Assembly: GCA_947449695.1 (NCBI GenBank)
Contig: CANFST010000011.1
Location: forward strand, 1 to 64,000
Direction: 5' to 3'
Source: Chitinophagales bacterium
GTDB lineage: Bacteria > Bacteroidota > Bacteroidia > Chitinophagales > CAIODY01
Length of the DNA stretch: 64,000 nt
Every line of letters begins with the position of its first letter. Within the stretch, counting starts at the first letter, position 1. Under the pieces are notes generated by a model, which was not told the DNA's origin, did no database searches, and was given only the letters and a program-made list of their open reading frames with translations. Made by a program: the position numbers and the translations under genes. Of this stretch, positions 1 to 64,000 are shown piece by piece.

Positions 1-190
1 TGCTGGGCGCATTGAATTATATGGGGAATCATTGCGAAAAAAATGGTCGAAAAATCAACCCAATTTATCAACTAAAAATATCTAATTTTACAACCACTAA
101 ATGCAACCTTTTTTTACATCAATTTTAACAACAACTTTTGGTGGTCAGTTTGCACCGAAAAAAGGTGGTCAGTTTGACCGAATTTTCCAC
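1..190 (+). mobile_element. Right end of an IS21-like insertion sequence
   Basis: The window opens inside an IS21-type element. Positions 2-85 keep the last codons of an IstB-like helper ATPase, followed by about 55 bp of non-coding sequence and two direct copies of GGTGGTCAGTTT at 140-151 and 164-175, spaced 24 bp apart. Multiple short repeats at each end are typical of IS21-family elements. The exact outer edge is uncertain; the motif TTTTCCAC ends near 190. The left end and IstA lie outside the window. Confidence 0.7.
2..85 (+). CDS. istB: IstB-like IS21 helper ATPase, C-terminal tail (partial)
   Basis: The open frame enters at the window edge and stops at TAA 83-85, giving 27 residues. 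The tail contains GRIELYGESLRKKW, which closely resembles the conserved IstB C-terminus (RIELKGESMRKK). IstB is the AAA+ helper that works with the IstA transposase in IS21 transposition. The bulk of the protein, including the ATPase motifs, lies outside the window, so activity cannot be judged. The call is supported by the IS21-like terminal repeats just downstream. Confidence 0.7.
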   Translation, partial: AGRIELYGESLRKKWSKNQPNLSTKNI

Positions 191-271
191 AGAAATGTAA
201 AAGGCAATAAAATTGGATTTTGCAAAATATGCTCAAATATAATTCGAAACGTTATGTAACAGAACTAAAAG

Positions 272-1222
272 ATGAATCAACAATATTCAATATTATCAAT
301 AATAACTTTTAAAGAACGTGCTATTACTCCAGAGATATTAATGGTTGCTAGCTTTATTTTCTTTATAGTTATGTTTATATTGAAAAGAAAGAGGTTATTA
401 TATTTTAAAGAAAATGGTTTTTTCTTTACATCCAAAAGGTACATTTCAACAATTGTTTGTCTTTTTGTAGCTGTACCTGTTACAAATAATTTTCTACTAA
501 TTGGATTATTTCATTTATATCTTAAAGGAGGGTACGATTTCAAGTATTTTCTATTCTTTATAATAACACTTGTTTATGATTTCTACTTAATTGGAATTAC
601 CCTTAATGATAAGGATGTCGCTTATGTTAACTTTCTTTTTTTTAAAATTAAATTCAGTATTATTAAAAGCATCTACTATTACTCACGAATAATCTACTAT
701 TCTTTTTGCATATTTTCAACTTTAATAACATTACCCTTTAATGGTTTATATGCTTATGCTTACATATCGTCTAGTTCATTTTTTGGGGGGGGGGTGATGA
801 ATAATAATCCTTGGGAAATTTCTGAACCAAAACAAACTATTAGAGAGCTAAAAATTTATTCTGTAAATGAACGAGAATTAATCAACAACCATGATGTAAA
901 AACTGTAATTACAAAAGATAGGTTTTGCATTTTACAAAAAGTTTGTTATGTGGACTTTTCAAAAGCACTAGATAATATTGATTTGTCTAAACCAAACTAT
1001 TTATCCAATAATGATACTGTGGCACTTGATGGCAGAATTGAGGCACAATACCAGACTCCTCCCAATAATCTTTATTTGATTTTTAATAAAACAAAAAATG
1101 AGTTTTGGATCGTTCAAAATGACTATAAAAAAATACTTAAAGCAGGCTATGCTTACGCCGCAAATAATTGTTTCGAATATCAATTAAATAGTACTAAAAT
1201 TATAACAAAATTTAAAGATTAA
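272..1222 (+). CDS. Hypothetical multi-pass membrane protein with a G10 tract
   Basis: A 316-residue protein I do not recognise. The N-terminal half has about four or five hydrophobic segments (roughly residues 20-38, 54-75, 86-108, 118-140, 140-165). The second half (from about residue 180) is soluble and polar. Between them, bases 785-794 are ten consecutive G residues encoding Gly-Gly-Gly; in the present length the frame stays open, but gain or loss of one G would cut the protein near residue 175. It sits directly downstream of the IS21 end and is isolated from the gldC group by a palindrome-rich gap. Base use is as AT-rich as its neighbours. Confidence 0.6.
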   Translation: MNQQYSILSIITFKERAITPEILMVASFIFFIVMFILKRKRLLYFKENGFFFTSKRYISTIVCLFVAVPVTNNFLLIGLFHLYLKGGYDFKYFLFFIITLVYDFYLIGITLNDKDVAYVNFLFFKIKFSIIKSIYYYSRIIYYSFCIFSTLITLPFNGLYAYAYISSSSFFGGGVMNNNPWEISEPKQTIRELKIYSVNERELINNHDVKTVITKDRFCILQKVCYVDFSKALDNIDLSKPNYLSNNDTVALDGRIEAQYQTPPNNLYLIFNKTKNEFWIVQNDYKKILKAGYAYAANNCFEYQLNSTKIITKFKD

Positions 1223-1240
1223 ATACAATGGGATTACCAC

Positions 1241-1278
1241 TCCGTCAACCTTGATGTTCTCCGTCAACCTTGATGTTC
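1241..1278. repeat. Tandem duplication, 2 x 19 bp
   Basis: The 19-bp sequence TCCGTCAACCTTGATGTTC occurs twice without interruption at 1241-1259 and 1260-1278, immediately before the palindrome cluster. Confidence 0.9.
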
Positions 1279-1355
1279 TGTCGAGTTTGCAACTCGACAA
1301 ATGTAATAGACGATTTCAAATCGTCTATTAAAAATACCGAGTTACAAACTCGGTA
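1279..1355. repeat. Cluster of three perfect palindromes
   Basis: Three perfect hairpins follow one another. They are 1279-1299 (9-bp stem TGTCGAGTT, 3-nt loop), 1305-1329 (12-bp stem AATAGACGATTT around one C) and 1335-1355 (9-bp stem TACCGAGTT, 3-nt loop). Stems 1 and 3 share the core CGAGTT/AACTCG. The remainder of the gap up to gldC (1356-1631) shows no gene. Compact palindromes of this type in intergenic DNA resemble REP elements mobilised by Y1 transposases, but no element-specific consensus was tested. Confidence 0.75.
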
Positions 1356-1631
1356 GAACAAAAAAACAAATTCACTAACTACCGCAGATATATCATCGCT
1401 GAATCGGATTATTCACGAATAAATATTTTTTTGGGGTTCGTCAGTTCGCATTGGTTGTGTGCAAGCCGTTTAGAAGAGAAAAGCATTATATACCATCAAT
1501 GAAAGTCAGTTTGTTTACCTAGCTTTTTTATAATTCCTGTTCAATATTTCAAGAATCTCACAAATCTTTTTTAATGAAAGGTATTCATTTCCATTTTTCA
1601 ATTTTTATATGGCGATAATAATTTGATAGCT

Positions 1632-1639
1632 TACATTTG
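1632..1639 (+). promoter_or_regulatory. Promoter -7 box of gldC
   Basis: TACATTTG matches the Bacteroidota -7 consensus TAnnTTTG exactly and lies 22 nt before the ATG at 1662. No clear -33 TTG is visible. Confidence 0.6.
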
Positions 1640-1661
1640 CGCCACAAATCAAACCTATTAC

Positions 1662-1994
1662 ATGGCGAATCAAATCATTTTTGATATAGAATTGGATAAA
1701 CAACAAATGCCCGAAAAAATCACTTGGCAAGCATCGCAAGCTGGAAACCAGCCTCAGGACTGCAAAGCCATGATGGTATCACTTTGGGATGGTAATGCAA
1801 AACAAACTTTAAAAATTGATTTATGGACAAAAGAAATGCCTGTAGAAGAAATGAATTTATATTTTTATCAAACCCTGCATACCATGGCTGATACTTTGAA
1901 ACGCTCTACTGGCAATGAAGAAGCAGCAATGAATATGAAACAGTTTGCAAACCTGTTTGGGGAAAATACGGGCGTTGTTAAAAAAATTTCCTAA
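1662..1994 (+). CDS. gldC: Gliding motility protein GldC
   Basis: A 110-residue cytosolic protein matching the GldC family in length and in motifs such as KIDLWTKEMPVEEMN and the C-terminal FANLFGE. GldC is linked to gliding motility/T9SS in Bacteroidota; its molecular role is poorly defined. The open frame extends upstream to a TTG at 1623, but that overlaps a perfect -7 box at 1632-1639, so I place the start at ATG 1662 (MANQIIF). It is followed by the OmpH/Skp-like gene after 22 nt, so the two may be cotranscribed. GldJ, another gliding protein, lies about 50 kb away. Confidence 0.88.
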   Translation: MANQIIFDIELDKQQMPEKITWQASQAGNQPQDCKAMMVSLWDGNAKQTLKIDLWTKEMPVEEMNLYFYQTLHTMADTLKRSTGNEEAAMNMKQFANLFGENTGVVKKIS

Positions 1995-2016
1995 TTAACT
2001 TTCAATAAATAATAGC

Positions 2017-2598
2017 ATGAAAAATTTATCAATCGTATTAAATTTGGTGTTAGCAATAGCAGTAGCAGTGCTTTATTATCTGCATTTCAAATCACCAACA
2101 TCAGGCAGCAAAACATCTTCCCTTAATTTAAAAGATGTTCATATAGCCTATATCAACACCGATACACTTTTAGAACATTATGATTTTTTTGTGAAAACAA
2201 AAAATGAATTAAAAGCTGAAGAAGAAACCAACTCAGGTTCTTTGAATGCGCAAGCTAATTCGTTACAACGTGAGTATGAAGAAGCACAATCAAAAGTATC
2301 GAGTATGACTGCATCACAAGCCCAATCGGTTCAGGAAAGTCTTCAACGCAAACAACAAGCATTGATGCAACGCAAAGAAGAATTGCAGGATGCTTATGGA
2401 AAAAAATTGCAAGACATGAATGATATGTTAGCTACCAAAATTCATGATTATTTAAAAACCTATAACAAAGAAAAAAAGTTTGATTACATACTTGGGTATC
2501 AAAAAGGTAGTGGAATTTTATTTGCCAAAGACGAATTGGATGTAACGCCGGAAGTGCTGAAAGGCATGAATGAAACCTATAGCAAAGAGAAAAAATAA
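2017..2598 (+). CDS. OmpH/Skp family periplasmic chaperone-like protein
   Basis: A 193-residue protein with an N-terminal hydrophobic helix (about residues 5-23; signal anchor or signal peptide), then the family signature IAYINTDTLLEHYDF at about 43-57. A long charged coiled coil follows (about 60-150), and a C-terminal segment YILGYQKGSGILFA. This order fits the OmpH/Skp family of trimeric jellyfish-shaped chaperones that carry outer-membrane proteins across the periplasm. There is no cleavage site as clear as in classical Skp, so it may stay anchored in the inner membrane. It lies between gldC and cmk on the same strand with gaps of 22 and 18 nt. Confidence 0.8.
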   Translation: MKNLSIVLNLVLAIAVAVLYYLHFKSPTSGSKTSSLNLKDVHIAYINTDTLLEHYDFFVKTKNELKAEEETNSGSLNAQANSLQREYEEAQSKVSSMTASQAQSVQESLQRKQQALMQRKEELQDAYGKKLQDMNDMLATKIHDYLKTYNKEKKFDYILGYQKGSGILFAKDELDVTPEVLKGMNETYSKEKK

Positions 2599-2616
2599 TC
2601 TTTCCATCTCCGTTTT

Positions 2617-3357
2617 ATGAGCAAAAAAATAATTGTAGCTATTGATGGTTTTTCGAGTTGTGGAAAAAGCACAGTGGCAAAGCAATTAGCTCAAAAACTC
2701 AACTACATCTATGTTGATTCGGGTGCGATGTATCGTGCCGTAACGCTTTATTTTTTGCGCAATCATATAGATATTGATAACGAAAAAATGGTGATGGAAG
2801 CACTGCAAAAAATTCATATTCACTTCGAGTTGAATGTAAAATCTGTTCCTGAAATTTGTTTGAATAATGTAAATGTGGAACAAGAAATCAGAACGATGGA
2901 AGTGAGCAGTTTTGTTTCACCAGTCAGCACTATCAAAACTGTGCGACAAGCTATGGTAGCGCAACAAAGAAAAATTGGTGCAACAAAAGGCGTAGTGATG
3001 GATGGCAGAGATATTGGTACAACTGTGTTTCCGGATGCAGAACTAAAAATATTTCTGACGGCTTATCCTATGATTCGTGCTAGAAGACGTTATGAAGAAT
3101 TGCATAATAAAGGTGTAGAAGTAACTTTGGATGAAGTGATTCACAACCTGGCCGAACGAGACAGGATTGATTCAACACGTGAAGAAAGTCCATTGCGAAA
3201 AGCTACCGATGCTGTGGAAGTGGACAACAGTAATCTCACTCCTGATGAGCAATTGCATTTGTTATATGAACTAACCGAAATGGTTGAAACCAAAGAATTG
3301 AGTTGGGGTAAAAAACAACTAGAAGTAGAAAAATTTTTGGTAAAGAAAAAGTTTTAA
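2617..3357 (+). CDS. cmk: Cytidylate kinase
   Basis: A 246-residue cytosolic NMP kinase that phosphorylates CMP/dCMP to the diphosphate with ATP. The P-loop GFSSCGKST is at residues 11-19, followed by the CMP kinase motif DSGAMYRAVT. Further motifs are VVMDGRDIGTTVFPDAELK (substrate binding) and the lid ERDRIDSTREESPL. Length is slightly above that of E. coli Cmk. The start at ATG 2617 comes 18 nt after the OmpH-like gene, and no separate promoter is visible. Confidence 0.95.
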   Translation: MSKKIIVAIDGFSSCGKSTVAKQLAQKLNYIYVDSGAMYRAVTLYFLRNHIDIDNEKMVMEALQKIHIHFELNVKSVPEICLNNVNVEQEIRTMEVSSFVSPVSTIKTVRQAMVAQQRKIGATKGVVMDGRDIGTTVFPDAELKIFLTAYPMIRARRRYEELHNKGVEVTLDEVIHNLAERDRIDSTREESPLRKATDAVEVDNSNLTPDEQLHLLYELTEMVETKELSWGKKQLEVEKFLVKKKF

Positions 3358-3378
3358 CAATTTAATTCACTCGTTCTA

Positions 3379-4860
3379 TTAAAAAATTTCAACCGCTTTA
3401 TCGATCATCGGTTTTATTTCGCTGATATGAATTCTGTCTTGTGTCATGGCATCACGATGACGAACCGTAACCGTTTGGTCTTGCAAGGTTTGATGGTCAA
3501 CGCAAATACAGAACGGAGTTCCTAAAGCATCCATACGGCGGTAACGTTTGCCTATGGTATCTTTTTCTTCGTAGAAAATGTTGAAATGCTTACGCAAACT
3601 GTCAGCAATTTCTTTCGCTGTTTCTGGCAACCCATCTTTTTTCATCAATGGCAAAATAGCAGCTTTGTAAGGTGCTAAAATAGCTGGCAAGTGCAATACA
3701 CTGCGGCTATCAGTTGTACCATCTTCTTTAGGTAAAATTTGCTCTTCAAATGCATTGCTTAATGTCAATAAGAACAATCTGTCTAATCCAACTGATGTTT
3801 CTACTACATACGGAACGTAGTTGCCATAAGGTTTTCCGGTTTCAGGGTTTACGTCATTGTCAAAATACTGCATTTTCTTTTTACTGAATGCTTCATGCTG
3901 TTTCAAATCGAAATCAGTACGACTATGAATGCCTTCCACTTCTTTGAATCCAAACGGAAACTCAAACTCTATATCCACCGCAGCGTTGGCGTAGTGAGCT
4001 AATTTTGTGTGGTCATGAAAGCGCAATTTATTTTCAGGAATGCCTAAGCTTTTGTGCCAAGCCATACGCTTTTGTTTCCATAAATTGTACCATTCCATTT
4101 CGCTGCCCGGGCGAACAAAAAACTGCATTTCCATTTGTTCAAACTCTCTCATTCGGAAAATAAACTGACGGGCAACAATTTCATTGCGGAAAGCTTTTCC
4201 TGTTTGAGCAATACCAAAAGGAATTCTCATTCTGCCTGTTTTTTGCACGTTAAGGAAATTTACAAAAATTCCTTGTGCAGTTTCTGGTCGCAAATAAATA
4301 GTATCGCTGTCATCAGCCACCGAACCCATTTGTGTGCTGAACATCAAATTGAATTGACGAACATCTGTCCAGTTGCCATTACCAGCGATTGGACAAATTA
4401 TTTTTTCAGAAGTTAATAATTCATTCAATCCTTTAAAATCAGATGCAGTTAACAATGCATCCATTTTAGCAATTAAATTTTTAGCATCATCTACTTTTCC
4501 TTCGGCTTCTAATTTTGCTGCTTTATCTTCAATCAAAACATCTACTCTGTAGCGTTTCTTTGAATCTTTATTATCAACCATTGGGTCGCTGAAACTATCC
4601 ACATGTCCGCTGGCTTTCCAAGTGGTTGGGTGCATAAAAATAGCTGCATCAATGCCCACAATATTATCGTGCATTTGCACCATCGATTTCCACCAGTAAT
4701 CACGAAGATTGCGGCGCAGCTCAACGCCAGCCTGACCATAATCATAAACGGCAGCTAAGCCATCATAAATTTCACTGCTCGGAAACACAAAGCCATATTC
4801 TTTTGCATGACTGATAATATTCTGAAAATGATTTTCTACTGAAGTATTTGTATTGCTCAT
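3379..4860 (-). CDS. glyS: Glycyl-tRNA synthetase, homodimeric class II type
   Basis: A 493-residue class II synthetase charging tRNA-Gly, of the single-chain alpha2 type rather than the bacterial alpha2beta2 GlyQS. Visible features are the early WWKSMVQ segment, YLRPETAQGIFVNF and class II motif 2 (TGKAFRNEIVARQFIFRMRE). The motif 3 region is VVETSVGLDRLFLL, and the C-terminal anticodon-binding domain includes GKRYRRMDALGTPFCI. A TTG at 4872 could extend the frame by four codons, but it is part of a perfect -7 box (TATCTTTG, 4877-4870), so the start is ATG 4860. That leaves only a few nucleotides of leader. Confidence 0.95.
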   Translation of the reverse strand: MSNTNTSVENHFQNIISHAKEYGFVFPSSEIYDGLAAVYDYGQAGVELRRNLRDYWWKSMVQMHDNIVGIDAAIFMHPTTWKASGHVDSFSDPMVDNKDSKKRYRVDVLIEDKAAKLEAEGKVDDAKNLIAKMDALLTASDFKGLNELLTSEKIICPIAGNGNWTDVRQFNLMFSTQMGSVADDSDTIYLRPETAQGIFVNFLNVQKTGRMRIPFGIAQTGKAFRNEIVARQFIFRMREFEQMEMQFFVRPGSEMEWYNLWKQKRMAWHKSLGIPENKLRFHDHTKLAHYANAAVDIEFEFPFGFKEVEGIHSRTDFDLKQHEAFSKKKMQYFDNDVNPETGKPYGNYVPYVVETSVGLDRLFLLTLSNAFEEQILPKEDGTTDSRSVLHLPAILAPYKAAILPLMKKDGLPETAKEIADSLRKHFNIFYEEKDTIGKRYRRMDALGTPFCICVDHQTLQDQTVTVRHRDAMTQDRIHISEIKPMIDKAVEIF

Positions 4861-4869
4861 AATTGGCGG

Positions 4870-4877
4870 CAAAGATA
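4870..4877 (-). promoter_or_regulatory. Promoter -7 box of glyS
   Basis: TATCTTTG on the minus strand is a perfect TAnnTTTG match, with only 9 nt between it and the ATG at 4860. The mRNA is therefore predicted to have almost no leader. It also contains the TTG that would otherwise look like the start codon. Confidence 0.65.
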
Positions 4878-5003
4878 ATTTTTGGAACGATGAATTGAGA
4901 ATTTTGAAATGCTTTTAATATTTCAATCATTTAACAAATGATAAAACTTTACTTTAAATAAAATATTTAACACCTACACCTAAAAAAATATTGAGCAAAA
5001 CAA

Positions 5004-5606
5004 CTACAGTTTTTTTCTTCCGACAGGCACAAATGCCTTACCAAAACCAACTTTCCAATGCATTGTATCTGGGTTATAGGCAGTTTTAAAGATCTTTGCT
5101 TTCAAAGCAAATTGCTCTTCTTCAGTCCAGTTGCGAATAACATAACTAAAATGATTTTTGCTTTGAAAAAAATTACTTATTGTATTAAACGCTGGATTTT
5201 TTATGGTATCAGAATTGGCAACCACAGATGCCATCACTGTTCTGTTATTTGCGGCAGTATCCAATACAAAAGTTGATAAATAAGTTGGTAAATCTGCTAA
5301 TCTAATTTCGGTAAAATCAGTTGGTAAAAGTTTTAATTGAGGCGGTTTAGTGAAATTTATTTTTTCGTTTTTATTGATTTTCACAAATCGTTGATGCAAA
5401 AAAATCTGATTATCGGTTAACACAAAATTGAACTGCCCATAAAAAAACAAAATAGAAAAATCCTGCTGATAGCGCCGTGTAAATGTTTCTTGCTGATGAT
5501 GTGGGATAATATAAAGAATATCCTTTTCATCTTTTTTTTGCGAAACAGATACACAACTCCAGCAAAAGAATTGCAGCAAAACAATAAATAGAATTGTCTT
5601 TATCAT
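5004..5606 (-). CDS. Hypothetical secreted protein or lipoprotein
   Basis: A 200-residue protein with a hydrophobic N-terminus (residues 3-17) ending in FFCWSC. Cysteines are present where a lipobox would be expected, but W at -2 and C at -3 fit it poorly. It may be a lipoprotein or a plain secreted protein. The body is a mix of short beta-like segments with no motif I recognise. It has its own perfect -7 box 10 nt upstream, stands alone between glyS and the LRR gene, and ends about 125 nt from the glyS promoter. Confidence 0.6.
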   Translation of the reverse strand: MIKTILFIVLLQFFCWSCVSVSQKKDEKDILYIIPHHQQETFTRRYQQDFSILFFYGQFNFVLTDNQIFLHQRFVKINKNEKINFTKPPQLKLLPTDFTEIRLADLPTYLSTFVLDTAANNRTVMASVVANSDTIKNPAFNTISNFFQSKNHFSYVIRNWTEEEQFALKAKIFKTAYNPDTMHWKVGFGKAFVPVGRKKL

Positions 5607-5616
5607 AGCACTTGCG

Positions 5617-5624
5617 CAAAAGTA
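5617..5624 (-). promoter_or_regulatory. Promoter -7 box of the 5004-5606 gene
   Basis: TACTTTTG on the minus strand is a perfect -7 match with 10 nt to the ATG at 5606, again implying a very short leader. Confidence 0.55.
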
Positions 5625-5708
5625 GTTTATAATTTCAATTTGAAATCAGCAAGGTGAATTCTGTATTAAATCGAGTAGTTAAACGTATTAAAACCAATAT
5701 ATATAGTA

Positions 5709-5716
5709 TATTTTTG
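5709..5716 (+). promoter_or_regulatory. Promoter -7 box of the LRR gene
   Basis: TATTTTTG is a perfect TAnnTTTG match with 11 nt to the ATG at 5728. Confidence 0.55.
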
Positions 5717-5727
5717 CAAAAGTAAAC

Positions 5728-6741
5728 ATGTATAAATACCTCATCATATTGTTTCTTGGTTTTGTACCGTTTTTTTTAAAAGCCCAACATAGCTTAAATA
5801 AGAAAACGCACTACTACGATAATGTGAACAGGTATAACGATTTGCAAAAAGCTTTACAACACAAGGCCGACGCGAAAGAATTATCCTTAAGTGGTATAGA
5901 TAATTTGCCTCCAGAATTTTACGAACTTACTCATTTAACCAAATTAACAATCCGTCATGGATTAAATAAAATTGACGATAGAATTGAAAATTTTCGTTCG
6001 CTGGAAATTTTAAATTTGATAGATGTGAATTTAACCAAGTTGCCAATTGAGATTAAATTTTGCAGCAACTTACGAGAAATAAGAATCCTGAACAGCAAAC
6101 TAGATGAACTTCCGAAAGAATTATTCGAATTGCCCAGATTACAGATTTTAGTTTTAAAAAACAATCAGATTACCAGATTGCCTTGCGATTTTGAAGACAA
6201 TTATTCGCTGAAAGAACTAAATTTAAAATTTAACAAAATCAGTATCTTCCCTGATTGTATGCAACGGCTATACAATCTCGAATCACTTTATTTATCGGGC
6301 AATCCGTTAGGATTGATTCAAGGAAAATTCAACATGGACAAAGGTTTTAGAAATCTTAGAACTTTATCAATGAGCGACTGCCAGTTAGAAAGCATACCCA
6401 CTGAATTAACCAAAAACATTTCTTATTTAGATTTATCGAGTAACAAAATTAAAGACATCACTTTTGACGATGTTCAAAATATGTCGAAGGTTACTTTTTT
6501 AAGTTTAGAAAACAATCCACTTACTTATTTAGATGAAGCAGTATTACAAATTCATAGTTTATCAACTTTGCAAATTGATATGAATGATGAAATTGCTGAT
6601 GCATTGTTTATGTCAAGCCGAATTTGTGTATCGTATGTTGGCAGAAGCTACCATCGAAGGCTTGAAGAAGTTTCAGCCTGCGGCAAGAAAAAAGGCATGA
6701 TTGTAGTTTTTTTATATGAACCAATAAAAAAACAAAAATAA
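5728..6741 (+). CDS. Secreted leucine-rich repeat protein
   Basis: A 337-residue protein with a signal peptide (hydrophobic residues 3-17, cut after KAQ at about 20) and about nine leucine-rich repeats between residues 45 and 300. Examples are LREIRILNSKLDELP, LQILVLKNNQITRLP and LKELNLKFNKISIFP, with the LxxLxLxxNxLxxLP pattern. LRR solenoids usually bind proteins; here the partner is unknown. There is no lipobox, transmembrane segment or T9SS sorting domain, so it is probably periplasmic or exported by another route. It has its own promoter and is not obviously part of an operon. Confidence 0.8.
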   Translation: MYKYLIILFLGFVPFFLKAQHSLNKKTHYYDNVNRYNDLQKALQHKADAKELSLSGIDNLPPEFYELTHLTKLTIRHGLNKIDDRIENFRSLEILNLIDVNLTKLPIEIKFCSNLREIRILNSKLDELPKELFELPRLQILVLKNNQITRLPCDFEDNYSLKELNLKFNKISIFPDCMQRLYNLESLYLSGNPLGLIQGKFNMDKGFRNLRTLSMSDCQLESIPTELTKNISYLDLSSNKIKDITFDDVQNMSKVTFLSLENNPLTYLDEAVLQIHSLSTLQIDMNDEIADALFMSSRICVSYVGRSYHRRLEEVSACGKKKGMIVVFLYEPIKKQK

Positions 6742-6814
6742 GTTCCAGCCAATTAGTTATAATTACCAGAGCAAGTACATTACAACATTTATTTTAGTTA
6801 GTTCTTAAAAAGAA

Positions 6815-6822
6815 TATCTTTG
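6815..6822 (+). promoter_or_regulatory. Promoter -7 box of the PepSY-like gene
   Basis: TATCTTTG, a perfect -7 match, lies 19 nt before ATG 6842. Confidence 0.6.
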
Positions 6823-6841
6823 ATATTAAATTTTTAAACAA

Positions 6842-7273
6842 ATGAAAAAAATAATTTTAATCGTAGGTTGTGTTGTGAGTTCACTTTTTGCGCAAGCTCA
6901 AAAAATTAAAGAAGCAGATGTACCACAATCTGTGAAAGGCAGATTCAGTGCTTTGTTCACAGAAGCAAAAAACATTAAGTGGGAAAATGAATCTGGAAAT
7001 TTTTCGGCTGCATTTAACCAGAATGGAAATGAAATGGCAGCTTTGTTTGCTCCCAACGGACAATGCTTGCAGACAGAAAAAGAAATAAAACTTAACGAAT
7101 TGCCTTTATCAGTGATGCAGTATGTCGAAAAAAGATTAAACAATAAAAAAATAAAAACAGCATCAAAAATAACTGATGCCAAAAGTACTTCAAGCTATAA
7201 AATTGAAGTTGGTAATGAATATTTTCTTTTTGATACCAGCGGCAAATATTTAAGAACACTGAAAGCAAACTAA
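6842..7273 (+). CDS. PepSY-like secreted protein
   Basis: A 143-residue protein with a clear signal peptide (MKKIILIVGCVVSSLFAQAQ). The two halves look alike: each starts with a helix of the type VPQSVKGRFSALF or LPLSVMQYVEKRL and continues into beta strands (IKWENESGNFSAAF; SYKIEVGNEYFLFD). This is the layout of the PepSY-like domain (the 'putative beta-lactamase-inhibitor-like' family), common in small periplasmic proteins of Bacteroidota with no firm function. It is a single-gene unit with its own -7 box. Confidence 0.72.
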   Translation: MKKIILIVGCVVSSLFAQAQKIKEADVPQSVKGRFSALFTEAKNIKWENESGNFSAAFNQNGNEMAALFAPNGQCLQTEKEIKLNELPLSVMQYVEKRLNNKKIKTASKITDAKSTSSYKIEVGNEYFLFDTSGKYLRTLKAN

Positions 7274-7317
7274 ACACAAAAAGAATAGCAAACATTTTTT
7301 CAGCGTTAGTAATTAAT

Positions 7318-7325
7318 TACCTTTG
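7318..7325 (+). promoter_or_regulatory. Promoter -7 box of tRNA-Ser
   Basis: TACCTTTG, a perfect -7 match, ends 17 nt before the first base of the tRNA. Confidence 0.6.
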
Positions 7326-7342
7326 GCAACTCAAAAATAAAT

Positions 7343-7429
7343 GGAGAGTTGTCCGAGTGGTTGAAGGAGCACGCCTGGAAAGTGTGTATACTCGAAAGTG
7401 TATCAAGAGTTCGAATCTCTTACTCTCCG
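7343..7429 (+). tRNA. tRNA-Ser (anticodon GGA)
   Basis: The acceptor stem GGAGAGT (7343-7349) pairs with ACTCTCC (7422-7428), with discriminator G at 7429. The anticodon stem CACGC/GTGTG closes the loop CTGGAAA with anticodon GGA at 7377-7379, which reads UCC/UCU. A long variable arm (about TATACTCGAAAGTGTATC) marks a class II tRNA, as expected for serine. The T-arm contains GTTCGAATC. No CCA is encoded. Confidence 0.95.
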
Positions 7430-7459
7430 CTTTAACTGACTTAATTAGTTTAATTTTTC

Positions 7460-8215
7460 ATGCGATTAAAGCTTCATTCAAAAGCCATTTCATTATTCCT
7501 AATTGCATTTATAATAATTGCAGCAGGTTGTCGCTCACATTACTTTATTGTTAAAAATAGTTACGACCAAACAGGTATTAATAACGTTCAAAATCCTGAT
7601 TCAAATGTTGTAAAAATCATTATGCCTTATCACGATTCTTTAATTGGCAAAATGAATGAAGTGATTGCTATCAGTCGTGTTACTTTAAAAAAAGAGCAGC
7701 CTGAAGGTTCTCTTGGAAATTTGGTCTGCGATTTAATTATGCAGCATTATTCAGCCTTGCAACCCGATTTATGCGTAGTAAACAATGGCGGATTACGCAT
7801 TGGTCAAATAAAAGATGGAGATATTACAATGGGCAAAATATATGAACTCATGCCTTTTGACAACAGCATGATGTTATTATACATCAATGGCAAACAGCTA
7901 AAACAATTATTTGAAAAAGTGGCATCCAAAAATGGCTGGCCGGTGAGTGTAGGCGTAAGTTTACAAATAGAAAAAGGAAAATTAAACTCGGCATATTTGC
8001 AAGGAAATGAAATAAACGAAAGCAAAACTTATAAACTTTTAGTATCTGATTATTTAGCCAATGGAGGCGATGATTGCACCATGCTAAAAGGTTCACCAAG
8101 GATGGATTTAAAAGAATTATTCAGAGATGTATTGATTGCTGAAATAAAACTAAAACATCAAAAAGGTGAAAAAATTGCATCATCTATTGATGGCAGAATT
8201 ACTGAAATAAAATAG
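7460..8215 (+). CDS. 5'-nucleotidase C-terminal domain lipoprotein
   Basis: A 251-residue protein with a signal peptide ending in the lipobox IIAAGC (Cys about 24). The rest corresponds to the C-terminal domain of UshA-type 5'-nucleotidases, with EGSLGNLVCDLIMQ, VVNNGGLRIG, GDITMGKIYELMPFDN and VSDYLANGGDDC. This domain binds the nucleotide base, while catalysis needs the N-terminal metallophosphatase domain, which is absent here. In Bacteroidota the two halves are often separate neighbouring genes, but no metallophosphatase gene lies next to this one (tRNA-Ser upstream, mqnC downstream). It may act with a partner encoded elsewhere. Confidence 0.82.
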   Translation: MRLKLHSKAISLFLIAFIIIAAGCRSHYFIVKNSYDQTGINNVQNPDSNVVKIIMPYHDSLIGKMNEVIAISRVTLKKEQPEGSLGNLVCDLIMQHYSALQPDLCVVNNGGLRIGQIKDGDITMGKIYELMPFDNSMMLLYINGKQLKQLFEKVASKNGWPVSVGVSLQIEKGKLNSAYLQGNEINESKTYKLLVSDYLANGGDDCTMLKGSPRMDLKELFRDVLIAEIKLKHQKGEKIASSIDGRITEIK

Positions 8216-8254
8216 AACTATTGCACTGCATACTTGTTATAAAACAGAAATAAA

Positions 8255-9388
8255 ATGGGAGATATGAAAATAAATGATTTATTAGATAGGGCTTTGAATA
8301 TGGAATTTCTATCTGCAGAAGAAGGAATATTTCTTTTCAAAAATGCCCCAACGGCCGAATTGATGCTAATAGGCAATGAACTACGTAAGCATCAAAAGCC
8401 CGATGGAAAAGTAACTTGGCAAATTGACAGAAACGTAAACACTACAAATGTGTGTGTTGCCAATTGTAAATTTTGTAATTTCTTCCGTGTCCCTGGCCAT
8501 CCTGAATCTTACATTACTGATATTGAAACTTATAAAAGAAAGATTGAAGAAACCTTTAAGTATGGCGGTGATCAATTGTTATTACAAGGCGGTCATCATC
8601 CTGAATTAGGGATTGAATTTTATGCCAACTTATTTAAAGAATTAAAACAACTTTATCCAAATTTAAAATTACATACTCTCGGACCACCAGAAATAGTGCA
8701 TATTTCAACGCTTTCAAAATTATCATTTAAAGAAACGCTTTCAATCCTGAAAGAAGCTGGCATGGATTCATTGCCTGGTGCAGGCGCTGAAATATTGAAT
8801 GATAGGGTTCGCAGATTAGTTTCAAATGGAAAATGTAGTGCACAAGAGTGGTTAGATGTGATGCATGAAGCACATAAATTAAATATCACTACTTCAGCGA
8901 CTATGATGTTTGGGCATGTAGAAACATTAGAAGAACGATTTGAACACTTCGTAAAACTTCGTGACGTACAAAGCCGAAAGCCTGCTGCAGCGAAAGGATT
9001 CTTGGCATTCATCCCATGGACATTTCAAGATGTTGACACATTGCTTGCAGAGATAAAGGGTGTTCATAATAAATCTACAGCTGATGAATATATCCGAATG
9101 ATTGCTCTTAGCAGAATCATGTTACCCAATATTATCAATATTCAAGCATCTTGGTTGACAGTTGGAAAACAAGTTGCACAGTTGGCATTGCATGCCGGCG
9201 CTAATGATTTTGGAAGTATTATGCTGGAGGAAAATGTAGTGAGTGCAGCTGGTGCGCCACATCGATTCACTTATCGTTCTATTCAGGAAGCCATTAAAGA
9301 AGCAGGGTTTGAACCACAATTGCGCAATCAGCAATATCAATACAGAGAGATTCCAGCTTCTATTCAAGAGCAGGTAATTAACTATTAA
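8255..9388 (+). CDS. mqnC: Cyclic dehypoxanthinyl futalosine synthase (radical SAM)
   Basis: A 377-residue radical SAM enzyme of the futalosine route to menaquinone. The cluster motif CVANCKFCNFF (CxxxCxxC) is at about residues 66-76, preceded by VTWQIDRNVNTTNVC. Downstream are LLLQGGHHPELGIE, GAGAEILNDRVRR, TTSATMMFGHVETLEER and GSIMLEENVVSAAGA, the last being characteristic of MqnC rather than MqnE. The start may be ATG 8255 or ATG 8264 (MKINDLL). Its 3' end overlaps the convergent thiE stop by 4 bp. A second pathway gene, mqnA, lies at 37242-37988. Confidence 0.9.
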   Translation: MGDMKINDLLDRALNMEFLSAEEGIFLFKNAPTAELMLIGNELRKHQKPDGKVTWQIDRNVNTTNVCVANCKFCNFFRVPGHPESYITDIETYKRKIEETFKYGGDQLLLQGGHHPELGIEFYANLFKELKQLYPNLKLHTLGPPEIVHISTLSKLSFKETLSILKEAGMDSLPGAGAEILNDRVRRLVSNGKCSAQEWLDVMHEAHKLNITTSATMMFGHVETLEERFEHFVKLRDVQSRKPAAAKGFLAFIPWTFQDVDTLLAEIKGVHNKSTADEYIRMIALSRIMLPNIINIQASWLTVGKQVAQLALHAGANDFGSIMLEENVVSAAGAPHRFTYRSIQEAIKEAGFEPQLRNQQYQYREIPASIQEQVINY

Positions 9389-10026
9389 GAGCGAATTAAA
9401 TCGTTAAGTTTTTTAATTTCTTCTGTAGGATTTTTTGCTGATGATATGGCTGATGAAACTGCAAAATGTTTTACGCCAGCTTTTTTAAGCGGAATAATTT
9501 CCTTAGTTCCGATACCTCCAATTGCCACCAATGGTAGTGGATTTTTTTGATACATTTCATCCTGAAAAATCAACTGATAACCAGTTAAACCTACAATTGG
9601 ATTCAGATTTTTACGGGTTGATGTAAATTGAAATGGGCCAAATCCGATGTAGTCAGCGTTGTTTTTCTGCGCTTCAATAATTTGGTTAAGATGATTGGTA
9701 GATTGGCCAATTATTTTTTCGTTGCCAAGTATTTTACGGGCTTCTAAAACAGATAAATCTTGCTGACCCACATGAACGCCATCAGCATCAAGTTGTTTGG
9801 CAACTTCAACATTATCATTTACAATAAAAACTGCTTTGTAATTTTCACACAACCCTAAAACTTCCTTTGCAATCTTAAAAAACAAATCATCATCATTTTC
9901 CTTATCGCGATATTGAATCCAATCGATACCAGCTTTTAAAGCATTTTCAACTAATAAAAAAAAATCCGAATGATAAACTGGCTGGGGGGTAAGAAAATGT
10001 AAGGAGCTTATTTTCTTGTCAGGCAT
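9385..10026 (-). CDS. thiE: Thiamine phosphate synthase
   Basis: A 213-residue TIM-barrel enzyme joining HMP-PP and thiazole phosphate to give thiamine phosphate. Recognisable motifs are the opening LHFLTPQP, WIQYRDKE, FIVNDNVEVAKQLDADGVHVGQQD, IGQSTN, ADYIGFGPFQFTSTRK and PLVAIGGIG. It starts 12 nt downstream of the small secreted-protein gene on the same strand, so the two probably share a transcript. I saw no TPP riboswitch in the leader, and no other thi genes are nearby. It converges with mqnC with a 4-bp overlap. Confidence 0.93.
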   Translation of the reverse strand: MPDKKISSLHFLTPQPVYHSDFFLLVENALKAGIDWIQYRDKENDDDLFFKIAKEVLGLCENYKAVFIVNDNVEVAKQLDADGVHVGQQDLSVLEARKILGNEKIIGQSTNHLNQIIEAQKNNADYIGFGPFQFTSTRKNLNPIVGLTGYQLIFQDEMYQKNPLPLVAIGGIGTKEIIPLKKAGVKHFAVSSAISSAKNPTEEIKKLNDLIRS

Positions 10027-10038
10027 GTTTTATTTGAA

Positions 10039-10407
10039 TTAATCCACCTCGAATTTACTAACAATAGATACTTCGGGCGAATCAATTTTTACGAAATATA
10101 ATCCATGCGATAAATTTTGTAAAAACATTTGCTTTTCAGTGCCTTCAAATAATTCTATGGTAACCAATCTGCCCAGAATATCATAGATAGAAATAGTTTT
10201 ATGCAAGTCCTTCAATGCAGGATCAACACTTATTTTCACATAATCGTGAACAACATTCGGATCCATTTTTATGGGTGTACTCAAAATCACTTCTTTTAAT
10301 AAAGTTGAATTTTGCTTAAATGTTACCGTAACACTTTGAGCAAAAATGGCTTTACTGAAAGCCATACAAATCATCACTAGGAATAATAAATGTAATTTTT
10401 TGTTCAT
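10039..10407 (-). CDS. Small secreted protein made almost entirely of a T9SS-type C-terminal domain
   Basis: A 122-residue protein with a signal peptide (residues 1-23, AIFAQ) and then about 95 residues that resemble a T9SS type A sorting domain. The matching elements are NVVHDYVKISV, ISIYDILGRLVTIE, LSHGLYFVKI and a final SKFEVD. In normal T9SS cargo this fold follows a large passenger domain; here there is no passenger. It could be a stand-alone beta-sandwich, a regulator or decoy of the secretion machine, or a remnant of a larger gene. It is placed 12 nt before thiE. Confidence 0.65.
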   Translation of the reverse strand: MNKKLHLLFLVMICMAFSKAIFAQSVTVTFKQNSTLLKEVILSTPIKMDPNVVHDYVKISVDPALKDLHKTISIYDILGRLVTIELFEGTEKQMFLQNLSHGLYFVKIDSPEVSIVSKFEVD

Positions 10408-10553
10408 GATTTTAATTTTATGTCACCTTAAACTTTAGTGCAAGTTAAATCTTTTTTTTACTATTTGCAACTTTATTTTTCATCAGTAAAAAAACATTTT
10501 AGTGGTGCAACAAATTAATTCAATAATTTCGGCACTTTATTTCCAAACAATAT

Positions 10554-11798
10554 ATGCAAAATTCAATTATCTGCCCAAATTGTAAACACGAGTTTAGTGT
10601 TGAAAAAGTGATTGAAAGCCAGGTAAAAGATGGCATTCAGAAACAAATGCTGGAGCAACAAAAAAAACTGCAACAACAATTTGAAGCAAGGCAAAATGAA
10701 TTAACCGAAAAAGAAAAAAAATTCGAGATGCTTCGTCAGCAAGAGAATGAAATATTTCAAAAGAAATTGCAGGAACGTGAAGCTATTATAAAAAAACAAG
10801 CCGAACAAAAAGCTATCAGTGATTTTGAAATGAAATTAAAATCGCTGGAAGAAGAAAATTTATTGCAGGATGCCAAACTGAAAGAAGCACAACTGAAAGA
10901 ATTAGAATTCAGGAAGAAAACAAAAGAGCTGCAAGAAAAGCAAGAAATGATGGAACTAGAAGTGCAACGAAAAATGGATGCCGAAAGAAAACTGATTGAA
11001 GAAAATGCACGAAAAAAAGAAGCCGAAAGTCAGTTTATGAAACTGAACGAAAAAGATTTATTGATTCAAACCCTGCAAAAAAACCTGGAAGAAATGAATC
11101 GCAAGGTGGAGCAAGGCAGTATGCAGGTCCAGGGTGAAGTGCAGGAATTAGCTTTAGAAAAATTATTGCAAACTTCCTTTCCTTTTGACAAGATTGAAGA
11201 AGTTGGTAAAGGCGTTCGTGGGGCAGATTGTATTCAGACAATCAGAAATAATATTGGCAAAGAGTGTGGTAAAATTATTTTTGAAAGTAAAAACACCAAA
11301 GAGTTTGTTCAGGACTGGATACCAAAACTGAAAGCAGATATGCGAACTGCTAAAGCAGATGTGGCAGTAATTGTGACTAAAGTAATGCCGAAGGATATGG
11401 AACAGTTTGGATTGAAAGATGAAGTATGGATTTGTACATTCAACGAAGTGAGGGCACTGGCAACTGTATTAAGAGATGGGGTAATAAAAATTGAGCAGGC
11501 TAAAGCATCGCAAGAGAATAAGGGCGATAAGATGCACACCCTGTATGATTATTTAATTGGCAATGAATTTTACAATCATATTTCGGCAGTGGTTCAAGGC
11601 TTTACAGCCATGAAAGCTGCTTTAGAAAAAGAAAAAGCTGCCATGAACAAACTATGGAAAGAAAGAGAAAAGCAAATTGAATTAGTATCATTGAATACCA
11701 CCTCAATGTATGGCTCAATACAAGGCATTGCCGGAAACTCAGTGAAAGAAATAAAAGAATTAGAATTAGGCAACGAACAATTAAGCTTAGGCGAATAA
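10554..11798 (+). CDS. DUF2130 coiled-coil protein
   Basis: A 414-residue cytosolic protein. It begins with a CPNCKHEF zinc-ribbon-like motif (residues 8-15), followed by a very long Gln/Glu/Lys-rich coiled coil (about 30-190). The C-terminal globular domain contains LQTSFPFDKIEEVGKG, RGADCIQTIRN, IIFESKNTK and WIPKLKADMR, as in the DUF2130 family. That domain has a nuclease-like alpha/beta look (E-S-K in IIFESKNTK), but no biochemical function is established. The gene is monocistronic by spacing, with the RNase H-like gene 32 nt downstream. Confidence 0.82.
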   Translation: MQNSIICPNCKHEFSVEKVIESQVKDGIQKQMLEQQKKLQQQFEARQNELTEKEKKFEMLRQQENEIFQKKLQEREAIIKKQAEQKAISDFEMKLKSLEEENLLQDAKLKEAQLKELEFRKKTKELQEKQEMMELEVQRKMDAERKLIEENARKKEAESQFMKLNEKDLLIQTLQKNLEEMNRKVEQGSMQVQGEVQELALEKLLQTSFPFDKIEEVGKGVRGADCIQTIRNNIGKECGKIIFESKNTKEFVQDWIPKLKADMRTAKADVAVIVTKVMPKDMEQFGLKDEVWICTFNEVRALATVLRDGVIKIEQAKASQENKGDKMHTLYDYLIGNEFYNHISAVVQGFTAMKAALEKEKAAMNKLWKEREKQIELVSLNTTSMYGSIQGIAGNSVKEIKELELGNEQLSLGE

Positions 11799-11830
11799 AT
11801 CTTATTATCATCATCACCACTTCCCCACCC

Positions 11831-12283
11831 TTGTTATATACCGACGGAAGCTGCCACACTCAGCTCAGAATTGGCGCATGGGCTACTATTCTGTTTTATA
11901 ACAACCAAAAGTATATCCTGTCAGGCGTAATCAACCATACTTCACACCAACGAATGGAACTGATGGCGGTGATAGCTGGATTGGAATACGTGCAACTTCA
12001 TTTTCCTGCTATCAAACAAGTGAAAATAATTTCTGATAGTCAGTATGTCATCGGGCTGGCTGAACGCCAACATAAATTAACAGCTGCTGATTTTAAAACC
12101 AAAGCCATGCTGCCCATTAGTAATGATGACTTAGTGAAACAATTATTTGGCTTAAGCAATCTCATTGCCATTGAGTTTGTAAAAATAAAAGCCCATCAAA
12201 AGCAACAAGCTACCCACAACTATAATATTGACGCTGATAAACTGTGTCGCAAACTGGTAAGAGAAGCAGTGAAAAAGAATTAA
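11831..12283 (+). CDS. Ribonuclease H-like protein
   Basis: A 150-residue RNase H fold protein. Catalytic acidic residues are visible in order: YTDGSC (Asp near residue 5), QRMELMAVIAGLEYV (Glu), IISDSQYVIGL (Asp) and the C-terminal NIDADKLCR (Asp). KIKAHQK is the usual helix before the last acid. It should cleave the RNA strand of RNA-DNA hybrids. The TTG at 11831 puts the catalytic strand at the extreme N-terminus. The frame is open upstream as far as the DUF2130 stop without an ATG or GTG, so the true start may be a rarer codon such as ATT 11804. Confidence 0.8.
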   Translation: MLYTDGSCHTQLRIGAWATILFYNNQKYILSGVINHTSHQRMELMAVIAGLEYVQLHFPAIKQVKIISDSQYVIGLAERQHKLTAADFKTKAMLPISNDDLVKQLFGLSNLIAIEFVKIKAHQKQQATHNYNIDADKLCRKLVREAVKKN

Positions 12284-12359
12284 GCCGAAAAACTATTTCG
12301 CCTATCGGGGTAATATTTTTTTTGCGTTATTTGCGCTTTATTCTCAACAAAAATCAAAT

Positions 12360-13850
12360 ATGGATATGCATTATATCAGCGCCGATAAATTAACAATTGC
12401 CAAAGTTGAAGAACTAATTGCCAGCAAAACAAAAATTGCATTAAGCGATGCAGCCAAAGAAAAAATTATTGCTTGCAGGGCATATTTGGATAATAAATTA
12501 GCTGATAACAAACGCTTATTTTATGGCATCAATACTGGCTTTGGCTCTTTGTGTAATGTCAGAATTGAAGACCAGGAGCTGGAAGATTTACAATATAAAT
12601 TAGTAGTATCAACGGCTTGCGGCATGGGTGATGAAATGCCGCATGACATTATCCGCCTGTTACTCTTATTAAAAATTCAATCGTTGAGTTATGGTTATAG
12701 CGCCATTGCTTTAAACACCATCGAAACACTGGTTGATTGCTATAATGAAGATTTGCTGCCTATTATTTATCAGCAGGGTTCATTAGGTGCATCGGGCGAT
12801 TTAGCCCCATTGGCACACATGGCTTTGGCCATTATGGGAATTGGTGATGTGTATTTAAAAGGCAAACGAATGAAAGCCACCGAGGCTTTAGAAAAAATAA
12901 ACCGTCAGCCCGTAGTGCTGCAGTCGAAAGAAGGATTGGCATTATTGAATGGTACACAATTTATGAGCAGTTATGCCGTATGGTGCCTGATAAAAGCCCG
13001 TCGGTTAAGTGTGTTAGCTGATTTAATAGGTGCTGTATCAGTAGATGGCTTTGATGCAAAATTAGAACCCTTCACTGATACCATTCATAATATCAGGCCA
13101 CATGCCGGGCAAATTCAAACTGCCTTAAACATGCAACAGTTTTTGAAGGGCAGCGAAATCATTGCGCAGGAAAAACAGCATGTGCAAGACCCTTACAGCT
13201 TCCGTTGTATGCCTCAGGTGCATGGTGCATCAAAAGATGTGATAGCGCATGTCACCCACATTGTTGAGACCGAAATCAATTCAGTAACTGATAACCCGAT
13301 AGTAGATGTTGCCAACGACAGAATACTAAGCGGTGGCAATTTCCACGGGCAAACTTTAGCTATCCATTTAGATTACTTAGCCATTGGTGTGGCTGAATTA
13401 GCCAACATTTCCGAACGTAGAACTTATCAGATGCTGAGTGGCGAAAGAAATCTGCCAGTGTTTTTGGTAGATAAACCGGGCTTAAATTGCGGCTTAATGA
13501 TTCCGCAATATTCTGCTGCTTCCATTGTTAGCCAGAATAAACAACTATGCACCCCTGCCAGTGTGGATAGCATAGTAAGTTGCAACGGGCAGGAAGACCA
13601 TGTGAGCATGGGTGCCAATGCTGCCACCAAATGCTATACAGTGATGAACAATGTAGAAAAAGTATTAGCCATCGAATTGCTGACTGCTACACAAGCCATT
13701 GATTATCGTCAGCCATTAAAAAGTTCGCCAATTGTTGAGCAAATAAGAGCCGACTATCGCAAGCTGGTGCCTTTCATTACCGAAGACCGTGTGTTTCATG
13801 ATGACATGATTAAAAGTGTTGATTTTCTGCAACGATTGCGTTGGAACTAA
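12360..13850 (+). CDS. hutH: Histidine ammonia-lyase
   Basis: A 496-residue lyase that removes ammonia from histidine to give urocanate, the first step of histidine degradation. The self-cyclising MIO triad Ala-Ser-Gly is at 144-146 in GASGDLAPLAH, and YGINTGFGSL (residues 55-64) is the conserved substrate-lid motif. Other family motifs are LLNGTQFM, QDPYSFRCMPQVHGA and ISERRTYQ. Length is normal. No hutU, hutI or hutG lies within the window. Start is ATG 12360, with ATG 12366 as an alternative. Confidence 0.94.
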   Translation: MDMHYISADKLTIAKVEELIASKTKIALSDAAKEKIIACRAYLDNKLADNKRLFYGINTGFGSLCNVRIEDQELEDLQYKLVVSTACGMGDEMPHDIIRLLLLLKIQSLSYGYSAIALNTIETLVDCYNEDLLPIIYQQGSLGASGDLAPLAHMALAIMGIGDVYLKGKRMKATEALEKINRQPVVLQSKEGLALLNGTQFMSSYAVWCLIKARRLSVLADLIGAVSVDGFDAKLEPFTDTIHNIRPHAGQIQTALNMQQFLKGSEIIAQEKQHVQDPYSFRCMPQVHGASKDVIAHVTHIVETEINSVTDNPIVDVANDRILSGGNFHGQTLAIHLDYLAIGVAELANISERRTYQMLSGERNLPVFLVDKPGLNCGLMIPQYSAASIVSQNKQLCTPASVDSIVSCNGQEDHVSMGANAATKCYTVMNNVEKVLAIELLTATQAIDYRQPLKSSPIVEQIRADYRKLVPFITEDRVFHDDMIKSVDFLQRLRWN

Positions 13851-13876
13851 TGTCTTTTTTATTTTAATGTATTAAA

Positions 13877-13940
13877 GCCTCGGTTAGTGGCCTCACTAAC
13901 CGAAATGATGATGGTGTTTCGTGGGGACACGAACCACAGC
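13877..13940. repeat. Two-hairpin REP-like element, dispersed copy
   Basis: Hairpin 1 has arms TCGGTTAGTG and CACTAACCGA (13880-13903) with a 4-nt loop. Hairpin 2 has arms TTCGTG and CACGAA around GGGA (13918-13933). The same arrangement, with nearly the same sequence, occurs at 40949-41014 beside the RAYT transposase gene. This copy sits 27 nt after the hutH stop, with no transposase nearby. Confidence 0.85.
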
Positions 13941-13987
13941 AAAAGCTAACTGAAAATTGCTTCCAGCTTACCTAAAGTTTGTTCCTG

Positions 13988-14158
13988 CTAACTTAAAATT
14001 ATTTCGCTTAAGCTTGAAATCTTTTCGGTCAAGACTGAAATTTTTTCAGTCATGACTTTTGTCTTTTCGGTCAAGACTGAAATTTCTTCGGTCATGACTT
14101 TTGTCTTTTCGGTCAAGACTGAAATTTCTTCAGTCATGACTTTAGCTTTTTCAATCAT
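13988..14158 (-). CDS. Small ORF of perfect heptad repeats (56 residues)
   Basis: On the minus strand the 21-bp array encodes an uninterrupted 56-residue chain. It has the form MIEKAK, then alternating heptads VMTEEIS and VLTEKTK, ending VLTEKIS, SLSEIIL, S. Hydrophobic Met/Leu and Ile/Thr fall at a/d positions, as in a coiled coil. The frame is open over all eight repeat units and ends at TAG 13990-13988. There is no convincing promoter or ribosome-binding site and no homologous gene I recognise, so translation is unproven. It may be a real short coiled-coil protein or a minisatellite that happens to be open in one frame. Confidence 0.35.
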   Translation of the reverse strand: MIEKAKVMTEEISVLTEKTKVMTEEISVLTEKTKVMTEKISVLTEKISSLSEIILS

Positions 14159-14165
14159 CACTTTA
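13998..14165. repeat. Tandem array, 8 x 21 bp (42-bp higher-order unit)
   Basis: Eight consecutive 21-bp units with no gaps. The central six alternate between the type GTCTTTTCGGTCAAGACTGAA and the type ATTTCTTCGGTCATGACTTT(T), giving a 42-bp higher-order period; the outer units are more diverged. Each unit is itself partly palindromic (GGTCAAGACTGA, AGTCATGACT). There are no spacers, so it is not a CRISPR array. Confidence 0.92.
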
Positions 14166-14290
14166 ATACCTAAAAGTCAAGCTAAATATATTGACAACCG
14201 TCTTAAAAAAAATGTTGTATGAGGTTGATTTTTTTTAATTATGGAAAAATAAGTCCATATTTGTTTAAGAAATAAGTACATGGCTTGTGG

Positions 14291-14322
14291 CACTAAGCCA
14301 ACCTAAAATGGATGGCTTAGTG
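14291..14322. repeat. Perfect inverted repeat (10-bp stem)
   Basis: CACTAAGCCA (14291-14300) and TGGCTTAGTG (14313-14322) form a perfect 10-bp stem with a 12-nt loop. It lies about 100 bp upstream of the 14425-14988 gene. No T-tract follows, so a terminator is unlikely. The rest of 14166-14424 shows no gene. Confidence 0.75.
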
Positions 14323-14424
14323 ACATAACGTGGCATCTATATACAATTTGGCGGTAATAAAATCGCGACAGAGCAAACATCAAAGAATTCTAAAAATAAA
14401 CGACTGACCAGAGACAAGTATAAT

Positions 14425-14988
14425 ATGAACAGCATTTCTAAGTTTTTAAATACTAACCCAAAGAAATATTCACCGAAGACAAAGACGATTATATTTTGCA
14501 TAATCATGTTACCGGCCATTTCTTTTTGCGGTTGGTTTGCTGTCCAGACATTCATAAGAGGTTCAGAAAATTTAGAGGACTTAACTCATGTAACTGGCAT
14601 TATTTCTAACGAAAGAATTATGAAACACAGACATGAAAGTAAGCATCGGACTTATTATGAGGATGTCCTTGTAATTTCAATACAAGGTTGCGATGACGAA
14701 CTTGGTTTCATGGACCATAATGAGTGTTATTCAAAACTTACAAATTTGGTTAGCACAGACAGTGAACTTATAGCTGACGTTTACTATGACAAATCTAGAC
14801 AGCGAATTGAACAAAATGTAACACTCCACACATTTGACTTAAAAATAAATGACGAGCGACTAGTTAGGATAGAGGATATTAGAAAAAGCGAACTGACAGG
14901 TTCTCTTATTTTTTCTTTAATTACTATTTTGTTGAGTTGGTTGACATATGTAGGTGCAAAACGAATTAAACTAAAAGGAGAAATTTAG
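14425..14988 (+). CDS. Hypothetical membrane protein with two TM helices
   Basis: A 187-residue protein. One TM helix is near the N-terminus (about residues 22-42, IIFCIIMLPAISFCGWF) and a second near the C-terminus (about 158-177, LIFSLITILLSWLTYVGA). The extracytoplasmic middle contains VTGIISNERI and ADVYYDKSRQRIEQ. The topology and the middle beta-rich domain resemble DUF3592-type proteins, but the match is weak. The gene is isolated between two perfect hairpins (14291-14322 and 15034-15057), in a repeat-rich gap after hutH, and may be a recent arrival. Confidence 0.6.
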   Translation: MNSISKFLNTNPKKYSPKTKTIIFCIIMLPAISFCGWFAVQTFIRGSENLEDLTHVTGIISNERIMKHRHESKHRTYYEDVLVISIQGCDDELGFMDHNECYSKLTNLVSTDSELIADVYYDKSRQRIEQNVTLHTFDLKINDERLVRIEDIRKSELTGSLIFSLITILLSWLTYVGAKRIKLKGEI

Positions 14989-15033
14989 CCATTGTTGGTG
15001 TTCAGTGTTATTGGGTTGAATTGCGTAGAGCCG

Positions 15034-15057
15034 TTGTCGGTGTTTGTTCACCGACAA
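15034..15057. repeat. Perfect hairpin downstream of the 14425-14988 gene
   Basis: TTGTCGGTG (15034-15042) and CACCGACAA (15049-15057) form a 9-bp stem with loop TTTGTT, 46 nt after the stop codon. There is no clear U-tract, so it could be a weak terminator or another REP-like palindrome. Confidence 0.6.
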
Positions 15058-15140
15058 TCCAATTGTAGAAAAATCAGAAATAATAGTATAGTTTTCTTGC
15101 CACTGAGGCTTGACGGGCAATTTGAAAGTTCGGTTGTTTC

Positions 15141-16970
15141 TTAATAAGCCCTCAAAGGCATCAGGTTGGCTTTTTCCATACGCTCCTGCATAGGCTTACG
15201 GGCATTGCTAATGGTATCGTGCAAATATTTTTCAATCATCAGGCTGGCAATAGGAGCAGCCCAATCATTACCAAAGCCCGAATTTTCAACAATACAAATA
15301 ATAGCAATCTTTGGCGATTCACGGGGGGCAAAAGCACCAAACAGGCTATGGTCTTTTCCATGCGGATTTTGTGCAGTGCCTGTTTTACCACAAATGCGTA
15401 TGCCCTCTACCCTTGCATTGGGGGCAGTACCCATAGTGATTACACCTTCCATTCCGTCAATAATATCTTCAAAGTATTCCCTATCTACCTTAGTAAAATG
15501 CTTCACCCTGTATTTGGTTAAAATAGTATCGCCGTTGTTTTCAAATTTACGGGCAACATGGGGTATGTAATAAAAACCTTTGTTGGCAATAATAGCAAAC
15601 TCATTAGCCATTTGCAATGGGGTAGCCAATACCTCCCCCTGCCCTATCCCCAGTGAAATAACCGTAGGCGAACGCCAGTCGGTACCTTTATATTTTTTAT
15701 TATAATAAGCTGCATCAGGCAGCAAACATCCTTTTTCAGATGGCAAATCGATCCCCAGTTTTTTACCAAAGCCAAATGAGGCAATAATATCATGCCACAC
15801 ATCAAAGCCAGCCTGCACATTGCTGCCCAATCTGTCATTATCAATCGTCAGCCTGAATACCTGACAGAAATAAGCATTACAACTGTTCAATATACCCTGT
15901 GTGATATTACCAGCCGAAGGATGCTCGTGGCATTTAATGGTTAACCCATTCAAATGATACCCTCTTGAACAGGGGTAACCAAAGTTGGGGGTGATGGTAT
16001 GGGTTTGCAAACCAGTGAGCCCAACCAATAGTTTAAAGGTAGAGCCTGGCGGATAGTTAGCCATCAATGGTCGATTGAGCAAAGGCTTCATCGAATCTAA
16101 GTAGAGTAATCGGAAGTTTTTGCCCCGTTCTCTGCTGTTCAATAAGTTAGGATCGTAAGTAGGCGAACTGACAAAGGCTAATATTTCACCGGTAGATGGT
16201 TCAATGGCTACTACACTGCCTATCTTGTTCTTCATCAGTCTTTCGCCAAATTCCTGCAATTTAATATCAAGGCTCAGGGTAAGGTTTTCACCTTCCAGTG
16301 CCAATGTATCCTGCACCCCATCATTATAACTTCCCTGTTCACGTGAATGTACATCAACCAATACAAGCCTGGTGCCCCGTGTGCCTCTGAGTTGTCGTTC
16401 GTATTGTTGTTCAATACCACTCATACCTATATAATCGCCCTGACGGTAATATTTATTCCGCTTTAAAATATTTTCATCTACCTCACTGATATAGCCCAGC
16501 ACATGGGCAGCGCAATTGTGCACATAGCTTCTCACTGTTCGTATTTGGGAATAAAACCCAGGGAAATTGAACATATTCTCTTCAAACCGGGCATATACTC
16601 TTTGAGGTAATTGCTTAAACAATGGTGATGGCTTATAGGGTGTTTCATAAGCCTTCTTGAGCGATACCATTAAAGTAGTTTTATCAATATCAAGTAACTG
16701 GCAGAATAAAGTGGTATCGAATTTCTTAACCTCTCGGGGTATAATCATCAAATCGTATTGTGCCTGATTACATACTATCAAGGTGCCTTTTCGGTCATAA
16801 ATAGAGCCTCGTGAAGGATAGACAGTTATTTTTCGTAAAGCATTGGCATCTGCTAATTGCTTGTATGATTTATCTAAAATCTGCAAATAAAAAAGTCGCA
16901 GCAAATAAGCTACTATAATTATCAAAAAAATATAGTTAAATACTATCCGACGATTCGAATTCACATCCAT
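15141..16970 (-). CDS. mrdA: Penicillin-binding protein 2 (MrdA-type transpeptidase)
   Basis: A 609-residue class B PBP that cross-links peptidoglycan during elongation. An N-terminal TM anchor (about residues 9-30) is followed by the dimerisation domain (RGSIYDRKG). The transpeptidase domain carries the SxxK motif STFK (Ser310, Lys313), SCN at 363-365 and KTG at 529-531. The usual neighbours mreBCD and rodA are absent from the window, so the gene stands alone here. A perfect -7 box lies 23 nt before ATG 16970. It is divergent from aroB. Confidence 0.93.
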   Translation of the reverse strand: MDVNSNRRIVFNYIFLIIIVAYLLRLFYLQILDKSYKQLADANALRKITVYPSRGSIYDRKGTLIVCNQAQYDLMIIPREVKKFDTTLFCQLLDIDKTTLMVSLKKAYETPYKPSPLFKQLPQRVYARFEENMFNFPGFYSQIRTVRSYVHNCAAHVLGYISEVDENILKRNKYYRQGDYIGMSGIEQQYERQLRGTRGTRLVLVDVHSREQGSYNDGVQDTLALEGENLTLSLDIKLQEFGERLMKNKIGSVVAIEPSTGEILAFVSSPTYDPNLLNSRERGKNFRLLYLDSMKPLLNRPLMANYPPGSTFKLLVGLTGLQTHTITPNFGYPCSRGYHLNGLTIKCHEHPSAGNITQGILNSCNAYFCQVFRLTIDNDRLGSNVQAGFDVWHDIIASFGFGKKLGIDLPSEKGCLLPDAAYYNKKYKGTDWRSPTVISLGIGQGEVLATPLQMANEFAIIANKGFYYIPHVARKFENNGDTILTKYRVKHFTKVDREYFEDIIDGMEGVITMGTAPNARVEGIRICGKTGTAQNPHGKDHSLFGAFAPRESPKIAIICIVENSGFGNDWAAPIASLMIEKYLHDTISNARKPMQERMEKANLMPLRAY

Positions 16971-16993
16971 TTTTGCATTGCATTAAATCGCAG

Positions 16994-17001
16994 CAAAGCT
17001 A
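16994..17001 (-). promoter_or_regulatory. Promoter -7 box of mrdA
   Basis: TAGCTTTG on the minus strand, a perfect match, is 23 nt upstream of the mrdA ATG at 16970. Confidence 0.6.
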
Positions 17002-17060
17002 TAAAAAACAATATGCGCTTGCATAAAATATCAATGGAATAAAATATCTTTATGCTACTA

Positions 17061-18095
17061 ATGAAAAAACAATCTCTGATTCGGCATTTTAATAATATTG
17101 AGCAATTAGCGGCGGCAATTCAGCTAAAAAAACATTCATCAGTTTTTGTATTGGCCGATGAAAATACACATCGCTTTTGCCTACCTATGCTGACGAATGA
17201 AATAAACGATTTTCATGTCATCAAAATAAAAAGTGGCGATGCAAATAAAAACATTACTACCTGTCAGATTATATGGCAAACATTAAACGATAACCATGCT
17301 GACAGAAATTCATTGCTGATTAATCTGGGTGGCGGAATGGTATGCGATGCAGGTGGTTTTGCCGCAAGTGTGTATAAAAGAGGTATTGATTTTATTCATA
17401 TACCTACCACTTTAATGGCTATGTGCGATGCTGCTATTGGTGGCAAAAATGCTATCAACTTCGAAGATTTTAAAAATAATATTGGTTGTTTTCAAATGCC
17501 AAAGCAGGTTTTAATCTGTACCGAATTCCTGAAAACTTTGCCTGAAAGAGAATTGAAAAGCGGCATAGCAGAAATTATCAAACATGCTATGCTGACTAAT
17601 GATAAAGCTATTTTAAAGCAATTAAGAAACAACCAATTAAGTGATTTAGATTTTAAATCGTTAATAAAAAAATCAGTTCAATTTAAGTTATCCATTATCG
17701 AGAAAGACTTTAAAGACAATTCAATAAGAAAACAATTAAATACCGGACATACCATCGGGCATGCTATTGAATCAGTATTTTTAAATCATTCCAAGAACAA
17801 ACTTTTGCATGGCGAAGCTGTTGCAATAGGCTTGCAATTAGAATTACTTCTATCTGTTATTCAATATAATTTCCCAATCAGCAAAGCCAATTCAATATTT
17901 GAAATTCTCGATAAATGGTTTCATTATCAACCTTTAACCGATAACCAAAAAACGGAGATTTTCAAATTGTTAGCTGCCGATAAAAAGAATAATAACAACA
18001 AAATCAATTTCACACTCTTTGCAGATTTAGGTAAGCCTAAAATAGATTCTTACCCCAAAATCGAAGAAATTAAAAATGTATTGGCTGCTTGGTAA
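17061..18095 (+). CDS. aroB: 3-dehydroquinate synthase
   Basis: About 344 residues. Converts DAHP to 3-dehydroquinate in the shikimate pathway, which also feeds chorismate to MqnA. Visible are the NAD-binding NLGGGMVCDAGGF, HIPTTLMAMCDAAIGGKNAINF, metal-binding ERELKSGIAEIIKHA, LNTGHTIGHAIES and HGEAVAIG. In the SIGGKTG-type loop, Asn replaces the usual Thr (GGKNAIN). An ATG at 17052 overlaps a near-perfect -7 box (TATCTTTA, 17045-17052), so ATG 17061 (MKKQSLIRH) is the better start. Confidence 0.92.
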   Translation: MKKQSLIRHFNNIEQLAAAIQLKKHSSVFVLADENTHRFCLPMLTNEINDFHVIKIKSGDANKNITTCQIIWQTLNDNHADRNSLLINLGGGMVCDAGGFAASVYKRGIDFIHIPTTLMAMCDAAIGGKNAINFEDFKNNIGCFQMPKQVLICTEFLKTLPERELKSGIAEIIKHAMLTNDKAILKQLRNNQLSDLDFKSLIKKSVQFKLSIIEKDFKDNSIRKQLNTGHTIGHAIESVFLNHSKNKLLHGEAVAIGLQLELLLSVIQYNFPISKANSIFEILDKWFHYQPLTDNQKTEIFKLLAADKKNNNNKINFTLFADLGKPKIDSYPKIEEIKNVLAAW

Positions 18096-18148
18096 ATAGC
18101 TACAAACCAAAGGTTCTGAATTTTATATTATTTCAACTTAATAAATAT

Positions 18149-18179
18149 TTTGAAATTTGAAACTCGTTTGATACCTTTG
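18149..18179 (+). promoter_or_regulatory. Promoter of rplS (-33 and -7 boxes)
   Basis: TTTG at 18149-18152 and TACCTTTG at 18172-18179 are separated by 19 nt, a textbook Bacteroidota -33/-7 pair. The rplS ATG is 22 nt further on. Confidence 0.75.
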
Positions 18180-18201
18180 CACTCCCAAAAAAGGAAATAA
18201 A

Positions 18202-18543
18202 ATGGACGCAATAAAATTTGTTAACGACCAATTAGTAGCTAAAAGAGAATACCCCGAGTTTAAAGCAGGTGATAATATCACTGTTACTTATAAAATTGTA
18301 GAGGGTGATAAAACACGTTTACAGTCATTCAAAGGTGATGTTATACAATGCCGTGGCACAGGTGCTACAGCTACTTTTACTGTTCGTAAAATATCTGATG
18401 GTGTAGGTGTTGAGCGTATTTTCCCTTTTCATTCACCAGTAATCGAAACTATTCTTGTTAATAAAAAAGGTAAAGTTCGTCGTGCACGTATCTTCTATCA
18501 ACGCCGTTTACGAGGCAAAGCTGCTCGTATTATGGAAGCATAA
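18202..18543 (+). CDS. rplS: 50S ribosomal protein L19
   Basis: A 113-residue protein of the large ribosomal subunit located at the 30S-50S interface. The family signatures FKAGDNITVTYKIVEG, RLQSFKGDVI, TFTVRKISDGVGVERIFPFHSP and VRRARIFYQRRLRGKAARI are intact. It is a single-gene transcription unit, with a clear promoter upstream and a strong intrinsic terminator 21 nt downstream. The usual trmD/rimM/rpsP neighbours are not present. Confidence 0.97.
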   Translation: MDAIKFVNDQLVAKREYPEFKAGDNITVTYKIVEGDKTRLQSFKGDVIQCRGTGATATFTVRKISDGVGVERIFPFHSPVIETILVNKKGKVRRARIFYQRRLRGKAARIMEA

Positions 18544-18563
18544 TTAAAAAAATTAAACCAAAT

Positions 18564-18597
18564 AAAAAGGCTATTCTTTTCAGGAATAGCCTTTTTT
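18564..18597. terminator. Rho-independent terminator after rplS
   Basis: A 13-bp stem (AAAAAGGCTATTC... paired with GAATAGCCTTTTT) closes a 7-nt loop and carries a T-tract on the plus strand and, read in reverse, on the minus strand. It can serve rplS and the convergent cytochrome gene ending at 18600. Confidence 0.9.
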
Positions 18598-18599
18598 AT

Positions 18600-20513
18600 T
18601 TAAAATGCTTTCTTCAGTTCTTCCAGTCGCATTTTTGCTTCGACATTGTTTTTATTCTTCTTCAAAATGCGTTGTAATAATTCAATAGCTTGCTTGGTAT
18701 GATGTTGTAAATTTTGCAAAGCTGCGTAATTCATCAATGCTTGTTCGTAATCAGGATTGGAATGCAAAGCATGTTGATAAAAGATTTCGGCTCGTTGCAG
18801 GTCTCCATTCATCGAATTGATAAAACCTAAATTGGTTAAAGCCGATACATGATTTTTATTTTTGTTCAACACACTTTCAAAAATTTTCTCAGCTTCTTCT
18901 GTTTGATTGTTTTGTAAAAATGCTATGCCTAATTTGTTGGCAAAATCAATTTCATTAGGTTTTAACGCAACTGCTTTTTGTAAAAACAAAATTGAAGTCT
19001 CAAAATCTTTCATGTGCATCAAAGCCTCACCAATCCTGTAATCTGTCCAGGCATCGGCAATTGGTTTATTGTCGAAATTTGTGATGGCGTAATTTTTTAT
19101 TCCTTCAAAATCATTTTTCAAAAACAAAAAACGAATCATTGTTTGATGAAATGCAGCATCATTTTTATCACTGCACTTTTCTAAAAAATATCTTGCACTA
19201 TCCAACAACACATCAAATTTTCCTTCGTATTCTTCAAAATAATTCAAGTACGCTTTTGCTCGGATTAAAGTCGAAGGATTACCATCGCTAATACAAGCCA
19301 ATCTTACAAATCTACGAATGGAAGCGGCTTGTGCAGCATTTACTTTCTTCGGCACACGAATAAAATGGTCATGGATTTGAACATGAGGAATATCAATTGA
19401 ATTGCTCAAAGGCATGTGGCAAGCGAAACAATTGTTGTTCGATTTTTTTCTTTCTGCTAAATTTAATTTGCAATCACTTTTGCTTCGATGACATTTTTCG
19501 CAAGCATCATTAAATGTTTTTTCTGGAGTAAATTTTATACTTACATGTGGGTTGTGGCAAGTGATACAAGTCATTTCGCTTTTCATAAAACATTTACTCA
19601 ACTTCATTCTATCCGCATGCGATGCCATAATAAAATGTTCCATACTATCTGTAAACCTTGGAATAAAAGTGTGCATTATAGCACTCAAATTCATTCCTGG
19701 TTTAAAATCAAAAAAAGTTTTTTGTTCGTTTAAAACGGTTACACCTTGCAAGTGACAACGCTGACACAGACTGACTTGCAATGCTCTGCTCAATTTTTTT
19801 GGATTCACAATCGAGTAATCAATATCCTTCGAAATATCCACCAATTTGCCTGCTTGTTTTTCTTGTACATGAATACTTCCAGCACCATGGCATCTTTCGC
19901 ATTGAATACCATTAGGAACAGTCTCAAAATAATTGTCAGCACTACCATCTGTTTGCGGATAAAAGTTGTGGCAAGTGATGCACTCATTACCAACTGTTCG
20001 CTGAAAACGACTACTGTGACCATGTTCAAAGCCAGGTGCCATGCCCCATATTTTCAACTGGGTATAAAATGTAATAGGTGCCTGATACAACAAGTTATTT
20101 ACCTCAATGATATGCGAATTGGTATGTTGCCCACTACCCACAATGTATTTGATGTGTTCGGTTCGTTTGTAAATCGTATCATGATTTTGCAAACGATATT
20201 CTTTTACAAACAACGAATCGTTTTTCCAGAATGGATGATAATAAAAATCATTTAGCGTATCATAAACTACTTCATGATTGCCAAATCGGGCGGATGATTT
20301 TTTAGGAGTTGCCAAGTCCCAACTTTTGCCCATACCGGTTTCGATAAAGGTGTTGTAAATGTCTTGATGACAACCTCGGCAAGTTTGCATGCCTACATAA
20401 GTAGCATTGCTGTTTAAGTTTTTGTAAGGACTTTCGGTTTTAGCTTTGTCATTCGTTTTTATTTCACAAGCAATAAAAATCAAGAGAAAAAAAAGGAAGA
20501 AATATTTTTTCAT
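18600..20513 (-). CDS. Seven-heme c-type cytochrome lipoprotein with TPR domain
   Basis: A 637-residue exported protein. The signal peptide ends in IFIAC (likely lipidated Cys16). Seven CxxCH heme sites follow: CRGCH, CITCH, CERCH, CQRCH, CITCH, CEKCH and CFACH, all in the first 370 residues. The second half (about 400-637) is made of helical TPR units such as EALMHMKDFETSILFLQKAVALKPNE. The heme part resembles cytochrome c554-like/doubled CXXCH families that carry electrons in the periplasm; the TPR part should bind a protein partner. It is 4 nt downstream of a MerR gene on the same strand, suggesting coexpression. The redox partner is unknown. Confidence 0.87.
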   Translation of the reverse strand: MKKYFFLFFLLIFIACEIKTNDKAKTESPYKNLNSNATYVGMQTCRGCHQDIYNTFIETGMGKSWDLATPKKSSARFGNHEVVYDTLNDFYYHPFWKNDSLFVKEYRLQNHDTIYKRTEHIKYIVGSGQHTNSHIIEVNNLLYQAPITFYTQLKIWGMAPGFEHGHSSRFQRTVGNECITCHNFYPQTDGSADNYFETVPNGIQCERCHGAGSIHVQEKQAGKLVDISKDIDYSIVNPKKLSRALQVSLCQRCHLQGVTVLNEQKTFFDFKPGMNLSAIMHTFIPRFTDSMEHFIMASHADRMKLSKCFMKSEMTCITCHNPHVSIKFTPEKTFNDACEKCHRSKSDCKLNLAERKKSNNNCFACHMPLSNSIDIPHVQIHDHFIRVPKKVNAAQAASIRRFVRLACISDGNPSTLIRAKAYLNYFEEYEGKFDVLLDSARYFLEKCSDKNDAAFHQTMIRFLFLKNDFEGIKNYAITNFDNKPIADAWTDYRIGEALMHMKDFETSILFLQKAVALKPNEIDFANKLGIAFLQNNQTEEAEKIFESVLNKNKNHVSALTNLGFINSMNGDLQRAEIFYQHALHSNPDYEQALMNYAALQNLQHHTKQAIELLQRILKKNKNNVEAKMRLEELKKAF

Positions 20514-20517
20514 TGCC

Positions 20518-20850
20518 TTAAATATTTTCTTTCAACTCCACTAAAAACTGACGTAATTTTTGCAACGAATCAACCAATTCAAATTGCTGATGAGCATTTT
20601 TATTTTCCTTCAAATATTTTTTTGCACCTTCTATTGTAAAGCCCTTTTCACGAAGCAAATGATAAATCAAACGGATATTTTCGATGTCTTCTTTAGTGTA
20701 AAGTCTATCGCCTTTTCTACTTTTTTTTGGTTGAATAATAATGAATTCACTTTCCCAATAACGTAACACTGATGCGGCTAAATTAAATTGTGCCGCTACC
20801 TCAGTTATTGTAAAATACAACTTTTCTATTTGAATTCCTTTTAAAGCCAA
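20518..20850 (-). CDS. MerR family transcriptional regulator
   Basis: A 110-residue protein with an N-terminal winged helix-turn-helix: YFTITEVAAQFNLAASVLRYWESEF at about residues 12-36, then KGDRLYTKEDIENIRLIYHLL. A short C-terminal helix follows. It lacks the cysteines of metal-sensing MerR proteins and any large effector domain. The start is a TTG at 20850; the resulting N-terminus (before KLYFTI) agrees with the usual layout of small Bacteroidota MerR proteins. The stop is 4 nt before the cytochrome start, so the two form an operon. Confidence 0.85.
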   Translation of the reverse strand: MALKGIQIEKLYFTITEVAAQFNLAASVLRYWESEFIIIQPKKSRKGDRLYTKEDIENIRLIYHLLREKGFTIEGAKKYLKENKNAHQQFELVDSLQKLRQFLVELKENI

Positions 20851-21069
20851 TCCTTAAAAAATTTTTATGCGAATAACTGCAACATTTTTTTGAAATGCAA
20901 GAAATAATTTAAAATTGAAACATATTGGTTGCTTTTTCCGTAAAATGTCTTGTATAAACTTTTATACAAAGCATTTCATTCAGTTTATAAAAACAAAACA
21001 CTTTCTCTATCGAAGCATTTCTACACTTGTAATTTTAGGCAATCACACTTTAACCAAATTTCAAAAGAA

Positions 21070-21771
21070 ATGCTTAATATCATTTTGCAAATTGTAGATT
21101 CTACCAAACCTATCGTGCAAGCCGCTACTAAAGCCGCAGCTGAAGCGCCACACACCAGTTTATTCGATTTAATTTTGAAAGGTGGTTGGCTGATGATTCC
21201 GATTGCTTTGTTGTTTTTCGGCACCATTTATTTTTTTATTGAGCGATTGTTAGTCATCAATAAAGCCAATAAAATTGAAGATAATTTTATGGCTGCGGTG
21301 AAAGACCATATCAGCAATGGCAATATTGCCGCTGCAAAATCTTATTGCAAAAGCAGCACATCACCCATTGCAAGAGTGATTGAAAAAGGCGTTTCACGAA
21401 TTGGAAAACCAATTAAAGAAATTGAACGAAGCATGGAAAACGTGGCTGAATTAGAAATTTACAAACTCGAACGTTTTTTAAACATCCTGAAAATCATTGC
21501 TGGTATTGCGCCTATGTTTGGGTTCTTAGGAACAATTGCTGGAATGATGAAATTGTTTGAAGACATTGCTGCTGATAACAATTTGAGCATTGGCGTAATC
21601 GCAAGTGGTATTAATATCAAAATGGTAACATCGGCTTCGGGCTTGATTGTAGGGATTTTTGCTTTCATTTGCTATAATTCATTGAATGGAATGATTGATA
21701 GAATTGTAAACAAAATTGAAAGTGCCACTGCTGATTTTTTAGATTTATTACAAGAGCCAACTGAAAAATAA
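21070..21771 (+). CDS. exbB: TolQ/ExbB/MotA-type proton channel subunit
   Basis: About 233 residues with three TM helices (about 35-58, 138-160, 175-200) and the ExbB cytoplasmic loop (ERSMENVAELEIYKLERFLN). The second TM block GIAPMFGFLGTIAGMM is the family's pore signature. With ExbD it uses the proton-motive force to energise TonB. The frame extends upstream to 20950, but the added 40 residues are basic and not signal-like, so ATG 21070 (MLNIILQIV) is the likely start. First gene of an exbB-exbD-tonB operon. Confidence 0.9.
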   Translation: MLNIILQIVDSTKPIVQAATKAAAEAPHTSLFDLILKGGWLMIPIALLFFGTIYFFIERLLVINKANKIEDNFMAAVKDHISNGNIAAAKSYCKSSTSPIARVIEKGVSRIGKPIKEIERSMENVAELEIYKLERFLNILKIIAGIAPMFGFLGTIAGMMKLFEDIAADNNLSIGVIASGINIKMVTSASGLIVGIFAFICYNSLNGMIDRIVNKIESATADFLDLLQEPTEK

Positions 21772-21783
21772 TTTTTTCAAATC

Positions 21784-22185
21784 ATGAAATTAAAAAGAAG
21801 ACATCAACACAACGAAGCAGAAATTTATACGCATTCAATGGCGGATATACTTTTCTTTTTGTTGTTCTTTTTTCTGTTGGCTGCAACACTTGCCAACCCA
21901 AATGTTATCAAATTAACTTTACCAAAAGCTGACACGAATACATCTGCTAAGCAAACTGTTGTTGTAAGCATTGATGCACAAAAGAATTTTTATGTTGCCA
22001 CAAAACTTACACCATATGAGGGTTTGGAAGATGCGGTAAAATCTTATTTGGGTAATCAAACTGACCCAGCAATTGTCATCAATGCTGATAAAACTGTTCC
22101 GATTGAAGAGGTGGTAAAAGTGATGAACATCGCCAAAATCTTAAAAGTAAAAGTCGTATTAGCTACAAAACCTTTAGATAAATAA
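21784..22185 (+). CDS. exbD: ExbD/TolR biopolymer transport protein
   Basis: A 133-residue protein with a single N-terminal TM helix (about residues 20-38) that includes the essential acidic residue in MADILFFLLFFFLL (Asp21). A periplasmic domain ends VEEVVKVMNIAKILKVKVVLAT. It pairs with ExbB, whose stop is 12 nt upstream, and with the TonB-like gene downstream. Confidence 0.9.
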   Translation: MKLKRRHQHNEAEIYTHSMADILFFLLFFFLLAATLANPNVIKLTLPKADTNTSAKQTVVVSIDAQKNFYVATKLTPYEGLEDAVKSYLGNQTDPAIVINADKTVPIEEVVKVMNIAKILKVKVVLATKPLDK

Positions 22186-22221
22186 TTGTGGAATTTTAAC
22201 GCAATGGTATCAGAATAATCA

Positions 22222-23088
22222 ATGACTTTAAACACTGAAATAAAATATCGTTATCAATCAGCTGCAATTACTGCTGGTATTGCAGTGTTAATGTTTATTT
22301 TGTTGTATTTCATACCCTATTCTTTTTCAAAAGTACCAATTGTTGAAGATGAAATGGGGATGTTAGTTAATTTGGGCGATAGCCCAGATGGTAGCGGAAA
22401 TGTGCAACCATTAAGCAATGCAGAAAAAACAGAGCAATCAAATGCACATGCAACAGCTTCATCCGCAACGCAATTGCCAGATGCAGTGAATACGCAAGAC
22501 CATGAAGATGCTGCATTGGTTGAAACGCCAAAAAAATCTAATCCAACAACAAAACCAATTAAGAAAAAACCAATAGATAATCCGAAACCTGATCCTGAAA
22601 AGATAGAAGCAGATAGGATCGCAAAAGAATTGGCAGATAAAAAAACAAAAGAATTAGCGTTTAGAAATAAATTAAAAGGGGCATTAAATCAAAGCAATAA
22701 TAGTAAGAGTGAAGGCAACGGACAGGGCGTTGGCGATAAAGGTGTGCCAGATGGCGACCCCAATGGTAAAGCATATTCTGGGGAGAATACAGGCCTAGGA
22801 ATTGCTGGTAATGGTTGGAGTATAACAGGTAAAATTGGTTCTCGTGGAGTTCGTAAAAGACCCAACATTAATGATAATTCAAAAGAAGAAGGAAATGTGG
22901 CTATTAAAATTTCTGTTGATACTAATGGCAATGTTGTTGGTGCAAATTATTCCGAAAAAGGTTCAACAACATCGAGCTCATATTTAAGGGGCTTAGCTTT
23001 GAGAGCCGCAAGGGATATAAAGTTTAATCCCAAACAAGATGCTGATGAAGAAACTGGCACTATTGTTTTTAAATTCCGCAACAGGTAA
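22222..23088 (+). CDS. tonB: TonB-like energy transducer
   Basis: A 288-residue protein. It has an N-terminal TM helix (about residues 14-32), a Pro/Lys/Asp-rich linker (KKSNPTTKPIKKKPIDNPKP) able to span the periplasm, and a Gly/Asn-rich stretch. The compact C-terminal domain (VAIKISVDTNGNVVGANY, LRGLALRAARDIKFNP) is of the TonB type. It transmits the ExbB-ExbD proton force to outer-membrane receptors, for example the TonB-dependent receptor at 59830-62340. It lies 36 nt after exbD and completes the operon. Confidence 0.85.
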   Translation: MTLNTEIKYRYQSAAITAGIAVLMFILLYFIPYSFSKVPIVEDEMGMLVNLGDSPDGSGNVQPLSNAEKTEQSNAHATASSATQLPDAVNTQDHEDAALVETPKKSNPTTKPIKKKPIDNPKPDPEKIEADRIAKELADKKTKELAFRNKLKGALNQSNNSKSEGNGQGVGDKGVPDGDPNGKAYSGENTGLGIAGNGWSITGKIGSRGVRKRPNINDNSKEEGNVAIKISVDTNGNVVGANYSEKGSTTSSSYLRGLALRAARDIKFNPKQDADEETGTIVFKFRNR

Positions 23089-23159
23089 AGTTTAAATTGT
23101 CAATTTGAAATAGCTTATTTTCATTAGCTAATAATTAGCATTACCTATCTACTGAGATT

Positions 23160-23987
23160 TTATTTCTTTTTTCTTCTGTTGGTTCCCAAGCCTATCTCCA
23201 ATCCAAGATTAATCATTAATAAATTTGATTTAATCGTATTAATTGAACTGGTATAAGTGCTATTTATATCTGTTTTTGTGATTTGATTAGTACTCTTAAA
23301 CCATAAATAACACAATTCAAATTTCAATCCTAAACATAATTCGGATTTTGTATTTCTGTTTTTACGGTCATTCTTCATTTTGTCGTAGTGTTTGTATCCG
23401 ATTGCAACACTTAATCCTTTTAAAGTTTCATTTGGAAATGAATACGTATTTGTAAAATAATAATTAGAAGTTTTAGATTTAAATGCCAAATTCAAATCGG
23501 GGAAATAATTATTTGATTCACCAAAACAATACGACAATATTGGTTGCCAATAATTTTCTGTTTTTTGTTTTAAATTTACACATACCCCAAGCTGATTTAA
23601 AAATATAGCATTAGGTGAAGATGAAACTTGAAATACAAATTTTCCTTCCCCTTGTACTAAATAATCTGGTGTTGCGTTGCTAATATATTCAACTGCCTTC
23701 TTTGCATCATAATAACTAAAAATCATTTTAGCTGAATAGACCAACCCCAATTTATTAAGAAACATTAATTGTGTATTAATTAGGCCGATGTATGCAGAAC
23801 CCCCATTGGCTTTATTAAAAAAGCCATTAATTGAACTTTCAGTTGTGTAAACATTCGAAAAAAATTGCCTGTTCGCTCCAAAAGGGATTTCAGTTTCAAA
23901 CCACACTTTTTTAATTGAATCAGTTTGAGCTAATGTGATATTTAGACCACTAAAAAAAAGCATTATTAAACAGAGGTATTTACTCAT
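23160..23987 (-). CDS. Hypothetical outer-membrane beta-barrel protein
   Basis: A 275-residue protein with a signal peptide (residues 1-20, ITLAQ) and many alternating amphipathic strands rich in aromatic residues (for example KTSNYYFTNTYSFPN, GLSVAIGYKHYDK). This is the look of a small outer-membrane barrel of unknown function. Its ATG overlaps the stop of the upstream lipoprotein gene (TGATG at 23987), so the two are translationally coupled and probably work together. Confidence 0.65.
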   Translation of the reverse strand: MSKYLCLIMLFFSGLNITLAQTDSIKKVWFETEIPFGANRQFFSNVYTTESSINGFFNKANGGSAYIGLINTQLMFLNKLGLVYSAKMIFSYYDAKKAVEYISNATPDYLVQGEGKFVFQVSSSPNAIFLNQLGVCVNLKQKTENYWQPILSYCFGESNNYFPDLNLAFKSKTSNYYFTNTYSFPNETLKGLSVAIGYKHYDKMKNDRKNRNTKSELCLGLKFELCYLWFKSTNQITKTDINSTYTSSINTIKSNLLMINLGLEIGLGTNRRKKK

Positions 23988-24649
23988 CAGAATAATTTAA
24001 TTATTTGAGTAGAATCTTGATAGATTGCGCCATCATCCAACACTAGCTTTACATAAAACTTTCGCAACAAATGATCTGTACAGGGTTTAATTAATAACAA
24101 ATCAGAATAAGTGGGATAATTATTGGTATCATAATCATCATTGTATTCAGCAGTTGGCTTAATCAAGCCAGAATCGGCAATTGGCGGAGTGATGTGAAGA
24201 AAAGAACCGTTCAGATTCACAAAATATTTATTCAAATTGCTAAAAGCAATATGCTTTGAATCGAATTGTTTATTACTACTGATAAAAATATATTTTATTG
24301 AATTTTCGCAACTACAATTCGATTCGCCAGGGATAAAAGTTCCTTTAGTTCTTTCTGTTTCAGCCGTATGCAAATTTAATCGGATGCCATAAACTGATGC
24401 CGACATTGAATCACAGGTTGAAACCGTGGGCATTCCGCCAACTGAAGAAGTATTCGATATGGTTAAAGCTGTAAATTTATATTTTACCTGTTGTTCACTG
24501 GTGCATGCTATAAATACAACCGAACAAATAACTGACAATACCCAAAAGTTGTTTTTTTTGAGTTTGCCTAAACTTGCTCTCAATTTAATAAAGTGTATTA
24601 ATTTCAAATTGAGATAAAATAGTACTTTGGAAATATTTACTTTCAACAT
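23987..24649 (-). CDS. Hypothetical lipoprotein (DUF5034-like)
   Basis: About 220 residues. A hydrophobic stretch ending VFIAC is a good lipobox, but it lies about 50 residues from ATG 24649. The real start may therefore be a downstream TTG that would place the signal peptide at the N-terminus. A near-perfect -7 box (TATCTTTA, 24693-24686) supports a start near 24649. The body contains a Cys-x-Cys motif (ESNCSCENS) and resembles DUF5034-type lipoproteins of Bacteroidota, with low certainty. It is coupled to the barrel-like gene downstream. Confidence 0.6.
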   Translation of the reverse strand: MLKVNISKVLFYLNLKLIHFIKLRASLGKLKKNNFWVLSVICSVVFIACTSEQQVKYKFTALTISNTSSVGGMPTVSTCDSMSASVYGIRLNLHTAETERTKGTFIPGESNCSCENSIKYIFISSNKQFDSKHIAFSNLNKYFVNLNGSFLHITPPIADSGLIKPTAEYNDDYDTNNYPTYSDLLLIKPCTDHLLRKFYVKLVLDDGAIYQDSTQIIKLF

Positions 24650-24846
24650 TTTAACATTCAATGCTAATAAAATAGCTTACAGATGTAAAGATAATTTTTC
24701 AAATATTCCTTTTCTAAATTTTTGTTGAGAAATGATGGAAGAAATTAGTGAAAAAAACTTATGCAAGTATTCATCAAGTATTTTAAATTTTATCAAATAT
24801 TTTAGCAACTAAATATTATGTACTTGATAACTAAAATCTGTAATCA

Positions 24847-25209
24847 ATGATAATCGCCAAAAATATATTTACAATTTCATGCTTTTTTTTCCTATTCACA
24901 GCTTGCCAGAATAAAATAGCTTTTGATAAAACAGGCTGGATAAAACAAGATGATTTAAAAATGTATCCCAATCGTATCAATATGTTGGATGATTTAATCA
25001 GACATCATAAATTAATTGGTTTAACCTATCGGCAATTGATTGATTCAATTGGCGAACCTGAAGAAAATATAAATGGCGGTAGTCTTACAATTTATTACAA
25101 CATAATCACCGACTATAAACACGATATAGACCCAGTTTATAGTCAAACATTACAATTTGCGTTTGATAAGGATAGCATTGTTAAAAGCTTTAGGTTAGAT
25201 AACAATTGA
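24847..25209 (+). CDS. Small hypothetical lipoprotein
   Basis: A 120-residue protein with a signal peptide ending in the lipobox FLFTAC (Cys about 20). The middle, IGLTYRQLIDSIGEPEE followed by a beta-rich C-terminus, resembles the SmpA/BamE helix-loop-strand arrangement (G-x-T-x-x-x-V/L-x-x-x-x-G-x-P). I give this only as a resemblance. No operon partner is evident. Confidence 0.6.
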   Translation: MIIAKNIFTISCFFFLFTACQNKIAFDKTGWIKQDDLKMYPNRINMLDDLIRHHKLIGLTYRQLIDSIGEPEENINGGSLTIYYNIITDYKHDIDPVYSQTLQFAFDKDSIVKSFRLDNN

Positions 25210-25233
25210 AAACGAAATCTTGAATTAAACAAA

Positions 25234-25241
25234 TAAATTTG
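25234..25241 (+). promoter_or_regulatory. Promoter -7 box before the 25295-25717 gene
   Basis: TAAATTTG is a perfect -7 match, 53 nt upstream of ATG 25295. Confidence 0.5.
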
Positions 25242-25294
25242 CGAATCAAAAATCCTTTAAAAACCAATTTAAACTTTAAATACAATATAAAAAT

Positions 25295-25717
25295 ATGGCA
25301 ACTTTAAAATTCAATAGGGCAAATGAATGGATGAATAGAGCAAGGGCTTATAAAATTTATATAGATGGTAATAAGATAGGCGAAATTGCTAACGGACAAA
25401 CTAATACCACTGAAATAAAAGCAGGGCAATACAGTATTGTGGCTAAAATTGACTGGTGCAGTTCACAAGAACTGATTATTAATATAGCCGAAAACGAAAT
25501 AAAAGAATTAGATGTATGTGCTTATAAAATTTCAAGATGGCTGATGCCAGTTGGTTTAGGCATTTTTATAATACATGGAATATTCAGATACCTGCTTTAT
25601 CTCGATAGCAGTTACTACTATATAATTCCGTTTATTTTTCTTTTAATAATAATCTATTTTGCATCAATTGGTCGAAAAAAATATTTGCTTTTAACCGAAT
25701 CAAAAGCAACAACTTAA
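25295..25717 (+). CDS. Hypothetical protein, PEGA-like domain plus two TM helices
   Basis: A 140-residue protein. The first 75 residues (IYIDGNKIGEIANGQTNTTE, IKAGQYSIVAKIDWCSS) look like a PEGA/DUF2846-type beta-sandwich. Two closely spaced TM helices follow (about 83-103 and 108-128) and a short basic tail. There is no signal peptide, so the soluble domain is probably cytoplasmic. Function unknown; it has its own -7 box. Confidence 0.6.
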   Translation: MATLKFNRANEWMNRARAYKIYIDGNKIGEIANGQTNTTEIKAGQYSIVAKIDWCSSQELIINIAENEIKELDVCAYKISRWLMPVGLGIFIIHGIFRYLLYLDSSYYYIIPFIFLLIIIYFASIGRKKYLLLTESKATT

Positions 25718-25784
25718 AAATATATTATTCTATCAGGTGGCACATCTTGTATCTATGATTATTTATTAGCCACTATTTATTGCT

Positions 25785-25792
25785 TACTTTTG
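25785..25792 (+). promoter_or_regulatory. Promoter -7 box of purM
   Basis: TACTTTTG, a perfect match, is 16 nt before ATG 25809. Confidence 0.6.
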
Positions 25793-25808
25793 CATTTTAA
25801 AATAAAGT

Positions 25809-26996
25809 ATGTCGCAAGTTCAATCTGTATCCGAAAAATATAATGCTCGTGGTGTAAGCTCAACAAAAGGCGAAGTACATGCAGCAGTTAAAAATTTAGA
25901 TAAAGGAATTTATCCGAAAGCATTTTGTAAAATTTATCCAGATTACATTACTCATGATGAAAAGTATTGTCTTATCAGTCATGCCGATGGTGCAGGTACT
26001 AAAAGCATTTTAGCTTATTTATATTGGAAAGAAACCGGTGATGAAAGCGTATGGTTAAACATAGCTCAGGATGCTATTGTGATGAATACAGATGATTTAA
26101 TATGTGTAGGCGCAACTAATAACATGTGTTTCACCTCAACTATTGGCAGAAACAAAAATCATATAGATGGTAATGTGATTGCAAAAGTAATTGAAGGTAG
26201 TGCTGTTTTTTTTGAATCCATGAAAAAGCATGATGTACAAATTTATTTCATGGGTGGTGAAACTGCTGATGTAGGCGATTTAGTTCGTACCATAATAATA
26301 GATGGAACTATCACTTGCCGATTAGAAAGAAACGAAGTAATTGATAATGCTAATATAAAAGCAGGTAATGTAATAGTGGGTTTTGCATCTGATGGTCAAA
26401 CAAATTATGAAACAGAATATAACAGTGGCATTGGTAGCAATGGTATCACCTCAGCTCGTCATGATGTGATGAGTAAATATTATGAAAATGCTTTCCCTGA
26501 AAGTTATGACCCAATGGTACCTTCATCAGTGAGGTTTACAGGTAATTTTAAACTAACTGATATTGAATCAGAAACTAAATTGCCAGTTGGGAAATTATTA
26601 CTCTCTCCTACCCGAACATATTTGCCAGTAGTAAAAAAAATATTTGAAGCAGTAGGCAAAAAAAATATTCATGGCATGGTTCATTGCAGTGGTGGTGGGC
26701 AAACTAAGGTGTTACATTTTGTTGATGACCTAAATATCATTAAAGATAACTTGTTTGAAGTACCACCAGTGTTTAAATTAATACAAACACAATCAAAAAC
26801 CGATTGGAAAGAAATGTATCAGGTATTTAATATGGGACATCGATTAGAAATGTATGTAGATGAATCCATTGCTCAGCAATTGATTGAAATTGCTACCTCA
26901 TTTAATTTAGAAGCAAAAATTATAGGCAGAGTTGAAAAGGCTGAAACAAAAACTGTTACCTTAAATTCATCAAACGGTAATTTCATTTATCATTAA
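25809..26996 (+). CDS. purM: Phosphoribosylformylglycinamidine cyclo-ligase (AIR synthase)
   Basis: A 395-residue purine biosynthesis enzyme that closes FGAM to AIR with ATP. It is the longer Bacteroidota type of PurM. Motifs seen are LISHADGAGTKSILA, NTDDLICVGATNN, YFMGGETADVGDLVRT, GFASDGQTNYETE and MVHCSGGGQTKVL, with NMGHRLEMYV near the C-terminus. The next gene (DciA-like) starts 4 nt after the stop, forming a two-gene unit. Confidence 0.9.
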   Translation: MSQVQSVSEKYNARGVSSTKGEVHAAVKNLDKGIYPKAFCKIYPDYITHDEKYCLISHADGAGTKSILAYLYWKETGDESVWLNIAQDAIVMNTDDLICVGATNNMCFTSTIGRNKNHIDGNVIAKVIEGSAVFFESMKKHDVQIYFMGGETADVGDLVRTIIIDGTITCRLERNEVIDNANIKAGNVIVGFASDGQTNYETEYNSGIGSNGITSARHDVMSKYYENAFPESYDPMVPSSVRFTGNFKLTDIESETKLPVGKLLLSPTRTYLPVVKKIFEAVGKKNIHGMVHCSGGGQTKVLHFVDDLNIIKDNLFEVPPVFKLIQTQSKTDWKEMYQVFNMGHRLEMYVDESIAQQLIEIATSFNLEAKIIGRVEKAETKTVTLNSSNGNFIYH

Positions 26997-26999
26997 TCA

Positions 27000-27296
27000 A
27001 TGGCTTCAAAACGCAGCAACGATATGCCTTTGAGCGAAGCAATCAATAAAATGTTGCATAGCTATCATTTAGCTGATAGAGTTCAATTGGCTGATTTAAA
27101 AACTAATTGGGAAAAGCTATTTGGAAAAACTATGTCAAAATATTCTAAACCTTTAAGTTTGGATAAAGGACAATTGAAAATATATGTTGAACAGGCTCCA
27201 TTGAAAATGCAAATTAATTACAACAAAGAAAAAGTGATCACCATCATTAATGATTATTTTAAAATCAAAGTAGTTAATTCATTAGTAATTGTTTAA
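27000..27296 (+). CDS. DUF721/DciA-like protein
   Basis: A 98-residue protein with the DUF721 layout: an N-terminal helix PLSEAINKMLHSY, the conserved WEKLFGKTMSKYSKPLSLDKGQLKIYVEQAPLKMQI block (given here only as key residues W35, G39, K46 onward) and a C-terminal strand. DciA proteins help load the replicative helicase DnaB; the short Bacteroidota forms have only the KH-like part. It follows purM with a 4-nt gap. Confidence 0.75.
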   Translation: MASKRSNDMPLSEAINKMLHSYHLADRVQLADLKTNWEKLFGKTMSKYSKPLSLDKGQLKIYVEQAPLKMQINYNKEKVITIINDYFKIKVVNSLVIV

Positions 27297-27382
27297 AACC
27301 AATCAAACATTTCCACATTTTAAATCTTAAATGTTAGTAGTAAATTGAAGCAAAACGAGCATATTTGCGTATTCATAAAATT

Positions 27383-28300
27383 TTGAAAAAGTACACCCGA
27401 AATATAATTGCTTTAATTGTTCTACTGTTGTTAAGCTTTCAAATAACATCAGCCAAGCATCGTTCGGTATGGTCGAATCAAGGTAAGAAAACCAACAACT
27501 ATTTCGACTTTGGCATTGCTACTGGCTTGGGGAATTATTATGGCGATATTGTTCCAACATTTTTTTCATTTCAGCAGTTACACCCTGATATGGGAATCTT
27601 TGCAAGATATAATATCGGCAATTATCTGGCTTTCCGCTCTACATTTATTTATGGTGCAATTTCAGGTGATGATAAATACTATAAAAATGCTGCTAGAAAT
27701 TTAAGTTTCAGATCAAACTTATGGGAATGGGGTGCAACAATGGAAATTAACTTAATGTCGTTTCATGCCTTTAATAGAACAAAAAATAATTTTGCTCCTT
27801 ACTTGTTTTTTGGAATAGCTGCTTTTCATTTTAATCCAGAAACACAATATGAAGGCACATGGTATTATTTACAACCTTTAGGTACTGAAGGACAAGGTTT
27901 ATCAGCGGCATATGGAACCAAGTATTCCCAATTTGGCATTTCACTTCCAATTGGCGGTGGTTTAAAATACAGGCTGCAAACCAGTTATAATAATTTTATT
28001 ACTGTTGGTGCTGAATTTGGTATCAGAAAAACATTTACTGATTATTTGGATGATGTAAGTAAAGCACACATGAGTTATGGTTGGTATGATTCAATCAAAA
28101 CTTTTAATGGTGTTTTAGCTGCTGATTTAGCTTTCAGAGAAGATGAATATTTTGCGCAAAAAAATAATACACCACTTGTAAAAATGTATTCGCCTGACCT
28201 TCGCAGAGGCAATGAAAATAATAAAGATTGGTATTATTTTGGCAACATCACAATTAGTTATGTTTTTGGACGAAAAGGAAGATTACACTTTGCTAGATAA
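27383..28300 (+). CDS. DUF6089-type outer-membrane beta-barrel protein (first of a pair)
   Basis: About 305 residues. A TTG at 27365 overlaps a -7-like box (CATATTTG, 27360-27367). The TTG at 27383 gives an ideal signal peptide (MKKYTRNIIALIV...ITSA), so I start there. The mature protein has many aromatic beta strands and the segment LGTEGQGLSAAYG followed by FGISLPIGGGLKYRL. The C-terminus ITISYVFG is typical of outer-membrane barrels. The next gene, 4 nt downstream, is a paralogue. The family is found in Bacteroidota and its function is unknown. Confidence 0.78.
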   Translation: MKKYTRNIIALIVLLLLSFQITSAKHRSVWSNQGKKTNNYFDFGIATGLGNYYGDIVPTFFSFQQLHPDMGIFARYNIGNYLAFRSTFIYGAISGDDKYYKNAARNLSFRSNLWEWGATMEINLMSFHAFNRTKNNFAPYLFFGIAAFHFNPETQYEGTWYYLQPLGTEGQGLSAAYGTKYSQFGISLPIGGGLKYRLQTSYNNFITVGAEFGIRKTFTDYLDDVSKAHMSYGWYDSIKTFNGVLAADLAFREDEYFAQKNNTPLVKMYSPDLRRGNENNKDWYYFGNITISYVFGRKGRLHFAR

Positions 28301-28303
28301 ATT

Positions 28304-29188
28304 ATGAAAAAAATATTTTTAACTATTGGCATCATCAGTATGTGTGCATTTAATATTCATGCGCAATTAACTGAATTTGGATTACAAATTGGCGAAATGC
28401 ATTATATCGGCGATATGACAGTGCATAAATTAGGCGACAGAAAAGAAGCACATGTTGCCTATGGCGCATTTTTTCGCAATACATTTTTGCATGGTTATCT
28501 ATCAGCTCGATTAGGACTTACATTAGGAAAAATATCAGGCAACGATAAAGATTTCAACCCATCCGGAAGTTTATTTCACCGCAATTTGAATTTCGATTCA
28601 TATGTACAGGATTTCAATTTAATTTTTGATGTTAATTTGTTAGGCATTAATCCGTGCGAACAAAAATTCTTTTCTCCATTCATTAGTGGTGGTATTTCTG
28701 TTTTCCATTTTAATCCAATTGCAGATTATTATGGGCAAATTGTAAATCTGCAATCACTCGGTACAGAGGGGCAAGGCATTGCACAATTTGGCAATGTGCC
28801 AAAATATTCATTAATCCAACCATCATTTCCTGTAGGTGGTGGAATCAAATTTGTTTGCAGAGATGTCTTTATTGTTTCGCTTTCGGTTATGTATCATTTC
28901 ACTAATACGGATTATCTGGATGACGTAAGCGGCAATTATTACGACCCTCAAATCATTCAAAAATACAATGGGAAAGCAGCAGCATATTTATCTAATCGTT
29001 CTGATTACCAGATAAAATATGATGCAACAGGTGTTGGTAATATCAAACGTGGTGATGCCTCTAAAAAAGATGCTTTTATAGTTAGCTCTATTGATATTAC
29101 TTATATCATTCAAATGAGATGTGGAAGAAATTTTAAAGGTTTAAAATACCAACGTGGAGGTGCAACAAAATGCGCCAATGATTTCTAA
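28304..29188 (+). CDS. DUF6089-type outer-membrane beta-barrel protein (second of a pair)
   Basis: A 294-residue protein with signal peptide MKKIFLTIGIISMCAFNIHAQ. It shares with its upstream neighbour the layout GEMHYIGDM / YGAFFRN near the start, the motif LGTEGQGIAQFG, the strand FPVGGGIKFV and NTDYLDDVSGNYYD (compare TDYLDDVSK upstream). The two are clearly paralogues from a tandem duplication and start 4 nt apart, so they are cotranscribed and may form a heteromeric or sequentially acting pair. Confidence 0.78.
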   Translation: MKKIFLTIGIISMCAFNIHAQLTEFGLQIGEMHYIGDMTVHKLGDRKEAHVAYGAFFRNTFLHGYLSARLGLTLGKISGNDKDFNPSGSLFHRNLNFDSYVQDFNLIFDVNLLGINPCEQKFFSPFISGGISVFHFNPIADYYGQIVNLQSLGTEGQGIAQFGNVPKYSLIQPSFPVGGGIKFVCRDVFIVSLSVMYHFTNTDYLDDVSGNYYDPQIIQKYNGKAAAYLSNRSDYQIKYDATGVGNIKRGDASKKDAFIVSSIDITYIIQMRCGRNFKGLKYQRGGATKCANDF

Positions 29189-29209
29189 TTCATCCAAATA
29201 CTTTTTTGA

Positions 29210-30349
29210 ATGAATAAAATTCCACTTCACCAAATTCATCTTATAGGCAACGAACAGCATTACATCAATCAAACTCTTCAGTCGGGACTGATTTCAGGCG
29301 ATGGGCTTTTTACGAAACAATGTCAGGAATATTTTGAAAAAAAATATCATTTCAAAAAATGCCTGCTAACCAGCAGTTGCACCGATGCTTTGGAGATGGC
29401 AGCATTACTCATCAATATTCAATCTGAAGATGAAGTGATAATTCCTTCTTTCACTTTTCCATCTACTGCTAATGCTTTTTTATTACAAGGCGCAAAAATA
29501 ATTTTCGCTGATAGCAATTCAAATCACCCCAATATAGATGTAGTTGAAATTGAAAAATTAATCACAAAAAAAACCAAAGCAATTATTGTGGTTCATTATG
29601 CTGGTGTGGCTTGTGATATGGATTCCATCATGGCTTTGGCAAGCAAATACAATCTTTTTGTGGTAGAAGATGCTGCCCAATGTATAGATAGTTTTTATAA
29701 GGATAAACCTTTAGGAAGTTTAGGGCATTTGGCAACATTTAGTTTTCATGCTACAAAAAATATTACTTGCGGCGAAGGAGGAATGCTCATCATCAATGAT
29801 GAAAAACTAATTCATCGTGCCGAAATTATCAGAGATAAAGGCACTTCCAAAGCCCAGTTTATAAGAGGTGAAATTGATAAATACGAATGGGTAGATATAG
29901 GCTCATCATTTTTGATGTCAGAAATTTCAGCAGCATTTTTGATGGCGCAATTAGAATCGATGAATGAAATTCAGGCACTGCGAAAAGAAAAATGGAATTA
30001 TTATTTCAGGCAATTAAACACACTCAGTGAAAAAGGCTATTTCAAACTACCTTTTGTGCCTGCATTTGCAAATGGTCATAATGCACACATTTTTTATCTG
30101 GAATGTAAAAACGAAAAAGAAAGAAACGCATTGATTGGTTTTTTAAAACAGCACCATATCCAAGCGGCATTCCATTATCAGCCGCTACATCTGAGTTCGT
30201 TTTATCTGAAAAACAATCAAAAGGAAAATTTATTAAATGCCGAAAAATTTGCTTCAACTATAATTCGGTTACCATTATTTACGAATATTAAAACTGAAGA
30301 AATTGATTTTGTCATTTCAAAAATCAATGATTTTTTTAGGGCAGTTTAA
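29210..30349 (+). CDS. wecE: WecE/RffA-type sugar aminotransferase (DegT/DnrJ family)
   Basis: A 379-residue PLP enzyme of the DegT/DnrJ/EryC1/StrS family. Visible are SGLISGDGLFTKQC, SSCTDALEMAALL, PSFTFPSTANAFL, VHYAGVACDMD, VVEDAAQC and FSFHATKNITCGEGG, with the PLP lysine in ATKN. This set fits dTDP-4-amino-4,6-dideoxygalactose transaminase best. It probably makes a 4-amino sugar for surface glycans. It follows the DUF6089 pair by 21 nt, so it may share their transcript, though no glycan cluster surrounds it. Confidence 0.82.
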   Translation: MNKIPLHQIHLIGNEQHYINQTLQSGLISGDGLFTKQCQEYFEKKYHFKKCLLTSSCTDALEMAALLINIQSEDEVIIPSFTFPSTANAFLLQGAKIIFADSNSNHPNIDVVEIEKLITKKTKAIIVVHYAGVACDMDSIMALASKYNLFVVEDAAQCIDSFYKDKPLGSLGHLATFSFHATKNITCGEGGMLIINDEKLIHRAEIIRDKGTSKAQFIRGEIDKYEWVDIGSSFLMSEISAAFLMAQLESMNEIQALRKEKWNYYFRQLNTLSEKGYFKLPFVPAFANGHNAHIFYLECKNEKERNALIGFLKQHHIQAAFHYQPLHLSSFYLKNNQKENLLNAEKFASTIIRLPLFTNIKTEEIDFVISKINDFFRAV

Positions 30350-30361
30350 ACTTTATCCATT

Positions 30362-30369
30362 TAACTTTG
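30362..30369 (+). promoter_or_regulatory. Promoter -7 box of the TPR gene
   Basis: TAACTTTG, a perfect match, lies 25 nt before ATG 30395 and downstream of the aminotransferase stop. Confidence 0.55.
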
Positions 30370-30394
30370 TTGCACCAATTATTACCATTTGTAC

Positions 30395-30703
30395 ATGACT
30401 GACAGGCAACAAAAATTAATGCACCTCCTTAGCGAAACACCAAACGACACATTCTTGTTGTTTGCTATGGGCTTAGAAATGGTTAAAGAAAATAACGACA
30501 ACAAAGCGTTAGAGTTTTTTAATAAAATATTAGCTGTTGATGAAAATTATTGTGCCTTGTATTATCATTTAGGTAAGCTATATGAACGTCAAAATAAAGA
30601 ACACGAAGCGATGTTTACTTATGAAAAAGGCTTACATATTTGTAAAAAGCTGAATGAGCAACAAAATTACAATGAATTGCGAAGTGCGTTAGATATGCTG
30701 TAA
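30395..30703 (+). CDS. Small TPR protein
   Basis: A 102-residue protein with two to three tetratricopeptide-like helix pairs: DTFLLFAMGLEMVKE, ALEFFNKILAVDENYCALYY and HLGKLYERQNKEHEAMFTYEKG. There is no signal peptide, so it is cytosolic and presumably a protein-protein adaptor. The frame opens at a TTG (30389), but ATG 30395 fits better with the promoter. Its stop codon TAA is part of the -7 box of tilS. Confidence 0.75.
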   Translation: MTDRQQKLMHLLSETPNDTFLLFAMGLEMVKENNDNKALEFFNKILAVDENYCALYYHLGKLYERQNKEHEAMFTYEKGLHICKKLNEQQNYNELRSALDML

Positions 30704-30708
30704 ATTTG
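30701..30708 (+). promoter_or_regulatory. Promoter -7 box of tilS
   Basis: TAAATTTG is a perfect -7 match that begins with the stop codon of the upstream TPR gene and ends 10 nt before the tilS ATG at 30719. Confidence 0.5.
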
Positions 30709-30718
30709 CAGCATCCAA

Positions 30719-32059
30719 ATGAAATTATTACCCGAATTTATTGATTTTAATATTGCCCAAAGGTTATTCAACAAAGGCAGTAAAGTGATTGTGGCTTGCA
30801 GTGGTGGCTGCGATTCAATTGTATTAGCACATTTATTTCAGCAGACTAATATTCAGATTGTATTAGCACATTGCAATTTTCAGCTTCGTGGCGATGAAGC
30901 AAATGAAGATGAAAAATTTGTAAACCAATTTGCTAAATTGTTGCAAGTTCCGTTTCATGTTATTCATTTCGAAACTGAAAAATTTGCCAATGAAAACAAA
31001 TTATCTATTCAGCAAGCTGCCCGGCAATTACGCTATGAATGGTTTGAACAATTAAGAAAAGAATTAAATTTCAATTACATCGCTACAGCTCATCATCTGA
31101 ATGACAGCATTGAAACTGTTTTTATTAATTTAATAAGAGGAACAGGCATTGCAGGATTAACGGGCATTGCAAAACACAATAAAAAAATAATCCGACCGCT
31201 TTTGTTTGCCAACAGAAATGAAATTGAAAATTACGCAGCAGAAAATAATTTGAAGTTCAGAACCGATAGCAGCAACCTTACTGATGATTATTTGCGGAAT
31301 AAAATACGGCATCATCTTTTGCCATTGCTGAATGAAATGAACCCGACATTTGAAAAAACAATGCAAAAAAACATTCTACATTTTGAACAGGCAGAAGACC
31401 TGTATCAAGTTGAGTTAAATAAAAAACTAAGAAAGATTGTTCAGCAAAAAAATAAAGAATACTGGATTGCTGTAAAACCTCTATTGCATTTATCATCTGC
31501 TTCAACCATTTTATTTGAAGCTTTAAAACCCTTTGGTTTCAATGTTTCACAAGCCGAAGAAGTTTTTTTGAATTTGAATGCCCAATCGGGCAAAACCTTT
31601 TTAGCTGAAAATTACCGCTTGATTAAACACCAGGATTTCTGGATAGTTGCCGAAAAGGAATCAGAAAAAAACAGTGTGATAGTTGTAGAACAAAATCAGG
31701 CTAAAGCAACAACTTCACTGGGTGATTTTCATTTTGAAATATTGGATTGGAATGCACAATCAAAAATTTCAACTGATGAAAATATCGCGATGTTGGATGC
31801 AAAAAACATTTCGTTTCCATTGTGCATCAGGCATTGGCAGCAAGGCGATTATTTTTATCCATTGGGCATGAATAAAAAGAAGAAAAAGCTGAGTGATTTT
31901 TTTGTACAGCAAAAATTATCCTTATCACAAAAAGAAAAAGTACAACTCATTTGCAATAACGATTATATTATATGGATTGCAGGCATGAGAGTAGATGAAC
32001 GCTTTAAGATTAAACCCAATACAAAAAAGGTTTTAAAAATTACTTTTAAAAGAACTTAA
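30719..32059 (+). CDS. tilS: tRNA(Ile)-lysidine synthase
   Basis: A 446-residue N-type ATP pyrophosphatase that converts C34 of tRNA-Ile(CAU) to lysidine. The PP-loop SGGCDS is at 28-33, followed by HCNFQLRGDEANEDE, IATAHHLNDSIETVFINLIRGTG and the family motif TDSSNLTDDYLRNKIRHHLLP. The C-terminal domain (CIRHWQQGDYFYPLG, KKLSDFFVQQK) is present, so the protein is full length. Probably transcribed from a -7 box overlapping the preceding stop codon. Confidence 0.93.
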   Translation: MKLLPEFIDFNIAQRLFNKGSKVIVACSGGCDSIVLAHLFQQTNIQIVLAHCNFQLRGDEANEDEKFVNQFAKLLQVPFHVIHFETEKFANENKLSIQQAARQLRYEWFEQLRKELNFNYIATAHHLNDSIETVFINLIRGTGIAGLTGIAKHNKKIIRPLLFANRNEIENYAAENNLKFRTDSSNLTDDYLRNKIRHHLLPLLNEMNPTFEKTMQKNILHFEQAEDLYQVELNKKLRKIVQQKNKEYWIAVKPLLHLSSASTILFEALKPFGFNVSQAEEVFLNLNAQSGKTFLAENYRLIKHQDFWIVAEKESEKNSVIVVEQNQAKATTSLGDFHFEILDWNAQSKISTDENIAMLDAKNISFPLCIRHWQQGDYFYPLGMNKKKKKLSDFFVQQKLSLSQKEKVQLICNNDYIIWIAGMRVDERFKIKPNTKKVLKITFKRT

Positions 32060-32136
32060 AATAGCTTACATCATTTCTTGTTTTCATTTGCTTAAATGAA
32101 AAGCAAGCCTCAACTTAGCGGATTGTAAAAATACCA

Positions 32137-35007
32137 ATGGCAAAAAAGAAACTTCCTGAAATTAGTGAATACGAAATTGAGTATTTGAGTGTGTATGGCG
32201 CAAGGGTACACAATTTGAAAAATATTGATGTGCATTTGCCACGAAATAAAATGGTGGTGATTACGGGCATCAGTGGCAGCGGAAAATCTTCTTTAGCATT
32301 TGATACCATTTATGCCGAAGGGCAGCGCCGCTACATGGAAAGTTTTTCAGCTTATGCAAGGCAGTTTATTGGCGCATTGGAAAGACCAGATGTAGATAAG
32401 GTTACAGGGCTTTCGCCGGTCATCGCTATCGAACAAAAAACCACGAATAAAAATCCAAGAAGTACAGTTGGAACGGTAACAGAAATTTATGATTTTATTC
32501 GTTTACTCTATGCTCGTGTGGGCGAAGCATACAGCTATGCGACTGGTAAAAAAATGGTTCGTTATTCTGAAGATCAAATCATTGAACACATCCTTACCAA
32601 CTATGCTGAAAAGAAAATTGCGATATTGACACCTTTGGTGAAGGGCAGAAAAGGACATTATCGTGAAATGTTTGAACAGGTGCGAAAGCAAGGCTACACC
32701 AAGGTTCGCATTGATGGTGAAATTGAAAATATCACCGATAAAATGCAAGTGGACAGATTTAAAATCCACGACATTGAACTCATCATTGACAGATTGGAAG
32801 TGGGCGAAGAAGATTTGCCACGAATAAAATCATCATCGCTGTTGGCTATGAATATGGGCAAAGGTGAAATGATGGTGCTTGATTTAGAAACCAACAAAGT
32901 AGAGCGATTGAGCAAAACTTTGATGTGCGCTGATACTGGTATTTCATACGAAGAGCCATCACCCAATTCATTTTCATTCAACTCACCTTATGGTGCTTGT
33001 CCGTTTTGCAAAGGCTTAGGAACAATTTATAGAGTAAATGAAAAGCTGGTCATTCCAGATGAAAAAAAATCTATCCAACAAGGCGGTATTGCTGCATTAG
33101 GCGAATACAAAGAAAATTTTGTGTTCATGCAAATCAGGGCGTTGGCAAAAAAATATAAGTTTGAATTAACCGATGCCATCAATACTTTACCAGTAGAAGC
33201 CAAACACATTATTATGTATGGCAATGGCGAAGGTCGCATCAGTACTGATTATTCGGCTACTGCAACTTATGGAAAAGCCCAAAATTATGATTTGACTTTT
33301 GAAGGCATTATGCCGATGTTGGAAAGATATTTTAATGATACTGCCAGCGAAAGTGTAAGAAAATGGGCAGAAGGTTTTATGGAATTAAAAGAGTGTGAAA
33401 GTTGCCATGGAAGCCGATTGAAACAAGAGGCTTTATATTTTAAAATCAACGAAAAAAATATTGCTGAATTATCAGCCATGGATATCAGCGATTTGTACAA
33501 TTGGTTTGAGCATTTATACGAGCGATTAAATGACAAACAACAATTGATTGCAAAGGAATTGTTGAAAGAAATTTCAACGCGAATAAAATTCTTGCTGGAT
33601 GTTGGTTTGAATTACTTGAACCTGAATCGCCCAAGCAGAAGCCTGAGTGGTGGCGAATCGCAGCGGATTAGATTAGCAACTCAAATTGGTTCGCAACTCA
33701 CAGGCATCACTTATATTTTAGATGAACCCAGCATTGGTTTGCATCAACGCGATAATCAAAAACTGATTGCATCATTAAGAAACTTAACTGAAATCGGTAA
33801 CACCGTTTTGATTGTAGAACACGATGAAGAAATTATGCAAGCCGCAGATTATATTGTTGACATTGGACCCAAAGCTGGCGAACATGGCGGCAGAGTGATG
33901 GCACAAGGCACTTATGCTGAGATTTTAAAACAGTCATCGCTCACAACAAACTATTTGGGTGGTCATCAACAAATCCCGATTCCGAAAAAAAGAAGAGAGG
34001 GTAGTGGTGAGCATATTGTGCTGACTGGTTGCAAAGGAAATAATCTGAAGAATGTTTCAGTTTCCTTTCCATTGGGCAAAATGACAGTGGTTACTGGTGT
34101 TTCGGGCAGCGGTAAATCAACCATTGTGAATGAAACTTTGTATCCGCTGTTGATGCAACATTGTTTCAATAGCAAAATGAAAGTGTTGCCTTATGATAAA
34201 ATTGAAGGCTTAAAGCATATTGACAAAGTGATTGAAATTGACCAATCGCCTATTGGTCGCAGCCCACGAAGCAATCCGGCTACTTATATCAATGTATTTG
34301 CTGACATCCGCAATTTGTTTGCGATGCTGCCCGAAGCTAAAATAAGAGGTTATAAAGCTGGCAGATTTTCTTTTAATGTAAAAGGCGGGCGCTGCGAAAC
34401 CTGCGAAGGTGGCGGCATGAAGCAGATTGAAATGAATTTTTTGCCCGATGTGGAAGTGCTGTGTGAAAAATGCTTAGGCAAACGATTCAACAGAGAAACA
34501 CTTGAAATACGCTACCGTGGCAAATCTATCAGCGATGTACTGGACATGACGGTGGAAGATGCAGTAACTTTATTTGAAAACATTCCCAACATTCATCGCC
34601 GAATAAAAACATTGCAAGATGTTGGTTTGGGATATATTCGTTTAGGTCAATCGGCTACAACCTTGAGTGGTGGTGAAGCACAACGTGTGAAGTTGGCAAC
34701 TGAATTATCGAAAATAGATACCGGCAACACGTTTTATATTTTAGATGAACCTACCACAGGTTTGCATTTTGAAGACATCAGAGTGTTGATGGAAGTGATA
34801 GGGAAATTGGTAGAAAAGAAAAATACTGTACTTATCATCGAACATAATTTAGATGTGATAAAATTAGCCGACCATGTGATTGATATTGGACCCGAAGGTG
34901 GCAATGCAGGCGGACAAGTATTATTCACAGGCACCCCCGAAGAATTAGCAACATCAGGCGTTGGCTATACTTCCAAATTTTTGAAGCCATTGTTGGCGAA
35001 GAAATAA
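32137..35007 (+). CDS. uvrA: UvrABC system protein A
   Basis: A 956-residue ATPase that recognises DNA damage in nucleotide excision repair and loads UvrB. It has two ABC ATPase modules, with Walker A GISGSGKSS (about 44-52) and GVSGSGKST (about 654-662) and signatures LSGGESQRIRLA and LSGGEAQRVKLA. Zinc-binding cysteine pairs are CPFCKGLG/CESCHGS and CETCEGGG/CEKCLGKR. Length and order match the family. It begins 77 nt after tilS; no perfect promoter box was found. Confidence 0.97.
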   Translation: MAKKKLPEISEYEIEYLSVYGARVHNLKNIDVHLPRNKMVVITGISGSGKSSLAFDTIYAEGQRRYMESFSAYARQFIGALERPDVDKVTGLSPVIAIEQKTTNKNPRSTVGTVTEIYDFIRLLYARVGEAYSYATGKKMVRYSEDQIIEHILTNYAEKKIAILTPLVKGRKGHYREMFEQVRKQGYTKVRIDGEIENITDKMQVDRFKIHDIELIIDRLEVGEEDLPRIKSSSLLAMNMGKGEMMVLDLETNKVERLSKTLMCADTGISYEEPSPNSFSFNSPYGACPFCKGLGTIYRVNEKLVIPDEKKSIQQGGIAALGEYKENFVFMQIRALAKKYKFELTDAINTLPVEAKHIIMYGNGEGRISTDYSATATYGKAQNYDLTFEGIMPMLERYFNDTASESVRKWAEGFMELKECESCHGSRLKQEALYFKINEKNIAELSAMDISDLYNWFEHLYERLNDKQQLIAKELLKEISTRIKFLLDVGLNYLNLNRPSRSLSGGESQRIRLATQIGSQLTGITYILDEPSIGLHQRDNQKLIASLRNLTEIGNTVLIVEHDEEIMQAADYIVDIGPKAGEHGGRVMAQGTYAEILKQSSLTTNYLGGHQQIPIPKKRREGSGEHIVLTGCKGNNLKNVSVSFPLGKMTVVTGVSGSGKSTIVNETLYPLLMQHCFNSKMKVLPYDKIEGLKHIDKVIEIDQSPIGRSPRSNPATYINVFADIRNLFAMLPEAKIRGYKAGRFSFNVKGGRCETCEGGGMKQIEMNFLPDVEVLCEKCLGKRFNRETLEIRYRGKSISDVLDMTVEDAVTLFENIPNIHRRIKTLQDVGLGYIRLGQSATTLSGGEAQRVKLATELSKIDTGNTFYILDEPTTGLHFEDIRVLMEVIGKLVEKKNTVLIIEHNLDVIKLADHVIDIGPEGGNAGGQVLFTGTPEELATSGVGYTSKFLKPLLAKK

Positions 35008-35033
35008 GCGCAGAGATTTTTGTTTTTTTTATT

Positions 35034-35041
35034 TACTTTTG
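35034..35041 (+). promoter_or_regulatory. Promoter -7 box before the T9SS cargo gene
   Basis: TACTTTTG, a perfect match, is 14 nt before the TTG start at 35056. Confidence 0.5.
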
Positions 35042-35055
35042 AATAAAGATATTTT

Positions 35056-36564
35056 TTGAAAAAAATCTTATTCATATTATTGTTTTGTTTTTGCGCTTCA
35101 TTAACGCATGCACAAGTGCATAAGCTAACCTATGGCGAAACATTCAACTTTAATGTAGGGGATGAAATCTATTGGACGCTGAACAATGTAGATTGCTATA
35201 TGCCCAGCTATTATAATCAGAATTACAAAAAAGTAATTTCAAAAACCTATTCTGCTTTACACGATACAATTTTTTATCAGTTCAGCAATATCCAATTAAT
35301 CAAAGAGCAGTGGTGGGGAACAACTTGGTATAATACCCAAACTGTAATAAAATTCAACAGCTCTCTTGTTGTAACGCATTTAAACGATACCATTATTGTT
35401 TTGAACGGCACAGACTCTACTCATTCTTGGAGAACTGCTACACATTATTTAGACTCTGTGAACTACTGCAATAAATATGTATCAAGTCTACAAAATCATA
35501 ATTTTGAACATTGGTCAGATACTTTATGCATTGAAGGTTTAGGGTGGTTCTTTAATGCTTCAGGTGCATGTGGAGGTAATTCTTATGCCGAATATAGCGA
35601 ACAATTATCTGGCTACAAAAAAGGAACTGACACTTGTGGCAATATGCCTACACAATTAAAATTGGCTGTTGATTATGTAGCTAATTGTATTGCTGCCCGT
35701 GAAATGTATGATGCTCAAATTGGCGATGAGTATATTTTTGAAAGAAAAATAGAAGGTAAACCTACTGAAACAATTTATCGGCAAGTGGTTGCACTGAATT
35801 ATTACAACAACAATAAAAGTTTGAAAATTGATTGGAAAGAAAAAAACATGAAAGCCGCTACACAATTAGATTGTGTGGAGTGTATGGATGAAACCATTAC
35901 AACAATGGATATTGCAAATCTGGATACTTGTTATATTGTAAACGATTTCCCTTTCGATTACGATATTGCAAACCATTATAAAGAAATCACTTCTGCAATA
36001 CCTTGTAACATTTCACATCCGCAATATTATTTTAATCGTCAGAAAACAAGTTATGATACATCGTGCTCAATTAACTTTCTCTTTTCTTGTGATGTCTATC
36101 ACGACTATTATAAAGGAATTGGTTTTTTGAAAAAAATAAATTACGGTCGGGTTATACCAATTTATAATTACCAACCCTATACATGCGTACCAGATACAAC
36201 CAACGATAGAGACACTATTGAAACTTTGCTTTACGTTAAAAACAAATTTTATAATTGCGGTAAAGTGCCTTCTATTTTTAAAACTGAATTCAAGAATGGA
36301 ACAGCGCATTATATCAATATCATGCCCAATCCGGTTAAAGGTGGCGATGATGTAATTGCCTATAAAACAAACTCCGCTGAATTATCTAAAGTTGCTTTTG
36401 TTGATGAAGTAGGAAGATTTTACAGCACTATTCAAAACCCTGTTTGTGAAAAAGCAAACAGCATTTTTGTTATTCCACATCAATTTTTTCATGTAGGATT
36501 AAACATGATTGCTTTTGAATTTGCCGATGGGCATCGTGAAATAACAAAAGTAGTGGTGTATTAA
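35056..36564 (+). CDS. Secreted protein with T9SS type A sorting domain
   Basis: A 502-residue protein starting at a TTG that gives an excellent signal peptide (MKKILFILLFCFCASLTHAQ). The large middle part is unfamiliar, rich in Tyr, Asn and Cys, with segments such as LTYGETFNFNVGDEIYW and YDAQIGDEYIFERKIEG. The two share a GDE-Y/I-x-W/F pattern, hinting at an internal duplication. The last 80 residues look like a type A C-terminal sorting domain (YINIMPNPVKGG ... GLNMIAFEFADGHREITKVVVY, shown in part). It should be exported and surface-attached by the type IX machinery. Confidence 0.72.
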   Translation: MKKILFILLFCFCASLTHAQVHKLTYGETFNFNVGDEIYWTLNNVDCYMPSYYNQNYKKVISKTYSALHDTIFYQFSNIQLIKEQWWGTTWYNTQTVIKFNSSLVVTHLNDTIIVLNGTDSTHSWRTATHYLDSVNYCNKYVSSLQNHNFEHWSDTLCIEGLGWFFNASGACGGNSYAEYSEQLSGYKKGTDTCGNMPTQLKLAVDYVANCIAAREMYDAQIGDEYIFERKIEGKPTETIYRQVVALNYYNNNKSLKIDWKEKNMKAATQLDCVECMDETITTMDIANLDTCYIVNDFPFDYDIANHYKEITSAIPCNISHPQYYFNRQKTSYDTSCSINFLFSCDVYHDYYKGIGFLKKINYGRVIPIYNYQPYTCVPDTTNDRDTIETLLYVKNKFYNCGKVPSIFKTEFKNGTAHYINIMPNPVKGGDDVIAYKTNSAELSKVAFVDEVGRFYSTIQNPVCEKANSIFVIPHQFFHVGLNMIAFEFADGHREITKVVVY

Positions 36565-36671
36565 TTTTCGCAAAAACCAATTAGGTATTCGTTATACTCG
36601 AAGTTTTTGAAGTCTTTGTTGGCAATTAAAAAATAAACATAATTATATAGTGGATTGTTGATTTAATAACC

Positions 36672-36679
36672 TACCTTTG
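36672..36679 (+). promoter_or_regulatory. Promoter -7 box of the RRM gene; long leader
   Basis: TACCTTTG is a perfect match with TTG triplets at 36655-36657 and 36658-36660 as possible -33 elements. The ATG is 135 nt downstream, far more than for any other gene in the window. The predicted leader (about 36686-36814) is pyrimidine-rich and ends in runs of T. Confidence 0.6.
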
Positions 36680-36814
36680 CAATGTTATTATGAGTATTAT
36701 TGCATTTAGTTAGTAAGTTATTTTTTCTCTTTCGCATTTCCGCTAAGTAGTATTTTAATTTTTTTCTCCTGCCGTTTTCTCATTTTTTTTTAATTTTTTT
36801 AATTTTTTAAGCAC

Positions 36815-37123
36815 ATGAACATTTATGTTTCAAACTTAAGCTTCGACGTTAACGACGATGACTTGAGAGGATTTTTCGAAGATTTTGGTACAGTAACTTC
36901 AGCCAAAGTAATTATGGACAAATTTACAAATCGCAGCAAAGGCTTCGGATTTGTTGAAATGTCTGACGATGAAGCAGCAAAAAAAGCTATCGCTTCATTA
37001 AACGGTGGTATGGTTGATAATCGCCCATTAAGAGTGAGCGAAGCCAGACCTAAAGAAGAAAGAACTGGTGGTGGTTTCAATTCAAAACCATCTTACTCAA
37101 AAGGTAACAACAGTCGTTGGTAA
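36815..37123 (+). CDS. RRM-type RNA-binding protein
   Basis: A 102-residue protein consisting of a single RNA recognition motif. RNP2 is IYVSNL (residues 3-8) and RNP1 is KGFGFVEM (42-49), followed by a short Gly/Ser/Asn-rich basic tail (TGGGFNSKPSYSKGNNSRW). Bacteroidota use such small RRM proteins in place of Hfq-like chaperones; they bind single-stranded RNA. The gene has its own promoter, an unusually long pyrimidine-rich leader and a strong terminator, so autoregulation through the leader is plausible but not shown. Confidence 0.92.
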   Translation: MNIYVSNLSFDVNDDDLRGFFEDFGTVTSAKVIMDKFTNRSKGFGFVEMSDDEAAKKAIASLNGGMVDNRPLRVSEARPKEERTGGGFNSKPSYSKGNNSRW

Positions 37124-37141
37124 TTTATTAGTCAACTATTT

Positions 37142-37179
37142 AAAAGCGTTGCAGCGTAAAAGCGGTAACGCTTTTTTTT
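37142..37179 (+). terminator. Rho-independent terminator after the RRM gene
   Basis: AAAAGCGTT (37142-37150) pairs with AACGCTTTT (37167-37175) and is followed by more T residues. An internal GCAGCGTAAAAGC segment may add pairing. Confidence 0.8.
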
Positions 37180-37241
37180 ATGTGTTTTTTTCCGAATCCA
37201 CAACATTGAGTAATTTTAGCTTTTAATTTCACAGTTCAAAT

Positions 37242-37988
37242 ATGATAAAAGTTTCCGCAGTTTCATATCACAATACCACACCCATGATTTATGGTATTCA
37301 AAAAACTAAGTTTATTAATGAAATAGATTTGCAATTAGATATTCCAGCAGTAACAGCACTGAAATTCATGAATGATGAAGTGGATGTTGCACTGCTCCCG
37401 ACAGGAGTTTTACCTCAGCTAAAGAATTACAAAATCATTACAGATATCTGTATTGGCGCCATTGAGCAGGTAAAAACGGTAGCAGTATTTGCCGAACAAA
37501 AAATTGAATCTATACAAAAAATTCATTTAGATTATCACAGCCGTACATCTGTTGAATTGCTTAAAATTTTATTGGATGAATATTGGCATCTTCCTCATAT
37601 TGAATTAGTAGCTGCTTCAGAGCAGTTTGAAAAAAATATTAAAAACAACTCTGCAGCATTGATGATTGGCGATAAAACATTTCCATTGCTCAGCAAAATT
37701 CCATTTCAATACGATTTAGCAACTGCCTGGCATAACCTTACTCAATTGCCATTTGCATTTGCGGTATGGGTTGCAAAACCAGGTGTTTCTGAAGAGTGGG
37801 CTGACAAATTAAATTATGCCTTACATTTTGGCATCAATCATCGACAGCAACTGATTGAAGAATTAACACAAACCAATAATGAAATTGACTGGCAGGATTA
37901 TTATTTTAACTGCATCAGTTATGAATTAGATGATTTGAAAAAAAAAGGAATGAATCTGTTTTTAAATAAAATAAAAAAGCCGCTGTAA
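37242..37988 (+). CDS. mqnA: Chorismate dehydratase (futalosine pathway)
   Basis: A 248-residue protein of the MqnA/MqnD family with a periplasmic-binding-protein fold. The start IKVSAVSYHNTTPMIYGI matches the MqnA opening (SYxNTxP). Later segments DVALLPTGVLPQL, IGDKTFPL and WHNLTQLPFAFAVWVAK fit as well. MqnA removes water from chorismate to give 3-enolpyruvoyl-benzoate, the entry to menaquinone by the futalosine route; MqnC is at 8255-9388. A GC-rich hairpin overlaps its stop codon. Confidence 0.87.
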   Translation: MIKVSAVSYHNTTPMIYGIQKTKFINEIDLQLDIPAVTALKFMNDEVDVALLPTGVLPQLKNYKIITDICIGAIEQVKTVAVFAEQKIESIQKIHLDYHSRTSVELLKILLDEYWHLPHIELVAASEQFEKNIKNNSAALMIGDKTFPLLSKIPFQYDLATAWHNLTQLPFAFAVWVAKPGVSEEWADKLNYALHFGINHRQQLIEELTQTNNEIDWQDYYFNCISYELDDLKKKGMNLFLNKIKKPL

Positions 37989-37998
37989 AAGCGGCTTT
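37976..37998. terminator. Hairpin terminator between mqnA and rpoD
   Basis: AAAGCCGC (37976-37983) and GCGGCTTT (37991-37998) form an 8-bp stem with a 7-nt loop, overlapping the mqnA stop codon. With A-rich sequence before and T-rich sequence after, it can stop transcripts from both convergent genes. Confidence 0.7.
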
Positions 37999-38017
37999 AA
38001 AATGTTTTCTAAGGAAA

Positions 38018-38887
38018 TTAACTTCCCAAATAACTCTTTAACAATTTACTGCGGCTAGTGCCACGTAATTTGTTAATTGCTTTATCTTTAATCTGACGTA
38101 CGCGTTCACGGGTTAAACCAAATTTTTCCCCGATGTCTTCCAAACTCATTGGATGTTCAACACCAATTCCGAAATATAATTTGATAACATCTTTTTGTCT
38201 GTCAGTTAAAGTTGATAATGAGCGTTCAATTTCCTGACGCAATGATTCATTATATTCCATGTGACCATCAGTTCTTAATGCGTTAGGATTTTCCAACACA
38301 TCCAATAAACTGTTTTCCTCACCATCTACAAAAGGTGCATCCACACTTACGTGACGGGCAGCAACACCCAATGTTGTAGCAACTTCTTCAGTTGCGATTT
38401 CCAATACAGTTGCTAATTCTTCAGGTGATGGTTCACGTTCGTATTCTTGTTCCAGTTGAGAAAATGCTTTGTTGATTTTATTCAACGAACCAACTTTATT
38501 CAATGGCAAACGCACAATACGACTTTGCTCAGCCAATGCCTGCAAAATAGATTGACGAATCCACCAAACTGCGTAAGAAATGAATTTAAAACCACGGGTT
38601 TCATCAAAACGTTGAGCCGCTTTAATCAAACCCAAATTACCTTCGTTAATTAAATCGCTTAATGACAAACCCTGATTCTGGTACTGTTTTGCAACCGATA
38701 CCACGAAACGCAAATTGGCTTTGGTTAAGCGTTCTAAAGCGATCTGGTCGCCTTGTTTTATTTTTACAGCTAACTGAACTTCTTCTTCGGGTGTGAGCAA
38801 ATCAACCTTACCGATTTCCTGCAAATACTTCTCTAAACTTTGACTTTCACGGTTAGTGATTGATTTAGTAATCTTGAGTTGTCTCAT
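38018..38887 (-). CDS. rpoD: Primary sigma factor (RpoD/SigA type)
   Basis: A 289-residue sigma-70 protein of the short Bacteroidota type that lacks region 1.1. Region 1.2 ([23 protein letters not shown]) leads into region 2 ([47 protein letters not shown]), region 3 and region 4. The region 4 HTH is [19 protein letters not shown], which contacts the promoter. This sigma is expected to read the TAnnTTTG boxes seen throughout the window. Its own -7 box (38948-38941) is of the same type. Confidence 0.95.
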
Positions 38888-38940
38888 TCAATTATTGAAT
38901 TTTGGTGAAAAGAAAAGAAAATTTTTCTTTTAAAGGAGTG

Positions 38941-38948
38941 CAAAGATA
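38941..38948 (-). promoter_or_regulatory. Promoter -7 box of rpoD
   Basis: TATCTTTG on the minus strand, a perfect match, is 53 nt upstream of the rpoD ATG at 38887. Confidence 0.6.
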
Positions 38949-39022
38949 CTTTAATCGGGTGGGATTTGCAAATTAATTTAAAAGGCTTGGCAATAAGGCA
39001 TAAAACACCTGGTTTTTCGCAA

Positions 39023-39655
39023 TCACACAGCCACTATATGCATGGCATCACTAAAATCATCTTGCACATTATTTACCACTTTGGCATATCTGAAATAGTA
39101 AGTAGTGCCAGGTGTTAAACCACTCACTATAACACTAGCTTTGCTGCCAATGGAAATAATTTTCCAAACCAATTCATTCACCGAACCAACATTGCCCGAA
39201 CTCATTTCAAAAATATACACCGCTCTTTTAGTGGCTCTTACTTTTAACATCACTGTGCCACTTAATGTGCCATGTTTTACTGAAAAATCTGGAATGGTAG
39301 CTTTGGTGAAATGTTTCGCCTGCATACCCGAAGCAACAATGATAGTCTCGGCTTGCAAAGGATTAGCATTGGCTACATCAGCTACATAATGTGATAATTC
39401 AGTGATAGCATATACATATGCTTTCACTCTTTTCTTTAAAAGTTCGGTGGCTGATTTGCCGCCATCTTTAGTGAGCAAGAATGCCGATTCCATATCATCT
39501 ATCACGGTCTCAACACTGGCTAAAGAAGGGTGGGGTAAAGGATTAGGTGCTGCAAAGAAACTGCTGCTGCTCATTCTTTTGATGATACTTCTGCCAGTTT
39601 CTATTTTAACAGGAACACTTTGCTGGCGCAAACCCAAGTTGATTTGATAACGCAT
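39023..39655 (-). CDS. Hypothetical protein with C-terminal fibronectin type III-like domain
   Basis: A 210-residue protein without signal peptide. The C-terminal 90 residues carry a fibronectin III-like ending, VIVSGLTPGTTYYFRYAKVVNNVQDDFSDAM, of which GLTPGTTYYFR is the diagnostic part. The N-terminal half is helical (ATELLKKRVKAYVYAITELS). The same architecture occurs in small Bacteroidota proteins found near mobile or repeat-rich regions. It starts the accessory stretch that runs to 45 kb. Function unknown. Confidence 0.65.
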   Translation of the reverse strand: MRYQINLGLRQQSVPVKIETGRSIIKRMSSSSFFAAPNPLPHPSLASVETVIDDMESAFLLTKDGGKSATELLKKRVKAYVYAITELSHYVADVANANPLQAETIIVASGMQAKHFTKATIPDFSVKHGTLSGTVMLKVRATKRAVYIFEMSSGNVGSVNELVWKIISIGSKASVIVSGLTPGTTYYFRYAKVVNNVQDDFSDAMHIVAV

Positions 39656-39818
39656 AACGAGAAGTTTTAAAATTTAAAAACTAAATCATGCTTCGCTGTT
39701 GTTCTTGCTTTTAATAACGGCAAAGCCTTGCTATTATTGTATTCATTATATTATTTGACTGTATTTTTTCTCGAAAGGTTGCATGGAAAGTGTGAATTTT
39801 TACCATACCAAAACAGAT

Positions 39819-40112
39819 AGCGGCAATACGACATTGAACAGCGGCAATTCAACATCGTATAGCGGCAATTCGTTCTTATATTGCGGTTATTCATCATTGT
39901 ATAGCGGCTATGCGATATAGTATTTAGGCAATTCAATATGGTTTAGCGGCTAAATGATATAGTATTGCGGTAATGCACAAACGAATAGCCGCTATACGAC
40001 ATAGTATTGCAGCAATTCATTTACGGATAGCGTCTGTTCGATATAGTATTGCGGTAATTCATTTACGAACAGCGGCTATGCGATGTTGTATTGCCGAAAA
40101 ACACAAATGAAT
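39819..40112. repeat. Degenerate minisatellite, 14 x 21 bp
   Basis: Fourteen contiguous units of exactly 21 bp. From unit 4 on, two unit types alternate: AGCGGCTATGCGATATAGTAT-like and TGCGGTAATTCATTTACGAA(T)-like, giving a 42-bp higher-order period. All frames contain stops except short stretches (45 codons on the plus strand from ATG 39783). The flanks 39656-39818 and 40113-40216 show no gene. There are no spacers, so it is not a CRISPR array. It is close to the RAYT transposase gene. Confidence 0.9.
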
Positions 40113-40216
40113 AGACGAAATTTGTTTGGGGATGGCTAGAAAGGATAGAGAAATGGGGAAAAAATCCTTTAACCTTGAAAATAATTGGGTGGTTGTTATA
40201 TGGCTTTGTTGTTGAA

Positions 40217-40262
40217 TTAGGCAGAACCAAAGCCGCTTTACGCAGCTTCGATTCAACAAATA
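40217..40262 (-). repeat. Inverted copy of the dispersed hairpin repeat
   Basis: Read on the minus strand this stretch gives TTGTTGAATCGAAGCTGCG TAAAGC, followed by GGCTTTGGTTC. It matches the core of the two repeats at 43917-44027 and 44185-44297, with the arms GAATCGAAGC and GCTTTGGTTC still able to pair (two G-U pairs). The interior is shorter than in those copies. Confidence 0.75.
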
Positions 40263-40314
40263 AATTTAGCGATTATTGAAAAAACCATCTGCACTGATGT
40301 CTTCATCTATTGCC

Positions 40315-40338
40315 GAGGTTCGTGTCCCCACGAACCTC
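40315..40338 (-). repeat. REP-like hairpin at the 3' side of the RAYT gene
   Basis: GAGGTTCGTG, loop TCCC, CACGAACCTC: a perfect 10-bp stem 16 nt beyond the transposase stop codon. It is the reverse complement of the second hairpin of the element at 40949-41014, so the gene is enclosed by inverted copies. Confidence 0.88.
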
Positions 40339-40354
40339 AATTAGTTAAATAAAT

Positions 40355-40909
40355 TTAAAACACATCCATCAAGTTTTTTAAAAAGCCAAAATCATTTTTT
40401 CCATTTTCATAAAACTGTGCTGATGAGTAAGGATATTCAAGCGGCTCATCAACCAATCGCCAATGTTTTGCCAATGGATTTTGGTGCATGTAGTTTAACT
40501 TTTGCAATGCAGTAGTGCGATTGTTTAATTCAAATGCCAATGAATCGCGTTGCCAAAATTCATAGTTTTTATTTTCTGCTTCTACTTCATAAAGTTTTAA
40601 TTCATGCGGCTTTGCAGCTTTAATATACTTCTTAAACGCATGTGCCGTGTGTTTCATAAACGAACCTTGTGCAGTTTCTTTTCCGTTCAACTCCAATGTT
40701 TGCCAAATCAAATGAATGTGATTGGGCATAATAACCAAACCATACACGTTGATTTTTTCAAGGTCGGATAAATATTTCAAAGAGTTGATAATGATTTGTT
40801 TCGGTTCATCATCGGCTAACAACTTCATCCAATTATTGATGGTAGCGGTGTAAAAATAAATTTTACCAATTTCAATAAACGATTGCCGCTGTTGTTTGAA
40901 ATAATTCAT
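40355..40909 (-). CDS. REP-associated tyrosine transposase (Y1/IS200-like, RAYT)
   Basis: A 184-residue HUH single-strand transposase of the Y1_Tnp type. The metal-binding His-x-His is in VIMPNHIHLIW (about residues 58-68). The C-terminal part contains YEFWQRDSLAFELNN and LNYMHQNPLAKHWRLVDEPLEYPYSSAQFY, typical of REP-associated transposases. The nucleophilic tyrosine is probably one of those in the middle helix region, which I could not assign with certainty. The gene is flanked by inverted hairpins (40315-40338 and 40949-41014), as expected for a RAYT and its REP elements. A -7 box lies 4 nt before ATG 40909. Confidence 0.88.
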   Translation of the reverse strand: MNYFKQQRQSFIEIGKIYFYTATINNWMKLLADDEPKQIIINSLKYLSDLEKINVYGLVIMPNHIHLIWQTLELNGKETAQGSFMKHTAHAFKKYIKAAKPHELKLYEVEAENKNYEFWQRDSLAFELNNRTTALQKLNYMHQNPLAKHWRLVDEPLEYPYSSAQFYENGKNDFGFLKNLMDVF

Positions 40910-40913
40910 TAAG

Positions 40914-40921
40914 CAAAGTTA
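40914..40921 (-). promoter_or_regulatory. Promoter -7 box of the RAYT gene
   Basis: TAACTTTG on the minus strand is a perfect match only 4 nt before the ATG at 40909, so the message would be leaderless. Confidence 0.55.
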
Positions 40922-40948
40922 ATTGCTTTCTTGTTTTGAAGTATTGAT

Positions 40949-41014
40949 GCCTCGGTTAGTGCCCTCACTAACCGAAATAAATGATTGATGTTCGTGGGGA
41001 CACGAACCTCGGCG
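40949..41014 (+). repeat. Two-hairpin REP-like element at the 5' side of the RAYT gene
   Basis: Hairpin 1 has arms TCGGTTAGTG/CACTAACCGA (40952-40975) with loop CCCT. Hairpin 2 has arms GTTCGTG/CACGAAC (40990-41007) with loop GGGA. It is nearly identical to the element at 13877-13940, about 27 kb away. Its second hairpin is inverted relative to the one at 40315-40338. Confidence 0.9.
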
Positions 41015-41120
41015 GAGAGGATAAATTGGTTAAAGTAAATTGATTGGAAATAAATGTTTGTGCTTTAACCGCAAGTGAAATACATACGATTAGTACAATA
41101 GAGAAGAATAACTTTTTCAT
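40968..41120 (-). pseudogene. Secreted-protein gene stub cut off at the REP element
   Basis: A 50-codon frame starts at ATG 41120 with a textbook signal peptide (MKKLFFSIVLIVCISLAVKA, then QTF). After about 35 residues it runs into the REP-like element, reads through hairpin 2 and stops inside hairpin 1 (TAG 40970-40968). The sequence after TNLSSPP comes from the repeat, so the original gene body appears to have been lost or displaced. It is probably the 5' end of a former exported protein. Confidence 0.6.
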
Positions 41121-41176
41121 TTAGGTTTGTTTAATTGTTTAGTGTTTGTGATTAATTTTATTACCGTTAAAATCTT

Positions 41177-42205
41177 CTAATTGTAACGCAGATTGTATTC
41201 ATTTTGAAAAATCAATTCCATTGCTGTATGCCAATCTTCTTCAGTAAAATCAGCATACACTTGTTGCCACATTTTTTCTAAATAAGGCAATTGCTCATAA
41301 TCCCAAAGTCCCTCCAATTGATAAAGCAAGTCAATATTGAAATCTAATTTTCCAGCCCAAGCATAAAATCCGATTGGATAAAGTTGAAACCAATATTTCA
41401 GCACCATGTCATTTGTCCATTTTATACCTTCATTATCTGCTAAACCCATCTCAACAATTCTGATTGGTATTTCATCTATAGCAATAAAGGGATTGAATTC
41501 GCCTTTGGTTGCATATTCATATTTTACACCACCCCAATACCATTTATCAATAAATCTATCAATCAATTCTTCACTCCAAGGCAAATATATTTCGGTGCTC
41601 AATTTTTCAAAATCTAAGGTATCAGCTTGAGCAATTATTTCTTCCAACGTGTATTTATTAGGTTTGTAAGCCACCTTCAATTTTTCTTCTTTTGGTTTTT
41701 CAAAAGGCTCTACAAGTTTTATATCACCATAAGTCATTCCCTGGTTTCCTAATTTGGCTTTACCCATTTCATAAACCTTGGTTGTAGCTTCATCTATCAC
41801 TGTTATAATGCAATTATGTCTTTGTTCTTTTAATTGGTGTAAATACTTTTCAAAAAATGCTGGCGTACATTTATTAACGCACTGAAAAAAAGTTTCTTTA
41901 TTTATTCTGTGTTCAAAATATTCAAACATTTCTACCGACCAAATGATGCTGCTATTTTCTTCAATGCCAAAATCGAGATTAGAATCTTCATCGCTGAATT
42001 TAATTTCTTTCTCAAATTCTTTCATTAATTCAAAATCCCAAGGGATATGCTCATTTATTGATAAATCGTGCCAGCTTATAAATTCACTCCATTGGCGAAT
42101 GGCAGATAGGCTTAGCTGATGATAACGGCAATAATGTTTTATAGCCATTCGAGTATGGCGATACAAAAAATCTTTGGGCGATATTGTTTTAATTTGGTGC
42201 AGCAT
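41177..42205 (-). CDS. Hypothetical protein with Trp-rich repeats
   Basis: A 342-residue protein I do not recognise. It has no signal peptide or TM helix. A motif with Trp followed by an acidic-hydrophobic helix recurs: HIPWDFELMKEFEKEI, IIWSVEMFEYFEHRI, YLPWSEELIDRFIDKWYW and IKWTNDMVLKYWFQL. Several copies are preceded by LSxN/LADN-type segments. This suggests a helical repeat protein. It is monocistronic, with a -7 box 13 nt upstream, inside the accessory stretch between the RAYT and the split nuclease-like gene. Confidence 0.65.
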   Translation of the reverse strand: MLHQIKTISPKDFLYRHTRMAIKHYCRYHQLSLSAIRQWSEFISWHDLSINEHIPWDFELMKEFEKEIKFSDEDSNLDFGIEENSSIIWSVEMFEYFEHRINKETFFQCVNKCTPAFFEKYLHQLKEQRHNCIITVIDEATTKVYEMGKAKLGNQGMTYGDIKLVEPFEKPKEEKLKVAYKPNKYTLEEIIAQADTLDFEKLSTEIYLPWSEELIDRFIDKWYWGGVKYEYATKGEFNPFIAIDEIPIRIVEMGLADNEGIKWTNDMVLKYWFQLYPIGFYAWAGKLDFNIDLLYQLEGLWDYEQLPYLEKMWQQVYADFTEEDWHTAMELIFQNEYNLRYN

Positions 42206-42218
42206 GAAATTGATTTTG

Positions 42219-42226
42219 CAAAGCTA
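42219..42226 (-). promoter_or_regulatory. Promoter -7 box of the 41177-42205 gene
   Basis: TAGCTTTG on the minus strand, a perfect match, is 13 nt before the ATG at 42205. Confidence 0.55.
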
Positions 42227-42302
42227 AACCAACTTTTAAGAAGCTTTGAAAATAACTTGTGCCAACTTTAATTAATTCAATTCTTCGCTGAACATTATTA
42301 AA

Positions 42303-43466
42303 CTAATGTTTTTTATTTGATTTTAATGTTATTATAGTCATTACAAGCAATATAATACCCAATGCAATTGCAGGGTATAATTGAGCAAAATATTTTATTG
42401 CTTGAAAGATAAAAAACAATATAATCCAAATAACAACCCCAATAATAAATGCATTTGGCTTTTCTTTTTGAGGTTGGTTATTTACGATGTTTTGCGATTT
42501 AGATTTTTCAGTTGGAAGGTCTTTGATTGTTGAGTTAATATCACTTGGACTTAGTTTATAAGATGGCTTGAGTGTTATATTATCTTTTTGTGAGGTTGTT
42601 ATGGATGAAGGTATTTTAGGTAATTGCCCCTGTGTAATTTTAGGAAAATCAACATTGCTGTGAACTGTTTTTCCTAGTTCATGTGGTGTTTTTTCGAATA
42701 TTATTTTAGTAGGGTTGAAAACTTTTTTTGAGCCATTTTTATCTTCAAAAGATATTCCTAAATAGCTTTCTCGGAAATAATTATCTGATAACTCCTTTGA
42801 CTTAACTTTAGTCCAAAATGATTGTTTATCTAAATGTTTGCTCGATAAGTTTGGAGGTACAACAAATGCTTTGTTTATTTTTTTTAGTGTGTTTGCTATT
42901 ACAGCACAGCATCCCAAAATGTTTTGATGCACTTGAAATTCCGAAAATCTAATAACTATCCACCCATTTTCATTAAAAAAAATATTCCTATTGGCATCAC
43001 TTTCTAATGTATGAGTAGGCACTCGAGTCAATAAATCGTATGGCTCGTCAATTTCAATATCAATATAGATGTTTTGTTTTTCGTCGATTAAAGCTAAATC
43101 AGGAAAAAAAGTTTTTCTTTCCTTGATAGAATTTAGTGCTAAATTATTGTACACCTTAAACGAAGAAAATACGCAAATTAATTTTTGTATTTGGTCTTCC
43201 AATTTGGCTTCTAAAAAACCCTTCTTAACAACCGAGGCATCATTTAAAATATGTGGAATCAAAATTTGTGTGCCTTTTAATGGTACAGAGATAAACGGGT
43301 AATAGTTTTTATCATCATCAAAAAGTTGAATTAGATAATCAACAACTTTAATTTCCGCTGATTGAGTTAAAAGTGTACCCTTAACTTCTTTGGCATCATT
43401 ATCATTGCTTCTACTTATAATTTCTTGTTTAGCCGAATTGTTGATTAATCTTTGAGATAACTGGAA
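42303..43466 (-). pseudogene. Nuclease-like/TM part of a gene split at an A10 tract (3' part)
   Basis: The frame ending at 42303 is open without an ATG back to the A10 tract at 43476-43467, well beyond the TTG at 43262. The upstream part (FQLSQRLINNSAKQEI ... VVDYLIQLF ... YYPFISVPLKGTQILIP, shown in part) looks like real protein. The middle has a PD-(D/E)xK/DUF559-like core: FFPDLALIDEKQNIYIDIEID and later NENGWIVIRFSE. The C-terminus has two TM helices (about the last 50 residues). One extra A would join it to the coiled-coil frame 43445-43885, giving one protein of about 527 residues. Confidence 0.65.
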
Positions 43467-43885
43467 TTTTTTTTTTCAAGAAAATCAATTTCTTGTTTGA
43501 GAGTTTCAGTCTTAGTTTCTAGCAAAGAAAAATAATTTTTCTTATCATTTATTTCAGTACTTATCTCTGATTCTTTGTTTTTTAGTAAATTAAATTTTTG
43601 ATTCGTTTCATTTAAATTAGCTATTAAAACAGAAAGGTTATTTTCTTTGTTTTTATACTGTTGTTCAATTGAATCAAGTTCAATTCTTCTCTTTTTTAAT
43701 TTATCATTCAATGCCTCAAAATGCTCTTCTTCTTTTTTCTTAGAAATTGCCATTGATTCAATCTCTTTCTCCAGTTTCTTTCTTTCCTGTTTTATGCTTT
43801 CAATTAAGTCTAGCAAATTAGTATATTCATCTTTTATTCTTTCTCTTGTTTTTTTTGAGAAAATTATTTTCAAATAATCTATCAT
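43445..43885 (-). CDS. Coiled-coil part of the split gene (5' part)
   Basis: A 146-residue protein that is almost wholly a coiled coil (Lys/Glu/Asn-rich heptads from about residue 10 to 140), starting at ATG 43885 with a short hydrophobic patch (DYLKIIFS). It stops at TAA 43447-43445, ten residues after the A10 tract. The sequence after the tract (NSSYLKD) looks like an out-of-frame tail. The next frame continues into the nuclease-like/TM domain, so this is probably the N-terminal half of a larger protein. The short form may also be made if the tract length varies. Confidence 0.65.
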   Translation of the reverse strand: MIDYLKIIFSKKTRERIKDEYTNLLDLIESIKQERKKLEKEIESMAISKKKEEEHFEALNDKLKKRRIELDSIEQQYKNKENNLSVLIANLNETNQKFNLLKNKESEISTEINDKKNYFSLLETKTETLKQEIDFLEKKNSSYLKD

Positions 43886-43916
43886 GTTGTTTTTTTATGC
43901 CTTTAGAAATTATACA

Positions 43917-44027
43917 CCGTAGAAGTTAAGTTGTTGTTTGTTGAATCGAAGCTGCGTAAAGCCTTTGCGTTGTTGGCTTCGGTTCTTCTTGGTGCAAAAA
44001 TAAAAATAACAGCGAATAAAAAGGGAA
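43917..44027 (+). repeat. Dispersed hairpin repeat, copy R1
   Basis: The first 72 bp (43917-43988) are identical to copy R2 at 44185-44256, and similarity continues for about 40 more bp. It contains an imperfect hairpin with outer arms GAATCGAAGC and GCTTCGGTTC and an inner arm pair CGTAAAG/CTTTGCG plus a TTGTTG bulge. The stretch 43886-44042 has no gene. Confidence 0.88.
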
Positions 44028-44042
44028 ATTATTTTTACTCTT

Positions 44043-44189
44043 TCAACTATTTATTTCAGCATCCACAGCATCAATTAGCAGTTGTAATTTTTTGTCGCTA
44101 ATATTTTCTTGTTCAGATTTATCGTAGATGGAAAGTAAAAAAAGTTGATTGCCTTTTTGGTATAAATAAGTGATGATTCTTGCCCCGTA
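44043..44189 (-). pseudogene. RelE/ParE-like toxin, C-terminal fragment
   Basis: A 48-codon open stretch ending at TGA 44045-44043 reads GARIITYLYQKGNQLFLLSI, then YDKSEQENISDKKLQLLIDA and further to INS. This matches the C-terminal half of RelE/HigB-type toxins (R-x-x-Y, then a strand with hydrophobic L-L-x-x-Y-x-K-x-E). There is no start codon: upstream it runs straight into repeat R2 (44185 onward). The first half, including most of the active site, is missing, and no cognate antitoxin is next to it. Confidence 0.6.
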
Positions 44190-44297
44190 GAAGTTAAGTT
44201 GTTGTTTGTTGAATCGAAGCTGCGTAAAGCCTTTGCGTTGTTGGCTTCGGTTCTTCGTGGTTCAAAACTAAAAATAATAGTGAATAAAAAAGAAAAT
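44185..44297 (+). repeat. Dispersed hairpin repeat, copy R2
   Basis: Identical to R1 over 72 bp and similar to about 44297 (AAAATAATAGTGAATAAAAA versus AAAATAACAGCGAATAAAAA). It replaces the 5' part of the RelE-like toxin fragment and lies directly downstream of the hepT pseudogene. Confidence 0.88.
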
Positions 44298-44315
44298 TGT
44301 TTTGGGGTAAAAAAA

Positions 44316-44645
44316 TTACAGAATTAATTGAACCTGTTTTTTCAAATCGGCTAAATCCATTTCGATAGTTTCCCATACAATAGAAATATTTACATTCCTA
44401 TAATCATGAGCCATTCGGTTTCTCATGCCTTTGATACGATGCCAATTAATTTGTTGGTGTTAGTCTTTAAATGCTTCGGGCAACTTTGTAGCTGCTTCGC
44501 CAATGATTTCAAAATTTCTAACTACAGCATCCACCGTTTTGTTATCGGTTTTAAAACTATCATAGTTCATGCCTTTGGTGTAGTCATCAATTCGTTCAAT
44601 GGCTTCAATAATATCTTGCAATAAAATTGAGGGTTGATTATACAT
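44316..44645 (-). pseudogene. hepT: HepT-like HEPN toxin with in-frame stop codon
   Basis: The frame from ATG 44645 gives a DUF86/HepT N-terminus (LLQDIIEAIERIDDY, FEIIGEAATKLPEAFKD), then TAA at 44462-44460. Reading on in the same frame gives the rest of the family: HQQINWHRIKGMRNRMAHDY, then NVNISIVWETIEMDLADLKK, ending at TAA 44318-44316. The HEPN active-site motif Rx4HxY is intact but lies behind the stop. So one nonsense codon inactivates an otherwise complete RNase toxin. The start overlaps the end of mntA by 8 nt. Confidence 0.78.
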
Positions 44646-44928
44646 ATTGTAAATCAGGCTGAATAGTAGCTAAAAATTGCGGACGTAAATCTTTGTTACA
44701 AACCAAATCAACTTTGGTTTGCAAAATAGTTTCTAAATCGTTTGCTAAATCAATAAACCGAATGCCAATGGGTTCATTAAATTCAACCAACACATCAACA
44801 TCACTATCCATGCGCTGTTCACCACGAGCATAAGACCCAAAAATTGCCATTTTTGTTAACGGATATTTTTGCAAAAGCTGTGCTTTGTGTTGCGCTAATA
44901 ATTGCTGTATAAATGGTGTAGTAAACAT
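44638..44928 (-). CDS. mntA: MntA-type nucleotidyltransferase antitoxin
   Basis: A 96-residue minimal nucleotidyltransferase. The signature is FGSYARGEQRMDSDVDVLVEF (G-S-x(n)-D-x-D at about residues 31-51), with a further VDLVCNKDLRP. MntA proteins neutralise HepT toxins by AMPylating the Tyr of the Rx4HxY motif. The TTG at 44964 overlaps a perfect -7 box (TAATTTTG, 44959-44952), so the start is ATG 44928. It overlaps the hepT pseudogene by 8 nt and seems intact while its toxin is broken. Confidence 0.85.
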   Translation of the reverse strand: MFTTPFIQQLLAQHKAQLLQKYPLTKMAIFGSYARGEQRMDSDVDVLVEFNEPIGIRFIDLANDLETILQTKVDLVCNKDLRPQFLATIQPDLQYV

Positions 44929-44951
44929 ATTTCGTTCAAAATGAACTGCGT

Positions 44952-44959
44952 CAAAATTA
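44952..44959 (-). promoter_or_regulatory. Promoter -7 box of mntA-hepT
   Basis: TAATTTTG on the minus strand, a perfect match, is 23 nt before ATG 44928. Confidence 0.55.
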
Positions 44960-44994
44960 TTCAATAAAACTTAAAATAGGAATATTTTATTTCA

Positions 44995-45036
44995 TCAAAA
45001 ATAAAAACAACAGCGAATAAAAAAGGCATTATTTTT
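44995..45036 (+). repeat. Dispersed hairpin repeat, 3' part only (R3)
   Basis: CAAAAATAAAAACAACAGCG followed by AATAAAAAAGGCATTATTTTTC matches the distal end of R1 (43994-44038) with few changes. The hairpin part is absent. It lies between mntA and the iscS promoter. Confidence 0.65.
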
Positions 45037-45120
45037 CTGGGTGGTTTGAAAAACATGACTCTTGTCATTCTTTTTTACAATTTTTTTACCAAGGCTGAAA
45101 CATTATTCTGTATTACTTGT

Positions 45121-45128
45121 TACCTTTG
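45121..45128 (+). promoter_or_regulatory. Promoter -7 box of iscS
   Basis: TACCTTTG, a perfect match, is 29 nt before ATG 45158. Confidence 0.6.
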
Positions 45129-45157
45129 CATCACAATCATTTTCCCGAAAATAAATC

Positions 45158-46375
45158 ATGCTCAAATTACCTATATATTTAGACAACAACGCAACCACAC
45201 CAATGGACCCAAGAGTGTTGGATGCTATGATTCCATACTTTACCGAAAAATTCGGTAATGCTGCCAGCCGTAACCATCAGTTTGGTTGGGTAGCTGAAGA
45301 GTCTGTGGATTATGCTCGTGAACAAGTGGCAAAACTAATTGGCGCTGATGAAAAAGAAATCATCTTTACAAGTGGTGCTACCGAAGCTGATAACTTAGCC
45401 ATTAAGGGTGTATATGAAATGTATGCTCAAAAAGGCAACCATATCATTACTGTAACTACCGAACACAAAGCAGTTTTAGATACTTGTCATCATTTAGAAA
45501 AACAAGGCGCTCAAATCACTTATTTAAAAGTAAATGCTGAAGGCTTAATCGATTTAACTGAATTAGAAAATGCAATAACTGATAAAACCATTCTTGTGGC
45601 TATCATGTATGCCAACAATGAAGTTGGTGTAATTCAGGATGTGAAAAAAATCAGCGAAATCTGTCATAAAAAAGGTACTTTATTTTTTACAGATGCTACA
45701 CAGGCAGTGGGCAAAATACCTGTAGATGTAATTAAAGACGGAATTGATTTAATGGCTTTCTCTGCTCATAAAATGTATGGTCCAAAAGGAGTTGGTGCTT
45801 TGTATGTTCGCAGAAAAAATCCGAGAGTAAAAGTAACAGCGCAGATGGATGGCGGCGGACATGAAAGAGGAATGCGTAGCGGTACATTAAATGTTCCTTC
45901 TATTGTAGGTTTCGGAAAAGCTTGCGAAATCAGCATGACAGATATGGAAAGCGATACTGCTCGTATCATCAAAATGAGAGATAAACTGGAAGCAGGTTTA
46001 ACTCAATTAGAAGAATCGTATGTAAATGGGAGCAAAGAACATCGTTTGCCACATGTTTCAAATATTTCATTCAAATATGTAGAAGGCGAAGGATTAATGA
46101 TGGGCTTTAATAAAAATATAGCCTTATCATCAGGCAGTGCATGTACATCAGCATCTTTAGAACCATCATATGTTTTAAAAGCATTAGGATTAGGCGATGA
46201 TTTAGCACATTCAAGTTTGCGTTTTGGTTTAGGTAGATTTACTACTGAAGACCAGATTGATTACACCATCAAAGCAATTTCAGAAACAGTTACTAAATTG
46301 AGAGAATTAAGTCCACTTTGGGAAATGTTTAAAGAAGGAATTGATTTAGATAAAATTGAATGGGCACACCACTAA
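45158..46375 (+). CDS. iscS: Cysteine desulfurase IscS
   Basis: A 405-residue PLP enzyme that takes sulfur from cysteine for Fe-S cluster assembly. Key features are the start [30 protein letters not shown], the PLP lysine in [13 protein letters not shown] (Lys205), and the long mobile loop [13 protein letters not shown] with the catalytic Cys (about 329). The C-terminus matches IscS rather than SufS. It heads an iscS-iscU-iscA operon; there is no iscR or hscBA here. Confidence 0.95.
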
Positions 46376-46429
46376 ACTTTAGTATCAGTGCATTGTTAAT
46401 AGTTATTAAGAAATACAAAAAATAAAATC

Positions 46430-46837
46430 ATGGCATACTCAGAAAAAGTTTTAGACCACTACAGCAACCCTAAGAATGTAGGAACGCTCGATAAAAATAG
46501 CAACACAGTCGGAACTGGATTAGTTGGCGCACCTGAATGTGGCGATGTAATGCGCTTGCAAATTGAAGTTGACCCTGTGACACAAATGATTACCGATGCA
46601 AAATTCAAAACCTTTGGATGTGGCTCTGCGATTGCTTCTTCATCATTAGCAACAGAATGGTTAAAAGGTAAAACCATTGACCAAGCGATGAACATTGACA
46701 ACATGGATATTGTGGAAGAATTGGCTTTACCACCAGTAAAAATCCACTGTTCGGTATTGGCTGAAGATGCCATCAAATCAGCGATTAACGACTATCGAGC
46801 AAAAAATGGTTTAGCTCCTATTGTAGATAATCATTAA
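46430..46837 (+). CDS. iscU: Iron-sulfur cluster scaffold IscU
   Basis: A 135-residue scaffold on which IscS-derived sulfur and iron are assembled. The three ligand cysteines are visible in PECGDVM, FGCGSAIASSS and KIHCSVLAEDAI, and LPPVKIHC is the chaperone-recognition motif (LPPVK). It lies 54 nt after iscS in the same operon. Confidence 0.96.
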   Translation: MAYSEKVLDHYSNPKNVGTLDKNSNTVGTGLVGAPECGDVMRLQIEVDPVTQMITDAKFKTFGCGSAIASSSLATEWLKGKTIDQAMNIDNMDIVEELALPPVKIHCSVLAEDAIKSAINDYRAKNGLAPIVDNH

Positions 46838-46865
46838 TTTTGTAGAAGAATTAAAAGAACAAAAA

Positions 46866-47192
46866 ATGATTTTCATTTCAGATAAAGCAAAGCAACACGT
46901 TGTTGAATTGAAGCAGGAAGCTAATTTAGATAATTCTTATTTTTTAAGAGTTTCGGTAGTTGGTGGCGGCTGTTCAGGGCTTTCATATAAAATGGATTTT
47001 GATAACGAAACCCAACCCAAAGACCAAACTTTTGAAGACAAAGGTATTAAGTTAGTTACTGACATGAAAAGCCTTTTGTACTTAATGGATACAGAATTAG
47101 ATTACAGTGATGGACTAAACGGTAAAGGATTTCAGTTCATCAACCCTAATGCAAGTCGCAGTTGTGGTTGTGGTGAAAGTTTTGCAGTTTAG
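46866..47192 (+). CDS. iscA: Iron-sulfur carrier IscA/HesB family
   Basis: A 108-residue A-type carrier. The three conserved cysteines are in GGCSGLSYKM and SRSCGCGESF. It accepts clusters from IscU and passes them on. Third gene of the isc operon, 28 nt after iscU. Its stop overlaps the convergent mannosyltransferase-like gene by 4 bp. Confidence 0.93.
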   Translation: MIFISDKAKQHVVELKQEANLDNSYFLRVSVVGGGCSGLSYKMDFDNETQPKDQTFEDKGIKLVTDMKSLLYLMDTELDYSDGLNGKGFQFINPNASRSCGCGESFAV

Positions 47193-48640
47193 TTTTTATT
47201 CAGTTCCCACAGCGACCACACTCTAGTTTTTTGTTCCCAATTATTGAAATTAAATTTCAATACCCAATCAGGATAAGTACAATAAATTCTTTTTAAGCTG
47301 TAGTTCTCAATTCTACCTGAAAAAGAAATTTCTTCATTCAACATTAATGCTGATTTTATTGAATTTTTAGTGATGTGATTCTTTGCCTCATCTAATGTAC
47401 TTACATCCACTTCTTTTATTGAATCTGCTTTGTAAAAAGAAACATCTAATCCAGATAACTTATACAACGATACACCTACACAGATAATTGTAACAGGTTT
47501 TTTGTTGTAATTATCATACAAATATTTATAACAATCGACTGCTTCTTGAGCAGGGACAAAACACCTAAACACAAGTAACCCCAAATTAATAAATAGTGTT
47601 ATATGCCAAATTATTTTCAAAAATATATTGTTTAAATAAGGCTGTAGTTTTTCAAAACCTAATGCCACAAAAAAAGTAAAAGGAAAAATCATTGGAAAAA
47701 TAAATCGCATTTCCTTATGATCTAAAACAATATGAGCTAACAAAAATGGGATAGCAGCAAATGCTAAAATATTTTTTGGTTTGGTAGCTATGCCTGTGAA
47801 AAAAAATAAAAACAGGAATATACTTACTGGAATAAACCCAATCAGAATAAACCATTGGAAATAAAAATACCATGGCTCAACACCATTTGCAGCTGCAATT
47901 CCTTTTGTGATGTTAAAGAAATAATAGTTGTATGGTGTGCAAACCCATTGCTCATACATCCAATAATCAATAAGCGTACAAATAGCCGCAACTATTAAAA
48001 ATGCAATGCAAATGAATAAAACATTTTTAAACTTCTCTTTTTGAAAAAGCAACCATAATCCAACGCCAATGATTGCAAATGCAATTTGATACCGGAAATA
48101 AAATGAAAACCCTAAAAGAAGTCCGGCAATAAAAAAATGGATAGTCTTTTTTTCTTTTAACAAAAAGTAAATTGCTCCCAATAAGGCTATGGCACTGGCA
48201 TTTTCAGATGCAAACCTTACATTAATATATGGCGTAAACCAAACGAAGAAACTAACAAATACAAAAAAAAATTTCCCTTTTTCTGTTGTAAAATTCTTCA
48301 ACAAGAGTAGTATGAGTTTGCAAATAACTAACCATCCCAAAAATGCAATAATTAATCGCAATACAAAAGCATACAAAAACGGATTGTTGATATGAAAAAA
48401 CTTTAACCCCTGGATTATTATAAATGTGATAGCCGGTTGCAATCCTGGTCGCATCTGTGCTTTAAATTCCCATGGTAATTGACTTGCTTCAATTTTGCCC
48501 AACTTATAATTACAAAATTCCAACACCTGAAAATGTTCATCAGGATAATGGTAGCCAAAACTAAACCATGCAGCAATTGCATAGATGAACAAGCCTGTAA
48601 AAAATATTTTTTTGTATCCACTAGCTAAAATCTCTTGCAT
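47189..48640 (-). CDS. Alg9-like (GT22) membrane mannosyltransferase
   Basis: About 483 residues with ten or more TM helices. Family features are the luminal YHYPDEHFQVLEFCNY near the start, FYFRYQIAFA, and LDHKEMRFIFPMIFPF (the HKExRF motif of GT22 enzymes such as PIG-B/Alg9), with a hydrophilic tail after about residue 390. It should use a polyprenyl-phosphate sugar to extend a surface or lipid glycan. A TTG at 48676 lies within a perfect -7 box, so ATG 48640 (MQEILASGY) is the start. It converges with iscA. Confidence 0.82.
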   Translation of the reverse strand: MQEILASGYKKIFFTGLFIYAIAAWFSFGYHYPDEHFQVLEFCNYKLGKIEASQLPWEFKAQMRPGLQPAITFIIIQGLKFFHINNPFLYAFVLRLIIAFLGWLVICKLILLLLKNFTTEKGKFFFVFVSFFVWFTPYINVRFASENASAIALLGAIYFLLKEKKTIHFFIAGLLLGFSFYFRYQIAFAIIGVGLWLLFQKEKFKNVLFICIAFLIVAAICTLIDYWMYEQWVCTPYNYYFFNITKGIAAANGVEPWYFYFQWFILIGFIPVSIFLFLFFFTGIATKPKNILAFAAIPFLLAHIVLDHKEMRFIFPMIFPFTFFVALGFEKLQPYLNNIFLKIIWHITLFINLGLLVFRCFVPAQEAVDCYKYLYDNYNKKPVTIICVGVSLYKLSGLDVSFYKADSIKEVDVSTLDEAKNHITKNSIKSALMLNEEISFSGRIENYSLKRIYCTYPDWVLKFNFNNWEQKTRVWSLWELNKN

Positions 48641-48673
48641 CAGGCTTGTTTTAATTATTTTAAATATTTTTCG

Positions 48674-48681
48674 CAAATTTA
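48674..48681 (-). promoter_or_regulatory. Promoter -7 box of the GT22 gene
   Basis: TAAATTTG on the minus strand, a perfect match, is 33 nt before ATG 48640. It contains the TTG that would otherwise extend the frame. Confidence 0.6.
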
Positions 48682-48775
48682 CCTAAATCAATTTCAATAA
48701 ATAGAGTCGTATTTTTTTATTGATAAAATCAAGATTGCGCAATAGTTTTATTGTTCGAAATTTCATCATTAAGTT

Positions 48776-48783
48776 TATCTTTG
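48776..48783 (+). promoter_or_regulatory. Promoter -7 box of the LutC-like gene
   Basis: TATCTTTG, a perfect match, lies 16 nt before ATG 48800, with a TTG at 48751-48753 as a possible -33 element. Confidence 0.6.
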
Positions 48784-48799
48784 AAAAAAAATAGAACTA

Positions 48800-49468
48800 A
48801 TGCAGGCATTTAAAGCATCTGGGTCAAAAGAAAAAATTTTAAAACGAATTAGAAAAGCCTTGGAACATAAGGTACAACAACCTTTTCCGAATATTGACAA
48901 CCAAAGTAACATTTATAGCAATCAGCATCAAGGATTAGAATTGCAATTTGCTCAATCATTTACTGATTTAGGTGGGCATTTTGTTTATTGCGACAATACC
49001 TCCGAATTAATTGAAAATTTAACAAAACTTATAACTGAGAGAGGTTGGCAAAATTTAATTTGTTGGGATGAAAACCTGATGCAAATTTTTCGAGAAAATA
49101 ATATTTTGCAGATTCAAAATTTCAATTCAATAGATAAAACTGAACCCTCAGATGCTGGCATTACTGGTTGCGAATTCTTAATTGCTCGAACAGGTACAGT
49201 TACATTAAGTTCACAGCAAGATAGTGGAAGAGTATTACCAATTTTCCCACCACATCATATTGTAATAGCTTACAGCAATCAATTAGTTGGCGACATTAAA
49301 GATGCCTTACAATCCTTAAAAACAAAATATCCGGCACAGCTGCCTTCGTTAATAAATTTCGAAACAGGACCCAGCCGAACTGCTGATATTGAAAAAACTT
49401 TGGTGGTTGGTGTTCATGGACCTAAAGAAATTTTTGTTTTTTTGATTGATGAAAATTCAGGTTTATAA
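48800..49468 (+). CDS. lutC: LutC/YkgG-type LUD domain protein
   Basis: A 222-residue protein with the LUD domain. Visible are ITGCEFLIARTGTVTLSS, FPPHHIVIAYSNQLVGD and the C-terminal block TGPSRTADIEKTLVVGVHGP. In other bacteria LutC works with LutA and LutB, a Fe-S enzyme oxidising L-lactate; neither is present in this window. It is single and monocistronic, so its role in lactate use is inferred from the family only. Confidence 0.85.
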   Translation: MQAFKASGSKEKILKRIRKALEHKVQQPFPNIDNQSNIYSNQHQGLELQFAQSFTDLGGHFVYCDNTSELIENLTKLITERGWQNLICWDENLMQIFRENNILQIQNFNSIDKTEPSDAGITGCEFLIARTGTVTLSSQQDSGRVLPIFPPHHIVIAYSNQLVGDIKDALQSLKTKYPAQLPSLINFETGPSRTADIEKTLVVGVHGPKEIFVFLIDENSGL

Positions 49469-49514
49469 TAAATTCATTAACGAATTTATTATAAACGATT
49501 ACTAAATCTTACCT

Positions 49515-49522
49515 TACTTTTG
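49515..49522 (+). promoter_or_regulatory. Promoter -7 box of the PhyH-like gene
   Basis: TACTTTTG, a perfect match, is 29 nt before ATG 49552. Confidence 0.6.
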
Positions 49523-49551
49523 CTCTTCAAAAATTTTGACACCAATAGGAA

Positions 49552-50367
49552 ATGTTAGACATCAATAAAAAATATAAGCTGGTTGATAAAGTGGAAGATG
49601 AACAGGTTGAATTCTATAACAAATATGGGTTTGTACACTATCAAAATTTTATCACCCAAGAACAAATACAACGAATTCTTCAATCGTTAAACGAAAGCTA
49701 TGAAAAGTTAGTTGCTGAAGGAAGAGAGAACATCAATGGAATCCCAATCAATTATGGTTTTGATGAAACTGGTAAACCAATAATACATAGATTACCATTC
49801 AGCAATTTAGTTGCAACTGAAGTGACAAAATTATACGAAGACCCTCGATTTAAGTTATTAGCAAAATTCATTCCTGAATATGAATCAAGATTAGGGTTAA
49901 AAGAAAAAGATGGTGTAGTTACTAATTATTATATCAATACAGACAAAAGCAATTTCCGTCAAATGGGTTGGCACACTGATGTAACTCGTGATGTAATGGT
50001 TGGAAAAAAATTATTTCCGATGATTAATATCGGAATTTGCTTAGATGATTCGAACGAGACTAATGGAGGATTAAGAATTATACCAGGTTCTCAACGCCAA
50101 TCAGTGATGAGCATGCTATTTTCTAAAGTTCAATTTGTAAACACAAAAAAAGATCCAAAAGAAATCATGCTTACAACAAAAGCTGGTGATTTAACATTGC
50201 ATGATGGTAGAACTTGGCATAGGGTTGGGAAATCGCCTCATTTGGGCGCTAAAAGCCGCAGAAGAGTTATGTATGTGCCATTAATATGTGGCCCAGTAAA
50301 AGAAAGAGATGAAAATGGCAAAACTCCTTTTTACCATAAATTGAATAAATTGGCTAAGCTTAAATAA
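49552..50367 (+). CDS. Phytanoyl-CoA dioxygenase (PhyH) family enzyme
   Basis: A 271-residue Fe(II)/2-oxoglutarate-dependent oxygenase. The metal ligands fit MGWHTDVTRD (His-x-Asp) and GDLTLHDGRTWHRVG (His), with GGLRIIPGSQRQS as the conserved region between them and an Arg (SRRRVMY) for 2-oxoglutarate. The substrate cannot be told from sequence; this broad family hydroxylates lipids and small metabolites. It has its own promoter and ends 18 nt from the convergent rfbF. Confidence 0.83.
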   Translation: MLDINKKYKLVDKVEDEQVEFYNKYGFVHYQNFITQEQIQRILQSLNESYEKLVAEGRENINGIPINYGFDETGKPIIHRLPFSNLVATEVTKLYEDPRFKLLAKFIPEYESRLGLKEKDGVVTNYYINTDKSNFRQMGWHTDVTRDVMVGKKLFPMINIGICLDDSNETNGGLRIIPGSQRQSVMSMLFSKVQFVNTKKDPKEIMLTTKAGDLTLHDGRTWHRVGKSPHLGAKSRRRVMYVPLICGPVKERDENGKTPFYHKLNKLAKLK

Positions 50368-50385
50368 TTAATTATGGAAGAATAA

Positions 50386-51159
50386 TTACCAATTTTTCCA
50401 TTTCGCATTTTCAGAATTCCACATTTCTTCCAAATCATTCTTATCACGAAGTGCGTCCATACATTTCCAGAAACCTTCGTGTTTATAAGCCATGAGTTGA
50501 TTATCTATACTCAGATTTTCCAATGGATAATCCTCCCACATAATATTAGTACAATCATCTTTTAGATAGTGGAATACTTCTTGCTTCAAAACAAAAAATC
50601 CGCCATTAATCCAGCTTCCATCTTCTTTACTTTTTTCCCTGAAACTGCTAACTACATCACCAGTAACTTCCATTGTACCAAACTTTGAAGGTGGTTTTAC
50701 GGCAGTTACAGTTGCTATTTTTTGATGAGAATTATGAAAATGGAGTAATGCTTTCAAATCGACATCAGCAACGCCATCACCATATGTTAGCATAAAATCT
50801 CCTTCGCCAGTAAATTCTTGTACTCGTTTTAAACGACCTGCAGTCATTGTATTTAAGCCAGTATCAATCAAACTGATTTTGAAATTATCTGCATTTGTGC
50901 GATGATATGTGATGTTATTAGTGGCCACATCAATAGTAAAATCAGTGTTTTGCAAATAATAATTGTAAAAATATTCCTTTATCATGTGCCCTTTATACCC
51001 AAGGCAAATTACAAACTCATTAAAACCTTGTGCTGCATAGGATTTCATGATATGCCACAAAATCGGCTTACCTCCTATTTCAATCATAGGCTTTGGACGA
51101 AGATGGGATTCTTCGCTAATTCGACTACCTATCCCTCCTGCAAAAATTACTACTTTCAT
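50386..51159 (-). CDS. rfbF: Glucose-1-phosphate cytidylyltransferase
   Basis: A 257-residue nucleotidyltransferase that makes CDP-glucose, the first step to CDP-3,6-dideoxyhexoses. It starts with VVIFAGGIGSRISEESHLRP (nucleotide-binding loop) and has KPMIEIGGKPILWHIM, LTYGDGVADVDL and INGGFFVLKQEVFHYL, with GFWKCMDALRDK near the end. The TTG at 51183 would add eight residues; ATG 51159 gives the usual RfbF length and start. The follow-on enzymes rfbG and rfbH are not in the window. Confidence 0.92.
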   Translation of the reverse strand: MKVVIFAGGIGSRISEESHLRPKPMIEIGGKPILWHIMKSYAAQGFNEFVICLGYKGHMIKEYFYNYYLQNTDFTIDVATNNITYHRTNADNFKISLIDTGLNTMTAGRLKRVQEFTGEGDFMLTYGDGVADVDLKALLHFHNSHQKIATVTAVKPPSKFGTMEVTGDVVSSFREKSKEDGSWINGGFFVLKQEVFHYLKDDCTNIMWEDYPLENLSIDNQLMAYKHEGFWKCMDALRDKNDLEEMWNSENAKWKNW

Positions 51160-51226
51160 AGATATTGAAATTTCAGAATGCAATATTACTGAATTTTAAT
51201 AATAGGTCACTCATGTTTGAAAACAA

Positions 51227-51259
51227 AACAGCCTTGATGAAATAATCATCAAGGTTGTT
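51227..51259. terminator. Terminator hairpin between rfbF and gldJ
   Basis: AACAGCCTTGATGA (51227-51240) pairs with TCATCAAGGTTGTT (51246-51259), a 14-bp stem with one G-T pair and a 5-nt loop. On the minus strand it is followed by a T-rich run, 26 nt downstream of the gldJ stop. Confidence 0.8.
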
Positions 51260-51285
51260 AAATTTTTTATTGATTTCAATAAAAC

Positions 51286-52779
51286 TTATTTTTTGTTACT
51301 TCTGAATGATTTTCCTGCTTGAAATTTGTTTCCCTCTGGGCTTCCTAAACGTGCCATGGCACAACGGAAACCAATAGTTGCAGTTGATTGATCTTCTTCT
51401 AAAAATCTACGAGTACCAGGAGCAAGCATATAAGCTCTGTCAGCCCATGAACCTCCTTTATAAACTCGAGTGTGATTATTAATTAATGATGAAACACCAT
51501 AAGAATATTGACCATTACGTTCTTTATCACCATCATTCACATCAATATTATCGCCACGACGATAGTTTCTGCGAGTAAGTAATTCGCTATCACTTACAGC
51601 TCTGTAACGCATTCTTCCCAATGAATCTCTATCTTCTAAAGAACCATCTTCTTTTTTCATTTTAGTTGCATACACGTTACCACGGAAGGAATTTTCATCA
51701 TGCACATCAAATGGAGTCATAGGACGATAAATATCCATTGTCCATTCACTAACATTACCTGCCATATTATATAATCCAAAATCATTAGGCATATATGACT
51801 TAACGGGTGCAGTATAATCAGCACCATCATTCAAGCCACCAGCAGTTCCCATCAAATCGCCCCTTCCACGTTTAAAGTTGGCTAACATTGCGCCATGCCA
51901 TTGTTCGCCACCTACGCCCGAACTTCTTAGGCTATAGCCATTCCAAGAATAAATTTTTCTATGTAAATCATTTTCTTCGCCTTGAGCAGGATTGTTTCCT
52001 ATATTAGATAAAGCTGCATATTCCCATTCAGCTTCAGTTGGTAATCTGTAATCAGGTAACAAAACACCATCTTCTAATCTAACAGGTCTTTCGCCTTTTC
52101 CATCTGTGCTTGTAAAATCTTTTAAGTTCTTTTTAACTGTTCCAGTGTATTGACCATACAAATAAGTTTCAGATTGAAAATTTTCAGCTGCCGTTGCTTG
52201 GCTATGATCTAAAACTCCATCTCGTATTAAAATATATTCATTAACACGGTTGCCTCTCCACTTAGCAAAATCAACTGCCTGCAGCCAATTTATACCTACT
52301 ACTGGATAGTCTTTATAAGCAGGATGACGGAAATAATTTTCTACGAATGGTTCATTGTAAGACAATTTATTTCTCCATACCAAAGTATCAGGCAATGCCT
52401 TTAACATTACTATTGGATATTCTGAATAAGAGTGTTGTAACCACCACAAATATTCTCGATATTGTTTGTTAGAGATTTCACATTCGTCCATATAAAATGA
52501 AGAAACCGTAACCGTACGAGGGATGTTGTTATATTCCATAGTTACATCCTGCTCAACAGCACCCATTGTGAAAGCGCCGCCTTCAATAAAAACCAAACCA
52601 GGTCCAGTTTCTTGACCATCATATGGATGATCTTCAAAACCACCCCATTTGGGGTCGTTATGCTTCCAGCCTGTTGAGCTTGATTCTTTCTCAGCACCCG
52701 TAGATCCGCTACCACCTGAACAAGATGCTAATACAACTGTGGCTGCAAATGGAAAGAGAAATTTTAAATTAAATTTCAT
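51286..52779 (-). CDS. gldJ: Gliding motility lipoprotein GldJ
   Basis: A 497-residue lipoprotein (signal peptide ending VVLASC, Cys20) with a formylglycine-generating-enzyme-like (SUMF1) fold. The opening WKHNDPKWGGFE, GPGLVFIEGGAFTMG, RTVTVSSFYMDECEISN and the long YNEPFVENYFRHPAYKDYPV region are specific to GldJ rather than GldK. RLPTEAEWEYAAL, GNVSEWTMDIYRP and VYKGGSWADRAYM complete the fold. GldJ is required for gliding and for stability of GldK, and so for type IX secretion. It has its own promoter and is the last gene of the minus-strand envelope block. Confidence 0.93.
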   Translation of the reverse strand: MKFNLKFLFPFAATVVLASCSGGSGSTGAEKESSSTGWKHNDPKWGGFEDHPYDGQETGPGLVFIEGGAFTMGAVEQDVTMEYNNIPRTVTVSSFYMDECEISNKQYREYLWWLQHSYSEYPIVMLKALPDTLVWRNKLSYNEPFVENYFRHPAYKDYPVVGINWLQAVDFAKWRGNRVNEYILIRDGVLDHSQATAAENFQSETYLYGQYTGTVKKNLKDFTSTDGKGERPVRLEDGVLLPDYRLPTEAEWEYAALSNIGNNPAQGEENDLHRKIYSWNGYSLRSSGVGGEQWHGAMLANFKRGRGDLMGTAGGLNDGADYTAPVKSYMPNDFGLYNMAGNVSEWTMDIYRPMTPFDVHDENSFRGNVYATKMKKEDGSLEDRDSLGRMRYRAVSDSELLTRRNYRRGDNIDVNDGDKERNGQYSYGVSSLINNHTRVYKGGSWADRAYMLAPGTRRFLEEDQSTATIGFRCAMARLGSPEGNKFQAGKSFRSNKK

Positions 52780-52828
52780 GACTAAAATTTTAGTTTAGAG
52801 ATTTTTTGATGATTAAATTCTATTCGGG

Positions 52829-52836
52829 CAAATATA
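52829..52836 (-). promoter_or_regulatory. Promoter -7 box of gldJ
   Basis: TATATTTG on the minus strand, a perfect match, is 49 nt upstream of ATG 52779 and just beyond the PorP/SprF stop, so gldJ can be transcribed separately. Confidence 0.6.
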
Positions 52837-52853
52837 ATATTCTTTTCCGAAAG

Positions 52854-53876
52854 TTATCTAAAGAAATTAGGGCATTTTATACGCTTCTTTCTGTTATTTG
52901 TTTCATTTCTACCCCAATCATTTTCGCCAACACCGCTTTTATTATGCTTGAAAATGTACTGAATGCTTATTTCATGGGCATTTCGGGGCTGAAAATATTT
53001 TGTTGAAATATTGAAATCATAGCTGTATCCAATTCGAAAAATACCATTTAAAAATGCCAAATGAAAAATCATTGCATCGCTATTTGATGAATTTCTATAT
53101 CCAATACCAGCTTGTGCATAGCCCAATCCTGCTAATGCAGTGAAATTAATTTCATGCATATTTTGTTGATTCAAAAAATAAATATTGGGCGAAAAATACC
53201 ATGAATCATTTCTTTTTTTAGCGTCTTTTGGGCGAAACAAATAACCAGCTTGAATATTTAATAATATAGGTATGATATGGTTTCCAACCCAAGCATCATT
53301 TGGTTTTGTTAAATGCGACATTCCGATTCCTGCATAAAAATTATCATTAAAAATCACACCTCCTGCATTTACATCTATAAATATTTTAGAATTAGGTGCA
53401 TTAAAATTTTCAACATTTTGCAAGGATTGTATCACATCGCCGGTTTGTTGACTAAGCATATTGTAAACTACAATTTTAGAGAAATTAATAAAATTAAAAT
53501 TGCACAATGCCTCCATACCAAAACTAAATGCAATCTTTTTATTAATAGCATTTTGATAAGCATATGAAAAACCTGCATGTTGATTTTGCAAAATTCCATT
53601 TCCAACATCATCCTTTACAACTTCCAAACTTACTCCACCATGAATTCCAGGAACATAAGTATCATAACAAACGCCATAAGAAATATAAGAAGATGGCAAT
53701 GCATTATATTGATTTCGGTAAATCAAGCCAACCTTAGACTGATTGTGAATGCCAGCATAAGCAGGATTAGTGAGCAATGGCAAAGTAAAATATTGACTAA
53801 AGTGTGCATCTTGCGCAACTAAAATTTTTGTGCTGAGGCAAATTAATAAAACAATATTTAGAGTATTTTTTTTCAA
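52854..53876 (-). CDS. PorP/SprF family type IX secretion membrane protein
   Basis: About 340 residues. A TTG at 53876 gives a good signal peptide (MKKNTLNIVLLICLSTKILVAQ); the frame is also open to a TTG at 53897, which would overlap the phosphatase gene. The mature start DAHFSQYFTLPLLTNPAYAG is the hallmark of PorP/SprF outer-membrane barrels, followed by VGLIYRNQYNALP, GGVSLEVVKDDVGNG and a C-terminal barrel strand. In Bacteroidota these proteins anchor particular T9SS substrates or the secretion complex. It sits beside gldJ, supporting a motility/secretion role. Confidence 0.88.
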   Translation of the reverse strand: MKKNTLNIVLLICLSTKILVAQDAHFSQYFTLPLLTNPAYAGIHNQSKVGLIYRNQYNALPSSYISYGVCYDTYVPGIHGGVSLEVVKDDVGNGILQNQHAGFSYAYQNAINKKIAFSFGMEALCNFNFINFSKIVVYNMLSQQTGDVIQSLQNVENFNAPNSKIFIDVNAGGVIFNDNFYAGIGMSHLTKPNDAWVGNHIIPILLNIQAGYLFRPKDAKKRNDSWYFSPNIYFLNQQNMHEINFTALAGLGYAQAGIGYRNSSNSDAMIFHLAFLNGIFRIGYSYDFNISTKYFQPRNAHEISIQYIFKHNKSGVGENDWGRNETNNRKKRIKCPNFFR

Positions 53877-53881
53877 CTTAA

Positions 53882-55099
53882 TTATTTCAACTTGCAAGTC
53901 AGAATAGTTATATCATCGGTGTTTTGTCGGTTACCTTTAAACGAATTTAATCTTTCTAATATTTTAGTATTAAAATCTTGTGTGCTTAAAGTATAGAAAT
54001 TTTTACAAAATAATTCAACCCCTTCCAAATCAAAAAACTCATCATTTTCATTCAGTAAATCTGTTAACCCATCGGTAAATAAAACTAAAGTTGTTTCTTC
54101 TTCAATAAAAATTTCACCTACTTTAATGTGCGGTAAATCGTTAAACATACCTAATAAGGTTGTTCCATCAATTAGCGGCTGTAAACCTTTACTATTGCAT
54201 AAAAAAGGTGGCACATGACCAGCATTAACATACAATAATTTTTTTGAAATAGGATTGTATTTAGCATAAAAAAGTGTAATAAAACTTTCGTTTCGAGTCA
54301 CTTCACACATTCTGACGTTTAATGCCTTTATTAATTTTTCGGTAGTATAATTTTGCTGCGCAAGTGTTCTTATTGTCGCCTGAAAATTACTCATTAATAA
54401 AGCAGCCGGAACACCTTTGCCAGAAACATCAGCAATACAAAATGAAATTTTATCATCTGGCATTTCAACAAAATCAAAATAGTCTCCCCCCACTTCTGTA
54501 TGGGGTAAATATACAGCACTCATTTTTACGGCATCGGTTTGCGGAAGCTTAGCAGGAATTAGTAATTTTTGCATTTGCCGAGCCAAATCCATTTCTTTTT
54601 TATAAGCCTGCTGAATCAATTGTTTTTTGAATAATCTTTTATTTTCGATAGCTGAAATGATAATGTTGGTAATGGTTTGAATGAATTTTAATTTTTCTTC
54701 TTTAGTGCCATATTCATCTGCATTCACTTTGCTGATTAATGCAAAAGCCAATGGTTGTTCTTTATGAAAAACCGGAATTAGGTAGTTGAAATTTTCAATT
54801 TGTTCAATTGGTTTTTCATCCAAATTTCGAAGTTCTTTATTGTAAACAAATTGATTCTCCACTAAATAAGTTGGGTAAACTTTTTCGATTCCAAAATGAA
54901 ATACGCATTCCCATAGATCGCGATGATAATATAAAATTGCTTCGCCTACGTGCATTTGATTTCTCAAAAACAACTCGTACAATTCATACAATTCATTCTC
55001 CTTTGTATTGTTATTAATGGCACGAGTTAAAGCCAACAACGAATCAATTTGTAATTGCTTCGATTGTAATAATTTTCCTGCTATCTGATTATCTGCCAT
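53882..55099 (-). CDS. SpoIIE/RsbU-type PP2C serine phosphatase
   Basis: A 405-residue protein. The N-terminal 150 residues look like a GAF-type sensor (AILYYHRDLWECVFHFGIE). After a coiled linker (KKEMDLARQMQKLLIP) comes a PP2C domain with metal-binding aspartates in VGGDYFDF, FCIADVSGKGVPAALLMSN and LVLFTDGLTDLLNEND, plus VNAGHVPP. Such phosphatases usually act on anti-anti-sigma-like proteins in partner-switching circuits, but none is encoded here. It is 5-8 nt from both neighbours (tamB upstream, PorP/SprF downstream), so it is part of the same operon. Confidence 0.88.
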   Translation of the reverse strand: MADNQIAGKLLQSKQLQIDSLLALTRAINNNTKENELYELYELFLRNQMHVGEAILYYHRDLWECVFHFGIEKVYPTYLVENQFVYNKELRNLDEKPIEQIENFNYLIPVFHKEQPLAFALISKVNADEYGTKEEKLKFIQTITNIIISAIENKRLFKKQLIQQAYKKEMDLARQMQKLLIPAKLPQTDAVKMSAVYLPHTEVGGDYFDFVEMPDDKISFCIADVSGKGVPAALLMSNFQATIRTLAQQNYTTEKLIKALNVRMCEVTRNESFITLFYAKYNPISKKLLYVNAGHVPPFLCNSKGLQPLIDGTTLLGMFNDLPHIKVGEIFIEEETTLVLFTDGLTDLLNENDEFFDLEGVELFCKNFYTLSTQDFNTKILERLNSFKGNRQNTDDITILTCKLK

Positions 55100-55106
55100 A
55101 ATTTTA

Positions 55107-58100
55107 TTACTTCTTCAAAATTGGTTTTTCCTTTTTCTTATTGCTCAAAAACAATTCACCTATATGGTTAAATTCTTTTTTGTACGCCAATCCAATTCCA
55201 GTGCGATTTCGATTTCGCTCGTACAAAATATCATATTCTGTTTTACGAAATCCTCTTATTCGAACGGTTCCATCTTGAGTTAAATTATATTCAATATTAA
55301 AATCACCAAACAAACCATTTGTATTATTAATATTTACTGCCCCATAATCATATACTCCGCCGACATCTAACGTTAATCTGTCATTTAAAAAGCGTTTGGT
55401 AATGCTTACATTAAATTGTGAAAAATTTCTCTGCGCCGAAGCAATATCAGGGTTAGGATTTTGTTGGTCGTACAAACGATAATTTAGATTTAATTGCGTT
55501 TTATCATCTTTTGTGATTCTGTAAAAAGCATTATTAAGCAATCGAGTTACTTGTGTTGAAGCTAAATCTGTAGCAGATTGTTTGTAAGTTGAACCATAAG
55601 TTAGAGCATTATCGAAGCCAGCAATATTTTGCGGAGCAATAAAACTATTCATCGCTAATAAAGCAAACACTTGATTATTCAATTCATTCGGGTCAGTTTT
55701 AATAGTTTGCAAACGTTGTAAAGCTGTGAAACTTGTTGTAGTTGATGAATTTTCTGTTGGTGAAATATCAAATGCTATATCTGGTTTTTTCAAGGAGCCT
55801 TTCAGCATCATTTTTACTTGAACTGGTACTTTGTTTTTTGCTTTTGCGGCTTCTTCTTTTTGATCAGGAATTAAATCTGAAAATGCTGCACGAGTTACGT
55901 AAGTGCCTACCACATCTAATGTTCCATTGTAGGCATCGCCATCCCAAGTGATGGTGCTACCATTGTTAATGGTGAAATTTTTCGGAATGCTAAACAAGGT
56001 GAAATAATATTCCCCACGTTCCATTGTGTAATTACCATACATTCCAAAAGCCTTATTGGTACTAAATTCTACTTTAATATCGCCTCTGCCCCTACCTTTA
56101 ATATAATCCCCTGAAACTAAATCCATCAATATATTCACTTCTGCATCTGGTGTGGTCTCAATGTCAAATTTCAAATTAAGTCCATCCAAATCAACCACAT
56201 AATCCTTTTTATTTTTTGTTGAATCTTTTGCATTCGTTTCAAATTGAATGAAATCATGTTTGCCAATATCTCTGTCATCAGTAATTGGAATATTTACCGT
56301 AGTTCCTTTCAATGTTTTAGCTTTTGCAGCAATCGTTAAATTGTAAGTAACGCCAGTAATATCAATAATTCCAGCCGCATAAGCTTTTCCATAGAAAATA
56401 TTGTTTTGTGTGATGTCAGTATTCATTACGAATAATTTTGGCGTATTAATGTGCAAATCAAGTAACACATGGTGCATATTATTCAAATCAATATTGCCCT
56501 TGAAAGCCGCAGGATTATTGAACGAATCGCGAATGTTAAATTTATCAAACACTAAAATATTGTTTTTACAAATGGCATGTAAATCATCAAATTCATAGTG
56601 TGTATTCAAATAGTTCACTGATGCGCCACCATTTCGTAAATCTATATCAGCCGATATTTTCGGGTGTTTTGGGTTACCATTTAATGCAATTGTACCACTA
56701 ACATTTCCATGTTTGTGCGAAATAATATCATTAATCAAAGGCTCGATGGTGTTGATGTTGAAGTTTTTTAAAGCCATAGAATAATTCAAACAATTGGTGC
56801 TATCGCTTAAATTATAAAAGCCTGAAACCTGCGCCGAATTTGCATCTTGCTGAATAGCTATATCACTAAATATTTTTTGAACTGAATTTTGAAAGATGAT
56901 TTTTCCATTGATATCGCCTAAGAAATTTTTGCCAACAAAGCAATTTTCGAAATCAATATCGCTCTCGATTTTCAAATCTGAATTGTAATTTTTTAAAGTA
57001 GAGGAAGCATTCAAAGTGCCTGATAAATCGGCACTTTTAGCACCTAACATCGTCATCAATTCTATCAATTTCACTTTTGAAAAATCGATTTTTAAATTAT
57101 CGTGCTTTTCATTTTCGTCAAAAGAATTGATAGTAATCGCTTGTTCACCACTTGCTAATTCAATATCCTTTAAATCAAAATAACCATTGGCAAAAATGAT
57201 TTCATTCGATTTTCGCAATAACCAATGATAGCCTTTCACAAAAAAATCTGATTGTGAAAAATGGGTTGTAATGCTTTCTGGTTGCATGGTTGATAATCCA
57301 TTGATATTAAAAGCAAATTCAGCAGTATCGCCTGTCATTTGATAATTAAAATTCAAACTATCGTGCTTAGCTATGAAATGCAATTTTGAATCATGAATAT
57401 TAAAGCTATCGTTTAAGAATAAATTATTTGCCGCTAAATCACCAAACAATTTTTCGGAATTACTTTCTAATAAAACGGTTAAAGGTTTTACTGTTTTTCC
57501 ATTCCAATCCAATTCGTTCAAAGTTCCTTTCAGTGCTATTTTTGAGTTGGAGGAATTGAAAAAACCATTTATTTCGTTACTACCTTTTAAAGTAAAATTT
57601 GGAATCAGTAAACTCAATAAATTTTCTTTGTCATTAATTATGCAACTAAAACTAAAACGCTGTTGAGCAAAGTTTTTTTGAGCATTTGCCTTTACATAAG
57701 TTGGGAAATATTGACTCAGAAAATTTTGAAAAACAATAGGCAATTCAGAATAATTAAATTTCCCATCCAAGTTCAAATTCAAAAAATCACTTTGTAGTTT
57801 TAATTTTTTACCATCATTGATGTTGATTGAACTTAAATTGATTTCTTTCAGTGTAAAGTTTTTGTGCTGCACATTAAAATAAAAATTATCAATAGAAGCG
57901 GCTCCTGAAAAATTATCAATATTATTGCCAAAAGCATTGATATTAATGGTTCCGCTCGAAATTAGAAATTCGCTTTTAGAGAAGTTTAATTTTTGCAAAT
58001 CAACGCTGTGCACTATAGAATTGAAATTAAATCGCGGCAATGAATCATTCAAATTCACTGAACCTTTGAAAGTAAAATTCAAATTTGGATCAGTTGAAGT

Positions 58101-59792
58101 GATGCTACCATCAAATTGGTTTTGTTTAAACAAACCATTTAATTCTACATTTTGATAATTGTAGTTGTTATAACCCAATTGCTGCAAAGTGCCATCTACA
58201 TTCACTTCTGGACTTTGATTCAACCAATCTTTCCCATTCACATTGGCTGAAATCGAAATTTTTCCGAGCAAAGAATCTTGTGTTAGTTTTCCTAAATCGA
58301 ACTGAACAGCAGCAATAGAGCCACTGTAGGTTAAATTTTTGTTGCTTCCGGTTTTAACATTTACATCTGAATTCACATCACCAAGTGAAGTTTTTAATTT
58401 TCCTTCTGCCACAAAATCATTCAAAAAACCATTAAATGAACCCGTGAAAAATAAATCACCCAGGCGTTGTAATAACTCGGGGTGATTGGTTGTAGGCAGA
58501 TAGCTAATTACTTCATTGCCATTCGATGAAAATTGTTCGGCTTTAAAATCAATGAAAGTATTTTTAAAATCTGGTAAACCTTTTACTGCAAATCGACCTT
58601 TGAAAAAAGTATTACCCATTGTTAGTTCTACATCTTTGCTTCGCAGATTAGCAAGCGTTCCTTTCAGCTCTCCGACCAAGTTTACAGGTTTTAGCCAAGT
58701 TGGAATAGCAACAAAATGCTCCATATCTTTTGGATGAATTAGGCTGTTCTTTATTTTAGTATTGAACGAAATATTTTCAGGTGTTATGCTTTTGTTTTTT
58801 GCAAAACTGATTTCAATATTTTCATGCAAATTGCTGAATGGCGTTGTCAGTAAAAGGTTTTTGAGTCGTAAAGTGTTGTTTTGGAAATGGATATTTGTTG
58901 CAGCGGTTAATTGTAATCCACATTTTTCTTTCAATGATAATTCTTTTATTTGCGCAATAAAATCATTTTGATTGAAAGTAATTTCACGAGCATTCAAATT
59001 GATTTCATCCATTTTAAAATCATTCGGGTTGAATTGTTTAGTTGGAAAAATAGTAGAATCATTCTGCTGAAAACAATAAGTGAGATTTCCATCCTTAATA
59101 ACAATATCGGCTGCAAATACTTTCCAGTCAAATGTTTTAGTAGTTGTTTCTTGTTTGGAAGAATCAGTTTGTGCTGAATTTTTTGTTATTGAAATTTCAT
59201 TTTTACTGAAATTAATTTTTGGTTCTTCTATCATCAACGAATGAATGTTGAAGATTTTTTTATTCAAATTCAACTCTTCAATATTCAACTTTAAATGTTT
59301 TAGCGAAGCATGTAAAATTTCTTTTTGTTGCTTGTTGTAATTCAACGCAATGTTGTCGAGTTCAATAATTCTGAAATTCAATTTCCAGGCAATCGAATCT
59401 TTTTTTGTTGATTTGGAAGAAAGGGCATCTAAAATAAATTGATAATTGAAAGTGCTATCGCTGTTGAGTTTGTGAGCATTCAACACAACACCATCTAAAC
59501 CAATATAGCTGAACGTTGTATTTTTTCTTAGAAAGAAAACGTCAGTCAATCTCAAACTTAATTGATGAGCAAATATTAAAGTATCGTTGTTTTTATCTTT
59601 TACTAAAACATTTCCCAAAACTAAAGATTGAAACAAATTAGAATTCACTTTTTCAATATGCACTTGAGTATTTAAATTTTTACTTAAAATTTTTGTTGCT
59701 TTTTGAATCAACCATGCTTGCGTTGATGGACGACTTAACCACATCGCAAACCCTGCTGTGAAAGCAGATACAGCGATTAAAACAATGAACAA
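55107..59792 (-). CDS. tamB: TamB-like translocation and assembly protein (DUF490)
   Basis: A 1561-residue protein with an N-terminal TM anchor (about residues 1-18), a very long series of beta-strand repeats, and the C-terminal TamB/DUF490 domain. In that domain are RGRGDIKVEFSTNKAFGMYG, YNGTLDVVGTYVTRA and FALLAMNSFIAPQN. TamB bridges the inner and outer membranes and helps insert barrel proteins or move lipids. The only usual start codon near the anchor is TTG 59792; the frame is open back into FLKIL and may begin at a rarer codon. It lies between a TonB-dependent receptor and a phosphatase. Confidence 0.9.
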   Translation of the reverse strand: MFIVLIAVSAFTAGFAMWLSRPSTQAWLIQKATKILSKNLNTQVHIEKVNSNLFQSLVLGNVLVKDKNNDTLIFAHQLSLRLTDVFFLRKNTTFSYIGLDGVVLNAHKLNSDSTFNYQFILDALSSKSTKKDSIAWKLNFRIIELDNIALNYNKQQKEILHASLKHLKLNIEELNLNKKIFNIHSLMIEEPKINFSKNEISITKNSAQTDSSKQETTTKTFDWKVFAADIVIKDGNLTYCFQQNDSTIFPTKQFNPNDFKMDEINLNAREITFNQNDFIAQIKELSLKEKCGLQLTAATNIHFQNNTLRLKNLLLTTPFSNLHENIEISFAKNKSITPENISFNTKIKNSLIHPKDMEHFVAIPTWLKPVNLVGELKGTLANLRSKDVELTMGNTFFKGRFAVKGLPDFKNTFIDFKAEQFSSNGNEVISYLPTTNHPELLQRLGDLFFTGSFNGFLNDFVAEGKLKTSLGDVNSDVNVKTGSNKNLTYSGSIAAVQFDLGKLTQDSLLGKISISANVNGKDWLNQSPEVNVDGTLQQLGYNNYNYQNVELNGLFKQNQFDGSITSTDPNLNFTFKGSVNLNDSLPRFNFNSIVHSVDLQKLNFSKSEFLISSGTININAFGNNIDNFSGAASIDNFYFNVQHKNFTLKEINLSSININDGKKLKLQSDFLNLNLDGKFNYSELPIVFQNFLSQYFPTYVKANAQKNFAQQRFSFSCIINDKENLLSLLIPNFTLKGSNEINGFFNSSNSKIALKGTLNELDWNGKTVKPLTVLLESNSEKLFGDLAANNLFLNDSFNIHDSKLHFIAKHDSLNFNYQMTGDTAEFAFNINGLSTMQPESITTHFSQSDFFVKGYHWLLRKSNEIIFANGYFDLKDIELASGEQAITINSFDENEKHDNLKIDFSKVKLIELMTMLGAKSADLSGTLNASSTLKNYNSDLKIESDIDFENCFVGKNFLGDINGKIIFQNSVQKIFSDIAIQQDANSAQVSGFYNLSDSTNCLNYSMALKNFNINTIEPLINDIISHKHGNVSGTIALNGNPKHPKISADIDLRNGGASVNYLNTHYEFDDLHAICKNNILVFDKFNIRDSFNNPAAFKGNIDLNNMHHVLLDLHINTPKLFVMNTDITQNNIFYGKAYAAGIIDITGVTYNLTIAAKAKTLKGTTVNIPITDDRDIGKHDFIQFETNAKDSTKNKKDYVVDLDGLNLKFDIETTPDAEVNILMDLVSGDYIKGRGRGDIKVEFSTNKAFGMYGNYTMERGEYYFTLFSIPKNFTINNGSTITWDGDAYNGTLDVVGTYVTRAAFSDLIPDQKEEAAKAKNKVPVQVKMMLKGSLKKPDIAFDISPTENSSTTTSFTALQRLQTIKTDPNELNNQVFALLAMNSFIAPQNIAGFDNALTYGSTYKQSATDLASTQVTRLLNNAFYRITKDDKTQLNLNYRLYDQQNPNPDIASAQRNFSQFNVSITKRFLNDRLTLDVGGVYDYGAVNINNTNGLFGDFNIEYNLTQDGTVRIRGFRKTEYDILYERNRNRTGIGLAYKKEFNHIGELFLSNKKKEKPILKK

Positions 59793-59829
59793 TATTTTTA
59801 AAAACTTTTTTATTGCTATAAAGGGTTAT

Positions 59830-62340
59830 TTAAAATTTACAAGTTAGTTTTAAGTTAAATCGTCGGGCCGTTAGATAATTTGGAACTGCATAAGTAGTGT
59901 TGTAAATATCTTTCACCCATAAATAACTCACTGTATTAGAAACACCCAGCAGATTGAAAATTTCTAAAGTAGCCCAGATGTTTTTGATGTTTTTTTTCCA
60001 ACTTTTTTTATACTTGTCTTTCTTGCCATCGAAAATCTGTGCCGAAAATCCTATATCAACTCTTCTGTATGTCGGCATTCGTAGTGTATCCTGATAGCGA
60101 TTGTGATTGGGCGGACCAAATGGCAAACCACTGCCAAACAATAAATTTAAGTGCACTTGCAGATTAGGATGCTTAGGAATATAATCGCTGAAATAAATGC
60201 TCACATTCACTCTTTGGTCTGATGGACGTGGAATGTTACCTGGATGAATGACAGTATCTTTTAGTACATTTTTATCTTGGTTAGTACTCGAAATTCTTGG
60301 GTCAATAATTTGGTGTACATTGTTTAATTGTGCTGTATAAAAATCATCAGTTAAATTTTCTTTCGTGTTTAAATAGCTCAAACTAATCCAAGATTGTGCA
60401 TCTTTTACCACTTCGCCAATCAGTCTACAATCTGCTCCTGTAGCGAATGCAACGGCATCATTTTTTGCTAAATATCTTATACGGACATTATCAATTTCAT
60501 ACGGTACTACATCCCAAAGGTATTTATAGTAAGCTTCAGAAGTGAAGGTGAATGGGCGTTTCCATAATTTGAAATTATAATCGCTCCCCAAAACTATCTG
60601 ATAAGATTTTTGTGATTTCAAATTTGTATTGATGTTTCCATTCAAATCTCTCATTTCTTTATAAAAAGGTGGTTGATCGTAAAAACCAGTTCCCAAGCGG
60701 AAAATCACATCATGTTTCCAGCTTTTGGGAATAAAAGAAAGTTGCATTCGGGGTGTGATTAAAAATTCTTTATTAACGTCCCAATAGCTAAACCGAGTGC
60801 CGATATTTATTTTAAAACGGGAGGTATCAGTAAAATTAAAAGTGTTTTGTAAATAACCCGAATAGCGGAGGGATTGTAATGTGATAGCAGTTTTTAAATA
60901 CGAGAACATATTTACAATAGTATCGGAATAAGGCGTCGAATAACCAGCCGAATCAGTGCGATGCCATTCTTTAATATTATCAATTATATTTTCTTGTTGC
61001 ACACTCAAACCCCAGCCCAATGTATTGTTTTTTAAAAATATTAATCCGCTATGCGAAACATTGAAAACAGTGCTGTTTAAATAATTCCGAGCATAATCAT
61101 GTGATGTACCAACGCCCAATTGATATTTGATTTGATTATAGTTTGGCTGGCTAATATCGGTTTGAACTTCGCCAATTAAATACTGCCCGATGATATCAAA
61201 AGTTTCATCTTCCTGCGATGTATAGGCCGATGTTTGAAATTTTAATTTCACATTTTCTTTAGGATGAAAAATGGCTGCTAATCCACCCATTGCATTGTTA
61301 AATTGGTCAATTTCGCTACCATCAAAAAACATTTGTAATCGAATAGTTTGATTCACTAAGCCAAAAGATGTGACACGGCTTTGCGGTATGAATCGAAATT
61401 TATTTAAGTTTAAATTTCCTATGGCTTGTAGTTCAAATTTTTTACTAAACTGATAAGTAGAAAAAAATTGTAAGTCGGTAAATATGGGTCGGTATTCGCC
61501 TGTGGTTTGTTGGCTGGCTAATAAAATTTGATTGGTTTTATTTCTGAATCCAGTAAGCCAACTAAATTTCTTGTTTTTACTACATCCTTCTAATTCGATA
61601 GATTGACTCAATAATCCAGCCGATACTGAGCCTCCAAATTTTTTGGGTTGTTTGTAAGTGATATCTAAAACTGACGATAATTTGTCGCCATACTTGGCCT
61701 GAAAACCACCAGCAGAAAACTTTAAATCATGCACCATGTCAGGATTAGCAAATGATAAACCTTCTTGCTGGCTGCTTTGAATTAACATTGGGCGATGAAT
61801 TTCAAAATCGTTTACATATACTAAGTTTTCATCGTAATTACCACCACGAACATTGTATTCGGAACTTAATTCATTGTTGGAAGAAACACCATTTAAAGTT
61901 TTTAAAGCGCCTTCTAAATTGCCACTGGCATTGGTCATCAACTCAATTATTTTGGGGTCGATAGTTTGCATACCTTCTACACGGGTAGCTTGGTCACGTA
62001 TATACACCTGATGAATAACGTGAGAAAACGTTTTCAATTCAACGTCGTGTTGTATTTCCTCGTTCGGTTTTAAAATAAAATTTGTTGTATCGTTTTTGAA
62101 ACCAATATATGAAAACACAATACTAAAGGGCTTTTCCGCTTGTATTTCAAAATAATAAAAGCCTTGTTCGTTGGTCTTTAAACCAATGGTTGAATTTAAA
62201 ATCTGCACGGTAGCATTTTCAATCGCATTACCATTTTCGGATTTTACAACGCCGAAAATTTTAGCTTTTTGCTGAGCAAATGAGTTTTGTGTAATCACAA
62301 AAAACAGCACAAAAAATAATTTATAAAAATGTTGTTTCAT
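59830..62340 (-). CDS. TonB-dependent receptor with carboxypeptidase-like regulatory domain
   Basis: An 836-residue outer-membrane transporter. After a signal peptide (VITQNSFAQ) come a CarboxypepD_reg-like domain (KIFGVVKSENGNAIENATVQI, GFYYFEIQ) and a plug domain (NLEGALKTLNGVSSNNELSS, YNVRGGNYDENLVYVND). The 22-strand barrel begins after LDITYKQP and ends in ARRFNLKLTCKF. The ligand is unknown. It would be energised by an ExbB-ExbD-TonB system such as the one at 21070-23088. It begins the minus-strand block that continues into tamB 37 nt later; no SusD-like partner is adjacent. Confidence 0.9.
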   Translation of the reverse strand: MKQHFYKLFFVLFFVITQNSFAQQKAKIFGVVKSENGNAIENATVQILNSTIGLKTNEQGFYYFEIQAEKPFSIVFSYIGFKNDTTNFILKPNEEIQHDVELKTFSHVIHQVYIRDQATRVEGMQTIDPKIIELMTNASGNLEGALKTLNGVSSNNELSSEYNVRGGNYDENLVYVNDFEIHRPMLIQSSQQEGLSFANPDMVHDLKFSAGGFQAKYGDKLSSVLDITYKQPKKFGGSVSAGLLSQSIELEGCSKNKKFSWLTGFRNKTNQILLASQQTTGEYRPIFTDLQFFSTYQFSKKFELQAIGNLNLNKFRFIPQSRVTSFGLVNQTIRLQMFFDGSEIDQFNNAMGGLAAIFHPKENVKLKFQTSAYTSQEDETFDIIGQYLIGEVQTDISQPNYNQIKYQLGVGTSHDYARNYLNSTVFNVSHSGLIFLKNNTLGWGLSVQQENIIDNIKEWHRTDSAGYSTPYSDTIVNMFSYLKTAITLQSLRYSGYLQNTFNFTDTSRFKINIGTRFSYWDVNKEFLITPRMQLSFIPKSWKHDVIFRLGTGFYDQPPFYKEMRDLNGNINTNLKSQKSYQIVLGSDYNFKLWKRPFTFTSEAYYKYLWDVVPYEIDNVRIRYLAKNDAVAFATGADCRLIGEVVKDAQSWISLSYLNTKENLTDDFYTAQLNNVHQIIDPRISSTNQDKNVLKDTVIHPGNIPRPSDQRVNVSIYFSDYIPKHPNLQVHLNLLFGSGLPFGPPNHNRYQDTLRMPTYRRVDIGFSAQIFDGKKDKYKKSWKKNIKNIWATLEIFNLLGVSNTVSYLWVKDIYNTTYAVPNYLTARRFNLKLTCKF

Positions 62341-62494
62341 TAGTTTTTAACGCTATTTCAAAACAATTGTTATGTATGGAATAAGTATAACTTTTTAAAG
62401 ATAAAATAGAATAGAAAAATACAAGGAAAGTAGGGCAAAATAATTTTAACAAGCTTTTGTAATCTGCCCTTTTTAAAAATCGTTTTAATAAATA

Positions 62495-63949
62495 TCAATA
62501 TTTGTTATCTTTCAAAATGCTGATAAAATGCTTGATGGGCAAGACTTTGATCAGCCAACCAATTGTTAAACACAACATCATTAGTGTAAGCTGATTGAGC
62601 AAAAATGAAGAAGAAATCAAACAAGAATATCGGGCCAAGAAAATAACTGCCATTGCCCAAGGCAGCCAAAGCAATAATTTTTTGAAATCGAAATTTAATT
62701 TGAAAATTTTTCTTGCAAAAAAATAATTTGCTATTCCCATACCTGTTAGAGTGATGAAAGCATTGATGGCTGCTGCCATTGCGCCATACTGCGGAATGAA
62801 AATAATATTTGAAATGGCATTAAAAATAACCGCTGTTGCGGCAGCTTTATTTTGCAATTTCAGATTGCCCGATGCTGTAACTGCTGTGCTGTAAATGTAT
62901 TGCAACGCAACGCCAAAGAAAGATGCAATCACTAAAACCATTACATTGGCAGCGTATAAATCGTTGCGATGATACAATAATTTCAACCATTCTACTTTAC
63001 CAAAGAAAATACTGCAACATACTATCCATGCGGTACTCAATAAAATAGGGGATGATAATTGAATTAAATTATTCAACGATTTTTTTTCAGCAATCAGTTT
63101 ACTGAACATTGGATACAGCAACATTGAAAATAAAAATGCGAACATGTTTATCATATCTAACAAACGATAAGCAGCAGCATAAATGCCTGATTCTTCTTGC
63201 GCTTGGTGGATGGAAAGTCGTTCAACTAAAACGCTATCCAATCTGAAATAAATGGTCATCCAAAGCAACAACATAGTAAATGGTCGTGCATTTTTAATAA
63301 TGATTTTTAACTCATTGATGGCTGGTTTTTCAACTGGTCTTCTGAATTTTATGACCAAGAAAAACGATAAAATAAATGTAATGAAATAAGCTGCAAACTG
63401 ACCAATGATAAAGGTTTGAATAGTAAATTGTGAGGTGTTGAAAAACAAAAAATATCCAATAATCACAATCATCAACCCTTTATCGCAAACCGATAAAAAA
63501 CTATCTAAAAAATAATATTGCATGGCAGACAATGTGCTACGGAAAAACAAAATAAACGACACTAGTATTTGCGAACCAACCAACCACAATAGCCACGAAA
63601 TCTTTTGTACATCATATTTCCAAAGCCATGCAAAAAAAATACAGACTAAAATGTAAACCACCGATAGCAACCATTTGACTGAAAAAATATTGCCAAATAA
63701 TCGGGTAAAAGCATTGTTGTTTTGCGAAACCTCACGTTGGTGAAAATTGGTTAAACCCAAATCTAAAACAACGCCAAATAGATAAGTAATGTTGAGTAAA
63801 GCATAATAAACACCGTATTGGTCGAAGCCCAAATGAAGCTGTGCATTTCTATCAATCACAAAAACCCAGATAGGTTTTATGATTAAATTAATGGTAATCA
63901 GAAACAGTAAATTGGTTACAAAACTGTATTGTAGATTTTTACTTCGCAT
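62495..63949 (-). CDS. Wzx-like polysaccharide flippase
   Basis: A 484-residue membrane protein with about 14 TM helices, matching the MATE/Wzx flippase (polysaccharide biosynthesis export) layout. Typical parts are the N-terminal FDQYGVYYALLNITYLFGVVLDLGLTN, REVSQN, AYRLLDMINMFAFLFSMLLYPMFSKL and NAISNIIFIPQYGAMAAAI. It should flip undecaprenyl-linked glycans across the inner membrane. A near-match -7 box (TATCTTCG) lies 15 nt upstream of the ATG at 63949. The last 51 bases of the window (63950-64000) show no further gene. Confidence 0.85.
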   Translation of the reverse strand: MRSKNLQYSFVTNLLFLITINLIIKPIWVFVIDRNAQLHLGFDQYGVYYALLNITYLFGVVLDLGLTNFHQREVSQNNNAFTRLFGNIFSVKWLLSVVYILVCIFFAWLWKYDVQKISWLLWLVGSQILVSFILFFRSTLSAMQYYFLDSFLSVCDKGLMIVIIGYFLFFNTSQFTIQTFIIGQFAAYFITFILSFFLVIKFRRPVEKPAINELKIIIKNARPFTMLLLWMTIYFRLDSVLVERLSIHQAQEESGIYAAAYRLLDMINMFAFLFSMLLYPMFSKLIAEKKSLNNLIQLSSPILLSTAWIVCCSIFFGKVEWLKLLYHRNDLYAANVMVLVIASFFGVALQYIYSTAVTASGNLKLQNKAAATAVIFNAISNIIFIPQYGAMAAAINAFITLTGMGIANYFFARKIFKLNFDFKKLLLWLPWAMAVIFLARYSCLISSSFLLNQLTLMMLCLTIGWLIKVLPIKHFISILKDNKY

Positions 63950-64000
63950 GCTGTTGGGCGAAGATAACGTTTCAAAATAAAAATTAGTTTAGATTACTCT

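Follow-up and report, generated by a model that had tools for sequence, protein, structure and literature searches.

A DUF559-Like Nuclease Gene Divided at an A10 Tract in a Chitinophagales Bacterium

The Divided Locus and Its Reading Frames

The window analyzed here is a 64,000-nucleotide stretch of contig CANFST010000011.1 from a Chitinophagales bacterium. On its minus strand, two open frames meet at a run of ten A, with the following features:

43445..43885, minus strand: part 1, a coiled-coil ORF of 146 aa with an ATG start and a TAA stop at 43447-43445
43476..43478, minus strand: -1-frame TGA whose final A starts the run; the 5' bound of the frame switch
43467..43476, minus strand: A10 tract (A on the coding strand), the site of the frame switch, containing an in-register A_AAA_AAA heptamer
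42303..43466, minus strand: part 2, in the -1 frame, 387 codons to the stop and no ATG; predicted DUF559-like nuclease and two TM helices
43260..43262, minus strand: TTG at residue 69, the first ATG, GTG, or TTG of part 2, inside the domain and past the near-invariant P62
42747..43379, minus strand: DUF559-like PD-(D/E)xK domain, residues 30-240 of part 2, predicted from alignments, AF2, and Foldseek
42309..42452, minus strand: two predicted C-terminal TM helices, residues 339-363 and 365-386 of part 2, from hydropathy and AF2 (pLDDT ~78-91)

The zero frame passes through the tract as GAA AAA AAA AAT and ends shortly afterwards, while the -1 frame, whose TGA sits at the start of the run, then continues without a stop for 387 codons beyond it, as far as 42303. 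Because of the -1-frame TGA (43478-43476) and the zero-frame stop (43447-43445), the frame switch must lie within 43445-43476, a stretch of 32 nt that includes the A10. The genome has 30 distinct A/T runs of at least 10 in 3.14 Mb, and at that density a stretch of this size would contain an A10 on a given strand with a probability of ~1e-4. An earlier note on this DNA had described a gene divided exactly at a homopolymer, with one ORF at 43885-43445, the A10 at 43476-43467, and a second frame reaching 42303 with no ATG, and all of this agrees with our analysis, the first start-type codon of the second frame being the TTG at 43262. The note placed the zero-frame stop ten residues after the tract, which is correct when counted from the start of the tract but not from its end, where the stop follows after about six codons. 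It also proposed that an 11-A tract would fuse the two parts into about 527 residues; the arithmetic (409 + 11 + 1161 nt) indeed yields 527 codons.

The frame break is directly observed, and we infer its cause and recency. Both frames look truly coding, with confident AF2 folds and, for part 2, protein relatives. Besides the break there is no further stop across 523 codons, an outcome with a neutral probability of 0.39 at 1% divergence and 0.06 at 3%. Alignments show that all family-conserved nuclease residues are present in part 2. Their retention, together with the lack of any other stop in the 523 codons, points to a recent break or to a gene that still functions.

This locus is almost certainly one interrupted gene rather than two, because part 2 has no ATG and a start at TTG 43262 would truncate a conserved, confidently folded nuclease domain. 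In an alignment of 44 sequences the near-invariant P62 precedes the TTG at residue 69, and AF2 predicts strands at part 2 residues 30-32 and 58-60 with block confidence of ~86-92. The predicted helix of part 1 extends to its end and part 2 opens with a predicted helix at residues 2-18; a single long helix plausibly crosses the junction, as suggested by AF2 models made for the two parts separately. Nor are the two parts always separate genes in homologs, the outcome that the earlier note held would count against it: in 69 of 85 relatives from genome and viral contigs, 180 or more codons of the open frame precede the motif, such that the nuclease is continuous with an N-terminal extension, although none carries the same coiled coil. 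Certain relatives on cyanobacterial plasmids are short independent proteins of ~190 aa, as would be expected if the locus comprised two overlapping genes and the second were translated from a start of its own. However, given the truncation that the first available start would cause, the exact coincidence of the overlap with the A10, and the in-frame extension in most Bacteroidota relatives, we regard two genes as scarcely credible.

A Coiled Coil, a Predicted Nuclease Domain, and a TM Pair

Part 1 is almost pure coiled coil, with a hydrophobic period of 3.5 residues, and is predicted by AF2, with no alignment used, to form a single helix over residues 11-145 (mean pLDDT 93.8). Its matches to Pfam models (Mod_r, tropomyosin, and others) and to PADLOC models (JetC and LmuB) were rejected as coiled-coil noise.

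Based on its motifs and predicted fold, part 2 is assigned to the DUF559-like nucleases of the PD-(D/E)xK superfamily. Because the fold E-values are weak, this assignment rests on motif, Pfam match, and fold together. The conserved positions are E86, P122-D123, E138-I-D140-E141-P142-Y143, H152, D157, and R160 in the first half of the set and W169, R173-F174, Q178, W218, and R232 in the second; among them, E86, D123, E138, and D140 provide the acidic pattern which, with the core fold, marks membership of the superfamily. The window protein matches Pfam DUF559 (PF04480) with 18.8 bits (E = 0.0015), just under the curated gathering score of 20.6 bits, and the same model is matched weakly by 16 of 21 aligned members (best 3.2e-05). 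AF2 models the nuclease domain with block means mostly of 86-98 and a core pLDDT mostly >90. The best meaningful Foldseek match to this model is PDB 3hrl, a putative endonuclease (prob 0.93, TM (target) 0.75); further PDB matches are to RecU, Hjc, Bax1, and McrC, all members of the PD-(D/E)xK superfamily, with Foldseek E-values >0.1. After the domain, residues 258-334 form a low-confidence linker leading to the TM helices, which AF2 predicts as helices at 339-363 and 365-386. The PD-(D/E)xK/DUF559-like core and the two C-terminal TM helices proposed in the earlier note are thus both upheld.

The likeness to DUF559 and to MTES_1575 (PF18741) consists of a core with E, PD, ExD, H, DxxR, and GWxVxRF elements, the weak Pfam match, and the fold match to 3hrl. 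The window protein scores below the Pfam cut-off, however, and its subfamily is distinguished by an EIDEPY motif and an N-terminal YPxxxxP region. The protein also differs from both DUF559 and MTES_1575 in its coiled coil and C-terminal TM pair.

The Accessory Insert between rpoD and iscS

The nuclease gene lies in an insert with the following features:

38951..45040: 6.09-kb accessory insert between rpoD and iscS, which are adjacent in the same-genus genome G002
40355-40909: RAYT-like Y1 transposase ORF (weak PF01797), between 36-nt inverted palindromes at 40312-40347 and 40978-41013
41177..42205, minus strand: downstream ORF of 342 aa, on the same strand as the nuclease gene and 97 bp away
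44316-44669 and 44638-44964: MNT-type minimal nucleotidyltransferase (intact, PF01909) and HepT-like partner

The 342-aa ORF has no match in Pfam or PADLOC, nor in five genomes of the family, and neither the nuclease gene nor this downstream neighbor was found in other genomes of the family. A second same-genus genome, G001, has different genes upstream of iscS; a deletion in G002 could also account for the difference at this site. The HepT-like partner, named from its RNRMAH motif and not by a model, is interrupted by an in-frame stop at 44460-44462. Two 119-nt repeats (43917-44035 and 44185-44303) are 93% identical, and beside or between them lies a toxin-like C-terminal remnant, named by eye. 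The insert is a small, partly decayed accessory island. Partial copies of the 119-nt repeat also occur at 40228-40263 and 44996-45035 and on contigs C16, C36, C57, and C87, and a tandem array at 39790-40134 has a 21-nt register and eight overlapping 114-nt members.

Homopolymer Tracts across the Genome

A survey of A/T tracts by pattern search and fetched stretches identified 30 distinct runs of at least 10, about half of them inside ORFs, so that they are not concentrated in genes. About seven to ten of the ORFs that contain such a run read straight through it, and two are split. The second split gene (L072, C75:2880-2889) begins with a signal-peptide ORF of 113 aa and has its remaining 171 codons in the next frame; both splits are a -1 step. 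In the window, A/T runs of lengths 8, 9, and 10 number 31, 4, and 1, a drop that agrees with reported selection against runs of nine (PMC1088944). The A10 resembles a mutable liability more than it does a switch that is being maintained.

Poly-G/C runs are distributed differently. Although the genome is roughly one-third GC, it contains eight internal poly-G/C runs of 9-11, and all eight are in ORFs: window 785-794 (ORF 272-1222), C16:58502-58512, C17:9875-9883, C40:16610-16620, C61:3032-3040, C79:8116-8124, C81:7059-7067, and C86:1942-1952. These ORFs mostly encode secreted proteins, many with signal peptides and T9SS-type ends, and the C16 run is out of frame. They look like phase-variable surface genes, and the contingency tracts of this organism, if any, are likely poly-G. 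Poly-G is also found at two contig ends (C25:1-23 and C27:3-15), where it is probably a two-color sequencing artifact.

These distributions bear on the suggestion, made in the earlier note, that the nuclease gene is phase-variable, with the A10 changing length between generations to turn the nuclease on or off and the present copy being off. Phase-variable restriction systems are known in general, this genome seems to use poly-G contingency tracts, and the gene has both a long homopolymer and an intact downstream frame. However, contingency tracts are expected to be of a type concentrated in ORFs, whereas the A runs of at least 10 are mostly in frame where they fall in ORFs, and only about half lie there, compared with eight of eight for poly-G. 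The sharp drop of A/T runs at nine and above in the window also argues against it, and a tract at the same site is known from no relative. We therefore consider phase variation quite unlikely.

A selected slippage site presents a different possibility. If RNA polymerase slipped on the A10, or the ribosome on A_AAA_AAA, at a set ratio, the gene would yield both a coiled-coil protein and the full nuclease. The tract contains a slippery site suited to -1 frameshifting or slippage (GA A_AAA_AAA AT, in register), and both products look foldable in the models. However, no stimulatory RNA structure was found after the tract (RNA fold z = +0.94), the insert is absent from close relatives, and the site is not common to the relatives, which mostly have continuous ORFs. 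The slippage expression raised in the earlier note accordingly appears very improbable in this programmed form.

A Probable Recent, Possibly Leaky Slip

The earlier note named a recent frameshift or a sequencing error as alternatives. Of these we favor the former: the locus is probably a single accessory gene with a product of ~527 aa, whose frame was recently lost by a one-base slip at the A10 and whose expression may be leaky. The main rival, which we judge unlikely but less so than any other alternative, is that the gene is intact and the length of the A10 is a sequencing or assembly error. Singleton frameshifts validated by homologs are expected to be mostly sequencing errors (PMC3711429). 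The genome is a fragmented 99-contig draft, the two A10 splits err in the same direction, and part 2 is free of decay beyond the switch, each of which would suit an error. However, most other genes of the same assembly that bear an A10 or A11 are in frame, and a neighbor in the insert, the HepT-like gene, carries a lesion that is not in a homopolymer. The poly-G at the C25 and C27 contig ends, moreover, looks like two-color Illumina chemistry, and we take it as a sign of such data; two-color Illumina reads have few indel errors and rarely miscount an A10.

A recent slip in a decaying island is further supported by the absence of the insert from G002, the in-frame stop of the HepT-like gene, and the toxin-like remnant. 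According to this explanation, an ordinary one-base replication slip in the A10 would have cost the gene its frame, and the present genotype would chiefly yield the coiled-coil stub of 146 aa. RNA polymerase is prone to slip on A runs of at least nine, such that, by analogy with other bacteria, part of the transcripts could be in frame and give some full-length protein. Such a protein would oligomerize via its coiled coil and be held at the inner membrane by the C-terminal hairpin, its nuclease facing the cytoplasm, where it would cut DNA, most plausibly invading DNA to judge from the gene neighborhoods of its relatives. On this view the break at the A10 is no built-in switch; it would have disabled the gene, with some leakage, within an accessory island that is itself decaying. 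The intact coiled coil-nuclease-2TM form is one that we infer, and a leak by transcriptional slippage is plausible by analogy.

Slippage on long A runs occurs in bacteria (PMC1088944), and in a laboratory test frameshift bypass increased with run length (PMC3812077). Frameshifted endosymbiont genes can be rescued by transcriptional slippage at such runs, and earlier studies cited in PMC3017870 put full-length transcripts at ~30%. In transcriptome-wide data from E. coli and Buchnera, by contrast, no transcription error was seen to restore a frame (PMC5574713). The closest parallels are the poly-A frameshifts, or "pseudo pseudogenes," of Blochmannia and Buchnera, which transcriptional slippage possibly rescues and in which the frame is likewise lost at a long A run in an otherwise intact gene (PMC3017870, PMC1088944). 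Those are conserved between species or, for some genes, shown in RNA, whereas the present case is a single accessory gene seen in genomic DNA.

Relatives of the Nuclease and a Possible Role in Defense

A direct scan of genome contigs and viral contigs with the window protein returned no match, and phage records likewise contained none; a profile of relatives was needed. With it, relatives were found encoded at 444 places on genome contigs, and the best 80 of these 444 are nearly all from Bacteroidota, with a few from cyanobacteria. Relatives also occur on eight viral contigs (by profile) and on cyanobacterial plasmids. The DUF559-like domain of the window gene is ~26-36% identical to those of its Bacteroidota relatives. 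The earlier note had suggested looking for an intact full-length homolog, but among ~1,200 genomes searched with the protein no other case of the coiled coil-nuclease-C-terminal 2TM layout was found. A match in same-genus G001 (L003) was rejected as a homolog and looks like a low-complexity or TM match.

Most relatives are instead putative dual nucleases, in which a TM segment, the same DUF559-like domain, and a PDDEXK_1-like domain follow one another. A TM segment precedes the domain in 47 of 85 relatives and follows it in none, the reverse of the window protein. At least 300 residues lie beyond the motif in 72 of the 85, and the DWKR-type motif of a second nuclease is present in 57. Individual relatives contain PDDEXK_1 (L074), WYL-like ends (L097, L129), or an HU-type N-terminus (L110). 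At fourteen loci (L077, L079, L083, L116, L117, L120, L125, L128, L132, L136, L142, L145, L148, and L152), a gene of ~606-634 codons begins no more than ~25 bases after the nuclease gene, and where scanned this 606-634-aa product is an SF1 helicase. The nuclease and SF1 helicase pair is possibly a two-gene defense operon in Bacteroidota. The window gene, unlike these dual nucleases, has neither the second nuclease nor an SF1 helicase gene.

SF1 helicases (AAA_11/AAA_12) make up 10 of the 47 neighbors scanned, a raw count with no control gene set. Other neighbors of the relatives include GmrSD, AIPR, DRT reverse transcriptases, type I specificity subunits, and PD-T4-2, and one relative weakly matches the PADLOC model PDC-S34 (0.0015). 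A defense role drawn from these gene neighborhoods is a lead for the family. The earlier note had called the window protein possibly defensive; the position of relatives near known defense genes makes this plausible as family context, while the window protein itself has no match in PADLOC or NCBIfam. As a long shot, the EIDEPY subfamily, with its N-terminal TM segment, RecB-type second nuclease, and SF1 helicase partner, might be an undescribed Bacteroidota defense family, of which the window member would be a reduced coiled-coil version, anchored by its tail and kept at a low dose through slippage at the A10.

The homopolymer lesion itself is a textbook case; what merits further attention is the nuclease family. 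The main yield of this analysis is a little-described family of membrane-linked dual nucleases, often encoded beside an SF1 helicase and defense genes and without a PADLOC model. If this is a defense family, it is a testable one, and the window gene would be a reduced variant of it.
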